From positions 1 through 64,000 of the forward strand of contig NVXU02000002.1 in the NCBI GenBank assembly GCA_002734065.2: a stretch of 64,000 bases of DNA. The letters run 5' to 3'. Position numbers and translations under genes: made by a program. Shown here piece after piece: positions 1 to 64,000 of this stretch; the first letter of the stretch is position 1; each line of letters opens with the position of its first letter. The stretch comes from Fluviicola sp. Lineage in GTDB: Bacteria > Bacteroidota > Bacteroidia > Flavobacteriales_D > Crocinitomicaceae. The notes under the pieces were generated by a model. The model saw nothing but the letters and a program-made list of their open reading frames with translations. It was not told the DNA's origin and searched no databases.

Positions 1-530
<530 letters not shown>

Positions 531-690
531 ATAAAACTTTGAATTCTGTTGAGGCTCATTCAATTTAATTTAATCTTTACGCTGTTTCCTTATTTCTCAA
601 TATCTCAAAGAACTTTTATGTCACAATTAATTAAACCAATAACTAACCGAAATCTCTACTTAAAACCTCAACTCGTTCGTTAAGGGACCG

Positions 691-720
691 CAAAGATACA
701 TGCAATTTTTATATTAACAA
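691..720 (-). promoter_or_regulatory. rRNA promoter, TTG-N19-TATCTTTG
   Basis: Minus strand TTGttaatataaaaattgcatgTATCTTTG; matches the Bacteroidetes primary sigma consensus TTG-N19-21-TAnnTTTG. Confidence 0.75.
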
Positions 721-792
721 GCTTTTATGAAAAACTTTTTAAAATAAACTAAAACCGCAAAATCAAAACCACTTAGCGCTCTAAGCGGGGGG

Positions 793-822
793 CAAAGATA
801 GACACTCTTTTATAAACAACAA
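793..822 (-). promoter_or_regulatory. second rRNA promoter, TTG-N19-TATCTTTG
   Basis: Minus strand TTGttgtttataaaagagtgtcTATCTTTG upstream of the first promoter. Confidence 0.7.
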
Positions 823-893
823 TAAAATTTATTGAAAAAAATGAAAAAAAATTACAGTCATACTTAAGCAACTGGAAAACAAGAGCTGAGAAA

Positions 894-932
894 CGAAAAA
901 AAGCCACCCTAATTAGGAGTGACTTCATTTTC
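894..932 (-). terminator. Rho-independent-like terminator of the small ORF at 960-1181
   Basis: Minus strand GTCACTCCTAATTAGGGTGGC stem followed by a T run. Confidence 0.5.
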
Positions 933-959
933 TTTTAAAATTTGCTCAATAAATGAACC

Positions 960-1181
960 TTATTTTTTCTTTTTCTTCTTGGCTTTTACTTTATCAAGCC
1001 ATTTATCACTTTTCATTTCTCCAAGAACATTTACTTTCTTCATGCGAGAATAATCTTCTGCAGCAAGTTGCATTTGCTCCTTTGTGTCTCTTCTTATTAA
1101 AACACTTCCACTTCCAAGGTTTTTAACCTCTATATAGAAACCATCTTTTAATCTTGCTGGCTTTGTCGCTGGTCTTCCCAT
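960..1181 (-). CDS. small basic conserved hypothetical protein (Lys-rich C-terminus)
   Basis: 73 aa ORF, MGRPATKPARLKDGFYIEVKNLGSGSVLIRRDTKEQ...; own terminator-like structure. Confidence 0.7.
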   Translation of the reverse strand: MGRPATKPARLKDGFYIEVKNLGSGSVLIRRDTKEQMQLAAEDYSRMKKVNVLGEMKSDKWLDKVKAKKKKKK

Positions 1182-1271
1182 TCGATAATTGTATTATTTG
1201 TTTATTAAAATCGTTTGAATATACAAAAGATTGACGCAATTCAAACTAAATTTGCTTTTTTTATGATTTCT

Positions 1272-1907
1272 TTAACGTTGAATTGAATACCTTATTTCAT
1301 TTTCGACAGAAATAAGCTTCATTCTCCCGAGAACAATCAATTCTGATAGTGCCAAATCCAAACGATTATTTTTGAAATTAGACACCTTATATATATAAGA
1401 CAAACTTATGTGCTCTTTTTCTTTCGACAAATGCATGATTTCATTGTGCTCCTCCCCTTCTTTGATGAGATTTTTCTCCTTTTCAAGCTTCCATGCTTTT
1501 GTGATAATTTTATTGGCAGGGAATAATGAAGAATCTACTCGCAAAAAATAAGCGGTCGAATTGTTTATTTTAATGGAGTTCTTTTTCTCCGAAGGATCAA
1601 CCTCAACAAGAAGTAGAAAATGCCTGCCCAAAGTTATTGCTGTCAGGGAGAAAGAAATAATTCCATTGGTGAAATCTTCTACTATATAATCTATGCTTTT
1701 GGAACTTGCTTCAGGGTCAACGCCTATGGTTTTGCCATTCTTCTTGACGCCAATTAATAAACTGCCTCCGCTTGAGTTTGCAAATGCTGAAATAATTTTT
1801 GCTACTTCAACTTCATTCTCCGCGCTTTCTAAAAAATGAAAATGCTGATCGCAACCTTGCTTTATTTTCTCTTCAATAGTACGACTTATCTGCTCCAAAT
1901 CTCCCAT
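1272..1907 (-). CDS. AlbA_2/Schlafen-type ATP-binding domain protein
   Basis: E-S-x-E-x-E-V-A-K-I-I-S-A-F-A-N-S-S-G-G-S-L-L-I-G-V motif typical of AlbA_2 domains. Confidence 0.8.
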   Translation of the reverse strand: MGDLEQISRTIEEKIKQGCDQHFHFLESAENEVEVAKIISAFANSSGGSLLIGVKKNGKTIGVDPEASSKSIDYIVEDFTNGIISFSLTAITLGRHFLLLVEVDPSEKKNSIKINNSTAYFLRVDSSLFPANKIITKAWKLEKEKNLIKEGEEHNEIMHLSKEKEHISLSYIYKVSNFKNNRLDLALSELIVLGRMKLISVENEIRYSIQR

Positions 1908-2611
1908 GATTTTAAGGCTTGATGTTTCAACATTGATTCTCCATTCAATATCATTGCTCCACTTTCTTCTGCCTTTTGGAGAAATTTCGTTTTTGCAGGA
2001 TTGTAGATTAAATCAATGACCAAATGATTTTCGCTAAGACTTGAAAACGGCAAATCGATACAGTCGTCAATGCTTGGAGAAGTGCCAATAGGTGTGCAAT
2101 TGACTATTAATTTGCATGAACGAATCATTTGTTCGTTGACTTCTTTATAAGAGAATTGATTCTTCCCTTTTGGCGTTCTGGAAATAAAAATGACCGTCAC
2201 TCCTAACTTTTTCAGAACGTATTCTACCGCTTTTGAAGCGCCTCCAGTTCCAAAAATTATCGCCCGTTCGTGCTGATTAGTCATGAAGGGTTTGATGGAT
2301 TGGTGAAAACCATAAGCATCGGTGTTGTGACCAATAGTTTGTCCGTTCTTAAAGCTGACAACATTTACGGCGCCAATTTCTTTTGCCACATTGTCAATTT
2401 CGTCAAGAAAAGGAAAAACATCCTCTTTATAAGGTATGGTGACGTTTAATCCTGAGAAATTCTCTTGAAAAACATCCTTAATTGAAGAAATTGATTCAAT
2501 TTCAACATTTTCGTAGGATGCATCGATTTTATTCTCTAAGAAATAGCTTGTGAAGAATGCTTTTGAGAAAGAATGTCCAAGAGACTTGCCGATGAGTCCG
2601 AATTTCTTCAT
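1886..2611 (-). CDS. aroE: shikimate dehydrogenase
   Basis: FGLIGKSLGHSFSKAFF, NVTIPYKEDV, GAVNVV, GHNTDAYGF, FGTGGASKAV motifs. Confidence 0.95.
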   Translation of the reverse strand: MKKFGLIGKSLGHSFSKAFFTSYFLENKIDASYENVEIESISSIKDVFQENFSGLNVTIPYKEDVFPFLDEIDNVAKEIGAVNVVSFKNGQTIGHNTDAYGFHQSIKPFMTNQHERAIIFGTGGASKAVEYVLKKLGVTVIFISRTPKGKNQFSYKEVNEQMIRSCKLIVNCTPIGTSPSIDDCIDLPFSSLSENHLVIDLIYNPAKTKFLQKAEESGAMILNGESMLKHQALKSWEIWSR

Positions 2612-3552
2612 GATTCGGTATTCTCCGTTTTTTCTTCTTTTGGCGCAAACCTTTCCAGGATGAAAATCACCAAAAAACCGACGAATAAAAACAGAACAGA
2701 CATGGCAATTTGAGCATCTCCATCAAAGGAAGACGGCAAAACATTTTCTTGAATGAACGGGACACTTTCTCCATGAGAATTAATCCTGAATTCTTTGGTC
2801 AATTTCCACGGCCACACTTTATTTAATGAACCTATCATAAAGCCTGTGAGAATGGCAATTGTGATTTCTTTGAATCGTGTAAAAAGATACTTTAAAACCT
2901 TTGCAAAGGTCAGCAGCCCAATTGCACAGCCGAGTGCAAAGAGGCCTATGATTATGAAGTCTCTGTCTGAAATTGCTCCCAGAACCTTGTCATAGCTCCC
3001 CAGTAACAGTAAAATAAATGCTCCTGAAACGCCTGGCAAAATCATGGCGCAAATTGCAATTGCTCCACTTAATACAACGTACCAATTCGCATCGATTGAA
3101 GCCACTGATTGAAGAGTAGTAATGTAAAAAGCAACTGCTGCACCTATAATTAATGCGCCAATAACTGAAGGATTCCACTTTGTAATTGTTTTGCCGATTA
3201 GCCAAATACTGGCAATAATAAGTCCGAAGAAAAAGCTCCAAATAAGCACTGGATGTGCTGTAAGTAAATAACTAACGATTTTCGCAAGACTGACAATACT
3301 GATGGCTATTCCTGCGAATAGAAAGACGAAAAAGGTGCCATTGATGTGTTTCCAAACGGCTTTGAACCCTTCTTTTTTCCATAATTTTAGTGCGCCAAGA
3401 TTAATCTTGTTGATGCTGTCAATTAATTCTTCATAAATTCCCGAAATAAAAGCAATTGTTCCTCCTGAAACGCCCGGAACGACATCTGCTGCTCCCATTG
3501 CAATTCCCTTTAAGGTAAGTAGTCCTAATTGTAATGTTGATCTTTTTGCCAT
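2608..3552 (-). CDS. DUF368 membrane protein (polyprenyl-phosphate transporter family)
   Basis: GIAMGAADVVPGVSGGTIAFISGIYEELI and MILPGVSGAFILLLLGSYD internal repeat. Confidence 0.9.
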   Translation of the reverse strand: MAKRSTLQLGLLTLKGIAMGAADVVPGVSGGTIAFISGIYEELIDSINKINLGALKLWKKEGFKAVWKHINGTFFVFLFAGIAISIVSLAKIVSYLLTAHPVLIWSFFFGLIIASIWLIGKTITKWNPSVIGALIIGAAVAFYITTLQSVASIDANWYVVLSGAIAICAMILPGVSGAFILLLLGSYDKVLGAISDRDFIIIGLFALGCAIGLLTFAKVLKYLFTRFKEITIAILTGFMIGSLNKVWPWKLTKEFRINSHGESVPFIQENVLPSSFDGDAQIAMSVLFLFVGFLVIFILERFAPKEEKTENTES

Positions 3553-3869
3553 TAATATTTTTCTAAATTAGGGTCAATTTGTTCTATCCAAGCCATGATG
3601 CCCCCTTCTAAAATGAAGGTGTCTTTAAAATTCATTTCTGTTTCGAGGAAATTAGCAATTGCTTCTGCTCGCTTACCTGTCTTGCACATCACCACAATAC
3701 TGCGTTCTTTCGGCAACTCATCTAAGCGAGCACTTATTTCTGCCATGGGAATGTGAATCGCATCGATGCTACAAATGTCGTGTTCATAGCATTCTCTAAC
3801 ATCAAGAATAGAGATATTTTCTCCATTTGAAATTCTTGATTCAGTGTCTTTTGGACTAATTAATTGCAT
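3552..3869 (-). CDS. rhodanese-like domain protein
   Basis: ILDVRECYEHDICSIDAIHIPM and catalytic loop VVMCKTGKRA. Confidence 0.9.
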   Translation of the reverse strand: MQLISPKDTESRISNGENISILDVRECYEHDICSIDAIHIPMAEISARLDELPKERSIVVMCKTGKRAEAIANFLETEMNFKDTFILEGGIMAWIEQIDPNLEKY

Positions 3870-3907
3870 TCTCCTTATTTTATTGATGCGAAGATATAAA
3901 AATAGTA

Positions 3908-4384
3908 TTACTTCACTTTGACAGAAACAATCATCACGAAGTTGGCGACAAGCTCATTATTTGCGTCAATTGCAACAACATCAATCGACTGATTAACTCT
4001 TTCTTTAGTCGCATAAGAATTAAGAATTGCCTCTCGAATTAATTCTCCTTGGTCAATTTTAAAAATCACATCCGACTCTGCTCGTTTGATAAATTCGCCT
4101 TTAATTCCCTTGAAAGCAAATGAAACTTTGTGTCCCATTGTTTCGGAGAAGTAGAATACGTGCAATCCTGCCGCTACATCTGCTCCCACTGCCAAAGCTC
4201 CGAAATACATCGAATTTAGATGGTTCTTTGTTCGTCTTCGTAGCTTAATTTTCACTCTACTTTCTTTCTCATTGAGAAGAAGTAACTTGGGTTTAACAAA
4301 GCCAATAATTGGTATTTTAAAAACGCTCAGCAACCATAATTTTCGTTGCATTTGCTTTAAGGTGATTTCTTTAGTCTTCTCCAT
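3908..4384 (-). CDS. DUF4442/hotdog-fold thioesterase-like protein
   Basis: KIKLRRRTKNHLNSMYFGALAVGADVAAGLH, typical of DUF4442. Confidence 0.75.
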   Translation of the reverse strand: MEKTKEITLKQMQRKLWLLSVFKIPIIGFVKPKLLLLNEKESRVKIKLRRRTKNHLNSMYFGALAVGADVAAGLHVFYFSETMGHKVSFAFKGIKGEFIKRAESDVIFKIDQGELIREAILNSYATKERVNQSIDVVAIDANNELVANFVMIVSVKVK

Positions 4385-5342
4385 ATTCTTTCTTTAATTC
4401 TGCCATAATTTCACTGATAGGACGAATCGATTTCACATGCTCAATCGAAGGACCTGCACACCAAACGGTTTTGTAGGTCGAACTAAACGCAGCTTTTTGT
4501 AAACTTTTCATTCCTTTGAAAAATGTAAATGCTTTGAACCACTTTTTCAATCGTTTATTCTTACTCAAAAAACGTTCTAACCAGTTTTGCTTTGTTCCTA
4601 TTTGCTGAACATACTCTGTATTAATAACGGTGCATGGGGACCCGGATAGTTTGGTGGTCATCACGATGTCTTTTGCCGAATAATCAACGCAGGCTTGCTT
4701 GTATTCTTGAGAGACTCCTGCTTCATCGGAGGCTATAAAAATGCTTCCCATTGAGATTCCGTCCGCTCCATAATCAATCATTTCTCGAATTTCGTATCCG
4801 TTACCAACTCCCCCAGCAGAAATCACTGGTATTTTGCATTCTTTCTTGAGAAGAGGAATCAATTCTTTGAAAGATAGCGGTCCTGCGTGACCTCCAGCCT
4901 CTTTATTCACAGCAATAATTGCATCTGCACCTAAAGTTTCCACTTTTTTGGCATATTCAACATTAACGACATCGCAGAAAACTTTCACCCCTGCTTGATG
5001 TGCCATTTTTATCGTTTCTTTCGGAGAACCTAAGGATGTTATCAAAAAATCAACCTTCTCTTCGCAACAAACTTGCAACTGTTCTTTGTACAGAAAGTTT
5101 GATTTATTGACGATTAAATTAATCCCAAAAGGTCCCTTTATTTCTTCTTTTATTTCTCTAATGGCCGTTCTTAATTCTTCAACTGTCCTATAATTTAATG
5201 CTGGAATTGCACCTGTAGCACCCGATTTAATGGAAGCAACAATCATTTCTTTGTTAGAAACCAAAAACATGGGAGCAACAATAACTGGGAAATCAATACT
5301 GAGCATTTTGCTTAACGCAACTTCTTTTGCAGGAATTTTCAT
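4371..5342 (-). CDS. nitronate monooxygenase/2-nitropropane dioxygenase-like FMN protein
   Basis: NKEAGGHAGPLSF, PVISAGGVGNGYEIREMIDYGADGISMGSIF motifs. Confidence 0.88.
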   Translation of the reverse strand: MKIPAKEVALSKMLSIDFPVIVAPMFLVSNKEMIVASIKSGATGAIPALNYRTVEELRTAIREIKEEIKGPFGINLIVNKSNFLYKEQLQVCCEEKVDFLITSLGSPKETIKMAHQAGVKVFCDVVNVEYAKKVETLGADAIIAVNKEAGGHAGPLSFKELIPLLKKECKIPVISAGGVGNGYEIREMIDYGADGISMGSIFIASDEAGVSQEYKQACVDYSAKDIVMTTKLSGSPCTVINTEYVQQIGTKQNWLERFLSKNKRLKKWFKAFTFFKGMKSLQKAAFSSTYKTVWCAGPSIEHVKSIRPISEIMAELKKEYGED

Positions 5343-5483
5343 AGTACGAAGATAATAAAATTGACGCGCTCGTTCCTCGCTGTTTGAGTTTTCGATTCGC
5401 TAACGCTGTTCGAGTGTTCGACTGAAGTTGTTTGTAGGTTAGAGCCTCTTGCTCGAGACTCCCAACTCAGTTCTCAATTTTAC

Positions 5484-5491
5484 TATCTTTG
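5484..5491 (+). promoter_or_regulatory. -7 box TATCTTTG of menA, 4 nt before the ATG (leaderless candidate)
   Basis: TATCTTTG at 5484-5491; ATG at 5496. Confidence 0.5.
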
Positions 5492-5495
5492 TTCC

Positions 5496-6398
5496 ATGTC
5501 AAAAACAAGTGCTTGGATCAGTGCAATGCGATTGCGAACCTTACCTCTCTCTCTTTCTGGGATAATTTTAGGTTCTTCCGTGGCGCACTACAATGGTTAT
5601 TGGAACACGCTTATTTTTGTTTTTGCTTTAATTACCACCATCCTTTTTCAAGTGCTTTCCAATTTTGCCAATGATTTAGGAGATGGAATAAAAGGCACTG
5701 ACAATGAAGACCGTATCGGTCCAAAAAGAGCGGTGCAATCAGGAATAATATCTTCAAAAGAAATGAAAATTGCCGTAATTATAACGGCTGTGTTGTCTTT
5801 TGCTTCTGCTGGAATGCTCATCTTTTTGGCAGCGCAGAATATGAGTTCTGCAACGCTTTGGTTTTATGTCGGATTGACGATTGCAAGTGTTCTCGCAGCA
5901 ATAACTTACACCGTTGGCAAAAAAGCCTATGGTTATCACGGATTGGGTGACTTAATGGTTCTCTTTTTCTTCGGAGGAGTTAGTGTTTTAGGAGTTTATT
6001 CTCTCTATGCTCCTCACTTTCTGATGGAAAATATTTTACTTTCCGTTTTTGTTGGATTGATGAGCGTTGCCGTCTTGAATCTGAATAATATGCGTGACTT
6101 TGCCAGTGATTCAAAGGCAAATAAGAACACACTTGTTGTGAAAATGGGTCCGAATTCTGCTAAAATATATCATGCGCTCCTCGTTATCATCGCACTAAGC
6201 GCATTGGCTATTTTTATTCAGAAAGTAGAAAAACCACTGCTCAATTTGGCCTTGCTCCCATGCATTCTTCTGCTTATTCACTTGAGAAAAGTCATGTCAA
6301 CGAAGAATGCAAAAGATTTTGACCCAGAATTAAAGAAAGTTGCACTGACAACCTTTGCGCTCTCATTATTTACTGCAATTGGACTGTTTTTACTATGA
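5496..6398 (+). CDS. menA: 1,4-dihydroxy-2-naphthoate polyprenyltransferase
   Basis: UbiA fold: NDLGDGIKGTDNEDRIGPKRAVQSG, NNMRDFASDSKANKNTLVVKMG; followed by menC. Confidence 0.93.
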   Translation: MSKTSAWISAMRLRTLPLSLSGIILGSSVAHYNGYWNTLIFVFALITTILFQVLSNFANDLGDGIKGTDNEDRIGPKRAVQSGIISSKEMKIAVIITAVLSFASAGMLIFLAAQNMSSATLWFYVGLTIASVLAAITYTVGKKAYGYHGLGDLMVLFFFGGVSVLGVYSLYAPHFLMENILLSVFVGLMSVAVLNLNNMRDFASDSKANKNTLVVKMGPNSAKIYHALLVIIALSALAIFIQKVEKPLLNLALLPCILLLIHLRKVMSTKNAKDFDPELKKVALTTFALSLFTAIGLFLL

Positions 6399-7402
6399 TG
6401 AAATCAAAATTCCATAAAAAAACCTTCCATTTTAAACTTCCGAGCGGGACAAGCAGAGGAATTCTCACAGAAAAACATGCATGGTTCATCGAAATTTGGG
6501 AAGAAAGCAATCCTTCAATAGTCGGAACGGGAGAATGCAGCATCATTCCAGGATTATCGCCAGATTTTGAAAATTTTGAGTCTTACGAAGAACAACTCAG
6601 CAAAGTTTGCGAAAATTTGCAAATTGATTTAGAAAATTGGCCGTCGATAAAATTTGGAGTAGAATGTGCCCTTCTCGACTTAAAAAACGGAGGAAAAGGA
6701 GTCGTTTTTGACAATTCATTCTCTCGTGGTGAACGAAAATTAGCCATCAATGGATTAATTTGGATGGGCGATAAAGAGTTTATGCAGTCGCAAATTCAGG
6801 AGAAAATAGACGCAGGATTCACTACGATTAAAATGAAAATCGGATCCATTGATTTTGAAACGGAACTAAAATTATTGCAATCTATTCGTGCAGAATTCTC
6901 CAGTGACCAAATAACACTAAGAGTGGACGCAAATGGCGCTTTTTCTGTCGATGAAGCACTTGAGAAGTTGCGAAAATTGGCAAAATTCGGTATTCACTCC
7001 ATTGAGCAACCAATAAAAGCTGGACAATATGAAGAAATGCGAAATTTGTGCGTCAATTCTCCCGTAAAAATCGCTTTGGATGAAGAATTAATTGGAGTCA
7101 ATCAATTAGAGAAGAAAAAAGAACTGCTCGACCTTATTCAACCTGATTTTATCATTCTTAAGCCAAGTTTACACGGCGGAATTTCTGGTTGTAAAGAGTG
7201 GATTTCTCTTGCGGAAGAAAGAAAAATTAACTGGTGGATAACCTCTGCTTTAGAATCGAACATAGGACTGAGTGCTATATGCCAATTTGTTGGAGAATAT
7301 AAAAACAGGCTTCCACAAGGCTTGGGAACAGGTTCTCTCTATACCGATAATATTCCTAGTAATTTAATCGTCAAGGAAGGTCAAATTTACTTATCATTGT
7401 AA
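6395..7402 (+). CDS. menC: o-succinylbenzoate synthase
   Basis: Enolase superfamily: TIKMKIGSIDFETEL, LRVDANGAF, SIEQPI, ALDEELIG, LKPSLHGG; overlaps menA stop. Confidence 0.92.
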   Translation: MMKSKFHKKTFHFKLPSGTSRGILTEKHAWFIEIWEESNPSIVGTGECSIIPGLSPDFENFESYEEQLSKVCENLQIDLENWPSIKFGVECALLDLKNGGKGVVFDNSFSRGERKLAINGLIWMGDKEFMQSQIQEKIDAGFTTIKMKIGSIDFETELKLLQSIRAEFSSDQITLRVDANGAFSVDEALEKLRKLAKFGIHSIEQPIKAGQYEEMRNLCVNSPVKIALDEELIGVNQLEKKKELLDLIQPDFIILKPSLHGGISGCKEWISLAEERKINWWITSALESNIGLSAICQFVGEYKNRLPQGLGTGSLYTDNIPSNLIVKEGQIYLSL

Positions 7403-7406
7403 ACGA

Positions 7407-9011
7407 ATGAAAACCCAATTTTTCAAATCTAATCCTTTAAGTGACTCTCTTCTTATTAAGAATAAAGAAACACTCATCCCTATCCTTGTCTTCTTTTTTG
7501 GAATTTGGTACTTCTGTCTTCGAATATTGGGCACAGGTTTAGAATTTATCCCGGGAGATTTAGGTGATTCAAGGTTTATCAACTTTCTTTTAGAACATGG
7601 ACATCAATGGTTACATGGCAACGTTAACAACTTCTGGGATGCCAACTTTATGCATCCATTTAAGAATACAATCGCCATTTCTGACAACATGTTGGGCACC
7701 ATGCCCATATATTCTTTGTTTAGGTCTTTTGGAATCTCCGTTGAAACTTCTTACCAATTATGGTGGATTGTTATTTGTTCATTGAACTTCTGGTCAGCTT
7801 TTTTTGTTGTGAAAAAATGGTTTAATCGATGGGATATTGCCATTATCGTTGCATGGGTCTTTGCTTTTACCATTTTCAATATGGGGCAGCTTAACTACAT
7901 GCAAATGATGATACGATTTATGGTGCCAATTGCCTTTTACGCTGCTACTAAAATGATAGAAACCAAAGAAATGAAGTATTTCATTCTTTACTCGTTCGCG
8001 CTGATATTTCAATTCTATTCTGTCATATATACAGGTTTATTTCTTTTATATTTCAGTGTTTTCTACATCTTTATTTTTGCAATCGTTAAGAAAGAGTACT
8101 TCTTTTTTACGTATTTATTCCGTAAAAAGAATCTCCTTAAAACCGCTTTAACGATAACTCTATCCGTTATATTAATGCTGTTAATCATTGTCCCCTATCT
8201 AAATATCGCAGAAATTATTGGCTACAAAACATACCCTGAAGTACAAGCTATGTTGCCGACATGGAAATCATACTTATTTCCAAATGAAACAACCTACTCG
8301 TGGACTTATCTCAATCGTAATTTTCAACCGAGTGATATTTATTGGTTGCACTATAACTTTATGGGAATTCTCCATCTATTGACACTCGTTTCTCTCCCAT
8401 TTCTCTGGGTATATTGGAAAATAAAAAAAATCAGGCCTTCCAGGTTAATCATTGCTTTAAGCATTACTGTCTTTATTATTTTTCTATTCTATTTCAAATT
8501 TGACAATGGTTTCTCTTTGTACGAATTTGTTTTCAAGCTGCCCGGAATGAATAGTATTCGTGTGATGAATCGCTTTATTCACGTCACTATTTTCATGTTA
8601 CTCATTCTATTTGCCCTCTTTTTATTGAAGATTCCTAAAAAATGGACGCCTTTTATCTTTCTACTTGCCGTTTTTGATAATTCTTTCACAACGGAGAATT
8701 TAATTCGCCAAGATAAATTAGTTGTTGAGTCACGTAGAGTTGAGACAATTCAACTCGTCAAAAATAATCGTTCAAAGAGTGACCTTTCTTTTGCTATTAT
8801 TAATCCCAACGAACCTCCATTTATGACGCATATTGATGCCATGTTTACAGCTCTGGAGTTAAAATTCCCAACATTGAATGGCTATTCAAGTCATGGTCCG
8901 GTAAATCACAGTGTCTTTTTCCAACAAGACAATATGGAAGGTTTAGAGAAATGGCTGGATTATAATACTATCAAGAAGGAAGATGTTTTAATCCTTGAAC
9001 GAAGACAATAG
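7407..9011 (+). CDS. polytopic membrane protein, possibly GT-C-fold glycosyltransferase-like
   Basis: Many predicted TM segments; early PGDLGDSRF acidic motif after TM1 as in GT-C-like enzymes. Confidence 0.6.
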   Translation: MKTQFFKSNPLSDSLLIKNKETLIPILVFFFGIWYFCLRILGTGLEFIPGDLGDSRFINFLLEHGHQWLHGNVNNFWDANFMHPFKNTIAISDNMLGTMPIYSLFRSFGISVETSYQLWWIVICSLNFWSAFFVVKKWFNRWDIAIIVAWVFAFTIFNMGQLNYMQMMIRFMVPIAFYAATKMIETKEMKYFILYSFALIFQFYSVIYTGLFLLYFSVFYIFIFAIVKKEYFFFTYLFRKKNLLKTALTITLSVILMLLIIVPYLNIAEIIGYKTYPEVQAMLPTWKSYLFPNETTYSWTYLNRNFQPSDIYWLHYNFMGILHLLTLVSLPFLWVYWKIKKIRPSRLIIALSITVFIIFLFYFKFDNGFSLYEFVFKLPGMNSIRVMNRFIHVTIFMLLILFALFLLKIPKKWTPFIFLLAVFDNSFTTENLIRQDKLVVESRRVETIQLVKNNRSKSDLSFAIINPNEPPFMTHIDAMFTALELKFPTLNGYSSHGPVNHSVFFQQDNMEGLEKWLDYNTIKKEDVLILERRQ

Positions 9012-9030
9012 CGCACTAAAAAGAAAAGAA

Positions 9031-10092
9031 ATGATTTCAGATTTAACCGTCATTGATGCAAGTTCTGTTTTAGCTGGTCCTTCCGTTGCGACTTATTTTG
9101 CAGAGTTAGGTGCACGAGTTATAAAAATCGAGCATCCCAATCATCCTGACGTTACTCGAAGTTGGAAACTGCCAAGTGAAGAAAAGACAAGCTCTGTTTC
9201 TGCTTATTTTTCCAGTATTAATTACAAGAAAGAATACCTTCAATTAGATTTAAAAAACGAAAAAGATCACGCCTCATTTTTGAAGCTGGTTGCAAGCGCG
9301 GATATTTTGGTGACTAATTTCAAAAAGGGAGATGATATCAAGTTAAAAATCGAAGACGAGCATCTTCAGGCTATTAATTCGCGCTTAATTCACGGAAAAA
9401 TAAATGGATACGGTTCCAATAGTGACCGAGTGGCCTACGATTTAATTCTTCAGGCAGAATCAGGTTTCATGTCAATGAATGGAACTCCTGAAAGCGGTCC
9501 AGTGAAAATGCCCATTGCATTTGTAGATGTTTTGGCCGCACATCACTTGAAAGAAGCGATACTTTTGGCGCTTTATCAACGGGAGAAAACTGGCCAAGGA
9601 AAAACACTCAGCGTCTCTTTGTATGATGCAGCAGTGAGTAGCCTTGTTAACCAGGCGTCTAACTATTTAATGGCAAATCATGTGCCTCAGCGCATCGGCT
9701 CTTTGCATCCTAATATTGCACCTTACGGAGAATTATTTTCCACCAAAGATGGAGCAACAATCACATTTGCAATTGGTTCAGATTTGCACTTTAAAAAGCT
9801 TTGCTCCGCTCTAGAAACCAATAGCACAGCATCAGACAGAATGTACAGTGATAATCAATGTCGCATTAAAAACAGAACAAAACTTGCCGAAGTACTGCAA
9901 GAAAAAATTGGGCTATTTAGTTGCGCTGACATTCTCCAGAAGTTACAAAAACTCAACGTTCCTGCTGGAAAAGTGAAAAATTTAGACGAGGTTTTTAGTG
10001 AGAAAGCAGCGCAGGAATTGGTGCTTGAAGAAAGCATTGACGGAGTGGAAACAAAGCGCATTAAATCCGTAATTTTCAAAGAAAATGATTGA
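9031..10092 (+). CDS. CaiB/BaiF family CoA-transferase (class III)
   Basis: VIDASSVLAGPSVATYFAELGARVIKIEHP, YDLILQAESGFMSMNG, PVKMPIAFVD; ATG at 9031 preferred over the TTG at 8995. Confidence 0.9.
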   Translation: MISDLTVIDASSVLAGPSVATYFAELGARVIKIEHPNHPDVTRSWKLPSEEKTSSVSAYFSSINYKKEYLQLDLKNEKDHASFLKLVASADILVTNFKKGDDIKLKIEDEHLQAINSRLIHGKINGYGSNSDRVAYDLILQAESGFMSMNGTPESGPVKMPIAFVDVLAAHHLKEAILLALYQREKTGQGKTLSVSLYDAAVSSLVNQASNYLMANHVPQRIGSLHPNIAPYGELFSTKDGATITFAIGSDLHFKKLCSALETNSTASDRMYSDNQCRIKNRTKLAEVLQEKIGLFSCADILQKLQKLNVPAGKVKNLDEVFSEKAAQELVLEESIDGVETKRIKSVIFKEND

Positions 10093-10528
10093 GGTTAGAG
10101 CACCTAAAACAGAAAACGAATGGAAGGCTTATTATGACTTGCGTTTTGTTGTCTTGCGAGAACCTTGGGGGCAACCTTTAGGAAGTGAACGAGATGAAAG
10201 CGAGGATGCAGCATTTCATTTTGCGCTGTTTGAGAATAATTCCACCTTAGAACTAAAAGGAGCCGGAAGATTGGATAGAAAAGATGCATCCACGTATCAA
10301 GTTCGGTATTTTTGCGTTGCTTCCGACTCTCAAGGCAAGGGCTACGGAAAAATATTAATGAAAGAGATAGAGAACTTCGCGAAGAAAAAAAACGCAAAAA
10401 AAATCATTCTACACGCCAGAGAAAACGCTGTGACTTTCTATAAGAATTTGGGTTATGAAATCATCGAAGAAAGCTACCTTTTGTTTGGTGAAATTCAGCA
10501 CTATTTGATGAGGAAGGGGTTGGGTTAG
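10085..10528 (+). CDS. GNAT family N-acetyltransferase
   Basis: YFCVASDSQGKGYGKILMKEIENFAKKKNAKKIILHARENAVTFYKNLGYE. Confidence 0.88.
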   Translation: MIEVRAPKTENEWKAYYDLRFVVLREPWGQPLGSERDESEDAAFHFALFENNSTLELKGAGRLDRKDASTYQVRYFCVASDSQGKGYGKILMKEIENFAKKKNAKKIILHARENAVTFYKNLGYEIIEESYLLFGEIQHYLMRKGLG

Positions 10529-10534
10529 AGAGTT

Positions 10535-10634
10535 AGAAACGCTGCGCTCTTAAAAGAATCTAATTTCTAAAAGGACGGAGTCCGTTTCTAAAGCCCGAAG
10601 GGCGTATCTAATAATCTAAGAGCGAAGCGTTTCT
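10535..10634. repeat. mosaic intergenic repeat with outer inverted arms and inner mini-palindromes
   Basis: AGAAACGCTGCGCTCTTA (10535-10552) versus TAAGAGCGAAGCGTTTCT (10617-10634), 17/18 inverted match; inner GGACGGAGTCC and GCCCGAAGGGC. Confidence 0.75.
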
Positions 10635-11590
10635 AAAAGGACAATCTCTGCCCAAAACTCCTTGATACTTCTACCCGATGCTTCAATCATTTTGGGAACA
10701 ATGCTTTCGTTAGAAAAACCGGGTGTTGTGTTCACCTCAATAATCACTACTTGACCGTTAACTACCATGAAATCTACCCTTGCAATGGATCGCAAAGAAA
10801 GAAGTTGATAAATATCTTTGGCAATTTTCTGCACCATTTTCGTTAACTCATCACTGATTCTTGCCGGTGTAATTTCTTCTGAAAGTCCTTTATATTTTGC
10901 CTCAAAATCGAAGAAATCATTCTCCGAAACAATCTCGGTCAAGGGCAATGCAATGAGTCCCTTCTTAGAACGATATACACCGCAAGTTACTTCTGTTCCA
11001 TCTAAAAAACCTTCAATAATGACTGTTTTTCCTTCTTTGAAAGCTGCTTTTATCGCTTTATTGATATCCTCCTTTTTTGAAACTTTCGAAATGCCATAAC
11101 TAGAACCTGAATCGCAAGGTTTTACAAAAACGGGAAGTCCTAGTCGCTCAACGATTGCATCATTGCTTGGAATATCATTCGCGTCCGTACAGTAAATAGA
11201 ATCCGCAACATTGAATCCGAATCCTTTCAGGAATTGATTGCAATACCACTTGTCAAACGACAGTTGCGAAGCCAAAGGCCCCGAATTTACATAAGGCATA
11301 TCTATCATTTCAAGGTAGGCTTGCACTTTTCCATTCTCTCCCGGGTCTCCGTGAATATAAACGATAGAAAAATCAATTTTAATCACTTCATTCTCCAAAA
11401 CAAAGGACATTTCCTTAGAATCAAACGGAATTTCTTCTTCGTTTATCTTTGCAAACCATCCTTCTTTTTTCAACAAAACAAGAAACACATTGTAAGCATC
11501 TGGAAAGTTTGATTGAATATTAATCGCACTTTTTACAGATATATCGAATTCTGAAGAGAATCCGCCACAGATGATTGCTACATTGGACAT
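10616..11590 (-). CDS. ddl: D-alanine--D-alanine ligase
   Basis: VAIICGGFSSEFDISVKSA, PVFVKPCDSGSSYGISKV, RVDFMV, IIEVNTTPGFSNESIVPKM. Confidence 0.95.
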   Translation of the reverse strand: MSNVAIICGGFSSEFDISVKSAINIQSNFPDAYNVFLVLLKKEGWFAKINEEEIPFDSKEMSFVLENEVIKIDFSIVYIHGDPGENGKVQAYLEMIDMPYVNSGPLASQLSFDKWYCNQFLKGFGFNVADSIYCTDANDIPSNDAIVERLGLPVFVKPCDSGSSYGISKVSKKEDINKAIKAAFKEGKTVIIEGFLDGTEVTCGVYRSKKGLIALPLTEIVSENDFFDFEAKYKGLSEEITPARISDELTKMVQKIAKDIYQLLSLRSIARVDFMVVNGQVVIIEVNTTPGFSNESIVPKMIEASGRSIKEFWAEIVLLETLRS

Positions 11591-11592
11591 TG

Positions 11593-11643
11593 ATTTAATG
11601 ATTTAATGATTTAATGATTTAATGATTTAATGATTTAATGATT
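11593..11643. repeat. 8-bp tandem repeat (ATTTAATG) x ~6.4 directly upstream of ddl
   Basis: Six exact ATTTAATG units read directly, 2 bp from the ddl start codon (11588-11590). Confidence 0.98.
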
Positions 11644-11826
11644 CGAAGGTAAGCAATAGCGCTAAATATTTATTGGGCAACTTGAAAAAGTTTTCAGCAA
11701 ATAGGATGTGAAGAACTAATAACCCCTCTTGCTATATGCTCAAAACTCTTGCTCAATCTCTTTTTACTATATTTGTAGAACACGAACCTTTTAAGCCGAA
11801 TTTCACCGGTTTTAAGATTACTTTTT

Positions 11827-14800
11827 ATGATGAAGTCAATATTCTTATTCATTTGTTTTACGATAAGCGCAGTCAGCTATTCGCAAACAATTCTCCTCAA
11901 TGATAATTTCGAAAGTGCATCTGGGCTTTGGACAATTTCAGGAATTCCAACTCCAAACACCTGGGAAATGGACAATTGCGCAGGAAATGGACCTGGATTT
12001 GCAGGATTAAATTCAATGTATATTTCGGATGGTTCCGCTGGTTGTGGTACAACTGGAAACGAACAATATGCTTATTCCAACAGTGCTTTATCTTCCGTTT
12101 CAATAATTAATTATGCTGTAATTAATGCCAGTTGCCTGAATAATTTAGACCTCAATTTTGATTATAAAATTGATGCAATATGAGACATTGGAGAACTCGT
12201 TTACTCAACAGATTTAGGACTTAGTTGGGTTGTTGTCGGTGCATCTTACACAGCGACTTCTGTTTGGGCATCAACTTCATTAACATTACCTGCCGCACTT
12301 GATGGAGCGAACTTTTGGTTAGGTTTTCGATTTACTTATGACAATGCTGAATCTTCACTGAATCCTTTTGCCATTGACAATGTTCTTTTAGTTGGAAGTG
12401 ACATTACTCCACCAACTATTATCTGTCCTTTGGTTGTACCGCTTTATGTAGAAGCAACTTGTTCAGCAAATATCATAGATTATACAACTCTTGCTTCAGC
12501 TGTTGATGTTTGTCTAGGTTCTCCGACAATCACACAGACACCAATAGCAGGAACTGTGGTCAATGTTAATGATTCTCCAACTATAATTCTCACCGCAACA
12601 GATGCTGCGGGGAATCAAAGTCAATGTTCGTTTACACAAACAATTTTTGATACAATTTCTCCAACAGTTACCTGCCCAGGAACACAAAACGTTGTAATGT
12701 CCACAAATTGTGATGCAACTGTTGGTGATTATTTATCATTGGCATCTTCTGCGGATAACTGCTCAGCTTTTGGTTCAGTAACGTTGTCGCAAACTCCAAA
12801 TTCAGGGGCAACAATTGGTGCCTCCGCAACAATCTACATCACAGCAACCGATGCTTCTGGCAATACTTCAACCTGTAATTTTGGTTTGCAAACGATAGAC
12901 AATATTGCCCCAACTGTAACTTGTCCAAATGATTCTACAGTGAGTACCGATACAGGTTGCGACTATAATTTAGCTGATTTCACTTCTTCAAGTATAGGAG
13001 CAGACAATTGCAGCCTTCCGGTTGCTTTATCATTCTCTCAATCTCCAACAATAGGGACATTAATACCCGCAGGACTTCAAGTTATAACAATTACTGTTCA
13101 AGACACGGCTGGAAATACGGGAAATTGTCAATTTAACTTAACCGTTGCTGATCAAGTTGCGCCTGTTGTAACAACTTGTGTCCCCAATCAGAATGTGATT
13201 GCTGATGTCGGGTGTCAAGGAACGCTTGTCGATTATTCTTCATTGCTCGCTGCAACGGATAATTGTTCCTCGGCAGGTAATTTAATTGTAACTCAGAATC
13301 CAGTTTCTGGGACAATCATCACTTCTACGACACTTGTGACAATGAGCATCACAGACGAGGCTGGAAATTCAGTTGACTGTCAATTCAGCGCGTTGATTTC
13401 TGATACAACAAGCCCTGTTCCAACTTGTCCAGCTGATTTTTCACTGGCTATCAATTCCAGTTGTCAATACACGTTGCCTGATTTGACAGGGTCTGTAACA
13501 GGAACCGATAATTGCTCTGTTTTTGCAAACATGACCGTTACTCAGAATCCAGCGGCAGGATCAATGGGTACTGGGATTAGCCCAGTGTTATTGACTTTGA
13601 TAGACGAGCAAGGAAATTTAGGGACCTGCATCACAACAATTACACCTATTGATGTTACAGCTCCAACAGTAACCTGTCCAACTGTCGCTCCTGTGAATAA
13701 CGGAACAAGTTGCGATTACATTCTCCCTAATTATGGATCTTTGACTTTGGTCTTGGATGATTGTCCTAATTTCACAATTTCGCAAATACCTGCACCTGGT
13801 ACAATTGTCAATCCAGGAACAACTGCTATCACCATTTTAGTCACTGACGCTGGAGGCAATTCCGTTTCATGTCCATTGAGTTTGGTAGTCATGGAGAATC
13901 AAGCACCAACGATAAGTTGCCCTGCAAATATTTCACAATGTGATCCTTTGGTCACTTTTGCAGACCCAATAAATGCTGATAATTGCTTTAGTTATTTTTA
14001 CCAAACGGATGCAACAGGACTTTCTTCAGGAAGTACTTTTCCAATCGGGATAACAAATTTACAATATGAGGTTGCCGATTCTTCTGGCAATTTAAACACG
14101 TGTTCTTTTCAAGTCGAAGTTTTAGATTTTCCTTCTTCTGCTAACATCACGGACGATACACTTCGTGTTTGTGATGCAACTTCTGTCATTGTAAATGCAG
14201 ACCCTATTACAAGTGGTTCCGGTTTGTGGACCGTTCTTTCAGGAGCTGGGAATTTCAATAATCAATTTGCAAATTCTACTGGAGTTAACAACCTTCTTGA
14301 TGGAGAAAATAGTTTTGTATGGACAGTTAGTTCTGCAAGTTGTGGCACCCTATCAGATACTATTATAGTAATAACAGCCGTTTCGCCTATTTCGGCAAGT
14401 ATTCCTGTGGATACCATGTTTGCTTGTGATTTATCAACCATAGATTTAATCACAGGTGTTGTAACCAACGGTTCTGGACTTTGGACAACGGATTTAGATG
14501 CAGTCATTGCTGTTCCGAGTGCGAATATTACAACGGCATCCATTCAAACAAATGGATGGCAATATTTTGTCTGGACGGTTGGAAATGATGCCTGCCCGTC
14601 TACCTCAGACACAATGTTTGTGATATCCAATTTAGAACCAAACATTCTGACATCTGACACAACTATATGCCAAGATGATTTGGCAAGTTTACTTGTTTCT
14701 GCAAGTGCTCCAACTCCTGAACAAACTGTTCTTTGGGCAGGAGTTTCAACCTCAATTTTCATTTCTGATCCTTCATCAAACACAACAACCATAAGTGATT

Positions 14801-15171
14801 TTGACATAGGGCAGAACATAATCACTTACAGCGTATCAGTGGATGGTTGTCCAACGGTGACCGATTCAATTTTAGTTATTGCCACATTATGCGATGGTTT
14901 TAATCCTGTTTTCCCAACTTTAATTACACCAAATTTAGATGGTAAAAACGATTTATTTGAAATTCTGTATTTGGAAGAGTTATTTCCAGAATGTCACCTT
15001 GCTATTTTTAATCGTTGGGGTTCTGTTGTTTATGAATCGATAGGTTACGAAGAACCTTGGGACGGAACTTACAACAACGAAAGATTACCGATGGGAACTT
15101 ACTTTTTTAAATTAGAATTGAATGATGAAGAGAACAGAACTTTCACAGGAGACATCAGCATCATTCATTAA
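11827..15171 (+). pseudogene. HYR-like-repeat protein with T9SS type B (CHU_C/gliding) C-terminal sorting domain, split by in-frame TGA at 12181-12183
   Basis: ORFs 11827-12183 and 12430-15171 share a frame and codons 12184-12429 are open; signal peptide at N-terminus, repeated (A/S)PTxTCP segments, C-terminal FPTLITPNLDGKNDLFEI...NRWGSVVYES...GTYFFKLELND. Confidence 0.8.
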
Positions 15172-15190
15172 TCACAGAAGCATTAGCATT

Positions 15191-16231
15191 ATGAAATACT
15201 TATTAATTAGCATCAGTTTATTGTTCATCCAAGAATGTTGGTCACAGCAAGAATCACAGTTTGCCAATGTCATTAGTAATCCGTTCATTGTGAATCCTGC
15301 GGCGGGAGGCATGGCAGGAGTCATGCAATTTGAAACAACAGCCCGAAGACAATGGTTGGGTTACAAAGGTGGTCCAAGGACGATGATGTTTACTGGAAAT
15401 AGTCAAATTAAAACGGGTCGGAGGTCTGTTTTGTCAGAATTCAATGCGAAAAGTGCAAGTCTGTTCAAAAATCCGAAACCAACTACCGGAGCTTTAAAAC
15501 ACATTGTTGGAGGTAAGTTTATCAACGATGCTATCGGACCGTTTTCAAAAACGTCTGTATATGGATCTTACGCAATTCACATGCCTTTTATGAATGACAT
15601 GAACTTTGGCGTTGGCTTAGGCGCTGGTTGGAGTAATTTTAGAATTAACCAAGACAGAGTTGTTCTTTTTCAAGATGACGACCAAACCTATGCGAGTTTT
15701 TTGGGCAACTCTTCTTCTCAGAATATTTTCGATGCAAATGCAGGACTTGTATTTTACAATGAACGTTTTTTTGGAGGATTATCAGTTTCTCAAGCATTAA
15801 AGAATGATGTCGTTTTCAATAATGTTGAGACGCAAAGTTCGTACAACAGACACTTGTTTTTAATTGCTAAATACAAATTGGATGTCAACACTGATTTTCA
15901 ATTAGAACCATCCGTTTTTATTAAATACGCAGAAAACTCACCGTTATCGGCAGATATAGGCGCAAAAGTTCTCTATCATGATGCTATTTGGCTCGGTTTG
16001 CAATACAGAACAAGTAATGCATTCATCGTTCAAGTCGGTGTCAATTTAGTTAAGAATCTCTACCTTTCTTATGCTTATGAATTCTCCAATGGAGTCATCA
16101 GGACGGCACAAAATGGCACGCATGAAATCAATTTAGGTATTTATATTGGGAATAATAGAAAGGTAAAGAAGGAAATGGAGAGAGAAGAAAAGAAGAAGGA
16201 AGTACAAGAGAGTAAGGAGCAAGAGCTGTGA
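15191..16231 (+). CDS. PorP/SprF family type IX secretion system membrane protein
   Basis: Signal peptide MKYLLISISLLFIQECWSQQ, then QFANVISNPFIVNPAAGGMAG...TTARRQWLGYKGGPRTMMFTG; start set at 15191 rather than 15122. Confidence 0.92.
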   Translation: MKYLLISISLLFIQECWSQQESQFANVISNPFIVNPAAGGMAGVMQFETTARRQWLGYKGGPRTMMFTGNSQIKTGRRSVLSEFNAKSASLFKNPKPTTGALKHIVGGKFINDAIGPFSKTSVYGSYAIHMPFMNDMNFGVGLGAGWSNFRINQDRVVLFQDDDQTYASFLGNSSSQNIFDANAGLVFYNERFFGGLSVSQALKNDVVFNNVETQSSYNRHLFLIAKYKLDVNTDFQLEPSVFIKYAENSPLSADIGAKVLYHDAIWLGLQYRTSNAFIVQVGVNLVKNLYLSYAYEFSNGVIRTAQNGTHEINLGIYIGNNRKVKKEMEREEKKKEVQESKEQEL

Positions 16232-16262
16232 GCAACAGTAACTCAAAAGTCTTACTCTCCAA

Positions 16263-16301
16263 TCTCTTGCTCAAGACTCCAATCTCTTTTTACTATCTTT
16301 G
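16263..16301 (+). promoter_or_regulatory. promoter-like repeat ending TATCTTTG upstream of the acyltransferase gene
   Basis: TCTCTTGCTCAAGACTCCAATCTCTTTTTACTATCTTTG; related copies upstream of menA and of the HYR gene. Confidence 0.55.
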
Positions 16302-16322
16302 CTCTGAAATTCAATTGCCATT

Positions 16323-17657
16323 ATGAGAATCATCTATTTATTAATGAAAATCTTCTTGAACTACCCTCTTGCGGTCTATTATTCAAGAAGAAAGATGGTC
16401 AATTCTCCGAAGCAAATATTTGGAAGAACGATTTACGTGAGTAATCATGCATCTTCCTTTATGGACCCCTTAATTGTTGCGGGGTTTAACTGGCCGTCAA
16501 TATTTTTCATGACTCGGTCTGATGTTTTTACCACTTTTTCGAAGCCTTTTATGTGGGCAGCGCAAACCTTGCCCATTTACCGACAATTGGACGGGAAAAA
16601 CGCCACAAAAAAGAACGATGCTGTTTTTAAACGATGCGCCAAAATTCTTTCCATCGGTCAAAATTTAATTGTTTTTGGAGAAGGTTTTACAGACGATACA
16701 TTCATTAGAAGGCTAAAACCTGTCAAGAAAGGAGCGGTGAGAATTGGATTCATTGCCTTAGAGAAAATGAATTGGAAAAAGAAGGTGTATATATGCGCTG
16801 TTGGTTGCAACTATTCTGACCCGAAAGAAATGCGCAGTGATTTATTGATTTCTTATTCAGACAAAATTTGTCTCAATGATTTTAAAGAAGAATACGAAGA
16901 GAACCCTGCGAAAGTAATCACAGATCTTACACGAAGAATTGAAGTATTAATGCAAGCACAAATCAGTGATAACAGAAAGTTAGAATTGGCTCCTTTGCAT
17001 GAAAATATCATGAAAATCACTCGAAAAGGGATGAGTTTTCCAAATTTTGACCGAAAAATCTCTTTATTGAAGCGCTGGAAATATTCTCAAAAGTTGGCCT
17101 TATGGTTAAATGACGATGCCAGAAATCAGGAAGAACTTGCAACAATAAAATCAACATTGGAAGATTATAATGCATCCTTGGAGAAAGTAAAAATATCGGA
17201 GCAACTACTTTTTTGGAAGAAGGAGAACCCAACGGGTAGTCGAAGCAAAGAAATTTTGTACTTAGTCTTAATGGCGCCTTTTGCTTTGCTCGGAACAATT
17301 CACGCAGGAATTCCTTATTTGTGGGTGAAAAGCTTCACGGAAAAAACAATGAAACGACCTGTTTTTTGGAGTTCTGTGAAGTTATTTTTGGGTGTAATTA
17401 CCATTGCATTATTCAATATTATTTTACTTGCAATCCTCTACAACACAATAGAATTAGGTGTTAGCGGATGGTGGTTGATTCTGTATTTCTTTGTTGTTAT
17501 TGGTTTTACCGCACCCGTTTTCTATGATTGGATGACCACGCTGAAGTCGTTTAAGGAGAAAGGGGAAGTGAACGGGATGAACCTTGGTGAACTTATAAAA
17601 GAGAGAGAGAAAGTGGAGAAAGATGTGGCGATGTTTTTAGGGGAGGAATTCAAATGA
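16323..17657 (+). CDS. PlsC-type 1-acyl-glycerol-3-phosphate acyltransferase family membrane protein
   Basis: YVSNHASSFMDPLI (NHxxxxD), LIVFGEGFTDD. Confidence 0.85.
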   Translation: MRIIYLLMKIFLNYPLAVYYSRRKMVNSPKQIFGRTIYVSNHASSFMDPLIVAGFNWPSIFFMTRSDVFTTFSKPFMWAAQTLPIYRQLDGKNATKKNDAVFKRCAKILSIGQNLIVFGEGFTDDTFIRRLKPVKKGAVRIGFIALEKMNWKKKVYICAVGCNYSDPKEMRSDLLISYSDKICLNDFKEEYEENPAKVITDLTRRIEVLMQAQISDNRKLELAPLHENIMKITRKGMSFPNFDRKISLLKRWKYSQKLALWLNDDARNQEELATIKSTLEDYNASLEKVKISEQLLFWKKENPTGSRSKEILYLVLMAPFALLGTIHAGIPYLWVKSFTEKTMKRPVFWSSVKLFLGVITIALFNIILLAILYNTIELGVSGWWLILYFFVVIGFTAPVFYDWMTTLKSFKEKGEVNGMNLGELIKEREKVEKDVAMFLGEEFK

Positions 17658-17917
17658 AAACTTCCATCCTTACAAAAATCAACCTGTCAATCGTTGTTTA
17701 TTTTGTCTTTGTTTTCTTAATTTACACCTATAAAATTGAGCACGTTTTAATTGGTGTAATCTGGGAAATTACACTCCTCCCAATGATGCTTGCTCCGTTT
17801 GTATTTTTAGGTTTTAGCATTTATTCTATTCTAAAGAAGGAGAAAGATGTCTGGTTCCTAATAAGTGCAGCTCTTTTATTCATCTGTGTAATAATACTGA
17901 TTGGTAGTTTGTTTTAA
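17654..17917 (+). CDS. small membrane protein, hypothetical
   Basis: 87 aa, about three TM segments, start overlaps previous stop. Confidence 0.65.
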   Translation: MKTSILTKINLSIVVYFVFVFLIYTYKIEHVLIGVIWEITLLPMMLAPFVFLGFSIYSILKKEKDVWFLISAALLFICVIILIGSLF

Positions 17918-17925
17918 TAAAGAAT

Positions 17926-18288
17926 CTACCCTTTCACTCTCAAAAACCAAATCAACCCGACACCAACCACTACTGAAATTACAATATTGGCAATGGCAAC
18001 ACCGAAATAACCATCATTCATCAAGGTGACTGTTTCATTACTGAACGTACTAAACGTACTGAAACCTCCACAAAAACCAATGATGAGCAAAGGTTGCAAC
18101 CACGAAAATGCTTCTTGTTTATTGCTAATAAAAATCACAAGCAATGCCAAGATTAGGCAGGCAAGCATGTTGGAAATAAAGGTTCCAAGCGGAAAGTTGG
18201 TGGTAAAAATTGCAGACGCACCTTTCGTTGTTAGGTACCTCGCTAAACTGCCGAGTCCACCGCCAAGAAAGATATATAGATAGGTCAT
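17926..18288 (-). CDS. crcB: fluoride channel CrcB/Fluc
   Basis: GGGLGSLARYLTT, PLGTFISNMLACLILAL, GFCGGFSTFSTFSNE. Confidence 0.95.
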   Translation of the reverse strand: MTYLYIFLGGGLGSLARYLTTKGASAIFTTNFPLGTFISNMLACLILALLVIFISNKQEAFSWLQPLLIIGFCGGFSTFSTFSNETVTLMNDGYFGVAIANIVISVVVGVGLIWFLRVKG

Positions 18289-18881
18289 TTAGCGTCTTTT
18301 ATACTGTCAATTATCTTCAAAAATACAAAACGATAAGCAATTAACGCTGAAATAACACCTAACAATCCTCCAACGAGAACGTCACTCAGGTAGTGCACGC
18401 CGAGGTACATTCTACTGTAAGCAACCAAAACTGCGACAAAAAAGAGGTATGGAAAGATGCGCGGATAGTATTTTCTCAAGGTCAAGAACGCAAAGGTACA
18501 CACAGCGAAAAAGTTAGCGGCGTGAGAGGATACAAAACCATACATTCCACCTTTGTAAAGTCCGCCATCAGCGTATTGGTAGAAATGCAATTGGTCTGTT
18601 AATAAAGTATGATGAGAAGGTCGATAACGCAAAAATACTTCTTTAAAAAGATGCACCGAAGATAAATCGGCAATAGCAACTGCTAAAATCAGACAAGCAA
18701 CAAACAATCCTGCTTTTTTTAGTCCTGCCTTTCTCATAAAGAGAAAGAGCAACAAAAAATAAAAGGGAATCCAGGTCAATTTTCCAGAGACAATCCACAT
18801 TACCTCATCCAAAAAAGGAGAATTCCAACTGTTAATAGTGAGAAGAATAGATTGGTCGAGTGATTCTAAAAAATCAATCAT
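18285..18881 (-). CDS. PAP2-family phosphatase
   Basis: [40 protein letters not shown]. Confidence 0.92.
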
Positions 18882-19869
18882 CGTTTAATGTTTTCCAAAT
18901 CAAGTCGTTTAATTCAGTAATTCCTTGCTGAGCAACGGACGAAATAAACAATGTTTCAATTCCTTCGGGCAGTTCTTTCTTAATTTCTTCGGTTAATTCC
19001 TCGTCCAACATGTCCGATTTTGAAATTGCTAACAACTTATCTTTGTGCATCAATTCTGGATTGTACAACTTCAGTTCGTTGAGTAAGATTGCATACTCTT
19101 TTTTGATGTCATCACTGTCCGCTGGAATCATGAACAAGAGCAAAGAATTTCTTTCAATGTGGCGCAAAAATCGCAAGCCTAAACCTTTGCCTTTGTGTGC
19201 ATCTTCGATGATTCCTGGGATGTCAGCCATGATGTAAGAACGATGGCCTCTGTATTTTACAATTCCTAAATTCGGTTTAATGGTTGTAAATGGATAGTTG
19301 CCAATCTCAGGCTTTGCGGCAGAAACAACAGACAATAAAGTGCTTTTTCCGGCGTTTGGGAATCCAACCAATCCGACATCTGCCAGAACTTTTAATTCCA
19401 AGATCTTCCAACCTTCGCCTCCATCTTCTCCAGGTTGCGCAAAACGAGGTGTTTGATTCGTTGATGACTTAAAATTATCGTTTCCTAAACCTCCACGACC
19501 TCCTTTCTGAACAATTTTCTCTTCTCCGTCTTCTGTAATTTCAAAAAGAAACTCATGCGTTTCTGGATCACGAACAATTGTTCCGAGTGGAACCTCAATA
19601 TACACATCACGACCTTGCGCTCCCGTTTTTAAAGCGGAAGAACCTTGCACTCCATGACCTGCTTTGATGTGTTTTTTGAACTTCAAATGAAGCAAAGTCC
19701 ACAGTTGTTTGTTTCCCTTCAGAATTACGTGACCTCCACGTCCGCCGTCACCACCATCAGGCCCTCCTTTCGGAATGTATTTTTCTCTACGAAAATGCGC
19801 AGAGCCTCCACCACCTTTTCCAGATGTGCAATGAATTTTTACGTAATCTACAAAGTTGTTTGAAGCCAT
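18874..19869 (-). CDS. obgE: GTPase Obg
   Basis: [63 protein letters not shown]. Confidence 0.97.
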
Positions 19870-19886
19870 GTCAAGGGTGTTGAATC

Positions 19887-19936
19887 TTTAATTTGTAGTA
19901 GGGGTCAGTCGCGACCGACCCCTACTACAAATTAAA
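19887..19936. repeat. long palindrome, TAGGGGTCGGTC-core family, copy 1
   Basis: TTTAATTTGTAGTAGGGGTCAGTCG / CGACCGACCCCTACTACAAATTAAA; 24/25 bp inverted arms, no loop. Confidence 0.95.
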
Positions 19937-19939
19937 ATC

Positions 19940-20515
19940 TTATTTTAACGAATCAATTGCTTTAAACAATCGTTCTGTAATATCTTCTATTGATCCTACT
20001 CCATCAACCATCATCCATTTGTTTTGTTCTGCGTAGAAATCTTTAACGGGTGCCGTTTCAGCTCGGTAAACGTTAATTCTTTTTTGGATAACTTCTGGAT
20101 TTGCATCGTCAACTCGTCCGCTTTCTTTTGCTCGATTTGCTAAACGCAGCTTTAATTCTCCTTCTTCCACATCCAAAGAAATCATTTGAACGATGGAAGA
20201 ATTAATTTCCGCTAAAAAATCATCCAATGCTTGTGCTTGTGCATTCGTTCTTGGAAAGCCATCAAAAATAAATCCTTTTGGATTATCATATTTCAGTACT
20301 TCCGACTTTAGCAAATCAATGGTTACATCATCAGGAACCAACTGCCCTTTATCCATGTAACTTTTTGCTAAAACTCCCAATTCTGTTTCCCCTTTAATAT
20401 TCTTACGAAAAACATCCCCTGTTGATAGGTGAATCAATCCATATTTATCGACCAATCTTTGCGATTGTGTCCCTTTTCCAGCACCTGGAGGTCCAAATAA
20501 CACAATGTTTAACAT
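19940..20515 (-). CDS. adk: adenylate kinase
   Basis: MLNIVLFGPPGAGKGTQSQRLVDKYGLIHLSTGDVFR, GFIFDGFPRT. Confidence 0.97.
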   Translation of the reverse strand: MLNIVLFGPPGAGKGTQSQRLVDKYGLIHLSTGDVFRKNIKGETELGVLAKSYMDKGQLVPDDVTIDLLKSEVLKYDNPKGFIFDGFPRTNAQAQALDDFLAEINSSIVQMISLDVEEGELKLRLANRAKESGRVDDANPEVIQKRINVYRAETAPVKDFYAEQNKWMMVDGVGSIEDITERLFKAIDSLK

Positions 20516-20537
20516 TTTATCTTTTTTGTAGGGTTAT

Positions 20538-21068
20538 TCATTCTTTAATTTGATAAATCGCATCTAAATTTCTTCCTTTCTCATCGTAATCCAAACCGTA
20601 ACCTACAACAAAAGCGTTTGGTATAGAGAATCCGATGTAATCAGGTTTGTGGTTACCTGTAAATGCTTCTGGTTTGTATAATAAAGAGCAAATTTTCACT
20701 GATTTAGGGTTCTCCATTTCTAACAAAGAAATAATCTTGTTCATGGTTAGCCCAGAATCAATGATATCCTCAACAATGACAACATGCTTTCCGGCAAGGT
20801 CATTATTGAGACCGATTAATTCATCAACTCTTCCTGTAGATTCTGTTCCGTGATACGAACTCATCTTGATAAAAGTGATTTCAGAAACCAGATCAACTTC
20901 TTTCATTAAATCAGAAGCAAACATAAACGAACCGTTTAATACAGCGATAAAAACAACTTCTTCGTTTTTAAAATCTGCATTTAGCTCCGTTGCTAGTGAT
21001 TTAACTTCTTTGGCTATTTCTTCTCGAGTTATAAATATCTCGAATGTTTTATCTAGAACTTGAATCAT
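20538..21068 (-). CDS. hpt: hypoxanthine phosphoribosyltransferase
   Basis: VVIVEDIIDSGLTMNKIISLL, LLYKPEAF, YIGFSIPNAFVVGYGLDYDEKGRNLDAIY. Confidence 0.95.
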   Translation of the reverse strand: MIQVLDKTFEIFITREEIAKEVKSLATELNADFKNEEVVFIAVLNGSFMFASDLMKEVDLVSEITFIKMSSYHGTESTGRVDELIGLNNDLAGKHVVIVEDIIDSGLTMNKIISLLEMENPKSVKICSLLYKPEAFTGNHKPDYIGFSIPNAFVVGYGLDYDEKGRNLDAIYQIKE

Positions 21069-21298
21069 TCTTTTCAGTCAATTTTGAATGGTAAAAGTAC
21101 GACTTTCTTGAGAAATACTTCTAATTATTTCTTAGGGAATTCACTTTTTAGATGATTCGCTACTTCTTGCAGATGCTTTTCGTAGTTAGCTTTTGGCTTA
21201 GTTGCGAGAAAAAAGAACACTTTTTTGATTAGTGTTCGTCTAGAAATGTTCTCATTTTAAAGAAAAACGAAGCTCATTGAAGTGAAACCAAGACAAAA

Positions 21299-21323
21299 GC
21301 TAATTGCTAATTGCTAATTGCTA
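21299..21323 (+). repeat. 7-bp tandem repeat (GCTAATT) x ~3.6 in the purK promoter
   Basis: GCTAATTGCTAATTGCTAATTGCTA immediately upstream of TATCTTTG (21333-21340). Confidence 0.95.
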
Positions 21324-21340
21324 AAATCGGTTTATCTTTG
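21311..21340 (+). promoter_or_regulatory. purK promoter TTG-N19-TATCTTTG
   Basis: TTG 21311-21313, 19 nt, TATCTTTG 21333-21340; ATG at 21346. Confidence 0.65.
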
Positions 21341-21345
21341 AGGGC

Positions 21346-22485
21346 ATGAAAAAAAATCTCTTTGGTAAAGATCTTCGTTTGGGCATTCTCGGAGGAGGTC
21401 AGTTGGGAAGAATGTTTATTCAGGAAGCTGTGAACTATAACATTTCGGTTCATATTCTTGAGAATGACTTTAACGCACCAAGTGCATCACTTGCCTCTCC
21501 ATTCACAAAGGGAGATATTCAAAATTATGACGATGTTCTCGCGTTCGGAAAAGACATGGATGTCTTGACCATTGAAATTGAAAACGTGAACATTGAAGCT
21601 TTGTATGAATTAGAGAAACAAGGTGTAACGATATATCCACAACCTCGCGTTTTAGAAATTATTAAAGACAAAGGATTGCAAAAACAATTCTATATAGAAA
21701 ATGACATTCCTACCTCATCCTTTTTTCTTTTTGATAAGAATAAAGAACAGGATTTAGCAACTAAACTTCCTTTTGTTCAGAAATTGAGAACGGGTGGTTA
21801 TGATGGACAAGGTGTTAAAATTATTAAAACGGAGGTTGACTTAAACTCTCTTTTTGATGGTCTAAGTATTATTGAAGAATTGATTCCTTTCGAGAAAGAA
21901 TTATCAGTGATTGTTGCAAGAAATGAAAAGGGAGAAATTGTCTCTTTTCAAACGGTAGAATGTGAGTTCAATGATGCCAATTTGGTGGAGTTTTTATTCT
22001 CCCCCGCAGACATTTCTGAAGAGCTTGAAAGCAGAGCTATTGAACTGGCAAAAGAAGTCATTCAAAAGTTAGATATGGTGGGCATCTTAGCCGTTGAGTT
22101 ATTCTTAACAAAGGATGGAAAGTTGCTGGTTAATGAAGTTGCACCACGTCCGCACAACAGTGGACATCATACAATCGAATGCAACGTTACTTCTCAATTC
22201 AGTCAACATTTGCGCAGTATTTTAGGTTTGCCTCTAGGTTCTACAGAAATTATTCGTTATGGTGCAATGGTTAACTTATTAGGTTCAGAAAACCATACTG
22301 GAAAGGCAATTTATAACGGACTAGAAGAGGTGATGGAAATTCCTTCGGTTTACATTCACTTATACGGTAAAGACATCACGAAACCCAATCGAAAAATGGG
22401 GCATATCACCGTAACTGGAGAAACGCTAAATGAGGCCAAAACGAAGGCTAAATCGATCATGAATTCCGTTAAAATCACTTCATAG
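21346..22485 (+). CDS. purK: 5-(carboxyamino)imidazole ribonucleotide synthase
   Basis: LGILGGGQLGRMFIQEA, KLRTGGYDGQGV, NEVAPRPHNSGHHTIE. Confidence 0.96.
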   Translation: MKKNLFGKDLRLGILGGGQLGRMFIQEAVNYNISVHILENDFNAPSASLASPFTKGDIQNYDDVLAFGKDMDVLTIEIENVNIEALYELEKQGVTIYPQPRVLEIIKDKGLQKQFYIENDIPTSSFFLFDKNKEQDLATKLPFVQKLRTGGYDGQGVKIIKTEVDLNSLFDGLSIIEELIPFEKELSVIVARNEKGEIVSFQTVECEFNDANLVEFLFSPADISEELESRAIELAKEVIQKLDMVGILAVELFLTKDGKLLVNEVAPRPHNSGHHTIECNVTSQFSQHLRSILGLPLGSTEIIRYGAMVNLLGSENHTGKAIYNGLEEVMEIPSVYIHLYGKDITKPNRKMGHITVTGETLNEAKTKAKSIMNSVKITS

Positions 22486-22562
22486 TTCGAAGAAATTTAA
22501 TTTATCACACGAATTACTCAAAGTTTTTAGTAAATTGGTTTTCTAAAAAAGAAAACTGATTC

Positions 22563-25500
22563 GTGAAGAGACTTTTATTTTTCACCTTTACTTTACTCCT
22601 ACTCAGCACTCAATTAAGTGCTCAACTTCTCACATACAAGAATTACAATCATAAGGATGGTTTACACATGTCCGGTATCAATTGCATCACTCAAACACCA
22701 GATGGCACCATCTGGTTAGGAGCAAATGGAGGTGATTTAATAAAGTTTGATGGGAAAACATTTTCAGAAATTAACTTGGGCGTTTCAAATAATCACCATT
22801 TTAATAACATTGTTACAAATGACAATGAACTATTATTTGCCTCCAATTATCTTGGTTTTTACTCGTACTCCCCTACAAATAACAAATTGACTAAATTTGA
22901 TTTAGAAGATTATTTATTTGGTGACGCTTTAAGAATTTTTCAAAAAAATGATTATACTTATTTTATTGGAACGAGGCAAATTTTAGCAAAGAAAAAAACG
23001 CTTGAAAAAATTATGTTTTTTGAAGTTGCCTCAAAAAAAATAGTGGTTTTTCAATCTTTTGAAACTGATAATTCTATCTTTTTATTAACCAATTATGGCG
23101 GGTACGTTCTTCGAAATGGTGAAATTAGGAAGCTGAGCGAATGGCTCGGCAACCATCTCAAAGAAGACAGTGTGAAAAGCATTCATTTTGGCTCTTACGC
23201 AAATGGGACTATTCAATTGTATCAAGAGGACGGAAAGCAACAGCTTAACATCAAAATTGATGAAAATGACTCAATTATCTCTCTCAAAAAAAGGAACTTA
23301 GTCATTGAATTGCTTGAAGATGACCAAATTAAGTCCTACACTTATAATGATTATTACAACAGGCCTACATTTCTTACAAAAAATGGGCTTTTGTATTTTC
23401 TTAAAAATGGTAGATGGAAGCTGAATCCACATAACTACTTCGAAAGTCTAGAGAAAAACCGCTTGATTTATTCTGATTTAAACGGCGACTACTGGATTCT
23501 TTCTTCCATAAAAGGTATTTATAAAATTTCTAAAGACCCTTTTACAAAAATAGAATTATCTCCTATTCACGCTAACCCTGCGATTAACTACGTTTATTAC
23601 TTTGAGTCTGGAATAACCCTCTTGAGTACTTTTGAAGGAAAAACCTATGTAGAAACGACCAAAGGCTCTCTTCAATTTGAAGAATATGATTTCATTACGA
23701 ACGGAATAACAAAAATTGATGATACGTACTTTTTAGCGACTAACAAAGGAATGCGAATCTATGAACCCAATGATTCTCAAAAAATAGAAGATCAATTTTA
23801 TAAAAATAAAAATATCACTTTCATCTTCGCGCATGGAGACGACTTATGGATTGGTCTTGCCGGTATTGGATTGAAAAAATACAACACCATTACACACCAA
23901 GTTCAGGTCCCCATAGTAAACGGTGGACGGATGCCTAGCCATTTTTACACCGCCCAAGCAAGTGAAGATGGAAAATCAATATACTTTGGTTCCAATTCGG
24001 GAGTATTCACTTTGGGTATTCAAGAAAATGTATTGAAAAAAATACATTTTAACAATGTCGAATTGGGCTTTTACAGCGGGCTTTCAACAAAAGACTCTTA
24101 TGGAACAATTTGGTTTTCAATGGAATTAGGAATCATTGCCATCACTAAGAATAATGAAATACTAACCTATAAAGGGGATGAATATTTCAACTCTACTTTG
24201 ATTTACTCGCTAATTGCTGATGATTTTGGAAATTTGATCATTGGAACTAATAAAGGGTTAACTCTTTTAAAAGTTGATTCTGATGGAAAAATCATCGAAA
24301 GGAAGATTTACGATGAAAGAACTAATTTCCTGGGTTATGAAACGCACATGCGTTCACAGTTTAAGAGCAAGAATGGGATTACACTTGGTACAATTGAGGG
24401 CTTGTTTCTAATTGACACAAAATACCTTGATAATCTTCCCGTCCCGTTAATGCCTAACATAAAAATAACTGAGAATAGTTTGGGAAATAAAGAGATTGAT
24501 GCCTTTAACTTTGAATTCTCACTCAGTAATCCAAAAATCAACAGAATTACTTTTTCTTACCAAATGGATGGAGGAAAATGGAATACTATAGCAAATGATG
24601 AAAATTTTGTTTTGATTAGTGGCTTACCTAGCGGCGAACATATAATCAATGTCAAAGCGTCGTATGATGGAGTGAACTTTGGAAAAAGTAGTTCGACAAA
24701 AGTAAAAGTCATCACATCTATTTGGAAGTCAAGTTGGTTTATAGCTTCACTAATTGGCGGATTATTCCTCTTGAATTTATTCTTGCTCAATTATTACAAA
24801 TCTTTTAACGGAAGTGGATTAATTAACACCAAAGATATTGATGTTCATCTAAATTTAACTCCTGCGATTTTATTATTTGCGACAATCACAGCCCCTTTAA
24901 CTCACATTCTTGGACCTATCATGGACTCGCAACTAAGTCTTAATTTAGAAACAACCTTGATTTTAGCATTCATTTTGCTGTCTCTATACTTAAGTTCACT
25001 TTCAGCTAAAGCAAACAAAAAGTTTTATTTATACGGTAGCTTACTTAGGTTTGGATTATTTGTCATAACCGCAGATTTTTTATGGGAAATTTATACATCT
25101 AAGCTTCATCCATACAATATTATTGGCATTGTTCTTATCTCAACGATGGCACCATACATACTTGGAAAAATTAAAGAAACAGCCATTTATTCAATTGTGA
25201 TACTTTTCATATCTATTTTTTTCATCATCATTATCGTTGATCCTGTTTATCCAAAATACTATTTCTTATTGGGTATCTCTGTCTCCTCATTTTTAATGAT
25301 TTTTTACAGCTACCTTCGTTATGATTCTTTAGAAAAACTTGTTTTCATCTCTGCAATTATCAACCGTGGAAATATGCCGGTTATTGCTTTTGATCAGAAA
25401 GGAGTTATTAATTATTCAAGTGAAAACATTTCCAATTTTTTAGATATTTCTCATTCGGAAATCCTTAATAAAAACATAACTATACTCAATAACTTCATCC

Positions 25501-26834
25501 CTTTTGATAGCAGTTATAAAGACATCGATATTACCAAAGATTTTAAAGATGGTCAAAAATACTTGACGCCGATGATTGACAATGAGAGTAAAATTCGTTG
25601 GATGGAATGGGCTTTTCGAGATTTTTCAAGTAATGTAAAGTTAATTCTCGGTCAGGATGTAACTGAAAAAATGCAGTTAGAGAATACCTACGAGCTCCTA
25701 GTTCAACACGCAGAAGATTTTATATATCGATGCGACAATAAAGGGAATTTTAATTTCATTAACGATGTGTCATTTTCAAGATTAGGTTATACGAAAGAAG
25801 AACTGCTTTTTACCAATTCTATAAAAATTGTTGCTCCAGATTTTAGAGAAGATATCATTGAATTTTACCGAGAGCATTTTCGTCAGAAGAAAATGACATC
25901 ATACAAAGAATTCCCTATTGTTAAAAAGAATGGAGAACAGATTTGGGTAGGGCAGTCAATTACAACAATTTTCGCTCCAGGTTCCGAAACCCAAATTGGT
26001 GGTTTTATCGCCTTAGCTAGAGATATTACTGATGTTCGTCTTCAGCAAGAACTCATCAATGAGCAAAGTAGCTCAATAACAGCAAGTATTAATTACGCTA
26101 GAAGAATTCAGCACAACTTATTGCCTTTCAAAAAAGAATTCGAAAAAGAATTCCAAGAACATTTTATATTCTCTCGACCGAAAGATATCGTGTCAGGGGA
26201 TTTTTATTGGATGGAAAAAGTAGGAGATAATCTCATTCTTGTGCTGGGTGATTGTACAGGTCACGGAGTGCCTGGGTCCTTTATGACTCTACTCGGATTC
26301 AACCTCCTAAATACAACTGTTCTTGAAAACAAAATTGTAGATCCTGGTAAAATTTTAGACCGTTTAGATAGGAAATTAATTGAATATTTACCACGAGGAG
26401 AAGGAGAGAATACAGTAAATGACGCGATGGAGTTAACCGTTTGCGTCTTTAATGACAATTCCGACGAGATGATGTATGCGTGTGCTGGCTCAAGATTTCT
26501 TATTTACGACAATAACGGTTTTACTATGTTTAAAGGCGACAATAAACACACAGGTGATATTGAGGATGGATTCTTAGGTTATAATACACATTTTGCCAAT
26601 TTTTCATCCGATAGCAACTTATTCTTATTTTCCGATGGTTTTCAAGATCAATTTGGAGGAGTCAATGATAAAAAATTCTCTTTTAGAAGGTTGTTAGAAT
26701 TGTTTGAAGAAAATATCAACTTGCCATTGGTTGAACAACAAAAAATAATTGCAGAAGCTTTTGACCAGTGGATTGGAATCGCTGAACAGACAGATGATGT
26801 GACGGTTGTTTCTGTGAAAAGAGGGGTTAAGTAA
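22563..26834 (+). CDS. multidomain sensor: periplasmic propeller/Y_Y_Y region, multi-TM region, PAS domains, SpoIIE/PP2C phosphatase
   Basis: GTG start; propeller-like TPDGTIWLGANGGDLIKFDG; PAS NTYELLVQHAEDFIYRCDNKGNFNFINDVSFSRLGYT; SpoIIE RPKDIVSGDFYWMEKVGDNLILVLGDCTGHGVPGSFMTLLG. Confidence 0.85.
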   Translation: MKRLLFFTFTLLLLSTQLSAQLLTYKNYNHKDGLHMSGINCITQTPDGTIWLGANGGDLIKFDGKTFSEINLGVSNNHHFNNIVTNDNELLFASNYLGFYSYSPTNNKLTKFDLEDYLFGDALRIFQKNDYTYFIGTRQILAKKKTLEKIMFFEVASKKIVVFQSFETDNSIFLLTNYGGYVLRNGEIRKLSEWLGNHLKEDSVKSIHFGSYANGTIQLYQEDGKQQLNIKIDENDSIISLKKRNLVIELLEDDQIKSYTYNDYYNRPTFLTKNGLLYFLKNGRWKLNPHNYFESLEKNRLIYSDLNGDYWILSSIKGIYKISKDPFTKIELSPIHANPAINYVYYFESGITLLSTFEGKTYVETTKGSLQFEEYDFITNGITKIDDTYFLATNKGMRIYEPNDSQKIEDQFYKNKNITFIFAHGDDLWIGLAGIGLKKYNTITHQVQVPIVNGGRMPSHFYTAQASEDGKSIYFGSNSGVFTLGIQENVLKKIHFNNVELGFYSGLSTKDSYGTIWFSMELGIIAITKNNEILTYKGDEYFNSTLIYSLIADDFGNLIIGTNKGLTLLKVDSDGKIIERKIYDERTNFLGYETHMRSQFKSKNGITLGTIEGLFLIDTKYLDNLPVPLMPNIKITENSLGNKEIDAFNFEFSLSNPKINRITFSYQMDGGKWNTIANDENFVLISGLPSGEHIINVKASYDGVNFGKSSSTKVKVITSIWKSSWFIASLIGGLFLLNLFLLNYYKSFNGSGLINTKDIDVHLNLTPAILLFATITAPLTHILGPIMDSQLSLNLETTLILAFILLSLYLSSLSAKANKKFYLYGSLLRFGLFVITADFLWEIYTSKLHPYNIIGIVLISTMAPYILGKIKETAIYSIVILFISIFFIIIIVDPVYPKYYFLLGISVSSFLMIFYSYLRYDSLEKLVFISAIINRGNMPVIAFDQKGVINYSSENISNFLDISHSEILNKNITILNNFIPFDSSYKDIDITKDFKDGQKYLTPMIDNESKIRWMEWAFRDFSSNVKLILGQDVTEKMQLENTYELLVQHAEDFIYRCDNKGNFNFINDVSFSRLGYTKEELLFTNSIKIVAPDFREDIIEFYREHFRQKKMTSYKEFPIVKKNGEQIWVGQSITTIFAPGSETQIGGFIALARDITDVRLQQELINEQSSSITASINYARRIQHNLLPFKKEFEKEFQEHFIFSRPKDIVSGDFYWMEKVGDNLILVLGDCTGHGVPGSFMTLLGFNLLNTTVLENKIVDPGKILDRLDRKLIEYLPRGEGENTVNDAMELTVCVFNDNSDEMMYACAGSRFLIYDNNGFTMFKGDNKHTGDIEDGFLGYNTHFANFSSDSNLFLFSDGFQDQFGGVNDKKFSFRRLLELFEENINLPLVEQQKIIAEAFDQWIGIAEQTDDVTVVSVKRGVK

Positions 26835-26890
26835 TGTTAAATAATTTTGTAGGGGTCGGTCGAGACCGACCCCTACAAAATTATTTAACA
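26835..26890. repeat. long palindrome, TAGGGGTCGGTC-core family, copy 2 (between convergent genes)
   Basis: TGTTAAATAATTTTGTAGGGGTCGGTC-GA-GACCGACCCCTACAAAATTATTTAACA; 27-bp perfect arms, 2-nt loop. Confidence 0.97.
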
Positions 26891-27243
26891 TAGTCCTGCT
26901 TCACCACCAACATATACCTATCGTCATCCAATTTTATGTAACCTTGCTCATAGCAAAAGAAATACTTTGAACCTGTCTTTGTTGTGTAGATATTCGTGTA
27001 ATAATGGAAATTGAAACCATCCTCAGCAAGTGTTATTCCGTCAACCGTTTTTTTGCCATCTGGATTCAAATCGGCCATGATTCTACGATTTTTACGCAGA
27101 ATATTATTAATTCTTCGAACGTATTTCGTGGCATCCTCATTCAGACGATTGTTGTAAGTGTTTCGGCAATAATCAGAACAGAATTTCTGATCTTTCCTGC
27201 CCGAAAGTTTCATTTTACACTCATAACATTCTCTGGTTTCCAT
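26881..27243 (-). CDS. conserved hypothetical protein with N-terminal zinc-ribbon-like motif
   Basis: CYECKMKLSGRKDQKFCSDYCRNTYNNRL; 120 aa. Confidence 0.75.
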   Translation of the reverse strand: METRECYECKMKLSGRKDQKFCSDYCRNTYNNRLNEDATKYVRRINNILRKNRRIMADLNPDGKKTVDGITLAEDGFNFHYYTNIYTTKTGSKYFFCYEQGYIKLDDDRYMLVVKQDYVK

Positions 27244-27347
27244 TGAAAAGGATTTTTACTGTAACAATGTTAACATTAATTAACAGCAAAATCAAGGTAA
27301 TGGGGACTTATCTTTTCATTTTTGTAGGTCTTAATAGAATGCACATT

Positions 27348-28358
27348 ATGGAAGAGAATATAAATCCCGCAGAGTCGCTACGAATAGTTAGCGAACAAAT
27401 AAAATTAGAAATGCCAACCATCAACCTGCTTCGTGCTGAAGTTGGAAAAGTGATTGTTGGACAAACTTACATGATTGACAGGTTGCTCATTGCGCTGCTC
27501 GCCGACGGACACGTTTTGCTTGAAGGTGTCCCTGGGTTGGCAAAAACCTTAGCAATTAAAACATTGTCGGATGCAATTAACGTAGATTTTAGTAGAATTC
27601 AATTCACCCCTGATTTACTTCCTGCCGATGTTACTGGAACCCTAATTTACAGTCAGAAGTCAGAAAGTTTCTCCGTGAAAAAAGGACCTATCTTTTCTAA
27701 TTTCGTTTTGGCGGATGAAATCAATCGTGCACCTGCAAAAGTGCAATCGGCTTTGTTGGAGGCTATGCAAGAACGACAAGTCACAATTGGAGACGAGACT
27801 TTCAAGTTGCCCTACCCGTTTTTGGTGCTTGCTACACAAAATCCAATTGAGCAAGAAGGAACTTATCCCCTGCCCGAGGCGCAAGTCGATCGTTTTATGC
27901 TAAAGGTATTCTTGGATTACCCGTCAAAAGAAGAGGAACGTCAAATTATACGTGCAAACGTGCAAAAAGAAGGCATGGCAAGTGCGTCAAACGTGATATC
28001 AATCAAAGATGTTGAGCGTTGTCGTTCTCTCGTTAAGCAAGTCTATTTAGACGAAAAAATTGAGCAATACATCGTGGACATTGTTTACGCAACTCGCGAA
28101 CCAGAAAAATATGGACTCGGATTTTTAGAACCTATGATTAGCATAGGATGTTCGCCTCGTGCAAGTATTAACTTGGCATTGGCAGCAAAAGCATTTGCGT
28201 TTTTGCAAGGTCGTGGATTTGTAATTCCAGAAGATATTAGAGAAATTGCTCCCGATGTAATGCGCCACAGAATGGGATTAACTTATGAAGCCGAAGCGGA
28301 GAATCTAACAGCATCCGATATCGTTGCAAAAATTGTTGCTAAAGTCGAAGTTCCTTAA
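27348..28358 (+). CDS. MoxR family AAA+ ATPase
   Basis: GHVLLEGVPGLAKTLAIKTL, RIQFTPDLLPADVTGT, LADEINRAPAKVQSALLEAMQE, ATQNPIEQEGTYPLPEAQVDRF; start set at 27348. Confidence 0.96.
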   Translation: MEENINPAESLRIVSEQIKLEMPTINLLRAEVGKVIVGQTYMIDRLLIALLADGHVLLEGVPGLAKTLAIKTLSDAINVDFSRIQFTPDLLPADVTGTLIYSQKSESFSVKKGPIFSNFVLADEINRAPAKVQSALLEAMQERQVTIGDETFKLPYPFLVLATQNPIEQEGTYPLPEAQVDRFMLKVFLDYPSKEEERQIIRANVQKEGMASASNVISIKDVERCRSLVKQVYLDEKIEQYIVDIVYATREPEKYGLGFLEPMISIGCSPRASINLALAAKAFAFLQGRGFVIPEDIREIAPDVMRHRMGLTYEAEAENLTASDIVAKIVAKVEVP

Positions 28359-28360
28359 AA

Positions 28361-29227
28361 ATGGATACCAAAGAACTTTTAAAGAAAATTCGCCTGCTGG
28401 AAATCAAAACCAAAGGCCTCACCAAACATATTTTTTCTGGTGAGTATCATTCTGCGTTTAAAGGACGTGGAATGACATTTTCTGAAGTTCGAAATTACCA
28501 AATTGGCGATGAAGTGAGAACCATTGACTGGAATGTGACTGCTCGTTTTAATGAACCTTATGTCAAAGTTTTTGACGAAGAGCGAGAGTTAACCGTCATG
28601 TTAATCATCGATGTTTCTGGTTCTGGAAATTTTGGTTGGGAGAACAAAACCAAAAAGGATTTGGCGCTCGAATTAGCAGCCGTTTTATCATTCTCCGCTA
28701 TTTCTAACAATGATAAAGTTGGCGCCATCTTCGTTTCAGACAAAGTCGAAAAATACATCGCTCCCGGAAAAGGGAAAAAGCATTCTTTGGTCATTTTGAG
28801 AGAATTAATTGAAATTCAACCGGAGAATAAAGGAACGGACCTCAATGAGGCGTTAAAATTCTTCCGAAATACACAAAAAAAACGAAGCATTGCTTTTGTA
28901 ATCAGTGATTTTATGGATGAAAACGATTTCATGGAAGGCTTGAAAGTTACACGCAAAAAACACGACATGGTGGCTTTGCGATTAATTGACGAAGCCGAGA
29001 AAGAATTGCCATCCATGGGAGTTGTACAAATGTTCAATGCAGAATCAGGCGCAACAACTTGGGTTAACACGAACAGTCAGAAAGCAAAAACCATTCACGC
29101 TCAGAATTTTAAAGAATTTGACGAGAAACTCGAAAAAGATTTTCAAAAGTCGGGCATCGATTACGCAAGCATTGCAACAGATGAAGATTTCATAAAACCA
29201 TTGGTTAAATTGTTCCAAAATAGATGA
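28361..29227 (+). CDS. DUF58 domain protein
   Basis: GRGMTFSEVRNYQIGDEVRTIDWNVTARFNEPYVKVFDEERELTVMLIIDVSGS; follows MoxR. Confidence 0.94.
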   Translation: MDTKELLKKIRLLEIKTKGLTKHIFSGEYHSAFKGRGMTFSEVRNYQIGDEVRTIDWNVTARFNEPYVKVFDEERELTVMLIIDVSGSGNFGWENKTKKDLALELAAVLSFSAISNNDKVGAIFVSDKVEKYIAPGKGKKHSLVILRELIEIQPENKGTDLNEALKFFRNTQKKRSIAFVISDFMDENDFMEGLKVTRKKHDMVALRLIDEAEKELPSMGVVQMFNAESGATTWVNTNSQKAKTIHAQNFKEFDEKLEKDFQKSGIDYASIATDEDFIKPLVKLFQNR

Positions 29228-30183
29228 TGAATAAACTCACATATCTATTCTCTTTTTTCATCGCACTGAACGTTGCTTCACAAGAATTGCATCAAGAAGC
29301 ATCTGAATCACAGTTAGTTATCGGCCAGTCAATTATACTCACTTATTCTGTTGTTACTGCGAAAAATGACACAGTTTTATTCAAAGAGAAAAGCGATGTG
29401 ATTGAAGCAAGAGCCATAACAAAAACAGGAGATTTATCCTCGGAAGGCATTGAATTTGAGATTACACACCCTTTTATAGACACCTTTATTTTCCAAAAAA
29501 AATCGAAAGAATGGATTGGAAAATACACCATTACAGCATGGGATAGCGGTCTGTTTGTAATTCCAGGTGCGGCAATAATCATCAATGATTCTACCTACTA
29601 TTTTGAAGACATCGCTCTTGTTTCCTACCTCGTTGACCCCATTGACGGAATGGATATTTACGACATCAAAGAAAATTTTGCAGACGTACCGGACAAGCCA
29701 TTTTCCATAGCAGAATTCCTGTCCGATTACTGGTGGTTGTTACTTCTTATTCTGTTTGCTATCATCGCTTTTATTGCTTACCGAAGAAGAAACAAAGACG
29801 AGGATTTTGAAGAAGAGGAACGTCCTATTTCTCTCAAAGAAAGAACCCTTATTGCTATTAACGCCTTGGAAAAGGCAAAATTATGGGAGAAAGACCAATT
29901 GAAAGATCATTTTGTGGAGTTATCCTACATTCTTCGTTCTTATTTAACCAGCAGGTATGAAATTTCTTTGTTAGAAAAAACCACCTACGAAACGAAACTT
30001 CTCCTTACCCAAAAAGGATTGAATGAAGAAACAGTCGATACGATCGCACGCATTCTATCTGAGGCAGACATGGTGAAATTTGCCAAATCAAAGCCCGATT
30101 TAATTGCCATTTTAAGAGTTTCAACACTCGCCAAGCAAATAGTTGCCGAAACCAGCCCATTAGAATTTGACAATGTTGAGTAA
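29224..30183 (+). CDS. Bat-operon membrane protein with signal peptide and one TM
   Basis: Signal peptide, C-terminal TM (WWLLLLILFAIIAFIAY); overlaps DUF58 stop. Confidence 0.75.
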   Translation: MMNKLTYLFSFFIALNVASQELHQEASESQLVIGQSIILTYSVVTAKNDTVLFKEKSDVIEARAITKTGDLSSEGIEFEITHPFIDTFIFQKKSKEWIGKYTITAWDSGLFVIPGAAIIINDSTYYFEDIALVSYLVDPIDGMDIYDIKENFADVPDKPFSIAEFLSDYWWLLLLILFAIIAFIAYRRRNKDEDFEEEERPISLKERTLIAINALEKAKLWEKDQLKDHFVELSYILRSYLTSRYEISLLEKTTYETKLLLTQKGLNEETVDTIARILSEADMVKFAKSKPDLIAILRVSTLAKQIVAETSPLEFDNVE

Positions 30184-31204
30184 TTGGAACATACGTTTTT
30201 GGGAGTACGATTATTTCGCTCCAAACTGGCTGTGGATGCTCGCTGTGGTGCCGGTGATTTTGCTTGTTATTTATTCTCTGGAGAGAAAACGAAAAGGCGA
30301 TGTAAAATATTCGCGTTCGGCTACAGACCAGAACAATATAGGCTCACAGAGTGTCCGTTTACTTCGAAAAGCATTGCTTTTGACTTACGGAATAATCGCT
30401 GCTCTTCTAATTTTAGCCATGGCAAAACCTTATCACTGGAGTCAGCACGACGACTTTAATACCGATTTTAAAGACGGAATTGACATCATTCTTGCCATGG
30501 ATGTTTCACTTTCAATGATGGCGCAAGATTTTAAACCGAACCGGTTGGAGGCTTCAAAAAAAGTTGCCAAAGAATTTGTTGACGGCAGAACTGGCGACAG
30601 AATTGGACTCGTCGTTTATGCTGGAGAAGCTTACACAGCATGTCCAGCAACCTTAGATTATTCAATTCTTAAAGAACAAATTGATAAAATTTCAGGCGAC
30701 AGAATTGAAGGAGGAACGGCTATTGGAACAGGTCTAGGAACTGCCGTAACTCGCTTGCGAAATGACAGTATTGCCTCCAAAGTGATTATTCTACTGACCG
30801 ATGGAAGTAATAATTCTGGAGAAATCACCCCCCTTGAAGCTGCAGAACTAGCAAAAGCCAAGAATATTCGCGTTTATACCATCGGAGTTGGAAAAAATGG
30901 CACTGCACCCTCCCCAATTATCACTCCTTTTGGTGTGCAATATCAAAATATGCCCGTAGAAATTGATGAAGTCACCTTGATGAAAATTGCGGAGATAACC
31001 AACGGACAGTATTTTAGAGCAACGGACACGAAAAGTTTGCAGGGTATCTACAAAGAGATTGAAAAGTTGGAAAAACGTAAAATGGAAGATCAACATTACA
31101 AATCCGAACCTCCGAGTAACCCACAAGCGTTTTTAAACTGGGCATTTGTTTTAACACTGCTTGTTTGGGGTACAAATCATCTTGTTTTTAGACACAGTGA
31201 ATAG
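30167..31204 (+). CDS. batA: VWA domain protein, BatA-like
   Basis: DIILAMDVSLSMMAQDFKPNRLEASKKVA, LLTDGSNNSGEI. Confidence 0.92.
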   Translation: MTMLSNWNIRFWEYDYFAPNWLWMLAVVPVILLVIYSLERKRKGDVKYSRSATDQNNIGSQSVRLLRKALLLTYGIIAALLILAMAKPYHWSQHDDFNTDFKDGIDIILAMDVSLSMMAQDFKPNRLEASKKVAKEFVDGRTGDRIGLVVYAGEAYTACPATLDYSILKEQIDKISGDRIEGGTAIGTGLGTAVTRLRNDSIASKVIILLTDGSNNSGEITPLEAAELAKAKNIRVYTIGVGKNGTAPSPIITPFGVQYQNMPVEIDEVTLMKIAEITNGQYFRATDTKSLQGIYKEIEKLEKRKMEDQHYKSEPPSNPQAFLNWAFVLTLLVWGTNHLVFRHSE

Positions 31205-32351
31205 TCAAAAGTACACATATCGCTACAATTGGATTTTTATCGCTGTCATTCTTTGGGAAATCATTTTTTGGGGCATTTATGTTTTTGCTGTCGGTTCTAT
31301 TGGCAATTCTGGTAAAAGTACAGACGCAATGATGTATAAATTCCCAGCAGCTTTTAATTTAACTTTCTTGATTGCTGTGATTATTGGCATTTATTTGTTC
31401 AATATTTGGCGATACAATAAGGCAACATCAAAATCCAATTCTCGCGTCTTGCAATCACTGTTAAGACCAGTTTCTACCATGAGTAGCTTCTTGAAATATT
31501 TCTTTTTTCGCAATGCTTTCGTTTTCTTAATAATTGCCTTAGCACAACCTATTTATGGCAAGAAAAAAGTGTCAGGGACTTCAGAGTCATTAGAATTAGT
31601 GGTTGCATTAGACATTTCAAATTCGATGAACACCAAAGATATTTCCAAAGAAGCATCGCGCTTAGACATTTCCAAAAGGGCATTAATTCAGTTGATTAAC
31701 AACCTCCACGGAGAGAAAATTGGCATTGCTCTTTTTGCCAACAATGCGTTTGTGCAACTTCCATTGACCAGAGATTATGCGGCAGCAAAATTATTCATTC
31801 AGGACATCGAATCGGCGATGATTACCAGTCAAGGAACCAACATATCTGAAGCTTTGGAGGTATCTGTGGACATGTTTTCTAAAGAAAAGACAACAAAAGG
31901 GATTATTTTGGTGACAGATGGTGAAAATCACGAAGTTAGTCCTGATGAAATTCTGAAGAAAATAAAGACCGAAAAAGTGCAATTAAGCGTGCTTGGAATT
32001 GGCACAAAAAAAGGAGGGTTGATTCCGAAAAACCCACACAGACCTGAGTTAGGCTACAAAACAAACGCAGTAGGAAAAACGATTGTATCGAAAATGAACC
32101 CGAAGTTTATTCAATCCATTGCGACAAAAGGCGGAGGTCATGCAAACATCAGTTCAAATGAATTTCCAAATCTTTCAGGTTTATTAACACAAATTAATAG
32201 AATGAAACGAACAAAAATAGATAATTTAGAGTTTGATATAAAAGAAGAACGCTATCAGATACCTTTATTAATCTCGATATTCTTCTGGTTGGCATACGTT
32301 TTATGGTCGAAACAGTATGTTGGAGTTTTGGATAGAATTGTTAGACGTTGA
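31161..32351 (+). CDS. batB: VWA domain protein, BatB-like (start uncertain)
   Basis: LVVALDISNSMNTKDISKEASRLDISKRAL, LVTDGENHE. Confidence 0.9.
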   Translation: MFGVQIILFLDTVNSQKYTYRYNWIFIAVILWEIIFWGIYVFAVGSIGNSGKSTDAMMYKFPAAFNLTFLIAVIIGIYLFNIWRYNKATSKSNSRVLQSLLRPVSTMSSFLKYFFFRNAFVFLIIALAQPIYGKKKVSGTSESLELVVALDISNSMNTKDISKEASRLDISKRALIQLINNLHGEKIGIALFANNAFVQLPLTRDYAAAKLFIQDIESAMITSQGTNISEALEVSVDMFSKEKTTKGIILVTDGENHEVSPDEILKKIKTEKVQLSVLGIGTKKGGLIPKNPHRPELGYKTNAVGKTIVSKMNPKFIQSIATKGGGHANISSNEFPNLSGLLTQINRMKRTKIDNLEFDIKEERYQIPLLISIFFWLAYVLWSKQYVGVLDRIVRR

Positions 32352-32383
32352 CTCTTGTTAGGATGAAAAATGAAAGATGAAAA

Positions 32384-33256
32384 ATGAAACCGAGAACGGG
32401 AAAATATGAAGAGTTAGATGTGGTTGAATCGAACAACGAGATACGAGTGAATCGGACAGCGAGGTACGAGCGAATCAAACAGCGAGGTACGAGCGAATCA
32501 AAAAGCGAGTGGTCATCGAGCGCTAGTCGAAATGCACGAGCGCTTCGAGTAGCTATTCTCATATCATTCCTTTTCTCCTTTACGTTCTCGTATGGGCAAC
32601 AGTGGCGTGATTCTTTGCAGGCGGCTAGAACAGCATACAAGCAAGAGAATTATGCCGAAGCGTTAAAATATTACGAGTCGGCGCAGAAAAATGCCCCGGA
32701 AAACATTGATTTATCAGATGAAATGGCGCAATCTGCTTACAAAGCAAGAGAGTTTAAAAAAGCAGAAGAAATTTACAAGCAAAGTGGTTCTGCGAAGAAA
32801 GATAAAATTGCAAAGGCCGAAAATTATCACAACATCGGGAACGCAAGAATGAAAAGCAAGGACTACAGTGGTGCCATTGAAGCATACAAAGAATCGTTGC
32901 GAAACAATCCAAACGATGACCAAACGAGGTATAACTTATCGGAAGCAATTCGACAACTAAAGAACAAACAAGAACAGGAAAAGAAAGATAATCAAGACAA
33001 CAAAGACAAAGACAAAGACAAGGACCAAAATAAAGATAATAAAGATCAGAACAAGGAAGGGGACGACCAAAAAGACAAGGACGGCAAGCCGAAAGATGGA
33101 GACGGTAAGAAAAGTAATGACAATAAAAGTCAACTACCGAACAAAACCGTTGACAGAATGTTGGACAAATTAATGAAGCAAGAAGCCGAAACGAAGCGCA
33201 AAGCAAGCGGAACAAAAGGCGGGAATTCTACCCCTAAATCAGGTAAAGATTGGTAA
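32384..33256 (+). CDS. batC: BatC-like TPR protein with Lys/Asp-rich C-terminus; N-terminal ~55 codons overlap a repeat and the start is doubtful
   Basis: AILISFLFSFTFSYGQQ signal peptide, TPR segments, KDKDKDKDQNKDNKDQNKEG low-complexity tail. Confidence 0.8.
   Translation: MKPRTGKYEELDVVESNNEIRVNRTARYERIKQRGTSESKSEWSSSASRNARALRVAILISFLFSFTFSYGQQWRDSLQAARTAYKQENYAEALKYYESAQKNAPENIDLSDEMAQSAYKAREFKKAEEIYKQSGSAKKDKIAKAENYHNIGNARMKSKDYSGAIEAYKESLRNNPNDDQTRYNLSEAIRQLKNKQEQEKKDNQDNKDKDKDKDQNKDNKDQNKEGDDQKDKDGKPKDGDGKKSNDNKSQLPNKTVDRMLDKLMKQEAETKRKASGTKGGNSTPKSGKDW
32431..32545. repeat. 23-bp-period tandem repeat (GAGGTACGAGCGAATCAAACAGC-like) at the batC N-terminus
   Basis: GAGATACGAG at 32438, GAGGTACGAG at 32461 and 32484; related inverted copy at about 5363-5420. 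Confidence 0.8.
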
Positions 33257-34948
33257 ATGAAGAAATCACTCCTTATCATACAAGCCTTACTCTGCATAGG
33301 TTTCCTCTATGCGCAAGATCCAGAAATCATTCTTAGCATAGACCCTGTGTCCGCAGATATTGGTGAATTAATAACCATTACCGTCAAGTCGAATGTACAA
33401 GGAGAATTGGAAATTGACAACCTGCCAAGTTCGTTTGTTCAAGGCTACGATGTCATGAGCGGCATGGAGCAAGAAATGGATTACAACACCGGGAAAGTAA
33501 TCACCTATTATTACATTTCACAAACAGGCGCCATTGGTAAAAAAGGCAAATATACCATCGGTCCAGCTTTTGTGAAAAAAGGCAACAAAACCTACCCGTC
33601 CAATACGATTGTTGTCAATATTGGCGAAAAAACTGAAGTGTCGACGGCAAATGTTACCGCAGACCAGTTAAAAGAACCTGCATTCGGAACTATTCAAACC
33701 AATAAAACAAGTATCTATGAAGGCGAAGCAATTGTCGTTTTTGCCAAAATTTATTCTCACTTTGAACCGACCCATTTAGAAGGTTATCGTTCTTACGAAA
33801 TTCCCGGAACGATTGATAAAAAAGAACTGGGAAACGTAAATCGCATCATTGTTGACAGAGAATATTTCAAAAATATGCAGTTTTACACCTTTGACTACGA
33901 TAAAAATGTGATTTTCCCTTCTGGCACAGGTCAATTTAAAATTTCGCCCTACTCTATGAAGTTGAACCAAAACAGAAAGGGGTATCAATTCAAATCTAAT
34001 TATGCTATTATCACTATTAAACCTTTACCGAACGACCCTCCGAGTGATTTCATTGGCGCGGTTGGCAATTTCACAATAGAGCAAGAAATAGAACAAATTG
34101 ACCTCAACCAAGGGGACGTTTTTAAGATACTCATTCGCATTATCGGCAGTGGTAATTTGCAGAATATTACCGAGCCATCTCCAACTTTACCGAAAGGTTT
34201 TATCATATACGGAGACCCTGAAGTTAAAGAAGATTACATCTACAATTCTCACGGAACTGAAGGACAAATTAGTTATAAATACAACATTCAGGTCAATAAA
34301 TCAGGGGTGACCAAGTTGCCGCCAACGACGGTTTCATTCTTTGATCCTAAGAAAGAAAAATATGTAACGGTTGCTACGGCTACGTCTGAAATTAAGGTGA
34401 AGGAAGATAAAAATTACATTGCTAGCATCGAGGATGAAGAAGTGCAAGAGCTCAATGCGGAAGATTTTATGCGGAAGTCAGAAGTGGTTGAAGATGATTC
34501 TTCCTTTTTTGGAAGTGTTGGCTTTTGGACGGGGGTATCAACCCCAATTTTGGCTTCTTTCCTATTCTTATTTCTTGCTAAAAAACGAGAAGAATCAGCA
34601 GATGAAATTGAGCAAAAAGGCATCGTAAAAAAGAAGAGCAAGCAGGTTGCAACAAGCATGGTCAGTTTAGAATCGCAAATTTCTGGGGCAAACGACAATG
34701 AATTTTATTCTCAAGTAGAAAAATCACTCAAAACAGCCTTGGAAGTTAAAATACCGGCTGGAGAATCAATGAGTAAGAAAGAATTTTTCTCCAAACTCAG
34801 TCAGAAAGTGAAAGAAGAAACCATTAATAAAGCAAAAAATATTTTTGAGAAATGTGACCAATTCAGGTATGGTTTTCCTTCAGATGAAGGTTCAAAGCAA
34901 GCCATTTTGGAAGAATTAAAAACAGTTTTGGAAGAATTAAAAGAATGA
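33257..34948 (+). CDS. batD: BatD family protein
   Basis: Signal peptide, DPVSADIGELITITVKS, SQTGAIGKKGKYTIGPAFVKKGNKTYPSNTIVVNI; position in Bat operon. Confidence 0.92.
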   Translation: MKKSLLIIQALLCIGFLYAQDPEIILSIDPVSADIGELITITVKSNVQGELEIDNLPSSFVQGYDVMSGMEQEMDYNTGKVITYYYISQTGAIGKKGKYTIGPAFVKKGNKTYPSNTIVVNIGEKTEVSTANVTADQLKEPAFGTIQTNKTSIYEGEAIVVFAKIYSHFEPTHLEGYRSYEIPGTIDKKELGNVNRIIVDREYFKNMQFYTFDYDKNVIFPSGTGQFKISPYSMKLNQNRKGYQFKSNYAIITIKPLPNDPPSDFIGAVGNFTIEQEIEQIDLNQGDVFKILIRIIGSGNLQNITEPSPTLPKGFIIYGDPEVKEDYIYNSHGTEGQISYKYNIQVNKSGVTKLPPTTVSFFDPKKEKYVTVATATSEIKVKEDKNYIASIEDEEVQELNAEDFMRKSEVVEDDSSFFGSVGFWTGVSTPILASFLFLFLAKKREESADEIEQKGIVKKKSKQVATSMVSLESQISGANDNEFYSQVEKSLKTALEVKIPAGESMSKKEFFSKLSQKVKEETINKAKNIFEKCDQFRYGFPSDEGSKQAILEELKTVLEELKE

Positions 34949-35667
34949 ATTATTGGATAAAACATATCGCTTTGATCTTCTTCGGGGTTTTGCCCTTCCT
35001 CTCAATGAGCAATTCTACTTTTAGTGAAGGTATAGAGGCATTTAACACGAAAAATTATGCGCTTGCTGCCGATAAATTTGATTCTATCATTTCCATTTCT
35101 CCGAACAATATTTCTGCTTATTTCAACTATGGTTTGGCAAAAATGAAGACCCGAAATTACGGAGAAGCCATTTGGGGGTTTGAGAAAGTATTAAAATTTC
35201 GACCGGCTGACGCAGAAGCAAAAGAGAAACTACAAGAATGTTATTTAGAAATCAACTCCAACGTTTTTTGGGAATATCGTCTGAATGGTTTTCAGTCCTC
35301 GCTGTATTCTATTTCTGCAAATGCTTGGGGATTTTTGGCTGTTCTTTTTGCCCTTCTTTTAGCTGTCGCAATTGTTGTTTTCAGAACGAAACAATCGCAT
35401 TCTACAAGACGAGTAATGTTGCTCATCGGAGCTGTTAGCAGTTTTTTATTGATTTTCTCTATTCTTCTCGGGACGCTTTCTAAAAATCATGCTACTTCTG
35501 ATCGTTTTGCTATTGTTACGGTTAAGAACGTGAAGAGCTTGCAAGATAAGGTGGTAATTGATGAAGGTTCACTTGTGGAGGTTGTAGAGGTTGATGGGGA
35601 TAAGATGAAGGTAGAATTGGATGGAGAAGTATTGTTGGTGAGGTTGGAGGATGTGAGGGTGGTGTAG
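34945..35667 (+). CDS. batE: BatE-like TPR/SH3 protein
   Basis: TPR region, two TMs, C-terminal SH3-like domain; overlaps batD stop. Confidence 0.85.
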   Translation: MNYWIKHIALIFFGVLPFLSMSNSTFSEGIEAFNTKNYALAADKFDSIISISPNNISAYFNYGLAKMKTRNYGEAIWGFEKVLKFRPADAEAKEKLQECYLEINSNVFWEYRLNGFQSSLYSISANAWGFLAVLFALLLAVAIVVFRTKQSHSTRRVMLLIGAVSSFLLIFSILLGTLSKNHATSDRFAIVTVKNVKSLQDKVVIDEGSLVEVVEVDGDKMKVELDGEVLLVRLEDVRVV

Positions 35668-35669
35668 TT

Positions 35670-35711
35670 TTACGCAGAGATTCACAGAGAAGGCACAGAG
35701 ATTCACAGAGG
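35670..35711 (+). repeat. ACAGAG-family repeat R1 (downstream of GxxExxY gene)
   Basis: TTACGCAGAGATTCACAGAGAAGGCACAGAGATTCACAGAGG. Confidence 0.95.
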
Positions 35712-35729
35712 AAGTAGACCGTAAGAAAC

Positions 35730-36104
35730 TCAGGTGCTAATTAATCGTTTTATCCCATCCACCATTTTGGTTTCATTAAAGTTTAGCAACAGACCTAACT
35801 CATAGCCTCCTAAACGCATGTAAGTTAAAACTTGTGCTGAATGTACTTTCCGAAATTGCTCTACTGTTTTGAGTTCAATTACTATTTCATCTTCAACGAG
35901 AATGTCAATTCTGTAACCTTTGTTCAAGGAAATGTCTTTATAAATGATCGGCATTGGTTTTTCAACTTCAATTCTTAGATTTTGTTTTTTCAGTTCATAA
36001 ATTAAACATTCTTGATAAGCAGATTCGAGAAGACCCGGGCCTAATTGTTTATGAACTTCTATTGCACATCCAATAATAATTTTTGACAAGCTATTTCTAA
36101 TCAT
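35730..36104 (-). CDS. GxxExxY protein (PD-(D/E)XK nuclease-like small family)
   Basis: GCAIEVHKQLGPGLLESAYQECLIYELKKQNL, YRIDILVEDEIVIELK. Confidence 0.95.
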   Translation of the reverse strand: MIRNSLSKIIIGCAIEVHKQLGPGLLESAYQECLIYELKKQNLRIEVEKPMPIIYKDISLNKGYRIDILVEDEIVIELKTVEQFRKVHSAQVLTYMRLGGYELGLLLNFNETKMVDGIKRLIST

Positions 36105-36136
36105 TTTTTAATTGTGGGTTGAAAGGTTATGTGGGT

Positions 36137-36178
36137 TTACGCAGAGAACCACAGAGTAGGCACAGAGAAGCACAGAGC
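36137..36178 (+). repeat. ACAGAG-family repeat R2 (upstream of GxxExxY gene, same orientation as R1)
   Basis: TTACGCAGAGAACCACAGAGTAGGCACAGAGAAGCACAGAGC. Confidence 0.95.
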
Positions 36179-36204
36179 TAACTCGTGCCATTGTAAAATT
36201 ATTT

Positions 36205-36245
36205 AAGCTATTTCTAATCATTTTTGATAGTGGTTTTAAAGGTTC
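36205..36245 (-). pseudogene. remnant of a second GxxExxY gene start (MIRNSL...)
   Basis: AAGCTATTTCTAATCATTTTT identical to 36088-36108, the first codons and start of the intact gene; minus reading gives MIRNSLNNFT... then stop. Confidence 0.65.
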
Positions 36246-36370
36246 TCCAATATAAGTTAAGGAAAATTATAAGACTCCACCAAATCAATGGACATTTTTT
36301 ATTAAAGGTAGGTTCGATTATAATCATATTCTAAATAGTGTATTATGGATTAATAAACACCTACCCCCAA

Positions 36371-36412
36371 CTCTGTGAACCTCTGCGCCTCCTCTGTGGC
36401 TCTCCGCGTAAC
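36371..36412 (-). repeat. ACAGAG-family repeat R3, inverted orientation
   Basis: CTCTGTGAACCTCTGCGCCTCCTCTGTGGCTCTCCGCGTAA. Confidence 0.93.
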
Positions 36413-36526
36413 ATTACCAAAACAACACCCACCCAACCCCACTATGATTCTTAACATTTTTTTAATGAATTTCAATTATAGTCCCATTCTAAATAGTGTA
36501 TCGTGAATCAAGAAACACCTACCCAA

Positions 36527-36567
36527 CTCTGTGGACCTCTGTGCCTACTCTGCGGTTCTCTGTGTAA
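36527..36567 (-). repeat. ACAGAG-family repeat R4, inverted orientation
   Basis: CTCTGTGGACCTCTGTGCCTACTCTGCGGTTCTCTGTGTAA. Confidence 0.93.
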
Positions 36568-36625
36568 CATTACCAATACAACACACCTCCCCTGCCATAT
36601 TATTTCCTACCTTTACCCTCAACAA

Positions 36626-37699
36626 ATGAGCACCAAAATAAACATCCGTAACCTTTCTCTCGAAGAATTAAAAAATTCCCTCCAAGAAGTTGGTGAGAAA
36701 ACCTTCCGTGGAAAACAAATTTACGAATGGCTTTGGCAAAAAGATGCCTCTTCTTTTGAAGACATGACCAACCTCTCAAAATCTTTACGGGAGAAGCTTG
36801 AGGATACCTATTACATAGATCACATAACACTGAACGACCAACAAATCAGCTCTGACAAGACCATAAAATGTGCTTTTAGCGTTGACAATAATCAAGTCGT
36901 TGAAGGAGTACTCATTCCAACTCCAAAAAGAACAACTGCTTGCATTTCTTCGCAAATCGGTTGCAGCTTAGCGTGTGAATTCTGCGCAACAGGTAAGCTA
37001 AAGTTAATGCGAAACCTTTCTGCTGGAGAAATCGTTGACCAAGTGGTTTATTTACGTGACGAGGCAAAAAACAGGTACAACAAAAGCCTATCGAACATTG
37101 TCTATATGGGTATGGGAGAACCTTTGCTCAATTACAAAAACATGCTGCGTTCTATTGAGTTGATTACCTCTGAAGAGGGTCTTGGAATGTCGCCAAAGCG
37201 AATCACCGTTTCAACTGCAGGTATTGCCAAAATGATTAAAAAATTAGGTGATGATAATGTGAAATTCAACCTTGCGCTTTCTTTACATGCTGCCAACGAT
37301 AAAAAGCGTAGCGAAATCATGGAAATCAATGACTCTAATAATTTAGCCGCGTTGCGAGAAGCTTTGCAATATTTCCATGAGAAAACTGGAACCCGCGTGA
37401 CTTTTGAATACATCATTTTCAAAGATTTTAATGACTCAATTGAAGATGCCCAAGAATTAGCAAAGTTTGCCAAATGTGTTCCTTGTAAAATTAACATTAT
37501 AGAATACAACCCAATTGATGATGGAATATTCCAAAAGACAAGTAAAGAAAGAACAGACGCTTTCGCTAACTATTTAGAAGATAGAAACATGATTGTTCAT
37601 GTAAGAAGGAGCCGTGGAAAGGACATTGATGCAGCTTGCGGACAGTTAGTCAATAAAAACGGTGCTATTTTGAAAGAAGATAGAGCAATGAAGAAGTAG
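36626..37699 (+). CDS. rlmN: 23S rRNA (adenine-2503-C2)-methyltransferase
   Basis: Radical SAM CEFCATGKLKLMRNLSAGEIVDQV, VYMGMGEPLLNYKNM; start set at 36626 because the 41 aa extension translates repeat R4. Confidence 0.96.
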   Translation: MSTKINIRNLSLEELKNSLQEVGEKTFRGKQIYEWLWQKDASSFEDMTNLSKSLREKLEDTYYIDHITLNDQQISSDKTIKCAFSVDNNQVVEGVLIPTPKRTTACISSQIGCSLACEFCATGKLKLMRNLSAGEIVDQVVYLRDEAKNRYNKSLSNIVYMGMGEPLLNYKNMLRSIELITSEEGLGMSPKRITVSTAGIAKMIKKLGDDNVKFNLALSLHAANDKKRSEIMEINDSNNLAALREALQYFHEKTGTRVTFEYIIFKDFNDSIEDAQELAKFAKCVPCKINIIEYNPIDDGIFQKTSKERTDAFANYLEDRNMIVHVRRSRGKDIDAACGQLVNKNGAILKEDRAMKK

Positions 37700-37783
37700 A
37701 TCGATTACTTATTCTATCTTTGCCCTAATAAACCCAATCAACTACTGTAAACATAGGCAAAAAAATGCTTAATAAATAAACTT

Positions 37784-38770
37784 ATGCAGTTAACTAAGTT
37801 GTCAAATATTCGATTAGAAGTAATGCAATACATTGAGCAATCAATGGAAAGTTTGCTTACAAAATATCTCAAAAAGCCTGAAGATAATTGGCAACCTGCC
37901 GATTTATTGCCAGACGCAAGAGACGAATCCTTCATTGAAGAAGTCACAGAATTACAGGAACTAGCGCAAGAAATGAGCTATGATTTATTTGCTGTTCTAA
38001 TTGGCGACACCATCACTGAAGAAGCTCTACCTACTTATGAAGCTTGGTTAATGGATATCGAAGGAGTCGATTCGAAAAGCAAAACAGGCTGGTCGCAATG
38101 GGTAAGAGCTTGGACGGCAGAAGAAAATCGTCACGGTGATTTACTCAATCGTTACCTTTATCTTTCTGGAAGGGTAAACATGAAAGAACTGGAAATTTCC
38201 ACGCAATATTTGCTAACTGACGGTTTTGACCTCCAAACGGCAAGAGATCCATACAAAAGTTTCATTTATACCAGTTTTCAGGAAACGGCAACCAATATTT
38301 CACACAGACGAGTGGCAAGCTTAGCAAAAAAATCAGGAAACGATCGACTGGCAAAAATGTGTGGCGTTATTGCTGCAGACGAAGCGAGACATGCTAATGC
38401 CTATCAACACTTTGTTCAACGCATCTTTGATGTTGACCCGAGCGAAATGATGATCGCTTTTGAAGATATGATGAAGAAAAAAATTGTCATGCCAGCCCAT
38501 TTTCTAAGAGAAACGGGTGGAGAAATCGGTGACTTATTTAAACACTTTTCTGATGCCGCACAACGAACAATGGTCTATACAACAAAAGACTATATCGAAA
38601 TTTTAGACAAGCTTTTAATCAAATGGGACATCGAAAACATGACTGATTTAAGTGGTTCAGCAGAAAAAGCACGTGACTACTTAATGAATTTACCCAATCG
38701 TCTTTGTCGTATTTCCGAAAGAATTGTTATTCCAGAGAAAATGTATGAGTTTAAATGGTTTGCTAAATAA
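37784..38770 (+). CDS. acyl-ACP (stearoyl-ACP type) desaturase
   Basis: TAEENRHGDLLNRYLYLSGRVNM and AADEARHANAYQHFV diiron EExxH/DExxH motifs. Confidence 0.95.
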   Translation: MQLTKLSNIRLEVMQYIEQSMESLLTKYLKKPEDNWQPADLLPDARDESFIEEVTELQELAQEMSYDLFAVLIGDTITEEALPTYEAWLMDIEGVDSKSKTGWSQWVRAWTAEENRHGDLLNRYLYLSGRVNMKELEISTQYLLTDGFDLQTARDPYKSFIYTSFQETATNISHRRVASLAKKSGNDRLAKMCGVIAADEARHANAYQHFVQRIFDVDPSEMMIAFEDMMKKKIVMPAHFLRETGGEIGDLFKHFSDAAQRTMVYTTKDYIEILDKLLIKWDIENMTDLSGSAEKARDYLMNLPNRLCRISERIVIPEKMYEFKWFAK

Positions 38771-38889
38771 GAAGTTCGGAGCTAGAATTATATTTTTGTC
38801 GAAATCAACCTAAACACTCCTTTTAAATATAACCAAGGCGCATCAATTAATTTGTGTATATTTAGTATCTATTTTTAAGGATACAGACA

Positions 38890-40167
38890 ATGTCACAAGA
38901 CCACAAAACAGTTAATAAAGTAATTGATTCTTTCGAGGACAAAAAATCGTTGCAAGATTACGCAAAACAAATTTCACCATTATCAGACGTTGAGATTACC
39001 CAACTTGAAGAAGCAAATTATAGTAATCACCCGACCCAAGAGGGACTTTCTGAACGCTTAGATTTTCTTGAAGAAAAAGGAATTTCCCTTCCCTATTCTA
39101 AAGGCGATAAACAACTTGAAAGTCCAGAATCACTGAAAGGAAACATCGAAAATTTTATCGGAATGGCGCAAATCCCAATTGGACTAGCTGGCCCATTATT
39201 AGTTAACGGAACCGATGCAACAGGAGATTACTATATTCCCTTAGCAACAACTGAAGGTGCTCTCGTTGCTTCCTATAATCGAGGGATGAAGGCTTGCCGA
39301 TTAAGCGGTGGAATTACTTCTGTTTGCTTGGTTGAAGGAGTACAAAGGTGTCCGTTTTTTAAATTTGAAAATATCGGAATTGTAGGATTATTTGCAAAAT
39401 GGGTCAATAGCAGCGTGAAAGTTTTTGAAGAAATCGTGTCTCGAACAAGTCGTTTTGCGGCATTGAAAGGTGTCCGAACAAGCATAGAAGGAAACAGCGT
39501 GATTCTGACTTTTGAATATACAACAGGAGATGCTTCAGGGCAGAATATGGTGACAATTTGCACCGATCAAATTTGTAGATATATCCTTGAGAATTTTGAA
39601 CATACACCAACTGAATGGTACATTGAAAGCAACTATGCTGGAGATAAGAAAGCAACTTCTTTGTCCTTTATGAACGTTCGTGGTAAGAAAGTAACCACCG
39701 AAATTGTTCTAAAAAAAGAAGTCATCGATAAAGTCCTAAAAACAACTCCCAAAAATATTTGTGCTTATTGGCAATCATCCACCTTAGCGGTTATTCAAAG
39801 TGGAGCAATCGGTGCGCAAGGTCACGTAGCAAATGGATTAACAGCCCTTTTTATCTCTTGCGGACAAGATGTTGCCTGCATTTCTGAATCCTCGGTTGGA
39901 TTAACGCGAATGGAAACAACGCCAGATGGAGATCTCTACGTTTCATTAACACTTCCTTCTCTAATTGTAGGAACGGTTGGTGGAGGAACGTCCTTACCGA
40001 CTCAACAAGAATGCCTAAAGATGTTGGACTGCGACGGCGTAGGAAAAACAAGAAGGTTCGCTGAAATATGTTGTGCTGTTGCATTGGCTGGAGAAATTTC
40101 AATTGCCGCTGCCATGTCAGCAAATCATTTCACCTCAGCGCATCAAAATTTAGGTAGAAAAAAATAA
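38890..40167 (+). CDS. hydroxymethylglutaryl-CoA reductase
   Basis: ENFIGMAQIPIGLAGPLLVNG, ATTEGALVASYNRGMKA, GDASGQNM, GAIGAQGHVANGLTALFISCGQD, VGGGTSLPTQ. Confidence 0.95.
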   Translation: MSQDHKTVNKVIDSFEDKKSLQDYAKQISPLSDVEITQLEEANYSNHPTQEGLSERLDFLEEKGISLPYSKGDKQLESPESLKGNIENFIGMAQIPIGLAGPLLVNGTDATGDYYIPLATTEGALVASYNRGMKACRLSGGITSVCLVEGVQRCPFFKFENIGIVGLFAKWVNSSVKVFEEIVSRTSRFAALKGVRTSIEGNSVILTFEYTTGDASGQNMVTICTDQICRYILENFEHTPTEWYIESNYAGDKKATSLSFMNVRGKKVTTEIVLKKEVIDKVLKTTPKNICAYWQSSTLAVIQSGAIGAQGHVANGLTALFISCGQDVACISESSVGLTRMETTPDGDLYVSLTLPSLIVGTVGGGTSLPTQQECLKMLDCDGVGKTRRFAEICCAVALAGEISIAAAMSANHFTSAHQNLGRKK

Positions 40168-40172
40168 GTCAA

Positions 40173-41105
40173 TTGGAAGAAAATAATCGTCCTTTTTTAA
40201 AGCGTTTTCTAATCTATCAGAAAGAAAGATTTCCCTTTCTCGCACATGGGTTAATGATTACTGCTTTTACTTTTTCTGCTGTTTCCTACTCAAGGATTTG
40301 CAGAGGCAGAGAGGGATTCATAGATTGGAGTGATTTTCTGATTGGAATTTTCGCTACCATTACACTTTTCTTTCTCGTTCGTATTTTTGACGAATTTAAA
40401 GATCAAGAGGAAGATAAAAAATACCGCAGCTACTTGCCCGTTCCAAGAGGATTGATTTCTCTCAAAGAACTGAAAACAATTGGACTAATCGTTGGCGTTA
40501 TTCAAGTCAGTGTTATCGCCATTTATCAACTGGAGATGCTTTATCTCTATGTTATTGTCTTGCTTTATTTAATGCTGATGGGAGTTGAGTTTTTCGTTCC
40601 TAAATGGCTAAAGAAAAGACAGATTCTCTACATTACATCTCACATGTTTATTATTCCCTTAATAGACATTTATTCCAGTGGTTTAGATTGGTTATTGGAC
40701 GGAGCTTCTCCACACTGGGGACTTGCTTGGTTTTTTGCAGTGTCATATAGCAATGGATTGGTGTTAGAATTTGGTCGGAAAATCAGAACGCCAGAAAAGG
40801 AAGAAGAAGGAGTTGTGTCCTACACAGGATTGTACGGAACCAAAGGCGGAGTAATCATTTGGATTGTCCTCTTGTTTACAACCATGATTCTTGCGATGGG
40901 AGCATCCTATTACGCAGGGTATGGCTGGTTCGCTTACAGTATTCTTTTTCTCGTTTTTGTCCTTTGCTCCCTGCCAGCATGGTCGTTCTTGAAAAAATCA
41001 TCGTATAAATCATCCAAATTTATTGAATACGCATCGGCTATTTGGACAGCGTTGATGTACCTTTCTTTGGGTGGAATTCCAATGCTTAAAGCGCTAATTC
41101 TATGA
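40173..41105 (+). CDS. UbiA-like membrane prenyltransferase, divergent
   Basis: TTG start; multi-TM; RIFDEFKDQEEDKKYRSYLPVPRGLIS resembles the first UbiA Asp-rich loop; second loop EFGRKIRTPEKEEEG is atypical. Confidence 0.75.
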   Translation: MEENNRPFLKRFLIYQKERFPFLAHGLMITAFTFSAVSYSRICRGREGFIDWSDFLIGIFATITLFFLVRIFDEFKDQEEDKKYRSYLPVPRGLISLKELKTIGLIVGVIQVSVIAIYQLEMLYLYVIVLLYLMLMGVEFFVPKWLKKRQILYITSHMFIIPLIDIYSSGLDWLLDGASPHWGLAWFFAVSYSNGLVLEFGRKIRTPEKEEEGVVSYTGLYGTKGGVIIWIVLLFTTMILAMGASYYAGYGWFAYSILFLVFVLCSLPAWSFLKKSSYKSSKFIEYASAIWTALMYLSLGGIPMLKALIL

Positions 41106-43687
41106 CGGTTCTACTTTCTCATTCTGAAAAAAAATCCAATAAGGGAATTGGTGGAAAAGCTAAAAATCTTATCCAACTTGAAAAAATAGGCGCAAATGTT
41201 CCTAAATGGGCCGTTATTCCACAAGAAGTGCTTCTTCAGCAGCTTTCTGAGTCTGTCAGTGAGAATGATATTGCGGATGCATTTTCAAAATTAGATGTTC
41301 CCCCAACTATTTTAACTCATTTGCATGAATTCTTCAGTGAGAAAGACTGTCAAAAATCTTACGCTGTAAGATCATCCGCAATTGATGAAGATGGAGCGTC
41401 TTTTTCTTTTGCTGGTCAATTTGAAACCTTTCTCCACGTACCTTTTGAAGAATTAGAAAGCAAGATAAAGCTAATCTGGAAATCCACTGCATCTAAACGG
41501 GTTTTGAGGTATCGAAAAGAGAATAAATTGCCCTTAAATTTTGGCATCGGTGTCATTGTTCAAGAAATGATAGATGCCGATGTTGCCGGTGTTGCATTTG
41601 GAGCAAATCCAATTTCTGGAGACACTGAAAGCAAAGTTATTTCAGCCGTTTTTGGACTGGGAGAAGGATTGGTTTCTGGAGAATTAAATGCCGATACTTT
41701 TACACTTTCTCCCTCGGGTATTCACAAAGATATTGCTGAAAAAACACACCTTTTTGTGAGAAAAAACGACTCTGGGATTCAAAAAATAGAACTGGAGAAA
41801 GAAAGAAAAAACAGCGCTACTTTAGATGATAATCAACTCCATGAAATCGCTACTCTTTTAGACCAATTGACAAAGGAATTAAAGGCACCGCAAGACATTG
41901 AATTCGCCTACAAAGAGAAATCACTGCACCTTCTGCAAACCAGACCCATAACGACAATCAAAGCGTCGCAAAGCGAAGAGTACATCTTATGGGACAATAG
42001 TAACATCATCGAATCCTACCCCGGAATCACAACTCCTCTCACCTATTCTTTCATCCTAAAAATGTACGAAATGGTGTATAGACAATTCGTTGGAATAATG
42101 GGAGTAAAAGAACGAGAAATCGACAAACATGCAGAGATTTTCGCCAATACTTTGGGACTTGTGAGAGGACGCGTTTATTACAACCTCCTAAATTGGTATA
42201 AAATGCTGGCAATGCTCCCCGGTTATTCTATCAATGCCGAGAATATGGAGAGAATGATGGGGGTAAAAGAAAAATTTGAATTGGAAGACGATTTTCAAAT
42301 GAGCAAGGGCATTGCACGACTAAGAATCATTCAAATGTATTGGAAAATGATTGTCATGCAGATAAAACTTCCTCGCCAAAGAAAACGCTTCATGAAACAG
42401 CTCAATGCTATCATGAATCAATACAAATCCATCGATTTTAGCACCCTTTCTACCAAGGAAATAGTTGACCTCTACATTTCTTTTGAAAAGAGCTTATTAT
42501 TAAAATGGAAAGCACCTCTAACCAATGATTTCTTTGCCATGATTTGGTTCGGAATGCTGGAGAAAAAAACAAAAAAATACTGCCCAAACGAACCTAATTT
42601 ACACAATGATTTATTGTGCGGAAGCCAAGATATTATCTCGGTAGAACCAATACACAGAAGTATTGAATTATCGGCAAGTATCACTAAAAACGAGGATGCT
42701 CGACGTCTTTTTTCAGAGAAAACTCCTCTTGAAATATGGACAGAATTAGAAAAAGGGGCATTTCCAGAGATAAAAAATGCTTTTGATGAATACATCGATA
42801 AATTTGGTGACCGATGTGTTGGTGAGTTAAAACTAGAGACAATTTCCTATTCTCAACAGCCTGAATTGCTCGTAAAAGTGATAAAATCGTATGTGGAACA
42901 AGGAATTACTCAAAAGAAAAGCAATCCAAAGGTTGAGGACGATGTGAGAATTAATGCGGAGAACAAAATTGATGAAGCATTAAAAGGACAGCCACTAAAA
43001 AAATGGTGGTACAATTACATTCTTAATAAAACAAGAGACTTGGTCAGCAACAGGGAGAACTTGAGATACCAAAGAACACGTGGCTTCGGAATGGTTCGAA
43101 ATATGTTTAGCGCACTTGGAGAAAACTTGCATTCTGACAAACTCATTGCCTCCCCAAGAGATGTGTTTTATTTAGAATTGAACGAAATAAAAAAACTCAA
43201 AGAGAATGCTTTCTCCCCCGAATTAAGTGAACTAATTCTGGAACGAAAAGAAGAATTCAATGCGTTTAAGAAGCAAGAAATGCCGCAAGAACGCTTTTTT
43301 ACCTACGGTAATAATTTCACAGACGAGTACATTTATTCTCTTGAAAAAATTGAGAAAGCAGAGGAAGATTTAAGTGGAATTGGTTGCTGCCCTGGCATTG
43401 TTAAGGGCACAGTAAGAATAGTCATCGATCCAAATGAAATTGATTCTCTCAACGGCGATATTCTTGTCACCTCAAGCACAGATCCTGGTTGGGTCATTCT
43501 ATTCCCAACTGCGTCTGCAATAATTGTCGAGCGAGGAAGTTTGCTAAGTCATTCTGCCATCGTTTCAAGAGAAATGGGAATTCCTTGTATCGTCAGTGTC
43601 TCGGGGTTGTTGAGAACCTTAAAAACGGGTGACCAAATCTTAATGGATGGAAGCACTGGAAAAATAAAATTACTAAATGAGACCTAA
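41102..43687 (+). CDS. PEP synthase/rifampicin-phosphotransferase-like dikinase (PPDK_N plus PEP-mobile swivelling domain)
   Basis: YAVRSSAIDEDGASFSFAGQFETFLHV, DIEFAYKEKSLHLLQTRPIT, TDPGWVILFPTASAIIVERGSLLSHSAIVSREMGIPCIV; ATGA overlap with previous gene. Confidence 0.9.
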   Translation: MTVLLSHSEKKSNKGIGGKAKNLIQLEKIGANVPKWAVIPQEVLLQQLSESVSENDIADAFSKLDVPPTILTHLHEFFSEKDCQKSYAVRSSAIDEDGASFSFAGQFETFLHVPFEELESKIKLIWKSTASKRVLRYRKENKLPLNFGIGVIVQEMIDADVAGVAFGANPISGDTESKVISAVFGLGEGLVSGELNADTFTLSPSGIHKDIAEKTHLFVRKNDSGIQKIELEKERKNSATLDDNQLHEIATLLDQLTKELKAPQDIEFAYKEKSLHLLQTRPITTIKASQSEEYILWDNSNIIESYPGITTPLTYSFILKMYEMVYRQFVGIMGVKEREIDKHAEIFANTLGLVRGRVYYNLLNWYKMLAMLPGYSINAENMERMMGVKEKFELEDDFQMSKGIARLRIIQMYWKMIVMQIKLPRQRKRFMKQLNAIMNQYKSIDFSTLSTKEIVDLYISFEKSLLLKWKAPLTNDFFAMIWFGMLEKKTKKYCPNEPNLHNDLLCGSQDIISVEPIHRSIELSASITKNEDARRLFSEKTPLEIWTELEKGAFPEIKNAFDEYIDKFGDRCVGELKLETISYSQQPELLVKVIKSYVEQGITQKKSNPKVEDDVRINAENKIDEALKGQPLKKWWYNYILNKTRDLVSNRENLRYQRTRGFGMVRNMFSALGENLHSDKLIASPRDVFYLELNEIKKLKENAFSPELSELILERKEEFNAFKKQEMPQERFFTYGNNFTDEYIYSLEKIEKAEEDLSGIGCCPGIVKGTVRIVIDPNEIDSLNGDILVTSSTDPGWVILFPTASAIIVERGSLLSHSAIVSREMGIPCIVSVSGLLRTLKTGDQILMDGSTGKIKLLNET

Positions 43688-43690
43688 AAA

Positions 43691-44776
43691 ATGAGCAAGC
43701 AATTAAAAAACGTATCACATGACTATATTCGCTATGCAAATTGCTGGGAAGATGCCGATATTCTGTTGCAAGCTCTAAAAATAGAGCCAAAAGACCGAGT
43801 TTTATCCATCGGTTCGGCTGGAGATAATAGTTTTTCAATGCTAATTGGCGACCCTGAACTTGTTGTTGCGGTCGATATTAATCCTGTGCAATTAAATTTA
43901 ATTGAACTTAAAAAAGCAGCTTTCAAGGAGTTAAATTACCTCGAATTTTTGCAGTTTTTAGGATTCAACGACTGCGAGGACAGATGGCAACTTTTTTTGA
44001 AGGTGAAAAAATCCTTATCCTCTGAACTAATTGATTTTTGGACTATTCGAAGAAAAGAAGTTGAAGACGGACTTATTTATCAAGGAAAATTTGAACGATA
44101 TTTTCAATTATTTCATCAAAAAATATTACCGCTAATTCACAGTAAAAAAAGAATTGCCCAATTATTTGAACAGAAAACTCCAGAGCAACAAGTACAGTTT
44201 TTCGCTAAAAAATGGAATAATTGGCGATGGAGGATGCTATTTCGTCTCTTTTTTAGCAAATTCGTGATGGGCAGACTTGGGCGAGATCCTAAATTCTTAA
44301 AAGAGGTTGAAATTCCCGTCTCGACTTTTATTCTGCAGCAAGCAAAAAAACATTTAAGCGCAGTTGAATGTCAGAATAATTACTTTTTACAGTTCATTCT
44401 TACGGGAAAATTTAACACTGCTCTGCCCCATTACGCGCGTGAAGAAAATTTCGAAAAGATAAAATCAAATGTCGATAATTTGGTCGTTTTTCATGGATTG
44501 GCAGAAGATGCGTTTAAAGAACATCAAGACTTTAACAAGTTCAACCTCTCCAATATTTTTGAATACATGGACGACGAATTATTTAAAACCGTGAGTGAGA
44601 ATTTAGCATCAAATGGACGACCAAAATCAAAGTTTGCCTATTGGAACCTTTTAGTTCCTCGAAAAATGTCGGATGTAGTTTCAGAAATCGAGCAAATTGA
44701 AAATACAGATGAAAATTATTCATCTAAGGATAAAGGATTCTTTTATAGTAAATTTAATGTGAGTTTTAAACCATGA
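43691..44776 (+). CDS. DUF3419/BtaA-like S-adenosylmethionine 3-amino-3-carboxypropyl transferase
   Basis: YIRYANCWEDADILLQALKIEPKDRVLSIGSAGDNSFSMLIGDPELVVAVDINPVQLNLIELKKAA; NIFEYMDDELFKTV. Confidence 0.85.
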   Translation: MSKQLKNVSHDYIRYANCWEDADILLQALKIEPKDRVLSIGSAGDNSFSMLIGDPELVVAVDINPVQLNLIELKKAAFKELNYLEFLQFLGFNDCEDRWQLFLKVKKSLSSELIDFWTIRRKEVEDGLIYQGKFERYFQLFHQKILPLIHSKKRIAQLFEQKTPEQQVQFFAKKWNNWRWRMLFRLFFSKFVMGRLGRDPKFLKEVEIPVSTFILQQAKKHLSAVECQNNYFLQFILTGKFNTALPHYAREENFEKIKSNVDNLVVFHGLAEDAFKEHQDFNKFNLSNIFEYMDDELFKTVSENLASNGRPKSKFAYWNLLVPRKMSDVVSEIEQIENTDENYSSKDKGFFYSKFNVSFKP

Positions 44777-45447
44777 GCGACAACATTTTATATACAATTT
44801 TACTTTCTTTTGCCTACTTAATTTTGTTTGCAAGTGCAGAATTGTTTTATCATAAGCTAAAATTCAAGGCAGAAGTAACACGAAAATACGTGCACATTGT
44901 CACTGGTTTATTGGCGATGCTTTTTCCTATTTTATTAGATAATCACTGGTTTGTTCTCATCCTCTGCTCAAGTTTTTTGATTATTCTTCTACTCTCTTTA
45001 AAGTTTCAATTACTGCCCTCAATAAATGCTGTCGAGAGAATAACAAATGGGAGTATTCTCTACCCCATCATTGTTTATAGCCTGTTTCTACTTTATCAAG
45101 AATTTGATCAATACATGTTTTACTACATTCCAATTTTGATTTTAGCCCTTTGCGACCCCATTGCTGCATTGGTAGGAAAAAAATGGCCCGCTGGGAAATA
45201 TACATTCTTTGGCCATACAAAAACATTGAGCGGTTCTTTTGGTTTTTTAATAGCGGCTTTAATTACATCCTTAGCGTTAACAATGGGGGTAGAAAAAATC
45301 AATTTTGCAGATGCCATCCTCATTTCTATTGTAATTTCAATAATCACAGCACTCTCTGAAGCCTTTACCCATAAAGGGTTTGACAACCTTGCAATCCCAG
45401 CGAGCGCCGTTGCTGTCCTCTTATTATACACTCACTATTTTGCTTAA
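44773..45447 (+). CDS. phytol/dolichol-kinase-like (VTE5/SEC59-like) membrane protein
   Basis: EVTRKYVHIVTGL, LCDPIAALVGKKWPAGKYTFFGHTKTLSGSFGF, EAFTHKGFDNLAIP; ATGA overlap. Confidence 0.82.
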   Translation: MSDNILYTILLSFAYLILFASAELFYHKLKFKAEVTRKYVHIVTGLLAMLFPILLDNHWFVLILCSSFLIILLLSLKFQLLPSINAVERITNGSILYPIIVYSLFLLYQEFDQYMFYYIPILILALCDPIAALVGKKWPAGKYTFFGHTKTLSGSFGFLIAALITSLALTMGVEKINFADAILISIVISIITALSEAFTHKGFDNLAIPASAVAVLLLYTHYFA

Positions 45448-45448
45448 T

Positions 45449-46468
45449 ATGAGTCACTACGAAATCATAAAAACGCTGCCCGGAGAAAAAAACTATCCTC
45501 TATTTGAGGAACTTATTCATTCTATTTACGCCAAAAACAGTCCTCGTTTTATATTGGGCAACGACCCCGTTCCACAACATCTTGAAGCTTGCTATGTTCT
45601 GCTAAAAGAGAATAAACCCGTAGGACGATTTGCGTTTTACGAGAATGCCAACCTATTCTACAAAGAAGAAAAAACGTGTTGCATTGGAAGCTACGAGTGC
45701 ATCGATGATGTTGATGCAAGCAATTATTTAATTCATTTTGCAAGAGAATTGGCGAAAAAGAGAGGATCCAAATTTCTACTTGGTCCCATGGAGGGTTCTA
45801 CGTGGAATAACTACCGATTTAGCGAAAAAAACGATCGTAAAAATTTCTTTATGGAACCCTATCATCACATTTACTACAATCAACAATTTTTAGATGCTGG
45901 TTTTAAAAAAATTGCTCAATATGATTCTAATTTAGACAGTAAACTGACGGTTGATTCTCTCAAAATTAAAGATTATGAGGTTGAATTCACAAAAAAAGGA
46001 GCCAATTTTAGAACCATAAGAATGGATGATTTTGAAAATGAATTGCGAAGAATTGGAAAGTTCAGCATTGATTCTTTTGCTGACAACTTCCTCTACACTT
46101 CAATTTCACCTGAAGATTTTGTGTCAAAATATCTTCCCTACAAAAAGTATTTTGACGCTCGAATGATTTGGATAGTCGAGAATCCAGAAGAGCAAATTCA
46201 AGCAATTATTTTTGCCATTAAAGATTATCACGATACGGCAAATGAAACCTTTATTATTAAGACTATTGCAAGAAGAAAAGAATCGACCTACAAAGGTATT
46301 GGAAGCTATTTGGCAGTGAAAGTAATGCAAATTGCCAAAGAATTAGGATACAAAAAGGTAATTCATGCATTGATGATTCAAAACAATGCTTCTGTTAAAA
46401 TCTCAAAGGTAAACGATGGCGATCGATTCAAATCGTATGCATTGTACGCTCTTAAAACAGGACTGTAA
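45449..46468 (+). CDS. GNAT-like acyltransferase family protein
   Basis: FLLGPMEGSTWNNYRF, FFMEPYHHIYYNQQFLDAGFKKIAQYDSNLD; start 45449 chosen over 45380. Confidence 0.75.
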   Translation: MSHYEIIKTLPGEKNYPLFEELIHSIYAKNSPRFILGNDPVPQHLEACYVLLKENKPVGRFAFYENANLFYKEEKTCCIGSYECIDDVDASNYLIHFARELAKKRGSKFLLGPMEGSTWNNYRFSEKNDRKNFFMEPYHHIYYNQQFLDAGFKKIAQYDSNLDSKLTVDSLKIKDYEVEFTKKGANFRTIRMDDFENELRRIGKFSIDSFADNFLYTSISPEDFVSKYLPYKKYFDARMIWIVENPEEQIQAIIFAIKDYHDTANETFIIKTIARRKESTYKGIGSYLAVKVMQIAKELGYKKVIHALMIQNNASVKISKVNDGDRFKSYALYALKTGL

Positions 46469-46469
46469 A

Positions 46470-47996
46470 ATGAACTTAAACGATAAAAATATTGTTTCTC
46501 TGTTCTTAAGCGCGGCAAAAGAGCACCCAGAAAATACGGCAATAATTGAAGGAGAAACATCCATCAGTTATGCAGAATTAAGACTCGAAGTTTTGCAAAC
46601 TGCTGCTTATTTCAAAATTAAAGGCATCCAACAAGGCGACCGTGTTTTGGTTTTTGTTCCCATGGGAATCAATCTTTACCGCATTGTTTTAGCTCTTTTC
46701 TACATCGGAGCAACTGCCGTTTTTCTTGACGAATGGGTCAGCAAAAAGAGAATGGAAATTTGTTGCGAAATTGCCGATTGCAAAGGTTTTATAGGTGTCA
46801 CTAAAGCAAGAATATTTTCATTTTTTTCTAAAGAACTTCGTAAAATTCCCGTTAAACTCAGCTTGAAAAAAAGGTTGAACGAAACTGTCAATATTGCAGA
46901 AATCAACAAAGAATCTTCTGCTTTAATAACATTTACAACCGGCAGTACAGGTTTGCCAAAAGCCGCGGACAGGTCCCATTTATTCTTGCATGAACAATTC
47001 AAGGCATTAATTAACGAAATAGACCCAAAATCAACCGATATTGATATGCCCGTGTTGCCAATTGTCTTATTTGTGAACCTTGGTGTTGGCTGTTGCTCTG
47101 TAATTGCAGATTTTAAAATGACCAAACCTGAATTGATGGATTCAGAGAAAATTGCAACGCAAATTAAAAGCAACGAGGTAACCCGAATTACGGCTTCGCC
47201 TTATTTTGTGAAAATGCTTGCGAATCATGTCCTCCAATCGAAAACACAGCTTCCAAAAGTAGAGAAGATTTTTACGGGAGGCGCACCTGTTTTTCCAGAT
47301 GAAGCGGACCTATACAACAAGGCGTTTCCAGACTCAAAAACGACCATTGTTTATGGTTCTACTGAAGCCGAACCTATTAGTTCTATTGATTCCAAAGAAT
47401 TAGCAAAGAATAATCAACTTTCTGTTGGCTTGCCTGTCGGAACCCCTTACCACAAAACGGATCTTGTTATTATCAAAATATCGGAAGAAGCAATGCCAAA
47501 TTTATCGGAAGATGAGTTCAAAAAAATGCAGGTTAAAGATGGGGAGATAGGAGAAATTCTCGTTTCAGGTCCTCACGTTCTAAAAAAGTACTTTAACAAC
47601 GATGAAGCCTTTAAGCAGAACAAAATAATTGTGAATCAAACAATTTGGCATCGCACGGGTGATAGCGGCACCATTTTAAGCAAAGAATTATTCTTAACAG
47701 GTCGTTGCCAGCAGTTAATTAAGATAAATGACACTTACTTTTCACCCTTTATTGCAGAAAGTAAGTTGCAAAACACTGATGGAATTGATTGCGGAACAAT
47801 TCTCTCATCGGATGGCAATTTAATTCTTATTGTTCAATCTTCATTGAGTAAAACAGAGCTTGAAGAGAGAATTCAAGACCTCGATTACAGCAAAATTCTC
47901 ATTTTAGACAAAATACCCAAAGATCCACGGCATAATTCTAAAATTGACTATGAATCACTTCGGAAATTAACCCACATTATTCATACAAGAGTGTAA
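46470..47996 (+). CDS. AMP-dependent acyl ligase (OleC/fatty-acyl-AMP ligase-like)
   Basis: ALITFTTGSTGLPKAADRSHLFL, KIFTGGAPVFPDEADLYNKAFPDSKTTIVYGSTEAEPIS, WHRTGDSG. Confidence 0.88.
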   Translation: MNLNDKNIVSLFLSAAKEHPENTAIIEGETSISYAELRLEVLQTAAYFKIKGIQQGDRVLVFVPMGINLYRIVLALFYIGATAVFLDEWVSKKRMEICCEIADCKGFIGVTKARIFSFFSKELRKIPVKLSLKKRLNETVNIAEINKESSALITFTTGSTGLPKAADRSHLFLHEQFKALINEIDPKSTDIDMPVLPIVLFVNLGVGCCSVIADFKMTKPELMDSEKIATQIKSNEVTRITASPYFVKMLANHVLQSKTQLPKVEKIFTGGAPVFPDEADLYNKAFPDSKTTIVYGSTEAEPISSIDSKELAKNNQLSVGLPVGTPYHKTDLVIIKISEEAMPNLSEDEFKKMQVKDGEIGEILVSGPHVLKKYFNNDEAFKQNKIIVNQTIWHRTGDSGTILSKELFLTGRCQQLIKINDTYFSPFIAESKLQNTDGIDCGTILSSDGNLILIVQSSLSKTELEERIQDLDYSKILILDKIPKDPRHNSKIDYESLRKLTHIIHTRV

Positions 47997-48046
47997 CGAA
48001 TTGTATGAATGTGTGGTGGATAAAGGGATGGCAATGCGGAAAACCC

Positions 48047-48109
48047 CGACTTAGTAATACTCAAATTTGGGTGTTTGAAAAACCCTAAATTTGTTGTAGT
48101 ACTTGGTCG
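48047..48109 (+). other. long imperfect hairpin between ligase and polyprenyl synthetase genes
   Basis: CGACTTAGTAATACTCAAATTTGGG ... CCCTAAATTTGTTGTAGTACTTGGTCG pair over about 25 bp with a few mismatches and bulges. Confidence 0.6.
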
Positions 48110-48199
48110 TCAGAAAAATTCATAAATTTTTAGGATTAATTCATTGATTTTAAAATTTTAACACCTACAACAAAATCTTACTCTTATATTTGTTCTGTG

Positions 48200-49168
48200 A
48201 TGACAGTGAAACAAATAATGGAGCCAATTTCGACAGAAATGTCCGAATTTGAAGGTCGATTTCGTGATAGCATGAAGTCGAAAGTGCCCATGTTGAACAA
48301 AGTCACGCACTATATTATCAAAAGAAAAGGCAAGCAAATGCGGCCGATGTTCATCTTTCTCACAGCCAAAATGTTGGGAGAGATCAATGATAAATCCTAC
48401 GACGCAGCGACACTTGTCGAGTTATTGCACACCGCAACCTTGGTTCACGATGACGTTGTGGATGATGCCAACGAAAGAAGAGGTTTTTTCTCCGTCAATG
48501 CCCTTTGGAAGAATAAAATTGCAGTCCTCGTCGGCGACTATATGCTGTCAAAAGTTTTGCTACTTTCTATAGAGAATAAAAACACCAAAATGCTCGAAGT
48601 TATTGCTCGTGCAGTGCGTGAAATGTCTGAGGGAGAATTGCTCCAAATTGAGAAGGCAAGAAAACTGGATATTACAGAGGATGTCTATTTTGAAGTCATC
48701 CAAAAAAAGACGGCTTCACTCATTGCAACCTGCTGTGAAGTAGGCTCAATAAGCGTTGACAGACTTGATGTATCAGAGAGAATGAGAGAGTTTGGGGAAG
48801 CAATCGGCATCGCTTTTCAAATCAAAGACGATATTTTTGACTATGGAGAACCCGGAAATATCGGCAAACCAACAGGTTTAGATATCAGAGAACGAAAAAT
48901 GACGCTTCCATTGATTTATGTGCTTAATAATTCTACCAAAGAAATTAAAAAAGAACTGATTAACATTGTTAAAAATCACAATGAGAATCCAAAAAAAGTG
49001 AAACGTGCAGTGCAACTCGTTATCGACAACGGAGGAATAGAATATGCACATAAAATAATGCTTGAATACAAAGAAAAAGCGCTATCTTTAATCACTGAGA
49101 TTCCTGATTCTGATTCCAAAAAATCACTGATAGGACTGATTGATTACACAACAAATAGAACGAAATAA
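48200..49168 (+). CDS. polyprenyl diphosphate synthase (IspB-like)
   Basis: GKQMRPMFIFLTAKML, LLHTATLVHDDVVDDANERRG, IAFQIKDDIFDYGEPGNIGKPTGLDIRERKMTLPLIY. Confidence 0.94.
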   Translation: MTVKQIMEPISTEMSEFEGRFRDSMKSKVPMLNKVTHYIIKRKGKQMRPMFIFLTAKMLGEINDKSYDAATLVELLHTATLVHDDVVDDANERRGFFSVNALWKNKIAVLVGDYMLSKVLLLSIENKNTKMLEVIARAVREMSEGELLQIEKARKLDITEDVYFEVIQKKTASLIATCCEVGSISVDRLDVSERMREFGEAIGIAFQIKDDIFDYGEPGNIGKPTGLDIRERKMTLPLIYVLNNSTKEIKKELINIVKNHNENPKKVKRAVQLVIDNGGIEYAHKIMLEYKEKALSLITEIPDSDSKKSLIGLIDYTTNRTK

Positions 49169-49180
49169 CACCAATTAAAC

Positions 49181-49660
49181 ATGAAAACATTTATCCTTAT
49201 CCTATTTTCTTCCGTTCTTCTATTATCCTGTAAGAATGACGAGAAAACGAATGAAGAAAAACAAACAACAGAAGAAAAAGGTCAAGAAATTAATGCCACA
49301 ACTCCCGCTATTGTCGAAAAAACAATTACGCTTAAAGATCAAAAAGGAGAAGTTGTCATTAACGGAAAGACATTTATAGAATATTATCCTGGCGGTGGTA
49401 AAAAAATCAAATTTACGGGAGACCAAGATGAAAATGGCGAACGAGATGGAAAATGGCTCTACTTTTCTGAAGAAGGGCTAGAATTATCAGTAACCAATTT
49501 TTCTCATGGCAAAAAACACGGTTTTTCTTTGGTAAAATACCCCAACGGAAACATTCATTACACCGGAGAGTACATAAATGACGAGCAAGTTGGAATTTGG
49601 AAGACTTACTCTTCAGAAGGAGTTAAAACAAACGAAAAAGATTACGGTCCTGCGAAATAA
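49181..49660 (+). CDS. lipoprotein with MORN-like repeats
   Basis: Lipobox LLLSCKND; DENGERDGKWLYFSEEG, GKKHGFSLVKYPNGNIHYTGEYINDEQVGIWKTYSSEG. Confidence 0.82.
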   Translation: MKTFILILFSSVLLLSCKNDEKTNEEKQTTEEKGQEINATTPAIVEKTITLKDQKGEVVINGKTFIEYYPGGGKKIKFTGDQDENGERDGKWLYFSEEGLELSVTNFSHGKKHGFSLVKYPNGNIHYTGEYINDEQVGIWKTYSSEGVKTNEKDYGPAK

Positions 49661-51651
49661 TGGCAATGATTCCTCCACATATCGTCGATGACATCATGCA
49701 AACCGCTCGTATTGAGGAGGTGATTGGAGAATTTGTGCAATTAAAACGGGCTGGTTCAAATTTGAAGGGATTGAGTCCTTTTACAGATGAAAAAACACCT
49801 TCATTTGTGGTTTCCCCAGCCAAGCAAATTTTTAAATGCTTCTCAACAGGCAAAGGCGGAACGGTTGTTTCCTTCTTGATGGAGAAAGAGCACTATTCTT
49901 ACCCAGAAGCATTGCGTTGGTTGGCAGACAAATATGGCATTCAACTGCCAGAAGAACGACCTGCGACCCCCGAAGAATTGGCGGCCATCTCTGAGCGAGA
50001 AAGCTTGCACATCATCAATGAATTTGCGCAAGAACACTTTAAAAACAACTTGCACAACACCGACGAAGGGAAAAAAATTGCCCTTTCTTACTTTGTAGAA
50101 CGAGGTTATCGTCCAGACATCATTGAGAAATTTCAATTGGGTTATTCCATCAATAAATCAGACAATTTTACCGCCGCTGGACTGAAAAAAGGCTATAAAT
50201 TAGAATTTATGGAGAAAGTTGGCCTTTCTAAAACGAAAGACAACAGCCATTTCGACTTTTTTAGAGGACGTGTGATGTTCCCCATTCACAGTGTTTCTGG
50301 ACGTGTTTTAGGTTTTGGTGGCAGAACTTTATTTACCGATAAAAAAATTGCGAAATACTTCAATTCTCCAGAAAGTATTATCTACAACAAAAGTGAAATT
50401 CTCTACGGATTGCATTTCTCAAAAGGCGACATCATTAAGTACGATAATTGCTTTTTGTGCGAAGGATATACCGACGTTATTAGCATGTTTCAAGCAGGAA
50501 TTCAGAACGTTGTTTCGTCTTCGGGAACGTCGTTGACCAAAGAGCAAATTCGCTTGGTAAAAAGATACACGAAAAACATCACCATTCTTTACGACGGCGA
50601 TAACGCAGGAATAAAAGCGTCTTTTAGAGGTATCGATTTGATTCTGCAAGAAGGAATGAACGTAAAAGTCGTTCTTTTTCCAGATGGAGAGGATCCAGAT
50701 TCCTATTCCAAGGCGGTTAGCACAACAGAATTAGAAGAATACATCGAAAAAAGTACGCAAGATTTTATTTCCTTTAAAGCCGGAATTCTTGTTGAAGAAG
50801 GCGAAAACGACCCGATAAAAAAGGCAGATTTAATCAAAGAAATTGTGCACTCCGTTTCGTTAATTCCCGATCAGATTACGCGAAACGTTTACATGCAATC
50901 CATTGCCGAACGTTTTGAAATTAGCGAGCAAATTCTTGCCAATGAGTTAATCAAACTAAGGGCAGATGCCGCAAAGCAGAATAGGTTTAAACGACCAGTT
51001 CAACCGACAGAACATCAAGAGTTTCCATCAGAGCAAGATTTAGTTCCGCAAGAATACCAAAGTGATTCTCCGATTATTGACAACCTCGATGAACCTACGG
51101 AATTCGATTTGATGCGAATTTTGGTCATGTACGGTCCAAATGTCGTGATTCTTGACGAAATTGATGAAAAAGGAGAGAAAACGAAGGTTGAAACGAGCGT
51201 TGCGGAGTTGGTTTGTCATGAACTTGCCGTCGATGAAATGGTTTTTTCTAACCCTGTTTATAATAAGTTACACCAAATTATCAGTGAAGCACTGGAAGAA
51301 AGTGCCTTTTTAAAAACGAGCCATTTCAAACGCTTAGAAGACCAAGCGATTGTGCAATTTGTCACAGAAATTGAGATGAATCAGCACGAAATCAGCCACA
51401 ATTGGATGACTAAGCACAATATTGCTACGAACACTGAAAAAGATAAAATCAACCAAGCGACAATGGGTTCCATCTATGCTTTTAAGTCCGCCAAAGTGGA
51501 AAAACGCATACGGAAAATTCAACAAACCATCGGCAAAAAAGAAGAGGAATTGAGCCACGAAGAATTAATGGATTTACTCTCAGAACAGGTTAGTTTAGAG
51601 CAAGTAAAAGTGCTTCTTTCTGAGAAATTAGGTAGAATTATTATCCGATAG
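49660..51651 (+). CDS. dnaG: DNA primase
   Basis: LKGLSPFTDEKTPSFVVSPAKQIFKCFSTGKGGTVVSFLME, GRVMFPIHSVSGRVLGFGGRTL, CEGYTDVISMFQAGIQNVVSSSGTSLT, ILYDGDNAGIKASFRG. Confidence 0.97.
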   Translation: MAMIPPHIVDDIMQTARIEEVIGEFVQLKRAGSNLKGLSPFTDEKTPSFVVSPAKQIFKCFSTGKGGTVVSFLMEKEHYSYPEALRWLADKYGIQLPEERPATPEELAAISERESLHIINEFAQEHFKNNLHNTDEGKKIALSYFVERGYRPDIIEKFQLGYSINKSDNFTAAGLKKGYKLEFMEKVGLSKTKDNSHFDFFRGRVMFPIHSVSGRVLGFGGRTLFTDKKIAKYFNSPESIIYNKSEILYGLHFSKGDIIKYDNCFLCEGYTDVISMFQAGIQNVVSSSGTSLTKEQIRLVKRYTKNITILYDGDNAGIKASFRGIDLILQEGMNVKVVLFPDGEDPDSYSKAVSTTELEEYIEKSTQDFISFKAGILVEEGENDPIKKADLIKEIVHSVSLIPDQITRNVYMQSIAERFEISEQILANELIKLRADAAKQNRFKRPVQPTEHQEFPSEQDLVPQEYQSDSPIIDNLDEPTEFDLMRILVMYGPNVVILDEIDEKGEKTKVETSVAELVCHELAVDEMVFSNPVYNKLHQIISEALEESAFLKTSHFKRLEDQAIVQFVTEIEMNQHEISHNWMTKHNIATNTEKDKINQATMGSIYAFKSAKVEKRIRKIQQTIGKKEEELSHEELMDLLSEQVSLEQVKVLLSEKLGRIIIR

Positions 51652-51653
51652 CA

Positions 51654-52379
51654 ATGCGATTAGCCGTTCTTTTTCTCGTTTTACCTTTTTTAACTTTTGG
51701 GCAATCACCGATTGATTCTTTGGCAACACCTAAGAGCAAGAACAAGTTATTATTGCAGCGAAGTATAATTCCAGTGGCATTTATAGGCTTGGGCATTGCC
51801 TTCAACGAGACTCAATTTGAAAAAGACTTGCAAATCGACATTCGCAACAAGGTTGGCAATACTTTTGAGTTTCGCATCGATGATTTTATTCAATACGCGC
51901 CCATTGCAGAAATGTACATTGCCGATGCGTTTAAAGTTCCTGCCAGAAATCACTGGTTCGACCAAACAAAATATTTAATTTTCTCCAACCTCCTTTCTGG
52001 CGGAATAACGCTTGCTTTTAAGAACATTCTGAACAAAACAAGACCCAATGGGAGTGATTATTCGATGCCATCGGGACATACCAACCTTGCATTTACCAAC
52101 GCAAGCGTTCTTTTCAACGAATTTAACGAAACTGCCCCCGTTTTGGCATACAGTGGTTATGCTTTTGCCACAACTACGGGTGTTTTCAGAATGATCAACA
52201 ACAAACATTGGCTCTCGGATGTGTTGGTCGGAGCAGGCATTGGCATTTTAGCAACGGAAATAATTTATCGTTTTGAACCTTTAAAAAATTGGAACCCGTT
52301 TAAGAAAACGAAGGATGTTACTTTGCTGCCGAGGTGGAGTGATGGGGAAGTTGGAGTTTATTTTAGGTTGAGGTTGTAG
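51654..52379 (+). CDS. PAP2-family phosphatase
   Basis: KTRPNGSDYSMPSGHTNLAFTNA, NKHWLSDVLVGAGIGIL. Confidence 0.92.
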   Translation: MRLAVLFLVLPFLTFGQSPIDSLATPKSKNKLLLQRSIIPVAFIGLGIAFNETQFEKDLQIDIRNKVGNTFEFRIDDFIQYAPIAEMYIADAFKVPARNHWFDQTKYLIFSNLLSGGITLAFKNILNKTRPNGSDYSMPSGHTNLAFTNASVLFNEFNETAPVLAYSGYAFATTTGVFRMINNKHWLSDVLVGAGIGILATEIIYRFEPLKNWNPFKKTKDVTLLPRWSDGEVGVYFRLRL

Positions 52380-52407
52380 TTTTTTTCTGAGGAGGTAACG
52401 GTTCCGA

Positions 52408-52461
52408 ACTAGGCGAAGTGGCACTTTTTCTTGAGTGTAATTGTGTGCCATTTTGCTTAGT
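52408..52461 (+). other. 17-bp RNA hairpin with three G-U pairs on + transcript
   Basis: ACTAGGCGAAGTGGCAC (52408-52424) / GTGCCATTTTGCTTAGT (52445-52461), every position WC or G-U. Confidence 0.7.
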
Positions 52462-52472
52462 GCATGTTATGG

Positions 52473-52799
52473 TTATAATTTTGCATAGTAATATAGTGGA
52501 TTTCCAGTTTTAATAACTAGAATCGTCCAAATAACTGGGATTAATATTATGGTCATTGAATAGATCCATCTCCACAAAATATTTTTTTCAAGATAAAACG
52601 TCATAATGAGCATACATAAAGAGCTTAGGTAAAGAACGACGGTTGACGCTAAGAGTATTACCGCATCCGTTTCAGCGTCATTTTCCCCATGGTTGGTTTT
52701 ACCAAAATAATGGTTTAATATGAATACTTGAACTATCCAAACAACCAATAATGTGATTATTCGAAGCTCCTTTCTATGTTCTAAATAAAATGATCTCAA
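52473..52799 (-). CDS. small membrane protein, hypothetical
   Basis: 108 aa with about three TM segments. Confidence 0.6.
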   Translation of the reverse strand: MRSFYLEHRKELRIITLLVVWIVQVFILNHYFGKTNHGENDAETDAVILLASTVVLYLSSLCMLIMTFYLEKNILWRWIYSMTIILIPVIWTILVIKTGNPLYYYAKL

Positions 52800-52870
52800 A
52801 TTAGGTATTACTTTACTTATTCAAAAAAACACTATATTCTACTCTGGATATGGTTAACCAATAACAATCA

Positions 52871-52894
52871 GATATGTGTACCGGTACACATATC
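52871..52894. promoter_or_regulatory. perfect 24-bp palindrome GATATGTGTACCGGTACACATATC
   Basis: Self-reverse-complementary with no spacer; 72 bp upstream of the start codon at 52799 (minus). Confidence 0.9.
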
Positions 52895-52951
52895 CAACAT
52901 ATGTAAATATAGCAAAAAACATTCTTTTTTAAAAGTCTTTCAACTTTCTAT

Positions 52952-53356
52952 CTACATCCCTGGGAAACTCTCTACCGTTTGAATTTTTAAATCCGGAAAG
53001 CTTTCCACTACTTGAACCTTAAAATCAGGGAAACTTTCTACTACTTGCCATTCGCCGCAGTCGTCAGGAAATGACGTGACAAACTTGACTTTGATGTCTG
53101 GGAAACTTGTTACATATTTCACTTTTATATCCGCAAAACTGGAGACAAACTGTACCTTGCCGTATAATTTAATTCCTTCCCATTCACAACTCCCTGTTGA
53201 TAGCATATACGCAATGGCTTCCTTTTTTTCGTCGCTGGTCAAATCAGCCATTGTTCTTTCCTTTTTTGCTTCTTTTTCTTCCTCGCCACTAGTATTTGTC
53301 AAAGAAATGGTCAAAAAAGTCGACGTAAGTAACGTAAATAAGATTAGTGCCTTCAT
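52952..53356 (-). CDS. secreted protein with SFPD repeats; candidate 7(1) septoil-knot domain
   Basis: Signal peptide, then GKVQFVSSFADIKVKYVTSFPDIKVKFVTSFPDDCGEWQVVESFPDFKVQVVESFPDLKIQTVESFPGM. Confidence 0.75.
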   Translation of the reverse strand: MKALILFTLLTSTFLTISLTNTSGEEEKEAKKERTMADLTSDEKKEAIAYMLSTGSCEWEGIKLYGKVQFVSSFADIKVKYVTSFPDIKVKFVTSFPDDCGEWQVVESFPDFKVQVVESFPDLKIQTVESFPGM

Positions 53357-53433
53357 AATTTTGTTTTTTTAGGAGTTAATGACTATACTCACTCGCACTG
53401 TAAATATAGAACAAATTTCAATGTATCAAAAAC

Positions 53434-53525
53434 CTTAACCCTTTCATAACCATTCCTTAACCTACTTTCATTCTCTTCTGTTCTATCTTTACAGAAAAAA
53501 ATGTCAGTGCAAGAATTGAAAATAG
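53434..53525 (+). repeat. 92-bp direct repeat (left copy) flanking HipBST-like module
   Basis: 89/92 identical to 55396-55487; contains promoter-like TATCTTTA and ATGTCAGTGCAAGAATTGAAAATAGA. Confidence 0.95.
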
Positions 53526-53536
53526 ATTGTACATCA

Positions 53537-54499
53537 CTATCTACTGACCGTGTCTAACATTTTCAATCGTGCATCAATCAGATTTTGCAACTTTTTTTTA
53601 TGGTTTTCTGGCAAAAAACTGTTTTTTACCCACCATTTAATACTTTTTTCTTTACTTAAGATTTTTTGATAAATGTTTTCTCTTTGTTTTACACTGAGAG
53701 ATAGGGTGTTTGCTAAAATGTCAAAATCTTTTAATTTAATTTTGTTTTTCTTCCCATTTAAAGTTAAGCTCATTTGTTCATCTTCGTTATCGATTACTAA
53801 AAAAGTGGATACCAAATCGTATGCTGGACTTAAAGTGAAATTACCATCCCTATTTTCTAACATCGAGAAGTTTTTCAGATGCATATCTGCATTTCCGATA
53901 ATAAAATTAAACAAAACCAATTCAAAAAAATTCAGAGCATCCAGACCTGATTGTGACGAATATTGACGAATCGTTTTTCCTGTTTTTTCATAACTACTTT
54001 TGTATTTACGTTCGGTCAGTGTTTCTGTAAGTTGACACAAATCTTCACTTGCCAATTTCGCATTTCTGTCTCTATCAAACCTTTGCGTTATGTATGCTAA
54101 GTTTCCCGACGGCAATTTTATTAAGCTATGTTTGGCTGTTTTAATATTCAATTCAGCAGCCAAACGCATACAAAGGTCCTCGTTTTCAGGTAAAGATTGA
54201 TATACCTCACTTTGGGGCTTAATTATAAAATTACTTTTGCTGTCAATGATAGAAAAACGAATAGTTGATTTACTCTTTTCTAACCACAAACTTAATTTAG
54301 GTTGAACGCCAGTAATTGTAGTGTTTGCTTCAATTAATTCTTTTGCATGTTCTTTTAATTCCTTTTCATTAATATTTATTAATGGCATTTGCTTTAAACC
54401 AAATTCCTTCTTTAAACATTTTGTATGATAGTTTATTTCTAATTTATCAAGAGGTTTATAGCAGATTAAACATTTCATTTTATTTTTCTTTTTTAACAC
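53537..54499 (-). CDS. HipT-like HipA kinase C-terminal toxin with N-terminal CxxC...HxxxC motif
   Basis: VQPKLSLWL, YITQRFDRD, FIIGNADMHLKNFSML, LSPAYDLVST; likely start at MKCLICYKPL (54478). Confidence 0.9.
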   Translation of the reverse strand: MLKKKNKMKCLICYKPLDKLEINYHTKCLKKEFGLKQMPLININEKELKEHAKELIEANTTITGVQPKLSLWLEKSKSTIRFSIIDSKSNFIIKPQSEVYQSLPENEDLCMRLAAELNIKTAKHSLIKLPSGNLAYITQRFDRDRNAKLASEDLCQLTETLTERKYKSSYEKTGKTIRQYSSQSGLDALNFFELVLFNFIIGNADMHLKNFSMLENRDGNFTLSPAYDLVSTFLVIDNEDEQMSLTLNGKKNKIKLKDFDILANTLSLSVKQRENIYQKILSKEKSIKWWVKNSFLPENHKKKLQNLIDARLKMLDTVSR

Positions 54500-54797
54500 T
54501 TACATCACCTATATTATCCTGACATAGTGTGAGTAAAATGTTCATCCTATCTCGTGGATTTAATTTCCAATTATCAACAGCGATTTGCAATAACCATCCT
54601 TCGGGTATTAAACCGTCAAAAAAAGGAATCATATTCTCACTTATATATTTTTTTTCTCGCAAAGGCAGAGTCCTACTTATTTCTCCGTATTTAGGGTTGG
54701 CTAAATACAATTTGTCGTATTGAAAATGACATCCTTCTTCATCCTCCCAAATTGTTCCTGCCAATATTTCTTTTTTATATACAATTCCTTTTTTCAT
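54480..54797 (-). CDS. HipS-like protein (HipA N-terminal domain as separate polypeptide)
   Basis: YKKEILAGTIWEDEEGCHFQYDKLYLAN...ISRTLPLREKKYISENMIPFFDGLIPEGWLL. Confidence 0.9.
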   Translation of the reverse strand: MKKGIVYKKEILAGTIWEDEEGCHFQYDKLYLANPKYGEISRTLPLREKKYISENMIPFFDGLIPEGWLLQIAVDNWKLNPRDRMNILLTLCQDNIGDVSVKKEK

Positions 54798-55249
54798 TGC
54801 TCTTCAATGTATTGCATGTCAGAATGTGAAATTATTTCTACTAATTGATCATTCTTCTTTTTTTGATAGCTCATAGCATTATTATTTGAAACAAATTTCC
54901 ATCCTGATATTTCTTTATTATTAGCATCTATTATTTCGTCAATAATAAAACCGTATTTTATAATTTTGTTTTTCAAAGTAATTTTTACTGCTCTAGTAAA
55001 ATATTTAAGACGAATGTCATTTTTAAAATTTAAAGCAATCTCATAAGCATCTAATTCAATCTTTGCAGGAGACATGCGAAATCCAAATAAAGATAAAACT
55101 TGATTGACTTTATCCAATCTCAACGTCTCTTTTCCTTGTTCCATTTCCCTAACAAATCGAATTCCAACACCTGCTTTATGGGCAAGTTCTTTCTGTGTCA
55201 TATTCAATTTCTTTCGATAAAATTTTATAAATGATGCTGCTTTTGTCAT
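54794..55249 (-). CDS. HipB-like XRE-family antitoxin with C-terminal extension
   Basis: FIKFYRKKLNMTQKELAHKAGVGIRFVREMEQGKETLRLDKVNQVLSLFGFRM; start MTKAAS preferred (ORF track start 55288). Confidence 0.88.
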   Translation of the reverse strand: MTKAASFIKFYRKKLNMTQKELAHKAGVGIRFVREMEQGKETLRLDKVNQVLSLFGFRMSPAKIELDAYEIALNFKNDIRLKYFTRAVKITLKNKIIKYGFIIDEIIDANNKEISGWKFVSNNNAMSYQKKKNDQLVEIISHSDMQYIEEQ

Positions 55250-55256
55250 AAAATAT

Positions 55257-55353
55257 ACCTTTACAGGTGTAAATATAGTAAATATCATTAAAAAAAATAC
55301 CGATTGGGTATATATTTAATGTTTATTTCAAAAACAAACCTGAACGGGTATAT
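55257..55353. promoter_or_regulatory. three operator-like ACC-N5/6-GGT sites upstream of hipB-like gene
   Basis: ACCTTTACAGGTGTAAA (55257-55273), ATACCGATTGGGTAT (55297-55311), AAACCTGAACGGGTATATA (55336-55353), centres about 40 bp apart. Confidence 0.6.
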
Positions 55354-55395
55354 AAATTGTATTTTATTAAACCGAAAAACTTTTCGAGTATTAAG

Positions 55396-55487
55396 CTTAA
55401 CCCTTTCATAACCATTCCTTAACCTACTTTCATTCTCTTCTTCCCTATCTTTACAGAAAAAAATGTCAGTGCAAGAATTGAAAATAG
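55396..55487 (+). repeat. 92-bp direct repeat (right copy), includes start of downstream gene
   Basis: 89/92 identical to 53434-53525. Confidence 0.95.
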
Positions 55488-55660
55488 AAAAGCCTAAAAA
55501 TGATTTGGTGCAACTCATGCAACTCGGAGACGAAGCAGGTAAAATTGGTTTGCTGCAAGAATCACTAACTTGGTACACAAAAGGTCTTGCCAAAGCGAGA
55601 GACCTTAAAAATGAAGTGATGATGGAGAAGTTTTCTTCTTTGGTGATGTTGTCGTTGTAG
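55463..55660 (+). CDS. small conserved hypothetical protein
   Basis: 65 aa MSVQELKIEKPKNDLVQLMQLGDEAGKIGLLQESLTWYTKGLAKARDLKNEVMMEKFSSLVMLSL; TATCTTTA box upstream. Confidence 0.7.
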   Translation: MSVQELKIEKPKNDLVQLMQLGDEAGKIGLLQESLTWYTKGLAKARDLKNEVMMEKFSSLVMLSL

Positions 55661-56374
55661 TTAAACCAACAACCTCTTATACATCTGTACTGTATTCTCC
55701 AAACCTAAATACAAGGCATCAGAAATCAATGCGTGACCAATAGACACCTCTTGTAAACCTTCGATATTCTCCTTGAAGAATTTTAAATTCTCTAAGTCCA
55801 AATCATGACCTGCGTTAAGACCCAATCCTAATTCTACCGCTAATTTTGCCGCAGCAACGTAGTCTTTTATTGCATTCTCCGGATTGGATTTAAAATTCTG
55901 CGCATAAGGACCTGTATATAATTCTATCCTATCAATGCCGCATTTTGCGGCGAATTCAATGTTTTGCAAGTTGGTGTCAACAAACACGGAAGAACGGATG
56001 CCTTTGCTTCTTAATTCTTGAGAAAGTTCTGTTAAAAGAACCTCATTTTGCTTCGTGTCCCAACCTGCATTGGAGGTCAAAACACCAGGAGAATCAGGAA
56101 CCAAGGTTGCTTGAGCAGGTGCAACTTCCGAAACCAAGTCCATAAAACGTTGGTTGGGATAACCTTCAATGTTGAATTCCGTTGTGACCACCTTTGCCAA
56201 ATCGTAAACATCTTGCCTGGTGATGTGGCGCTCGTCCGGTCGAGGATGCACCGTAATCCCATCTGCTCCAAAACGTTCACAATCAATCGCGACTTGCACA
56301 ACATTGGGCGTGTTTTCTCCCCTCGCATTTCGCAAAGTGGCAATTTTATTTACGTTTACACTAAGCATCGTCAT
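55661..56374 (-). CDS. pdxJ: pyridoxine 5'-phosphate synthase
   Basis: [72 protein letters not shown]. Confidence 0.97.
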
Positions 56375-56442
56375 AATGGGTACAATTTTTGTTCCACAAA
56401 AGTAAGAACATAGTTAGTATTTATATTACATTCGTACCATCA

Positions 56443-57105
56443 ATGATAGCATTAAACCTCATAAACGACGAAATTCCGCCATTAAAACATTCTGATACTG
56501 CTGAAAAAGCAATGAATTGGATGGAAGAATTTAAAGTTTCGCATCTGCCTGTACTCAAAAACGGTCAGTTTGTCGGTGTGGTCTCAGAAAGCGAAATTCT
56601 GGACCAAATGGAAATGGACAAAACCTTGGACGAGCTGTTTCAAGTTCTCCCAAGACCCTATGCTATCGCAAGTGATCACATTTATCAAGTTCTTTCCAAA
56701 ATTTCTGAACTGAAACTGAGCGTGATTCCTGTCCTCGATGAGAATGAGAATTATTTGGGTTGCACAACGGTTCAACATTTGATGTCGTTGATAGCAAAAA
56801 CAGGCAGTATTCGTGAGAATGGAGGAATTCTGGTCTTAGAGATTGCCAATATCGACTATTCTTTGGCGCAAATTGCACAAATTGTCGAAAGCAACGATGC
56901 TAAAATTTTGAGTTCTTACATCATGTCGTCACCTGATTCTACCAACATTGAAGTCACTTTGAAAATCAATAAGATAGAATTGGATAGAATAATTCGTACT
57001 TTTGAGAGATACGATTATACAATTAAGGCATCTTTTCAGAAGAGTGCCAACTTGGACGATATGCAATTTAGATACGATGCACTAATGAATTATTTGAACC
57101 TTTAA
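56443..57105 (+). CDS. CBS-domain protein
   Basis: Two CBS motifs: AMNWMEEFKVSHLPVLKNGQFVGVVSESEIL and LSVIPVLDENENYLGCTT; start 56443. Confidence 0.9.
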   Translation: MIALNLINDEIPPLKHSDTAEKAMNWMEEFKVSHLPVLKNGQFVGVVSESEILDQMEMDKTLDELFQVLPRPYAIASDHIYQVLSKISELKLSVIPVLDENENYLGCTTVQHLMSLIAKTGSIRENGGILVLEIANIDYSLAQIAQIVESNDAKILSSYIMSSPDSTNIEVTLKINKIELDRIIRTFERYDYTIKASFQKSANLDDMQFRYDALMNYLNL

Positions 57106-57987
57106 GTGATGAATGTAGCCATTTTCGGAAGAAAAGTTACCAAGCAAAACGCAGAATATTACGTTGAATTATTCAAAATTCTGAAAGACTTCGGGTGGAA
57201 TCCAGTCGTTCATTCTGCACTTCAAGATAAATTGATTAAAAAAGTCGGTATTGCAGAAAATTGTGACTCTTTTTCTTCACATGTAGATTTTCAATCGGGA
57301 ATTGATTTAAGTCTAAGCATGGGAGGTGATGGAACCTTTATTCAGAATGTGAAATTTGTTCGAAATTCTCAAGTTCCAATCTTAGGAATCAACACAGGGA
57401 GACTTGGTTTTCTTGCCAATATTTCGAAAGAAAATATTGAGCAAGCAATGGATTTGGTGAAACGCAAAGAATTTGAGCACCAAAGTAGATCCTTGATTCG
57501 CGTTGAGACAGAGCGCAATTTATTTGGAGAAGACAATGTCGCTTTCAATGAAGTTACGCTTCAAAAAAGAGAGACAGCATCCATGATTACCGTGCACGCT
57601 TCGTTAGAAGGGAAATACCTCAATTCTTACTGGGCGGATGGATTAATCGTTTCAACTCCATCAGGTTCAACGGCTTACAATTTAAGCTGTGGAGGTCCTA
57701 TTGTTACACCGGGTTGCCAAGTTCATATTCTCACACCCATTGCTCCGCATAATTTAAACGTGCGACCGATGGTTGTTCCCGACCACATGCCCATAAAATT
57801 AACCATTGAAGGTAGAAATAGAACCTACCTAATTTCTCTGGATGGAAAATCACTGAGCATCAAGCAAAACGAGGATGTGGAAATTCACAAAGCCGATTAC
57901 ATGATCAATGTGGTCAAGTTTGAGGAGAATAATTTCTTAGATACAATTCGTAATAAAATGTTCTGGGGAACGGATAAACGAAATTAA
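57106..57987 (+). CDS. nadK: NAD kinase
   Basis: LSMGGDGTFIQNVKFV, GINTGRLGFLA, DGLIVSTPSGSTAYNLSCGGPIV. Confidence 0.97.
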   Translation: MMNVAIFGRKVTKQNAEYYVELFKILKDFGWNPVVHSALQDKLIKKVGIAENCDSFSSHVDFQSGIDLSLSMGGDGTFIQNVKFVRNSQVPILGINTGRLGFLANISKENIEQAMDLVKRKEFEHQSRSLIRVETERNLFGEDNVAFNEVTLQKRETASMITVHASLEGKYLNSYWADGLIVSTPSGSTAYNLSCGGPIVTPGCQVHILTPIAPHNLNVRPMVVPDHMPIKLTIEGRNRTYLISLDGKSLSIKQNEDVEIHKADYMINVVKFEENNFLDTIRNKMFWGTDKRN

Positions 57988-58076
57988 AAAAATCATAAAA
58001 TTTCACTTCGGCGCAGAATTTGCACTAGATTTCTCACAATTAATCAATACATTTGAAAATCAAAAAATAAAGAATT

Positions 58077-59267
58077 ATGACAAAGATATTTTTAGCCCTA
58101 TTTACACTTGTTTTTGCAACGGCAACATTTGCTGGAATCCAAGGAGATAAAAACACTTCGACAAGCTCTGTGCGGGGAAAGAAAGAGAAAAAGCAAAAAC
58201 TTGAAAAAGGAATGTATGCAGAAATGGCAACAACGAAAGGTGTTATTCTTATACAATTAGAGTTTGAGAAAACTCCCATGACGGTTGCCAATTTCGTTGG
58301 GCTGGCAGAAGGAAATTTTACAGTTTCTGATTCTATGCATTACACGACTCCATTCTATGATAACTTAGTTTTTCATAGAGTATTGAAAGATTTCATGATT
58401 CAAGGTGGAGATCCTGCGGGCAATGGCTCAGGAGGACCAAAACATCGTTTTTACGATGAAATTGACGAAACATTAAAGCATACAGGCCCTGGAATTCTTT
58501 CCATGGCTAATTCTGGACCTGCAACGAACGGCAGTCAATTCTTTATTACGCACAAAGCAACTCCTTGGCTGGATGGGAAACACACTGTTTTCGGACATGT
58601 TATTTCGGGACAAGATGTTGTGAATGCAATAGAACAAGGAGATACACTTATTTCTTTAAAAATCATTCGTAAAGGAAAAATTGCCAAGAAATGGAATGCA
58701 ACGGAACAATTTGCGAAGGTTTACGATAAGATAAAAGTAAAAAAGAAAGTAGAAAAAGAGTACATGGCAAAATGTGCAGCAATGTCAGAAGATGAGTACA
58801 AGGTATTCATGTTTGAGGAAGTGAAAAAGAAATATCCAACGGCGCAGCAGTCTGCATCGGGCTTGGTTTACATCATTGAAAATGCTGGAGACACAAACGC
58901 AATGCCTGAACCAGGAGCAGGTCTAAAAGTTCATTACAAAGGTACTTTTAGAGTTTCAGGGAAGAAATTCGATTCTTCTTACGATAGAGATCAGCCGATG
59001 GCATTTAATTACAAAGAACAGCGAATGATTCCAGGGTTTGAAGAAGGAATGGGCATGATTGGTAAGGGCGGAAAAGCCAAGCTAATCATTCCTTACTATG
59101 CAGCTTACGGTGCACAAGGTCGCCCAGGAGCAATCCCTCCTTATTCTGACTTGGTTTTTGATATTGAGATGGTAGATGTTGTGGCTCCGGTGAGCAATAA
59201 ACCAACGACTCCTTCTCAAATTTCTCCTACGAAGAATGGGAATTCTCATGAAGGGCATGATCATTAG
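58077..59267 (+). CDS. peptidylprolyl isomerase: cyclophilin-type plus FKBP-type domains
   Basis: FHRVLKDFMIQGGDPAGNGSGGP, NGSQFFITHKATPWLDGKHTVFG; VHYKGTFRVSGKKFDSSYDRDQPMAF, YAAYGAQGRPGAIPPYSDLVFDIEMVDV. Confidence 0.95.
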   Translation: MTKIFLALFTLVFATATFAGIQGDKNTSTSSVRGKKEKKQKLEKGMYAEMATTKGVILIQLEFEKTPMTVANFVGLAEGNFTVSDSMHYTTPFYDNLVFHRVLKDFMIQGGDPAGNGSGGPKHRFYDEIDETLKHTGPGILSMANSGPATNGSQFFITHKATPWLDGKHTVFGHVISGQDVVNAIEQGDTLISLKIIRKGKIAKKWNATEQFAKVYDKIKVKKKVEKEYMAKCAAMSEDEYKVFMFEEVKKKYPTAQQSASGLVYIIENAGDTNAMPEPGAGLKVHYKGTFRVSGKKFDSSYDRDQPMAFNYKEQRMIPGFEEGMGMIGKGGKAKLIIPYYAAYGAQGRPGAIPPYSDLVFDIEMVDVVAPVSNKPTTPSQISPTKNGNSHEGHDH

Positions 59268-59330
59268 GAGTGCGGAGTAATGAGTGAAGAGCATTGGAGC
59301 ATTGGATATTCTAACAATTTCCAAGTAAGC

Positions 59331-59370
59331 TTCTGGCACCTCTTTGCTCTGTGAAACTCTGTGTCAATAT
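59331..59370 (-). repeat. ACAGAG-family repeat R5, inverted, degenerate
   Basis: GGCACCTCTTTGCTCTGTGAAACTCTGTGTCAAT. Confidence 0.8.
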
Positions 59371-59428
59371 AGAGCTTTAGAGTATTGGAGCATTAGAGCT
59401 TTGGAACTGACTTCTTATAAAAACCTAC

Positions 59429-59497
59429 TCAACTCTGTGGAACTCTTCCGAAAAGTCGGAACAAGTCGTGCCTTCTCTGCGGTTCTCTGTGTCAATA
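59429..59497 (-). repeat. ACAGAG-family repeat R6 interrupted by a ~21-bp insert with hairpin TCCGAAAAGTCGGA
   Basis: AACTCTGTGGAACTCT[TCCGAAAAGTCGGAACAAGTC]GTGCCTTCTCTGCGGTTCTCTGTGTCAA versus R4. Confidence 0.85.
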
Positions 59498-59619
59498 TAG
59501 AGCTTTAGAGTATTGGGTTTTCTGACAGTGGGAGTTAAGATTGAGCAAGAGTATCTCACCTTTCGAGAAATCTAAAAACTTTCTTAGTTTATCACTTCTC
59601 TGTTTAACAGAACAACAGA

Positions 59620-60462
59620 CTAATGACTATAACACCTGCTCGGATCTCCCAAACTCACCGTTAGCATCATTCCTCCAAAAAGGTACCAGTCCTTATTAGC
59701 AGCATTGCCTCGTTGTCCATAAAGCCTCCCTGATCGGTTAGACAACGCAACAGTTGTCGGACTGCTAACCGCAGCCAACTCTATCGGGTTTACATAAGAA
59801 TTAGCTCCCACATCATCAATGTAATCTGTAAATGTTTTGCGCAGACCTATTTCAAAATTCAACCCTATTCTCTTGCCTAAAGAAAGTTTTACACCAACCC
59901 CAATCGGTATGGACATCTGTGTCAAGTTGTAATATCCTTTAGAATTAAGCGGTGTTCCCTGCCCTTCAGTGCCCAGGTTTCGTAATTCGACTTCTGTACC
60001 ATTGTACATTGTTGTGGGTTTCATTCTGAAAACTGCCAATTCTGCCAAGACATACATCGTTCCTTTGTATCTATCGTGTCCTAATTGAAATGGAAAGTAG
60101 CTGAATTCAACTCCTGCACCAAACTCGTAGATTGTTGTCTTAAAATTAAGGTTTCGCAGTCTATTTGTCTCAATAGTAGAGTTTGCATCGTCACCGCTGA
60201 GTGTTCCATAGAGAAAGTTGGCTCTAAAACTCAACCTTGAATGAATGTTGTATCGATACACCAAACCACCAGCAAGGTTTATATTCTTATAAGGAGTAAA
60301 CTGGTTTAACTCTCCAATATAGGACGTGCCACCAATCATCACTCCAAATTCTGACTTAGAAAGGGCTGTGTGGAATTGCCCCAAAGAATTGAAGGCAAAA
60401 AAAACGAATATAATAAGTATACTTTTCATTGTAATATCATGCAAAGAACGCAAAAGTATCAA
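59620..60462 (-). CDS. outer-membrane beta-barrel protein (DUF6089-like)
   Basis: EFGVMIGGTSYIGELNQFTPYKNINLAGGLVYRYNIHSRLSFRANFLYGTLSGDDA. Confidence 0.85.
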   Translation of the reverse strand: MILLRSLHDITMKSILIIFVFFAFNSLGQFHTALSKSEFGVMIGGTSYIGELNQFTPYKNINLAGGLVYRYNIHSRLSFRANFLYGTLSGDDANSTIETNRLRNLNFKTTIYEFGAGVEFSYFPFQLGHDRYKGTMYVLAELAVFRMKPTTMYNGTEVELRNLGTEGQGTPLNSKGYYNLTQMSIPIGVGVKLSLGKRIGLNFEIGLRKTFTDYIDDVGANSYVNPIELAAVSSPTTVALSNRSGRLYGQRGNAANKDWYLFGGMMLTVSLGDPSRCYSH

Positions 60463-60530
60463 GAAAATTGTACTTCAAAAAAAAACGATCGAATTTCTCG
60501 ACCGTTTTCTTGAAAATTGATGTTCGTTAT

Positions 60531-62258
60531 TTAAAAAGAGGGAGCACTTATTGTTCTGAAGCTTTTCACAGATACACGTAAATTCTTCGGGTATTTAACT
60601 GTATATCCTATCTTTTTAGACGCACCTCCACTTGGCTCTATAGTAACATGCCACACTACCTCTCCTGTTGCTGGTGATTTCACACCTCCAGAAAGTACAT
60701 CATCATAGATGACAATCTCACTCGATGTTGAAATGGGAACTTGATCATAAATTTTCACGTTAACAGGTACATTCCTGTTGTTTCTCACAGTGATATCAAA
60801 GCGATAAGAATCTTTTCTGGAACTTCCCATTACTTTTTTAGTGCTCATTTCTGAAAGTAATTTACGAACAACAACCACTTTGCTGTCACGTCCGAAAGAA
60901 AGGCTCAAAGTACCTGTTACATTTCTTGTGTCAATTTGCGAAACACCCACGTATTGTCCTCCGAAATACACATTAGTAGGACCTGGAATTAACTCTAAAT
61001 CTTGCCAACCGACTATGTTTGCCATTAAAAATACTGAACGGTCTAACTTTGGAACAGTGATGTGTGAGAATGTTGCGTCTAAATTCACTTCTTTCACTTC
61101 TACCGTATAAGGTTTTGCATCTGCAGGGCAGGAGAATTTAGAAGCAATATCAAATTCAGTTGATAATTCAGAAATTTCTATCTGTTTCATCTGTACTTTG
61201 GGTAAGTTGCTCACCTGTTGAACTTCTGCTCTTGTAAAACCATTGCCAAAACGACCTTTATTCTTGTCATCGTCTATCATATAATTATCATACGCTCGCT
61301 GATTGGCAATATTTAAACTAGAAACAACACTGCTTCGATAATCTGTCTGATTTGCCTGGGGAGCATAATATTTCGCTTTCTTTTTACCTAAATGATACGC
61401 CGAAGCACTCAAATACCATGGAGAAAGTTCTGGATGAGACGCAGACAGTTGAGGATCTGCCGTAGATAGAGATAAATCCACATTTTTCCACTCGTTACCG
61501 GTGTTGTTATAGACTTTCGCTTTGTATTTAAGGTTTATTTTCTCACTCAAATCATTCGCAGATAAATCATAGGTTGCTGCCCAACCGCAATCACTTACGA
61601 GGTATTTTAATTTCGTGCTAATGCTTTCTGCTCTTTCTGAATCTATGAGAATAATAACTTGATTACTTCTCTGATTCTCATTGTAATTCAATTCTATCAA
61701 TTGATGGCGTGTATCTTCTACTGCCCCCCTGTTTTTTCGTTGTTCCTTTCTCAAAGAACTTATTTTTCGATTAATTTTCAAGGTTCTCTCTCTAAAAAAA
61801 TCTGCAGCATCTCGAATTTGATCAACCGTTAAGCTCGCATTTTTACCACTGATGCTTTTGTTGGTGTTCAAAACCGCCTGTTCTGCATAATACGCATTCA
61901 GTTGGTCTTCGATGTCCTGACTTTTATCTTTTAATACTTCCAAAGAGTCATTGAGAACAGAAATTCTCGGGTTGAATTGTTCTGCTGCTAAGAAATCCAT
62001 TTCGGTAGAAACAGAAACCAATCGAAAGTCTCCCGAACCTGTAAATTGAATTGATTGCGGATCGGCATAGGTTGAAATTCCAGAGAAAACAAGCTTATTC
62101 CGACCTTTTGTAAGTTGAACGTCCTGTTTTCGGGACATTTCTCCAGCAGTCAGGTATAGCTTAACCTCATCGATATTCGTTTTAATAATTTGCTTACTCA
62201 CCTCTTGAGTAGAACCAAAAAATGGCAGCAGTAGAAACAGTAGTTGAATTTTGTTCAT
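60531..62258 (-). CDS. DUF4139/mucoidy-inhibitor MuiA-like protein
   Basis: VKLYLTAGEMSRKQDVQLTKGRNKLVFSGIS, STADPQLSASHPELSPWYL, GEVVWHVTIEPSGGASKKIGYTVKYPKN. Confidence 0.85.
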   Translation of the reverse strand: MNKIQLLFLLLPFFGSTQEVSKQIIKTNIDEVKLYLTAGEMSRKQDVQLTKGRNKLVFSGISTYADPQSIQFTGSGDFRLVSVSTEMDFLAAEQFNPRISVLNDSLEVLKDKSQDIEDQLNAYYAEQAVLNTNKSISGKNASLTVDQIRDAADFFRERTLKINRKISSLRKEQRKNRGAVEDTRHQLIELNYNENQRSNQVIILIDSERAESISTKLKYLVSDCGWAATYDLSANDLSEKINLKYKAKVYNNTGNEWKNVDLSLSTADPQLSASHPELSPWYLSASAYHLGKKKAKYYAPQANQTDYRSSVVSSLNIANQRAYDNYMIDDDKNKGRFGNGFTRAEVQQVSNLPKVQMKQIEISELSTEFDIASKFSCPADAKPYTVEVKEVNLDATFSHITVPKLDRSVFLMANIVGWQDLELIPGPTNVYFGGQYVGVSQIDTRNVTGTLSLSFGRDSKVVVVRKLLSEMSTKKVMGSSRKDSYRFDITVRNNRNVPVNVKIYDQVPISTSSEIVIYDDVLSGGVKSPATGEVVWHVTIEPSGGASKKIGYTVKYPKNLRVSVKSFRTISAPSF

Positions 62259-62386
62259 CTTTTTTATTTATAGATACAGCTGTAAGAACTAAAAGTTCAT
62301 AACGGTACGAATACTTCATCAATATATGAAGAAAGATAAAATTTGTTAAGATTTTTCGAGAAAAAGAATAATGAAATGGATGAAAC

Positions 62387-62761
62387 CTACAGTTTCCCCT
62401 CAATTTTGGTTAAAAAACGATCTAAGTTCGCGTTTTTTGTTAAGTCATCAGCTCCAACAATGTAAATATTCTTACACTTAAAGTTTCGGAACCACATTTC
62501 AAAATTGGAAATCGCAACCTGTAAAGTCCCGTTTACATCAATTTTTTGTGTTGGAAGATGTCTTTCATCAAAGTAAGAATGAATAACGTTGATTTCTTTG
62601 TCAATATCCTGATTGGCATTGATTAAAAGCAATCCGTCAGCAATCTGGTCTCCCATTTTAAAGGTATGTTCAGTTGCTTGCACGCCGAGTTTATTTGCCC
62701 ATTCAGAAATATGCTTTGAAAAAGGTGAATTCGGTTGTAGGTAAATATTCTCTAGTCTCAT
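62387..62761 (-). CDS. hypothetical protein
   Basis: 124 aa ORF, typical codon pattern, between same-strand genes. Confidence 0.6.
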   Translation of the reverse strand: MRLENIYLQPNSPFSKHISEWANKLGVQATEHTFKMGDQIADGLLLINANQDIDKEINVIHSYFDERHLPTQKIDVNGTLQVAISNFEMWFRNFKCKNIYIVGADDLTKNANLDRFLTKIEGKL

Positions 62762-62824
62762 TCTTATTCCGCTGTGTTTTTAGCGAGGGCAAATATACTT
62801 ATTTAATTGCAACTAACTCTTAGT

Positions 62825-63178
62825 TTAATTAAATAATTCATTAATTCTTTCCATAGGTCTGCCAATAACGGCCTTGTCTCCCAATACAATAATCGGACGC
62901 TCTATTAACTTCGGAAATTGAACCATCGCATCAATCCAATCACTTTCAGATAAATCCTTTCCTTTGAAATTCTCTTTGTACTCTAGCTCACCTTTTCTAA
63001 TCAATTCAAAGGCTGTCATATTCAATTTCTTCAACAATGATTCCAATAAGGTTTTGTTAGGACTGTCTTTCAAATACTCTATAACCTCAAATTCCTTGCC
63101 AGACTCTTCTAAATAGTCCAATGAACATCTGCTTTTAGAGCATCTTGGGTTGTGAAATACTTGTATTTTTTGTTTCAT
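62825..63178 (-). CDS. ArsC/Spx family arsenate-reductase-like protein
   Basis: VFHNPRCSKSRCSLDYLEESGKEFEVIEYLKDSP, RPIIVLGDKAVIGRPMERI. Confidence 0.92.
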   Translation of the reverse strand: MKQKIQVFHNPRCSKSRCSLDYLEESGKEFEVIEYLKDSPNKTLLESLLKKLNMTAFELIRKGELEYKENFKGKDLSESDWIDAMVQFPKLIERPIIVLGDKAVIGRPMERINELFN

Positions 63179-63263
63179 TTTCTCGTCTTTTGTCTCACGA
63201 TGATTTTCGCAAAACTCTCTTTTGTCTTTTGTCTTTTGTCTCTAAGTCTTTCGTCTCTCTTTC

Positions 63264-64000
63264 TCAACTCCCATAAGTCATTAAGTAAGCTTTTAAAAAT
63301 TTATTCAAATCTCCATCCATTACCGCATCCACGTTACCTGTTTCAAAGCCTGTTCGAACATCTTTGACTAACTTATAAGGATGCATGACGTAATTTCTAA
63401 TCTGCGAACCCCATTCTATTTTCTTCTTGTTTGCCTCAATTTCATCTCTTGCTTCCATTCGTGCTCTGTACTCCAATTCATAGAGTTGCGACTTTAGCAA
63501 TTGCATTGCTTTCTCTTTATTCCCAAGCTGTGATCGGGATTCAGAGTTCTCTATGACTATTCCTGTTGGGGCATGTCGCAAACGAACGGCAGTTTCTACC
63601 TTGTTTACATTCTGTCCACCAGCACCGCCAGAACGAAATGTTTCCCAGGTAACATCAGCAGGATTCACATTTATTTCAATCGTGTCATCCACCAATGGGT
63701 AAACATAAACAGAAGCAAAAGACGTGTGTCGTTTTGCATTAGAATCAAACGGAGAAATTCTCACCAAACGGTGCACGCCATTCTCTCCTTTAAGATAACC
63801 AAAGGCAAAATCTCCTGCAAACTGAATAGTAACGGTTTTAATTCCGGCAACATCTCCCGACTGGTAATTTAGTTCTTTAATTTTGAAACCGTTTTTTTGT
63901 CCCCACATCGTGTACATGCGCATCAACATTGACGCCCAATCACAACTTTCTGTTCCTCCAGCGCCAGAAGTTATTTGCAAAACGGCACTGAGTCCATCTT
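63264..64000 (-). CDS. prfB: peptide chain release factor 2, C-terminal part (continues beyond window)
   Basis: [62 protein letters not shown]; frame stays open to position 64000. Confidence 0.95.

Follow-up and report, generated by a model that had tools for sequence, protein, structure and literature searches.

A GxxExxY nuclease gene framed by phased repeat boxes: a candidate gene-plus-repeat element of bacterial chromosomes

Why does a small gene of the GxxExxY family stand among several copies of one short, regularly phased repeat in a Fluviicola genome? A preliminary description of the locus had seen the gene bracketed by two direct copies of this repeat and had suggested that it acts on the repeats or spreads with them. 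Two questions follow: do the gene and the repeats form one spreading unit, and could the encoded protein recognise the repeats?

Gene order and box copies at the locus

The locus lies in the window (the whole stretch of DNA analysed, 64,000 nucleotides) between a batE-like TPR gene (ORF at 34945..35667, plus strand), which we used for synteny, and rlmN (36626..37699, plus strand), beside whose start codon a CCTACCTTTA element remains. The GxxExxY gene (35730..36104, minus strand) encodes 124 residues. A four-unit box, R1 (35670..35710, plus strand; CRCAGAG units at 35673, 35683, 35694 and 35704), reads toward the gene, and another, R2 (36137..36177, plus strand), lies near the gene's 5' end and points away from it. 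The two are 83% identical and on the same strand on either side of the ORF, as the preliminary description had it, and the CAGAG motifs do recur at the period of 10-11 bp that it had given. The gene is not bracketed by a simple direct pair, since two further boxes, R3 (36371 to about 36408-36411, minus strand) and R4 (36527 to about 36564-36567, minus strand), lie opposite to R1 and R2 and bring the copies to four. The full order is R1-> gene(-) R2-> <-R3 <-R4, with R1 as the left and R3 as the right inverted-repeat arm.

R4 is the tandem duplicate of R3: repeat comparison shows a duplication of 158-bp period on the plus strand, whose first copy (36313..36428) holds flank and R3 and whose second (36471..36584) holds flank and R4. 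Boxes frequently lie within larger tandem duplications (period of about 80-175 bp) that take in the flank, e.g., at loci L276 and L118 and at G098:C124:4389-4925. R2 is missing in the two nearest species, and alignment with the nearest of all (G014) breaks at about 117 extra bp that hold R2 at the 5' end of the gene. Because this segment sits between two perfect direct copies of 21 bp on the plus strand (left copy, AAGCTATTTCTAATCATTTTT, 36088..36108; right copy, from repeat comparison, 36205..36225), R2 is most likely a box that was inserted later, possibly together with a duplication of its target site. Before that, the layout would have been R1-> gene <-R3, as in two related species, for which we infer the same orientation and in one of which (G031) the gene is broken. 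The R3/R4 pair would probably be a tandem duplication later than this original unit.

The 19 full copies aligned from this genome define a discrete box of 38-41 bp with four CRCAGAG 7-mers that follow one another at steps of 10, 11 and 10 bp, roughly one turn of the helix each (consensus TTN-CRCAGAG-N3-CRCAGAG-NAGG-CRCAGAG-N3-CRCAGAG). Conservation begins at the TT and ends with the last unit. Among related loci, spacers of 3-4-3 are by far the commonest of 125 combinations, followed by 2-4-2 and 2-5-2. A CRISPR array is ruled out, because these are 7-mers with gaps of 2-5 nt, as opposed to repeats of about 21-40 bp with unique spacers of similar length.

Boxes are dispersed well beyond the locus. 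The pattern CACAGAG-N3-CACAGAG, with at most 2 mismatches, matches 10 times in the window, where 0.23 matches would be expected and none of 100 shuffles gives as many, and the two-unit motif occurs 40 times in the 3.49-Mb genome as against 0 for the pattern read backwards. About 25 further boxes are found in the genome besides those at the locus; none of the 32 two-unit sites checked in this genome falls inside an ORF of at least 110 aa. When 521 bp from the locus were searched against its own genome, significant matches were, with few exceptions, confined to the box, so that the dispersed item is the box and not the gene. Solitary, gene-less and partly broken copies are also present in the window itself (59347..59491, minus strand). 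Several boxes are interrupted at about one internal position by a palindrome of ~21 nt (CCCGAAAGGTCGGGACAAGTT and variants), which looks like the insertion of another small repeat (window 59419-59491; G000:C5 near 36860; G000:C41 near 113590). Adjacent arrays tend weakly to face each other (27 convergent vs 18 divergent), and a strong rule to this effect was dropped, as was a spacer complementarity (AAC...GTT) in this genome's consensus that proved inconsistent between copies. A role as transcription terminator is not favoured, because the order is the reverse of a terminator's, with a T-run ahead of the box and an A-run behind facing boxes.

Association of gene and arrays across genomes

We surveyed 80 named GxxExxY loci from Bacteroidota, Ignavibacteria, Chlorobi, Planctomycetes, Verrucomicrobia, Anaerolineales and Proteobacteria, scoring as an array at least two CRCNRAG units within 400 bp of the gene. 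Arrays were found at 73 of the 80, and 16 of 18 loci outside Bacteroidota were array-positive; at the same 80 loci the reversed motif was found near 4 and another control motif near 1. Array density falls from 6.9 per kb within 100 bp of the gene to 0.06-0.12 per kb at distances above 1 kb. For motif-free discovery, fixed-lag high-identity autocorrelation was too strict because spacers vary, and it was replaced by chained-unit counts: in 59% of 172 loci a single 7-mer formed a chain of five or more copies, compared with 0.6% of shuffles, and the top 7-mers were CACAGAG, CACAAAG, CGCAAAG and CGCAGAG. The enrichment of repeats near GxxExxY genes that the preliminary description had proposed to look for thus exists across genomes.

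Gene and boxes are also associated at the level of whole genomes. GxxExxY is present in 51 of 119 relatives: it was found in 13 of the 15 that have two or more GAG-type sites vs 38 of the other 104 (p=4e-4), and in 12 of the 15 that have three or more CACAAAG-type sites vs 39 of the other 104 (p=0.004). Counting against a gene-plus-repeat element, four genomes (G009, G022, G071 and G075) carry boxes without detectable GxxExxY, and solitary boxes do not always resemble the flanks of the resident genes, as with CGCGGAG in G052.

Array units point toward the gene on both sides (87 inward vs 22; p=2.5e-10), and mutually inverted flanks are found at 65% of the core GxxExxY loci and 63% of the divergent ones, compared with 2% of control ORFs. 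A record from Bacteroides finegoldii gives a clean example (TTCACCACAGAGGACGCAGAGGACACGGAG - gene - CTCTGTGACCTCTGTGTCCTCTGTGGTGAA). The inverted layout (-> gene <-) is the rule, so a model with direct repeats alone is rejected, and the direct pair first described reflects R2, an extra copy of this genome. The same genome has a second, divergent GxxExxY gene (G000:C6:224725-225057) with arrays of a different class (CGCTGAT / GCAGAT) on both sides; elsewhere (G051:C10:165220-166269; L183 / L044) two GxxExxY copies of equal score are separated by 699 bp and surrounded by repeated palindromic box pairs.

Comparison of gene neighbourhoods shows that gene and boxes arrive together. In three species of the window's genus the gap between batE and rlmN measures 958, 855 and 765 bp and contains both, whereas in 17 other species it measures 26-217 bp and contains neither; the empty sites expected in relatives are there. 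Between radA and a gene for an FAD protein, five genomes that lack GxxExxY have a gap of 5-90 bp, and two that carry it have a gap of about 480-520 bp. These two insertions carry arrays of different unit classes, which suggests separate events, and the junction is possibly a recurrent insertion site. At this junction, L301, from another genus, has a broken GxxExxY gene with GAT-class arrays, and B. finegoldii has a GAG-class unit. The only candidate target-site duplication seen is the 21-bp one around R2, the empty-site comparisons elsewhere being too diverged. In three genomes (G018, G020 and G025; L178, L177 and L176) whose batE-rlmN gap lacks GxxExxY, the gap holds other AT-rich imperfect tandem arrays of ~10 nt, ATTCATAATTC-like. 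A tblastn search gave no match in phage records, and 8 matches found in plasmid records were all typed non-mobilizable; on these results phage origin and plasmid spread were both rejected.

A gene that nearly always lies between facing copies of its own repeat, with loose copies genome-wide, suggests an undescribed gene-plus-repeat element that spreads in chromosomes. We think it probable, with some reserve, that the locus is one copy of such an element, in which inverted arms of four-unit boxes frame the gene of a GxxExxY nuclease that would act on the boxes. The proposal that the gene spreads with the repeats is supported by cross-phylum co-localisation, by insertion as a block and by unit types that track protein clades.

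The protein and the competing explanations

The product of the gene matches the PF13366 (E=2.5e-43) and TIGR04256 (E=3.3e-45) profiles, above the curated cut-offs of both (147.6 bits vs 22 and 153.2 vs 35, respectively). These were its only profile matches, so it is no HUH/Y1 transposase, and as it is the only gene among the ORFs of the unit, there is no transposase or recombinase gene inside. Alignments of 27 and 70 homologues show G22, G24, E27, Y30, D67, E77, K79, Q91 and Y95 to be invariant; the protein thus carries both the G-x-x-E-x-x-Y motif and the D...ExK catalytic residues (E27, D67, E77-x-K79, Q91-x3-Y95). By these motifs it is a compact PD-(D/E)XK nuclease with a complete active site of the Cas4/lambda-exonuclease type. 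Its AlphaFold model (pLDDT 96.1, pTM 0.88) has Cas4 SSO0001 as the top Foldseek match (4ic1 chains, probability 0.91-1.00), followed by lambda-type exonucleases, with modest E-values (2e-3 to 1e-2). The match to Cas4 at the sequence level is weak (E=0.28), and in the 70-sequence alignment the four-cysteine iron-sulphur set of Cas4 is absent, C33 being the sole near-invariant cysteine. In open-access full text (5.39 million papers for GxxExxY), two papers mention GxxExxY in passing, one contains PF13366, and no description of the repeats was found; subscription papers may hold more.

Intact nuclease motifs and phased sites make it plausible that the protein binds or cuts the boxes. GxxExxY would bind units of its own type, either along one DNA face or in a single-stranded hairpin formed by facing boxes, and would then cut or process the box. 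Repair or replication after the cut could copy boxes to new sites often and the whole gene unit rarely. More tentatively, GxxExxY proteins may be the first known PD-(D/E)XK nucleases to recognise phased head-to-tail 7-mer arrays, spreading themselves and, in trans, gene-less boxes; they may form one branch of a wider selfish class of small proteins with phased arrays that includes S23-like four-helix-bundle genes with units of their own.

That wider class came into view through a control. The PF05635 four-helix-bundle genes of related genomes were intended as a negative control, and none of the 28 loci had CRCNRAG arrays, against the 73 of 80 at GxxExxY loci (Fisher p=1e-19). Their flanks are nevertheless inverted: 70% of 23 loci exceed all shuffles, vs 2% of control ORFs, and by eye the flanks of L243-L272 consist of other phased units of ~9-10 nt, e.g., TTCCGATTTTCCGA, GTGATTAGTGGTTAGTG and CAATAGGCAATAGG. 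The Fluviicola genome itself has 9 PF05635 (23S_rRNA_IVP) matches, e.g., G000:C25:31847-32164. As these arrays are comparable but different, it is conceivable that one host machinery acts on all arrays of this kind. Under this explanation, host or phage machinery multiplies phased inverted arrays, and GxxExxY and four-helix-bundle genes are merely caught between two of them; that GxxExxY is the sole enzyme in the unit also speaks in its favour. We regard it as unlikely, though worth keeping in mind, because the two families do not share units and because unit type follows the GxxExxY clade. Unit class (RAG/AGG, GAT/AAT or TAG) requires 5 changes on the protein tree vs at least 12 in 300 shuffles, with TAG represented by three loci only and GAT/AAT by 12. 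The finer distinctions behave in the same way (GAG vs AAG, 19 changes vs at least 24; CAC vs CGC, 10 vs at least 13), and the unit compositions of left and right arrays within a locus are correlated (r=0.61-0.88). Distinct units per family and their tracking of clades point to family-specific recognition. The agreement between unit class and clade shows co-inheritance and is consistent with recognition without proving it; simple joint inheritance of gene and arms would produce it too, which counts against a nuclease acting on its boxes. Each family may have an array of its own, or one machinery may serve many arrays.

The boxes could instead be operators that GxxExxY itself, or a regulator, uses to control its own gene, while solitary boxes control others. 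Phasing of the units to one DNA face, a position often just upstream of the start codon, and the stronger conservation of units than of spacers (1.81 vs 1.36 bits per column over the 19 copies) would all fit. Yet inverted boxes lie downstream too, gene and boxes arrive as a block, and a PD-(D/E)XK nuclease with an intact active site would be an unusual repressor. Furthermore, of eight orthologous gene-less sites in two species that are about 90% identical, one keeps its box, others have altered boxes and three have none in the second species, with some alignments poor and gain not told apart from loss. We therefore hold this explanation to be improbable.

Still less probable is that GxxExxY is a phage-defence nuclease, with boxes that label or shield the cell's own DNA or serve simply as the nuclease's vehicle. 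The Cas4-like fold, weak matches to PADLOC Cas4 profiles (E about 0.003) and the patchy distribution among relatives speak for it; at this locus, however, the neighbours are batE and rlmN, with no defence genes beside the unit, and we know of no defence system with this layout. Least credible of all is an array that acts as a structured RNA or as the RNA partner of a toxic nuclease (similar to type III toxin-antitoxin systems): repeats do adjoin a nuclease gene and long hairpins are possible between facing boxes (z=-7.2 and -4.2 in two palindromic pairs from relatives), but arrays of opposite orientation lie on both sides of the gene, the single box R1 does not fold (z=0.26, so that a single-box hairpin was rejected), Rfam covariance models gave 0 matches at E<=1, solitary boxes occur on both strands and the fold is of the DNA-exonuclease/Cas4 type.

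Comparison with known systems

The link between GxxExxY and repeats across phyla offers a concrete substrate hypothesis for a family without assigned function. It also opens a way into a large group of intergenic repeats, phased at ~10 bp and so far unexplained, in Bacteroidota, Planctomycetes, Chlorobi and others, and the analogous arrays at four-helix-bundle genes suggest that the principle is broader.

Parts of the proposed element have counterparts in several known systems. The protein shares with Cas4 and lambda exonuclease (RecB-type) the E...D...ExK...QxxxY motif and the fold; it differs from them in having 124 residues, no iron-sulphur cysteine set, and neither CRISPR nor a recombination partner alongside. 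Homing endonuclease genes are likewise free-standing nuclease insertions in which the nuclease is the likely driver. Homing enzymes cut the empty allele, whereas the recurring sequence here is the flanking box, which is absent from the empty batE-rlmN site. Insertion sequences and MITEs resemble the unit in being short, in having inverted terminal repeats and gene-less derivatives and in inserting as a block between genes. Unlike them, the GxxExxY unit has no transposase, its ends are degenerate phased arrays instead of one fixed terminal repeat, and no regular target-site duplication is seen, the empty-site comparisons away from R2 being too diverged. The intervening sequence of 23S rRNA, with its S23 four-helix-bundle protein, has been called a selfish element with a small ORF (PMC4990558). 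A small ORF within the element is common to both, and the S23 relatives studied here also have phased arrays; the S23 protein is unrelated to GxxExxY, and its element sits in rRNA helices, not between protein genes.

The closest parallel is with RAYT genes and their REP sequences (REPINs): here too a single-copy nuclease gene is framed by inverted short repeats that have many gene-less intergenic copies. RAYT is an HUH/Y1 transposase (PF01797), whereas the GxxExxY protein has PD-(D/E)XK motifs. REPs are palindromes of 20-40 bp with a conserved tetranucleotide at the end (PMC3733652; see also PMC3116915), and the box is non-palindromic, with four phased 7-mers head to tail. On this analogy the best reading is of an element RAYT/REPIN-like in its logic but built on a PD-(D/E)XK nuclease, which would give bacterial chromosomes a second possible route, besides RAYTs, to gain dispersed repeats.

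Follow-up and report, generated by a model that had tools for sequence, protein, structure and literature searches.

A hipBST toxin-antitoxin operon in Fluviicola enclosed by two copies of its neighbour's gene start: a probable insertion with long target duplication

Integron gene cassettes are small mobile units that extend from promoter to stop and often carry toxin-antitoxin (TA) genes, and some integrative elements restore the 5' end of a gene after integrating. Restriction-modification (R-M) genes reportedly insert with long target duplication, as Nobusato et al. in 2000 and Furuta et al. in 2010 are said to have found. Three papers describe such insertions for R-M genes in Helicobacter, with long, variable duplications of ~100 bp (PMC3874152, PMC1643837, PMC3031569). 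Carrier-free movement of small TA or defence modules between chromosomes is an open question, for which the known precedent rests on R-M genes; our literature search, with many journals outside its coverage, returned no report of a TA module inserted with long target duplication.

Within the window (the whole 64-kb stretch of Fluviicola sp. DNA that we analyzed), a hipBST module is enclosed by two direct repeats (Table 1). A sequence-only reading of this DNA had described them as 89/92 identical; that span stood, but the similarity extends 1-2 bases beyond the ends proposed there. The three mismatches are adjacent (GTT in the left copy, TCC in the right). A repeat search of the window placed the copies in one 96-nt direct family (53431-53526 and 55393-55488, 96% identity, start-to-start distance 1962), and the pair is by far the longest direct repeat of the window. 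The 3.49-Mb genome contains exactly two copies of the 92-bp sequence: a genome search for a third found none, the next-best match having E = 0.04. Neither terminal inverted repeats nor a flanking insertion sequence (IS) with a short target duplication were found among the window repeats. Two other direct-repeat pairs were recorded, near 36313-36524 (54 nt, 83%, spacing 158) and near 59347-59516 (42 nt, 90%, spacing 128).

Other claims of the same reading were likewise confirmed. The right copy leads into an intact gene (orf65), for which no Pfam match was found, and the left copy yields a short peptide ended by a stop codon. Between the repeats there are 1.87 kb of AT-rich DNA (29% G+C, vs 38-39% in the flanks), a cassette which is recombinase-less, its only ORFs being hipB, hipS and hipT.

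Table 1. Coordinates of the features of the hipBST locus in the window.
Feature	Position	Strand	Description
left neighbour (sec134)	52952..53356	-	secreted-looking 134-aa protein
left direct repeat	53434..53525	+	second copy: orf65 promoter region, start codon and first ~9 codons
truncated orf65	53501..53557	+	MSVQELKIDCTSLSTDRV-stop; leaves the repeat and runs into the end of hipT
hipT	53537..54478	-	predicted HipA_C kinase toxin without N-terminal subdomain; PF07804, E=5.8e-50
hipS	54480..54797	-	putative antitoxin, HipA N-subdomain-like; PF13657, E=5e-21
hipB	54794..55249	-	HTH regulator of the module; PF01381 and TIGR03070
hipB promoter	55253..55354	-	three operator-like boxes: AATATACC..AGGTG, ATACCGATTGGGTATAT, CTGAACGGGTATATA
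right direct repeat	55396..55487	+	promoter region and first codons of intact orf65
orf65	55463..55660	+	insertion target; intact, 65 aa
pdxJ	55661..56374	-	right neighbour; part of the conserved dnaG-pdxJ-cbs-nadK order

The description of the cargo as HipBST-like is borne out by Pfam and NCBIfam domains and by the best solved-structure matches of its products, all of which are Legionella HipBST chains. HipT matches HipT(Lp) over almost its entire length (8ezr, E=1.8e-44); its PF07804 domain spans residues 54-274, and the kinase signature stretches GVQPKLS, NADMHLKNF and PAYDL are present in the alignment. HipS is best matched by HipS(Lp) (7vkb_B, E=2e-10) and HipB by HipB(Lp) (8ezt, E=1e-7). 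The operon thus comprises a HipA_C HipT without N-subdomain-1, a separate HipS encoded directly upstream of it, and an HTH HipB encoded first. The order hipB-hipS-hipT, the split HipA, the HTH HipB and the kinase motifs are shared with the HipBST systems of E. coli O127, Legionella and Haemophilus. At 151 aa, HipB exceeds the 76 aa of HipB(Lp) in the solved structure. A HipBST system is further expected to have a toxic HipT that is neutralised by HipS and has TrpS as its target.

The TATACCCgttCGGTA boxes upstream of hipB also occur in the modules of relatives, and homology between modules runs from the operator boxes to just before the hipT stop. Ahead of the conserved operator region the insert has only ~40 bp, and the hipT stop is 10 bp away from the left repeat. 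Since homology and boundaries sit at the operator boxes and the hipT stop, the insert appears to hold little beyond a working operon.

The closest HipT among 33 congeners is only 43% identical. Much closer proteins (70-80% identical) were found in the species-level genome set, in distant Bacteroidota and mostly in unrelated gene neighbourhoods. Plasmid hits reached at most 51% identity; no close HipT relative was found in viral contigs, and no match to the cassette DNA in phages. Judged by its composition and its homologues, the hipBST operon is horizontally acquired.

The gene order to which pdxJ belongs is conserved in the genus, and homologues of orf65 are present in 16 of the 33 congeners. 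A gene of the orf65 type adjoins pdxJ in the window species and in its two nearest relatives (G031 and G014). In each of the two, the repeat-like region upstream of orf65 (CCTTAACC...TAAC...TTTA...ATG) occurs once, and no hipBST is found beside the gene. Both relatives have CC at the position of the differing triplet, which is nearer to the right, functional copy of the window; the left copy therefore looks like the decaying one. The search for empty sites proposed in the sequence-only reading was partly successful: it recovered one promoter copy without hipBST in G031 and G014, but their left side is rearranged, orf65 being preceded by ribE in G031, whereas in G014 a short insert with an HTH gene comes between orf65 and ribE. 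Because the left neighbour differs, these genomes are evidence for a single-copy ancestral promoter rather than strict empty sites, and on account of this rearrangement a strict same-site empty allele was not found among the congeners, compared at one genome per species.

The 134-aa left neighbour has a homologue in one congener only. It was presumably divergent from orf65 before the insertion, and the native sequence to the left of the repeat is presumably the sec134-side neighbour. A unit of ~33 nt is repeated within its gene region at 52950-53113 (SFPD.K..VESFPD repeats). The neighbourhood of orf65-type genes varies in the genus (L010-L025): the gene is pdxJ-adjacent in three genomes, and elsewhere its neighbours are a gene resembling 2-oxoacid dehydrogenases and one resembling prolyl-oligopeptidases. 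Directly upstream of the orf65 promoter, G014 has ~0.65 kb carrying an HTH-plus-membrane gene (L027:5370-6030), which is missing from G031. The spot upstream of this promoter may be an insertion hotspot.

A parallel case was found at recQ in genome G503 (locus L261). Here, hipBST lies between two 83-bp repeats (95% identical), which contain TATCTTTGG and take in the promoter box, start codon and first 22 codons of recQ; an intact recQ follows the right copy. The layout is duf62, 310 nt, recQ' (22 codons), hipBST, recQ. Five congeners of G503 have duf62, 310 nt and recQ, with one copy of the repeat and no module. The distance from the left-copy ATG to duf62 is the identical 310 nt, the alignment breaks off inside recQ at the left junction, and the repeat ends 11 bp from the module. 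On these alignments, the L261 module was inserted into the start of a gene and the target was duplicated, an architecture shared with the window locus.

Long direct repeats, of 42 to ~400 bp and 79-98% identity, also bracket roughly a dozen others of the ~120 hipBST relatives examined in Bacteroidota. The sequence of the repeat differs from locus to locus, and in several loci it reproduces the end of an adjacent gene. The repeat is a copy of the ackA 3' end in L154, of an ABC transporter gene's 3' end together with the small gene that comes next in L101, of the terminator after rplT in L115, and of the promoter region between two divergent genes in L117. Direct repeats across the flanks scored >50 bits in 13 of the 71 loci with enough flanking sequence, and reversing the right flank as a control gave no score above 32 bits. 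When two-copy repeats close to the module were required, 5/51 full-length loci scored positive with the module in its actual position; displacing it to 24 other offsets gave 2 hits in ~1224 tests, both from the positive locus L160. Inspection, by which operator copies, tRNA genes, dispersed repeats, paralogues and palindromes were discarded, left L101, L110, L115, L117, L126, L154 and L160 (L119 was neither kept nor discarded). In an independent draw of genomes, L231, L234, L239, L261 and L274 were bracketed among 50 new loci.

The candidates rejected as target duplications were of several kinds. The repeats of L123-L125 are copies of the hipB operator: these modules of rumen Bacteroidales have an extra hipB operator region (TATACCCGATAGGGTATAAT) downstream of hipT (L123:4286-4417/6065-6196). 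Dispersed repeats account for L136 and L103, tRNA genes for L134, and paralogues for L137 and L141; in L137 (2630-7560) hipBST is flanked by two paralogous large serine-recombinase-like genes. L090 and L131 were set aside as palindromes. L090 also has a 117-bp, 99% direct repeat (3337-3453/5181-5296), which begins 53 bp past hipT and reaches the contig end, and this locus is possibly another bracketed insert. L262, initially counted, was withdrawn after relative G615 was found to join the native upstream sequence to the right copy.

No detectable repeat surrounds the modules of most relatives. The hipBST of E. coli O127 (L181, NC_011601 3944000-3954500), located between yhjV and dppF, has no flanking repeats, and repeat bracketing is therefore not universal. 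This region was matched by 5,399 E. coli genomes, with at least 80% query coverage, i.e. with the module carried, in 161 (~161 carriers among 5426 complete genomes). The bracketed modules have no junction motif or terminal inverted repeat in common, and the relatives of L274 (trmD) show no conservation of the upstream sequence.

Under one looser rule, 13/109 hipBST loci were bracketed, compared with 0/78 housekeeping or ordinary loci (pdxJ, duf62, trmD and orf65 homologues). With four doubtful hits (L123-L125 and L136) removed, the comparison is 9/105 vs 0/78 (p = 0.011), the control loci being drawn from few, related genomes. Tandem paralogue arrays were positive in 2 of 11 cases. AbiE toxin-antitoxin loci were bracketed in 5 of 29 (p = 0.001). 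The bracketed AbiEi/AbiEii modules, all from other Bacteroidota, are L318 (83-161/2521-2601), L326 (462-500/2532-2570), L327 (374-431/2262-2319), L323 and L338; in L326 the right copy lies within the first codons of a SRAP-family gene.

We consider it probable (about 0.76) that a minimal hipBST operon of ~1.87 kb entered orf65 at codon ~9 and that ~92 bp of the target were duplicated. Of the two readings offered from sequence alone, insertion via long target duplication gains support from the single promoter copy in two relatives, from a dozen bracketed modules against 0/78 controls, and from the five empty sites at recQ, where L261 provides the one exact empty/filled pair. The insert is flanked by locus-specific host repeats, with no transposase or recombinase inside it. 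In the window too the duplication is likely to have arisen at insertion, and repair that is not site-specific may have been its source. The inserted unit would extend from the promoter and operators through the hipT stop. The left copy would be the interrupted start of orf65, now dead, and the right copy would restore the promoter, start codon and first codons of the gene, leaving orf65 intact. One option is that a staggered break, its ends offset by ~92 nt, captured a DNA fragment and was then filled in; an alternative would be a template switch back upstream. By either route, duplications of arbitrary length would be expected. Such products would tend to be kept, through selection both for the rebuilt neighbour gene and for the addictive module. 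The module could later be lost again if the two copies recombine by a RecA-type or slippage process.

The other reading offered at the outset, an att-flanked cassette, was not supported. Here the repeats would be attL and attR, and an integrase supplied in trans would have placed a circular, recombinase-less cassette at orf65, which accords with a compact cassette that has a direct repeat on either side and with the rebuilding of a gene's 5' end upon integration, a feature of some known integrative elements. However, the repeats of related modules share no core, motif or other sequence and vary about tenfold in length, and their targets are unrelated gene 5' ends, 3' ends, terminators and promoters. 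A site-specific recombinase is disfavoured on these grounds and by the want of any junction motif or terminal repeat. The cassette has no recombinase gene, the genome no further repeat copy, and the searches of viral contigs and phages lend this origin no help; we regard it as improbable. Slightly better placed, and still unlikely, is a donor molecule (a circle or transformed fragment) that already carried hipBST beside the orf65 5' end and entered by homologous recombination at the ~92 bp. The mismatched triplet would then be a difference between donor and recipient, and similar modules are indeed exchanged widely; yet this merely shifts the origin of the arrangement to another strain, and the relatives suggest that GTT in the left copy is a derived state in a non-functional sequence.

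The promoter duplication could also be older or independent (tandem or segmental), the TA module having been placed between the copies later or moved along with them. The dnaG-pdxJ interval is rearranged in the clade, and in L262 a displaced gene-5' fragment accompanies the module without a simple target duplication, both of which agree with such a history. The sequence-only reading had itself named relatives with both copies but no cassette, or a clearly older duplication, as findings that would speak against it; the available relatives contradict this, none of them having both copies minus the module. The repeats moreover abut the module ends, both here and in L261, and recur around modules while being absent at housekeeping genes, so that we hold an earlier duplication to be very unlikely. 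That the arrangement is an assembly artefact is hardly credible: 92 bp is short enough to trouble some assemblers and many comparison genomes are metagenome-assembled (MAGs), but 3 mismatches set the two copies apart, every junction is unique, and the layout recurs in an unrelated genome for which empty sites are available for comparison.

Insertion with long target duplication would explain how a module lands inside a gene without destroying that gene. The window locus, the recQ parallel with its five empty sites and ~ten further cases extend the pattern to a TA family, and the recurrent scar, as read from these alignments, points to a transposase-free spread route for such modules. The age of the scars can be ranked by repeat identity (79-98%), and their junctions are testable for the repair pathway involved. 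It is tentatively conceivable, if on balance doubtful, that Bacteroidota TA modules (hipBST, AbiE) make up a general transposase-free mobile class, which spreads as promoter-to-stop units with long target duplication sparing the neighbour and is driven by addiction or by toxin-induced stress and repair.

In being a small promoter-to-stop unit the hipBST cassette resembles integron cassettes; unlike in these, no integrase or attC was seen, and the repeats copy host gene ends. With integrative elements at gene 5' ends it shares the flanking repeats and a right copy that restores the gene, but hipBST cassettes have no recombinase and no conserved core, and use a different target each time. The R-M insertions with long target duplication are similar in several respects: in both, a compact, addictive module without transposase is flanked by long, variable duplications (on the order of 100 bp), the targets are locus-specific, and empty sites, here those at recQ, have a single copy. 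The difference lies in the cargo, which in the precedent is an R-M system and here, in Bacteroidota, a type II tripartite TA module (and also AbiE).
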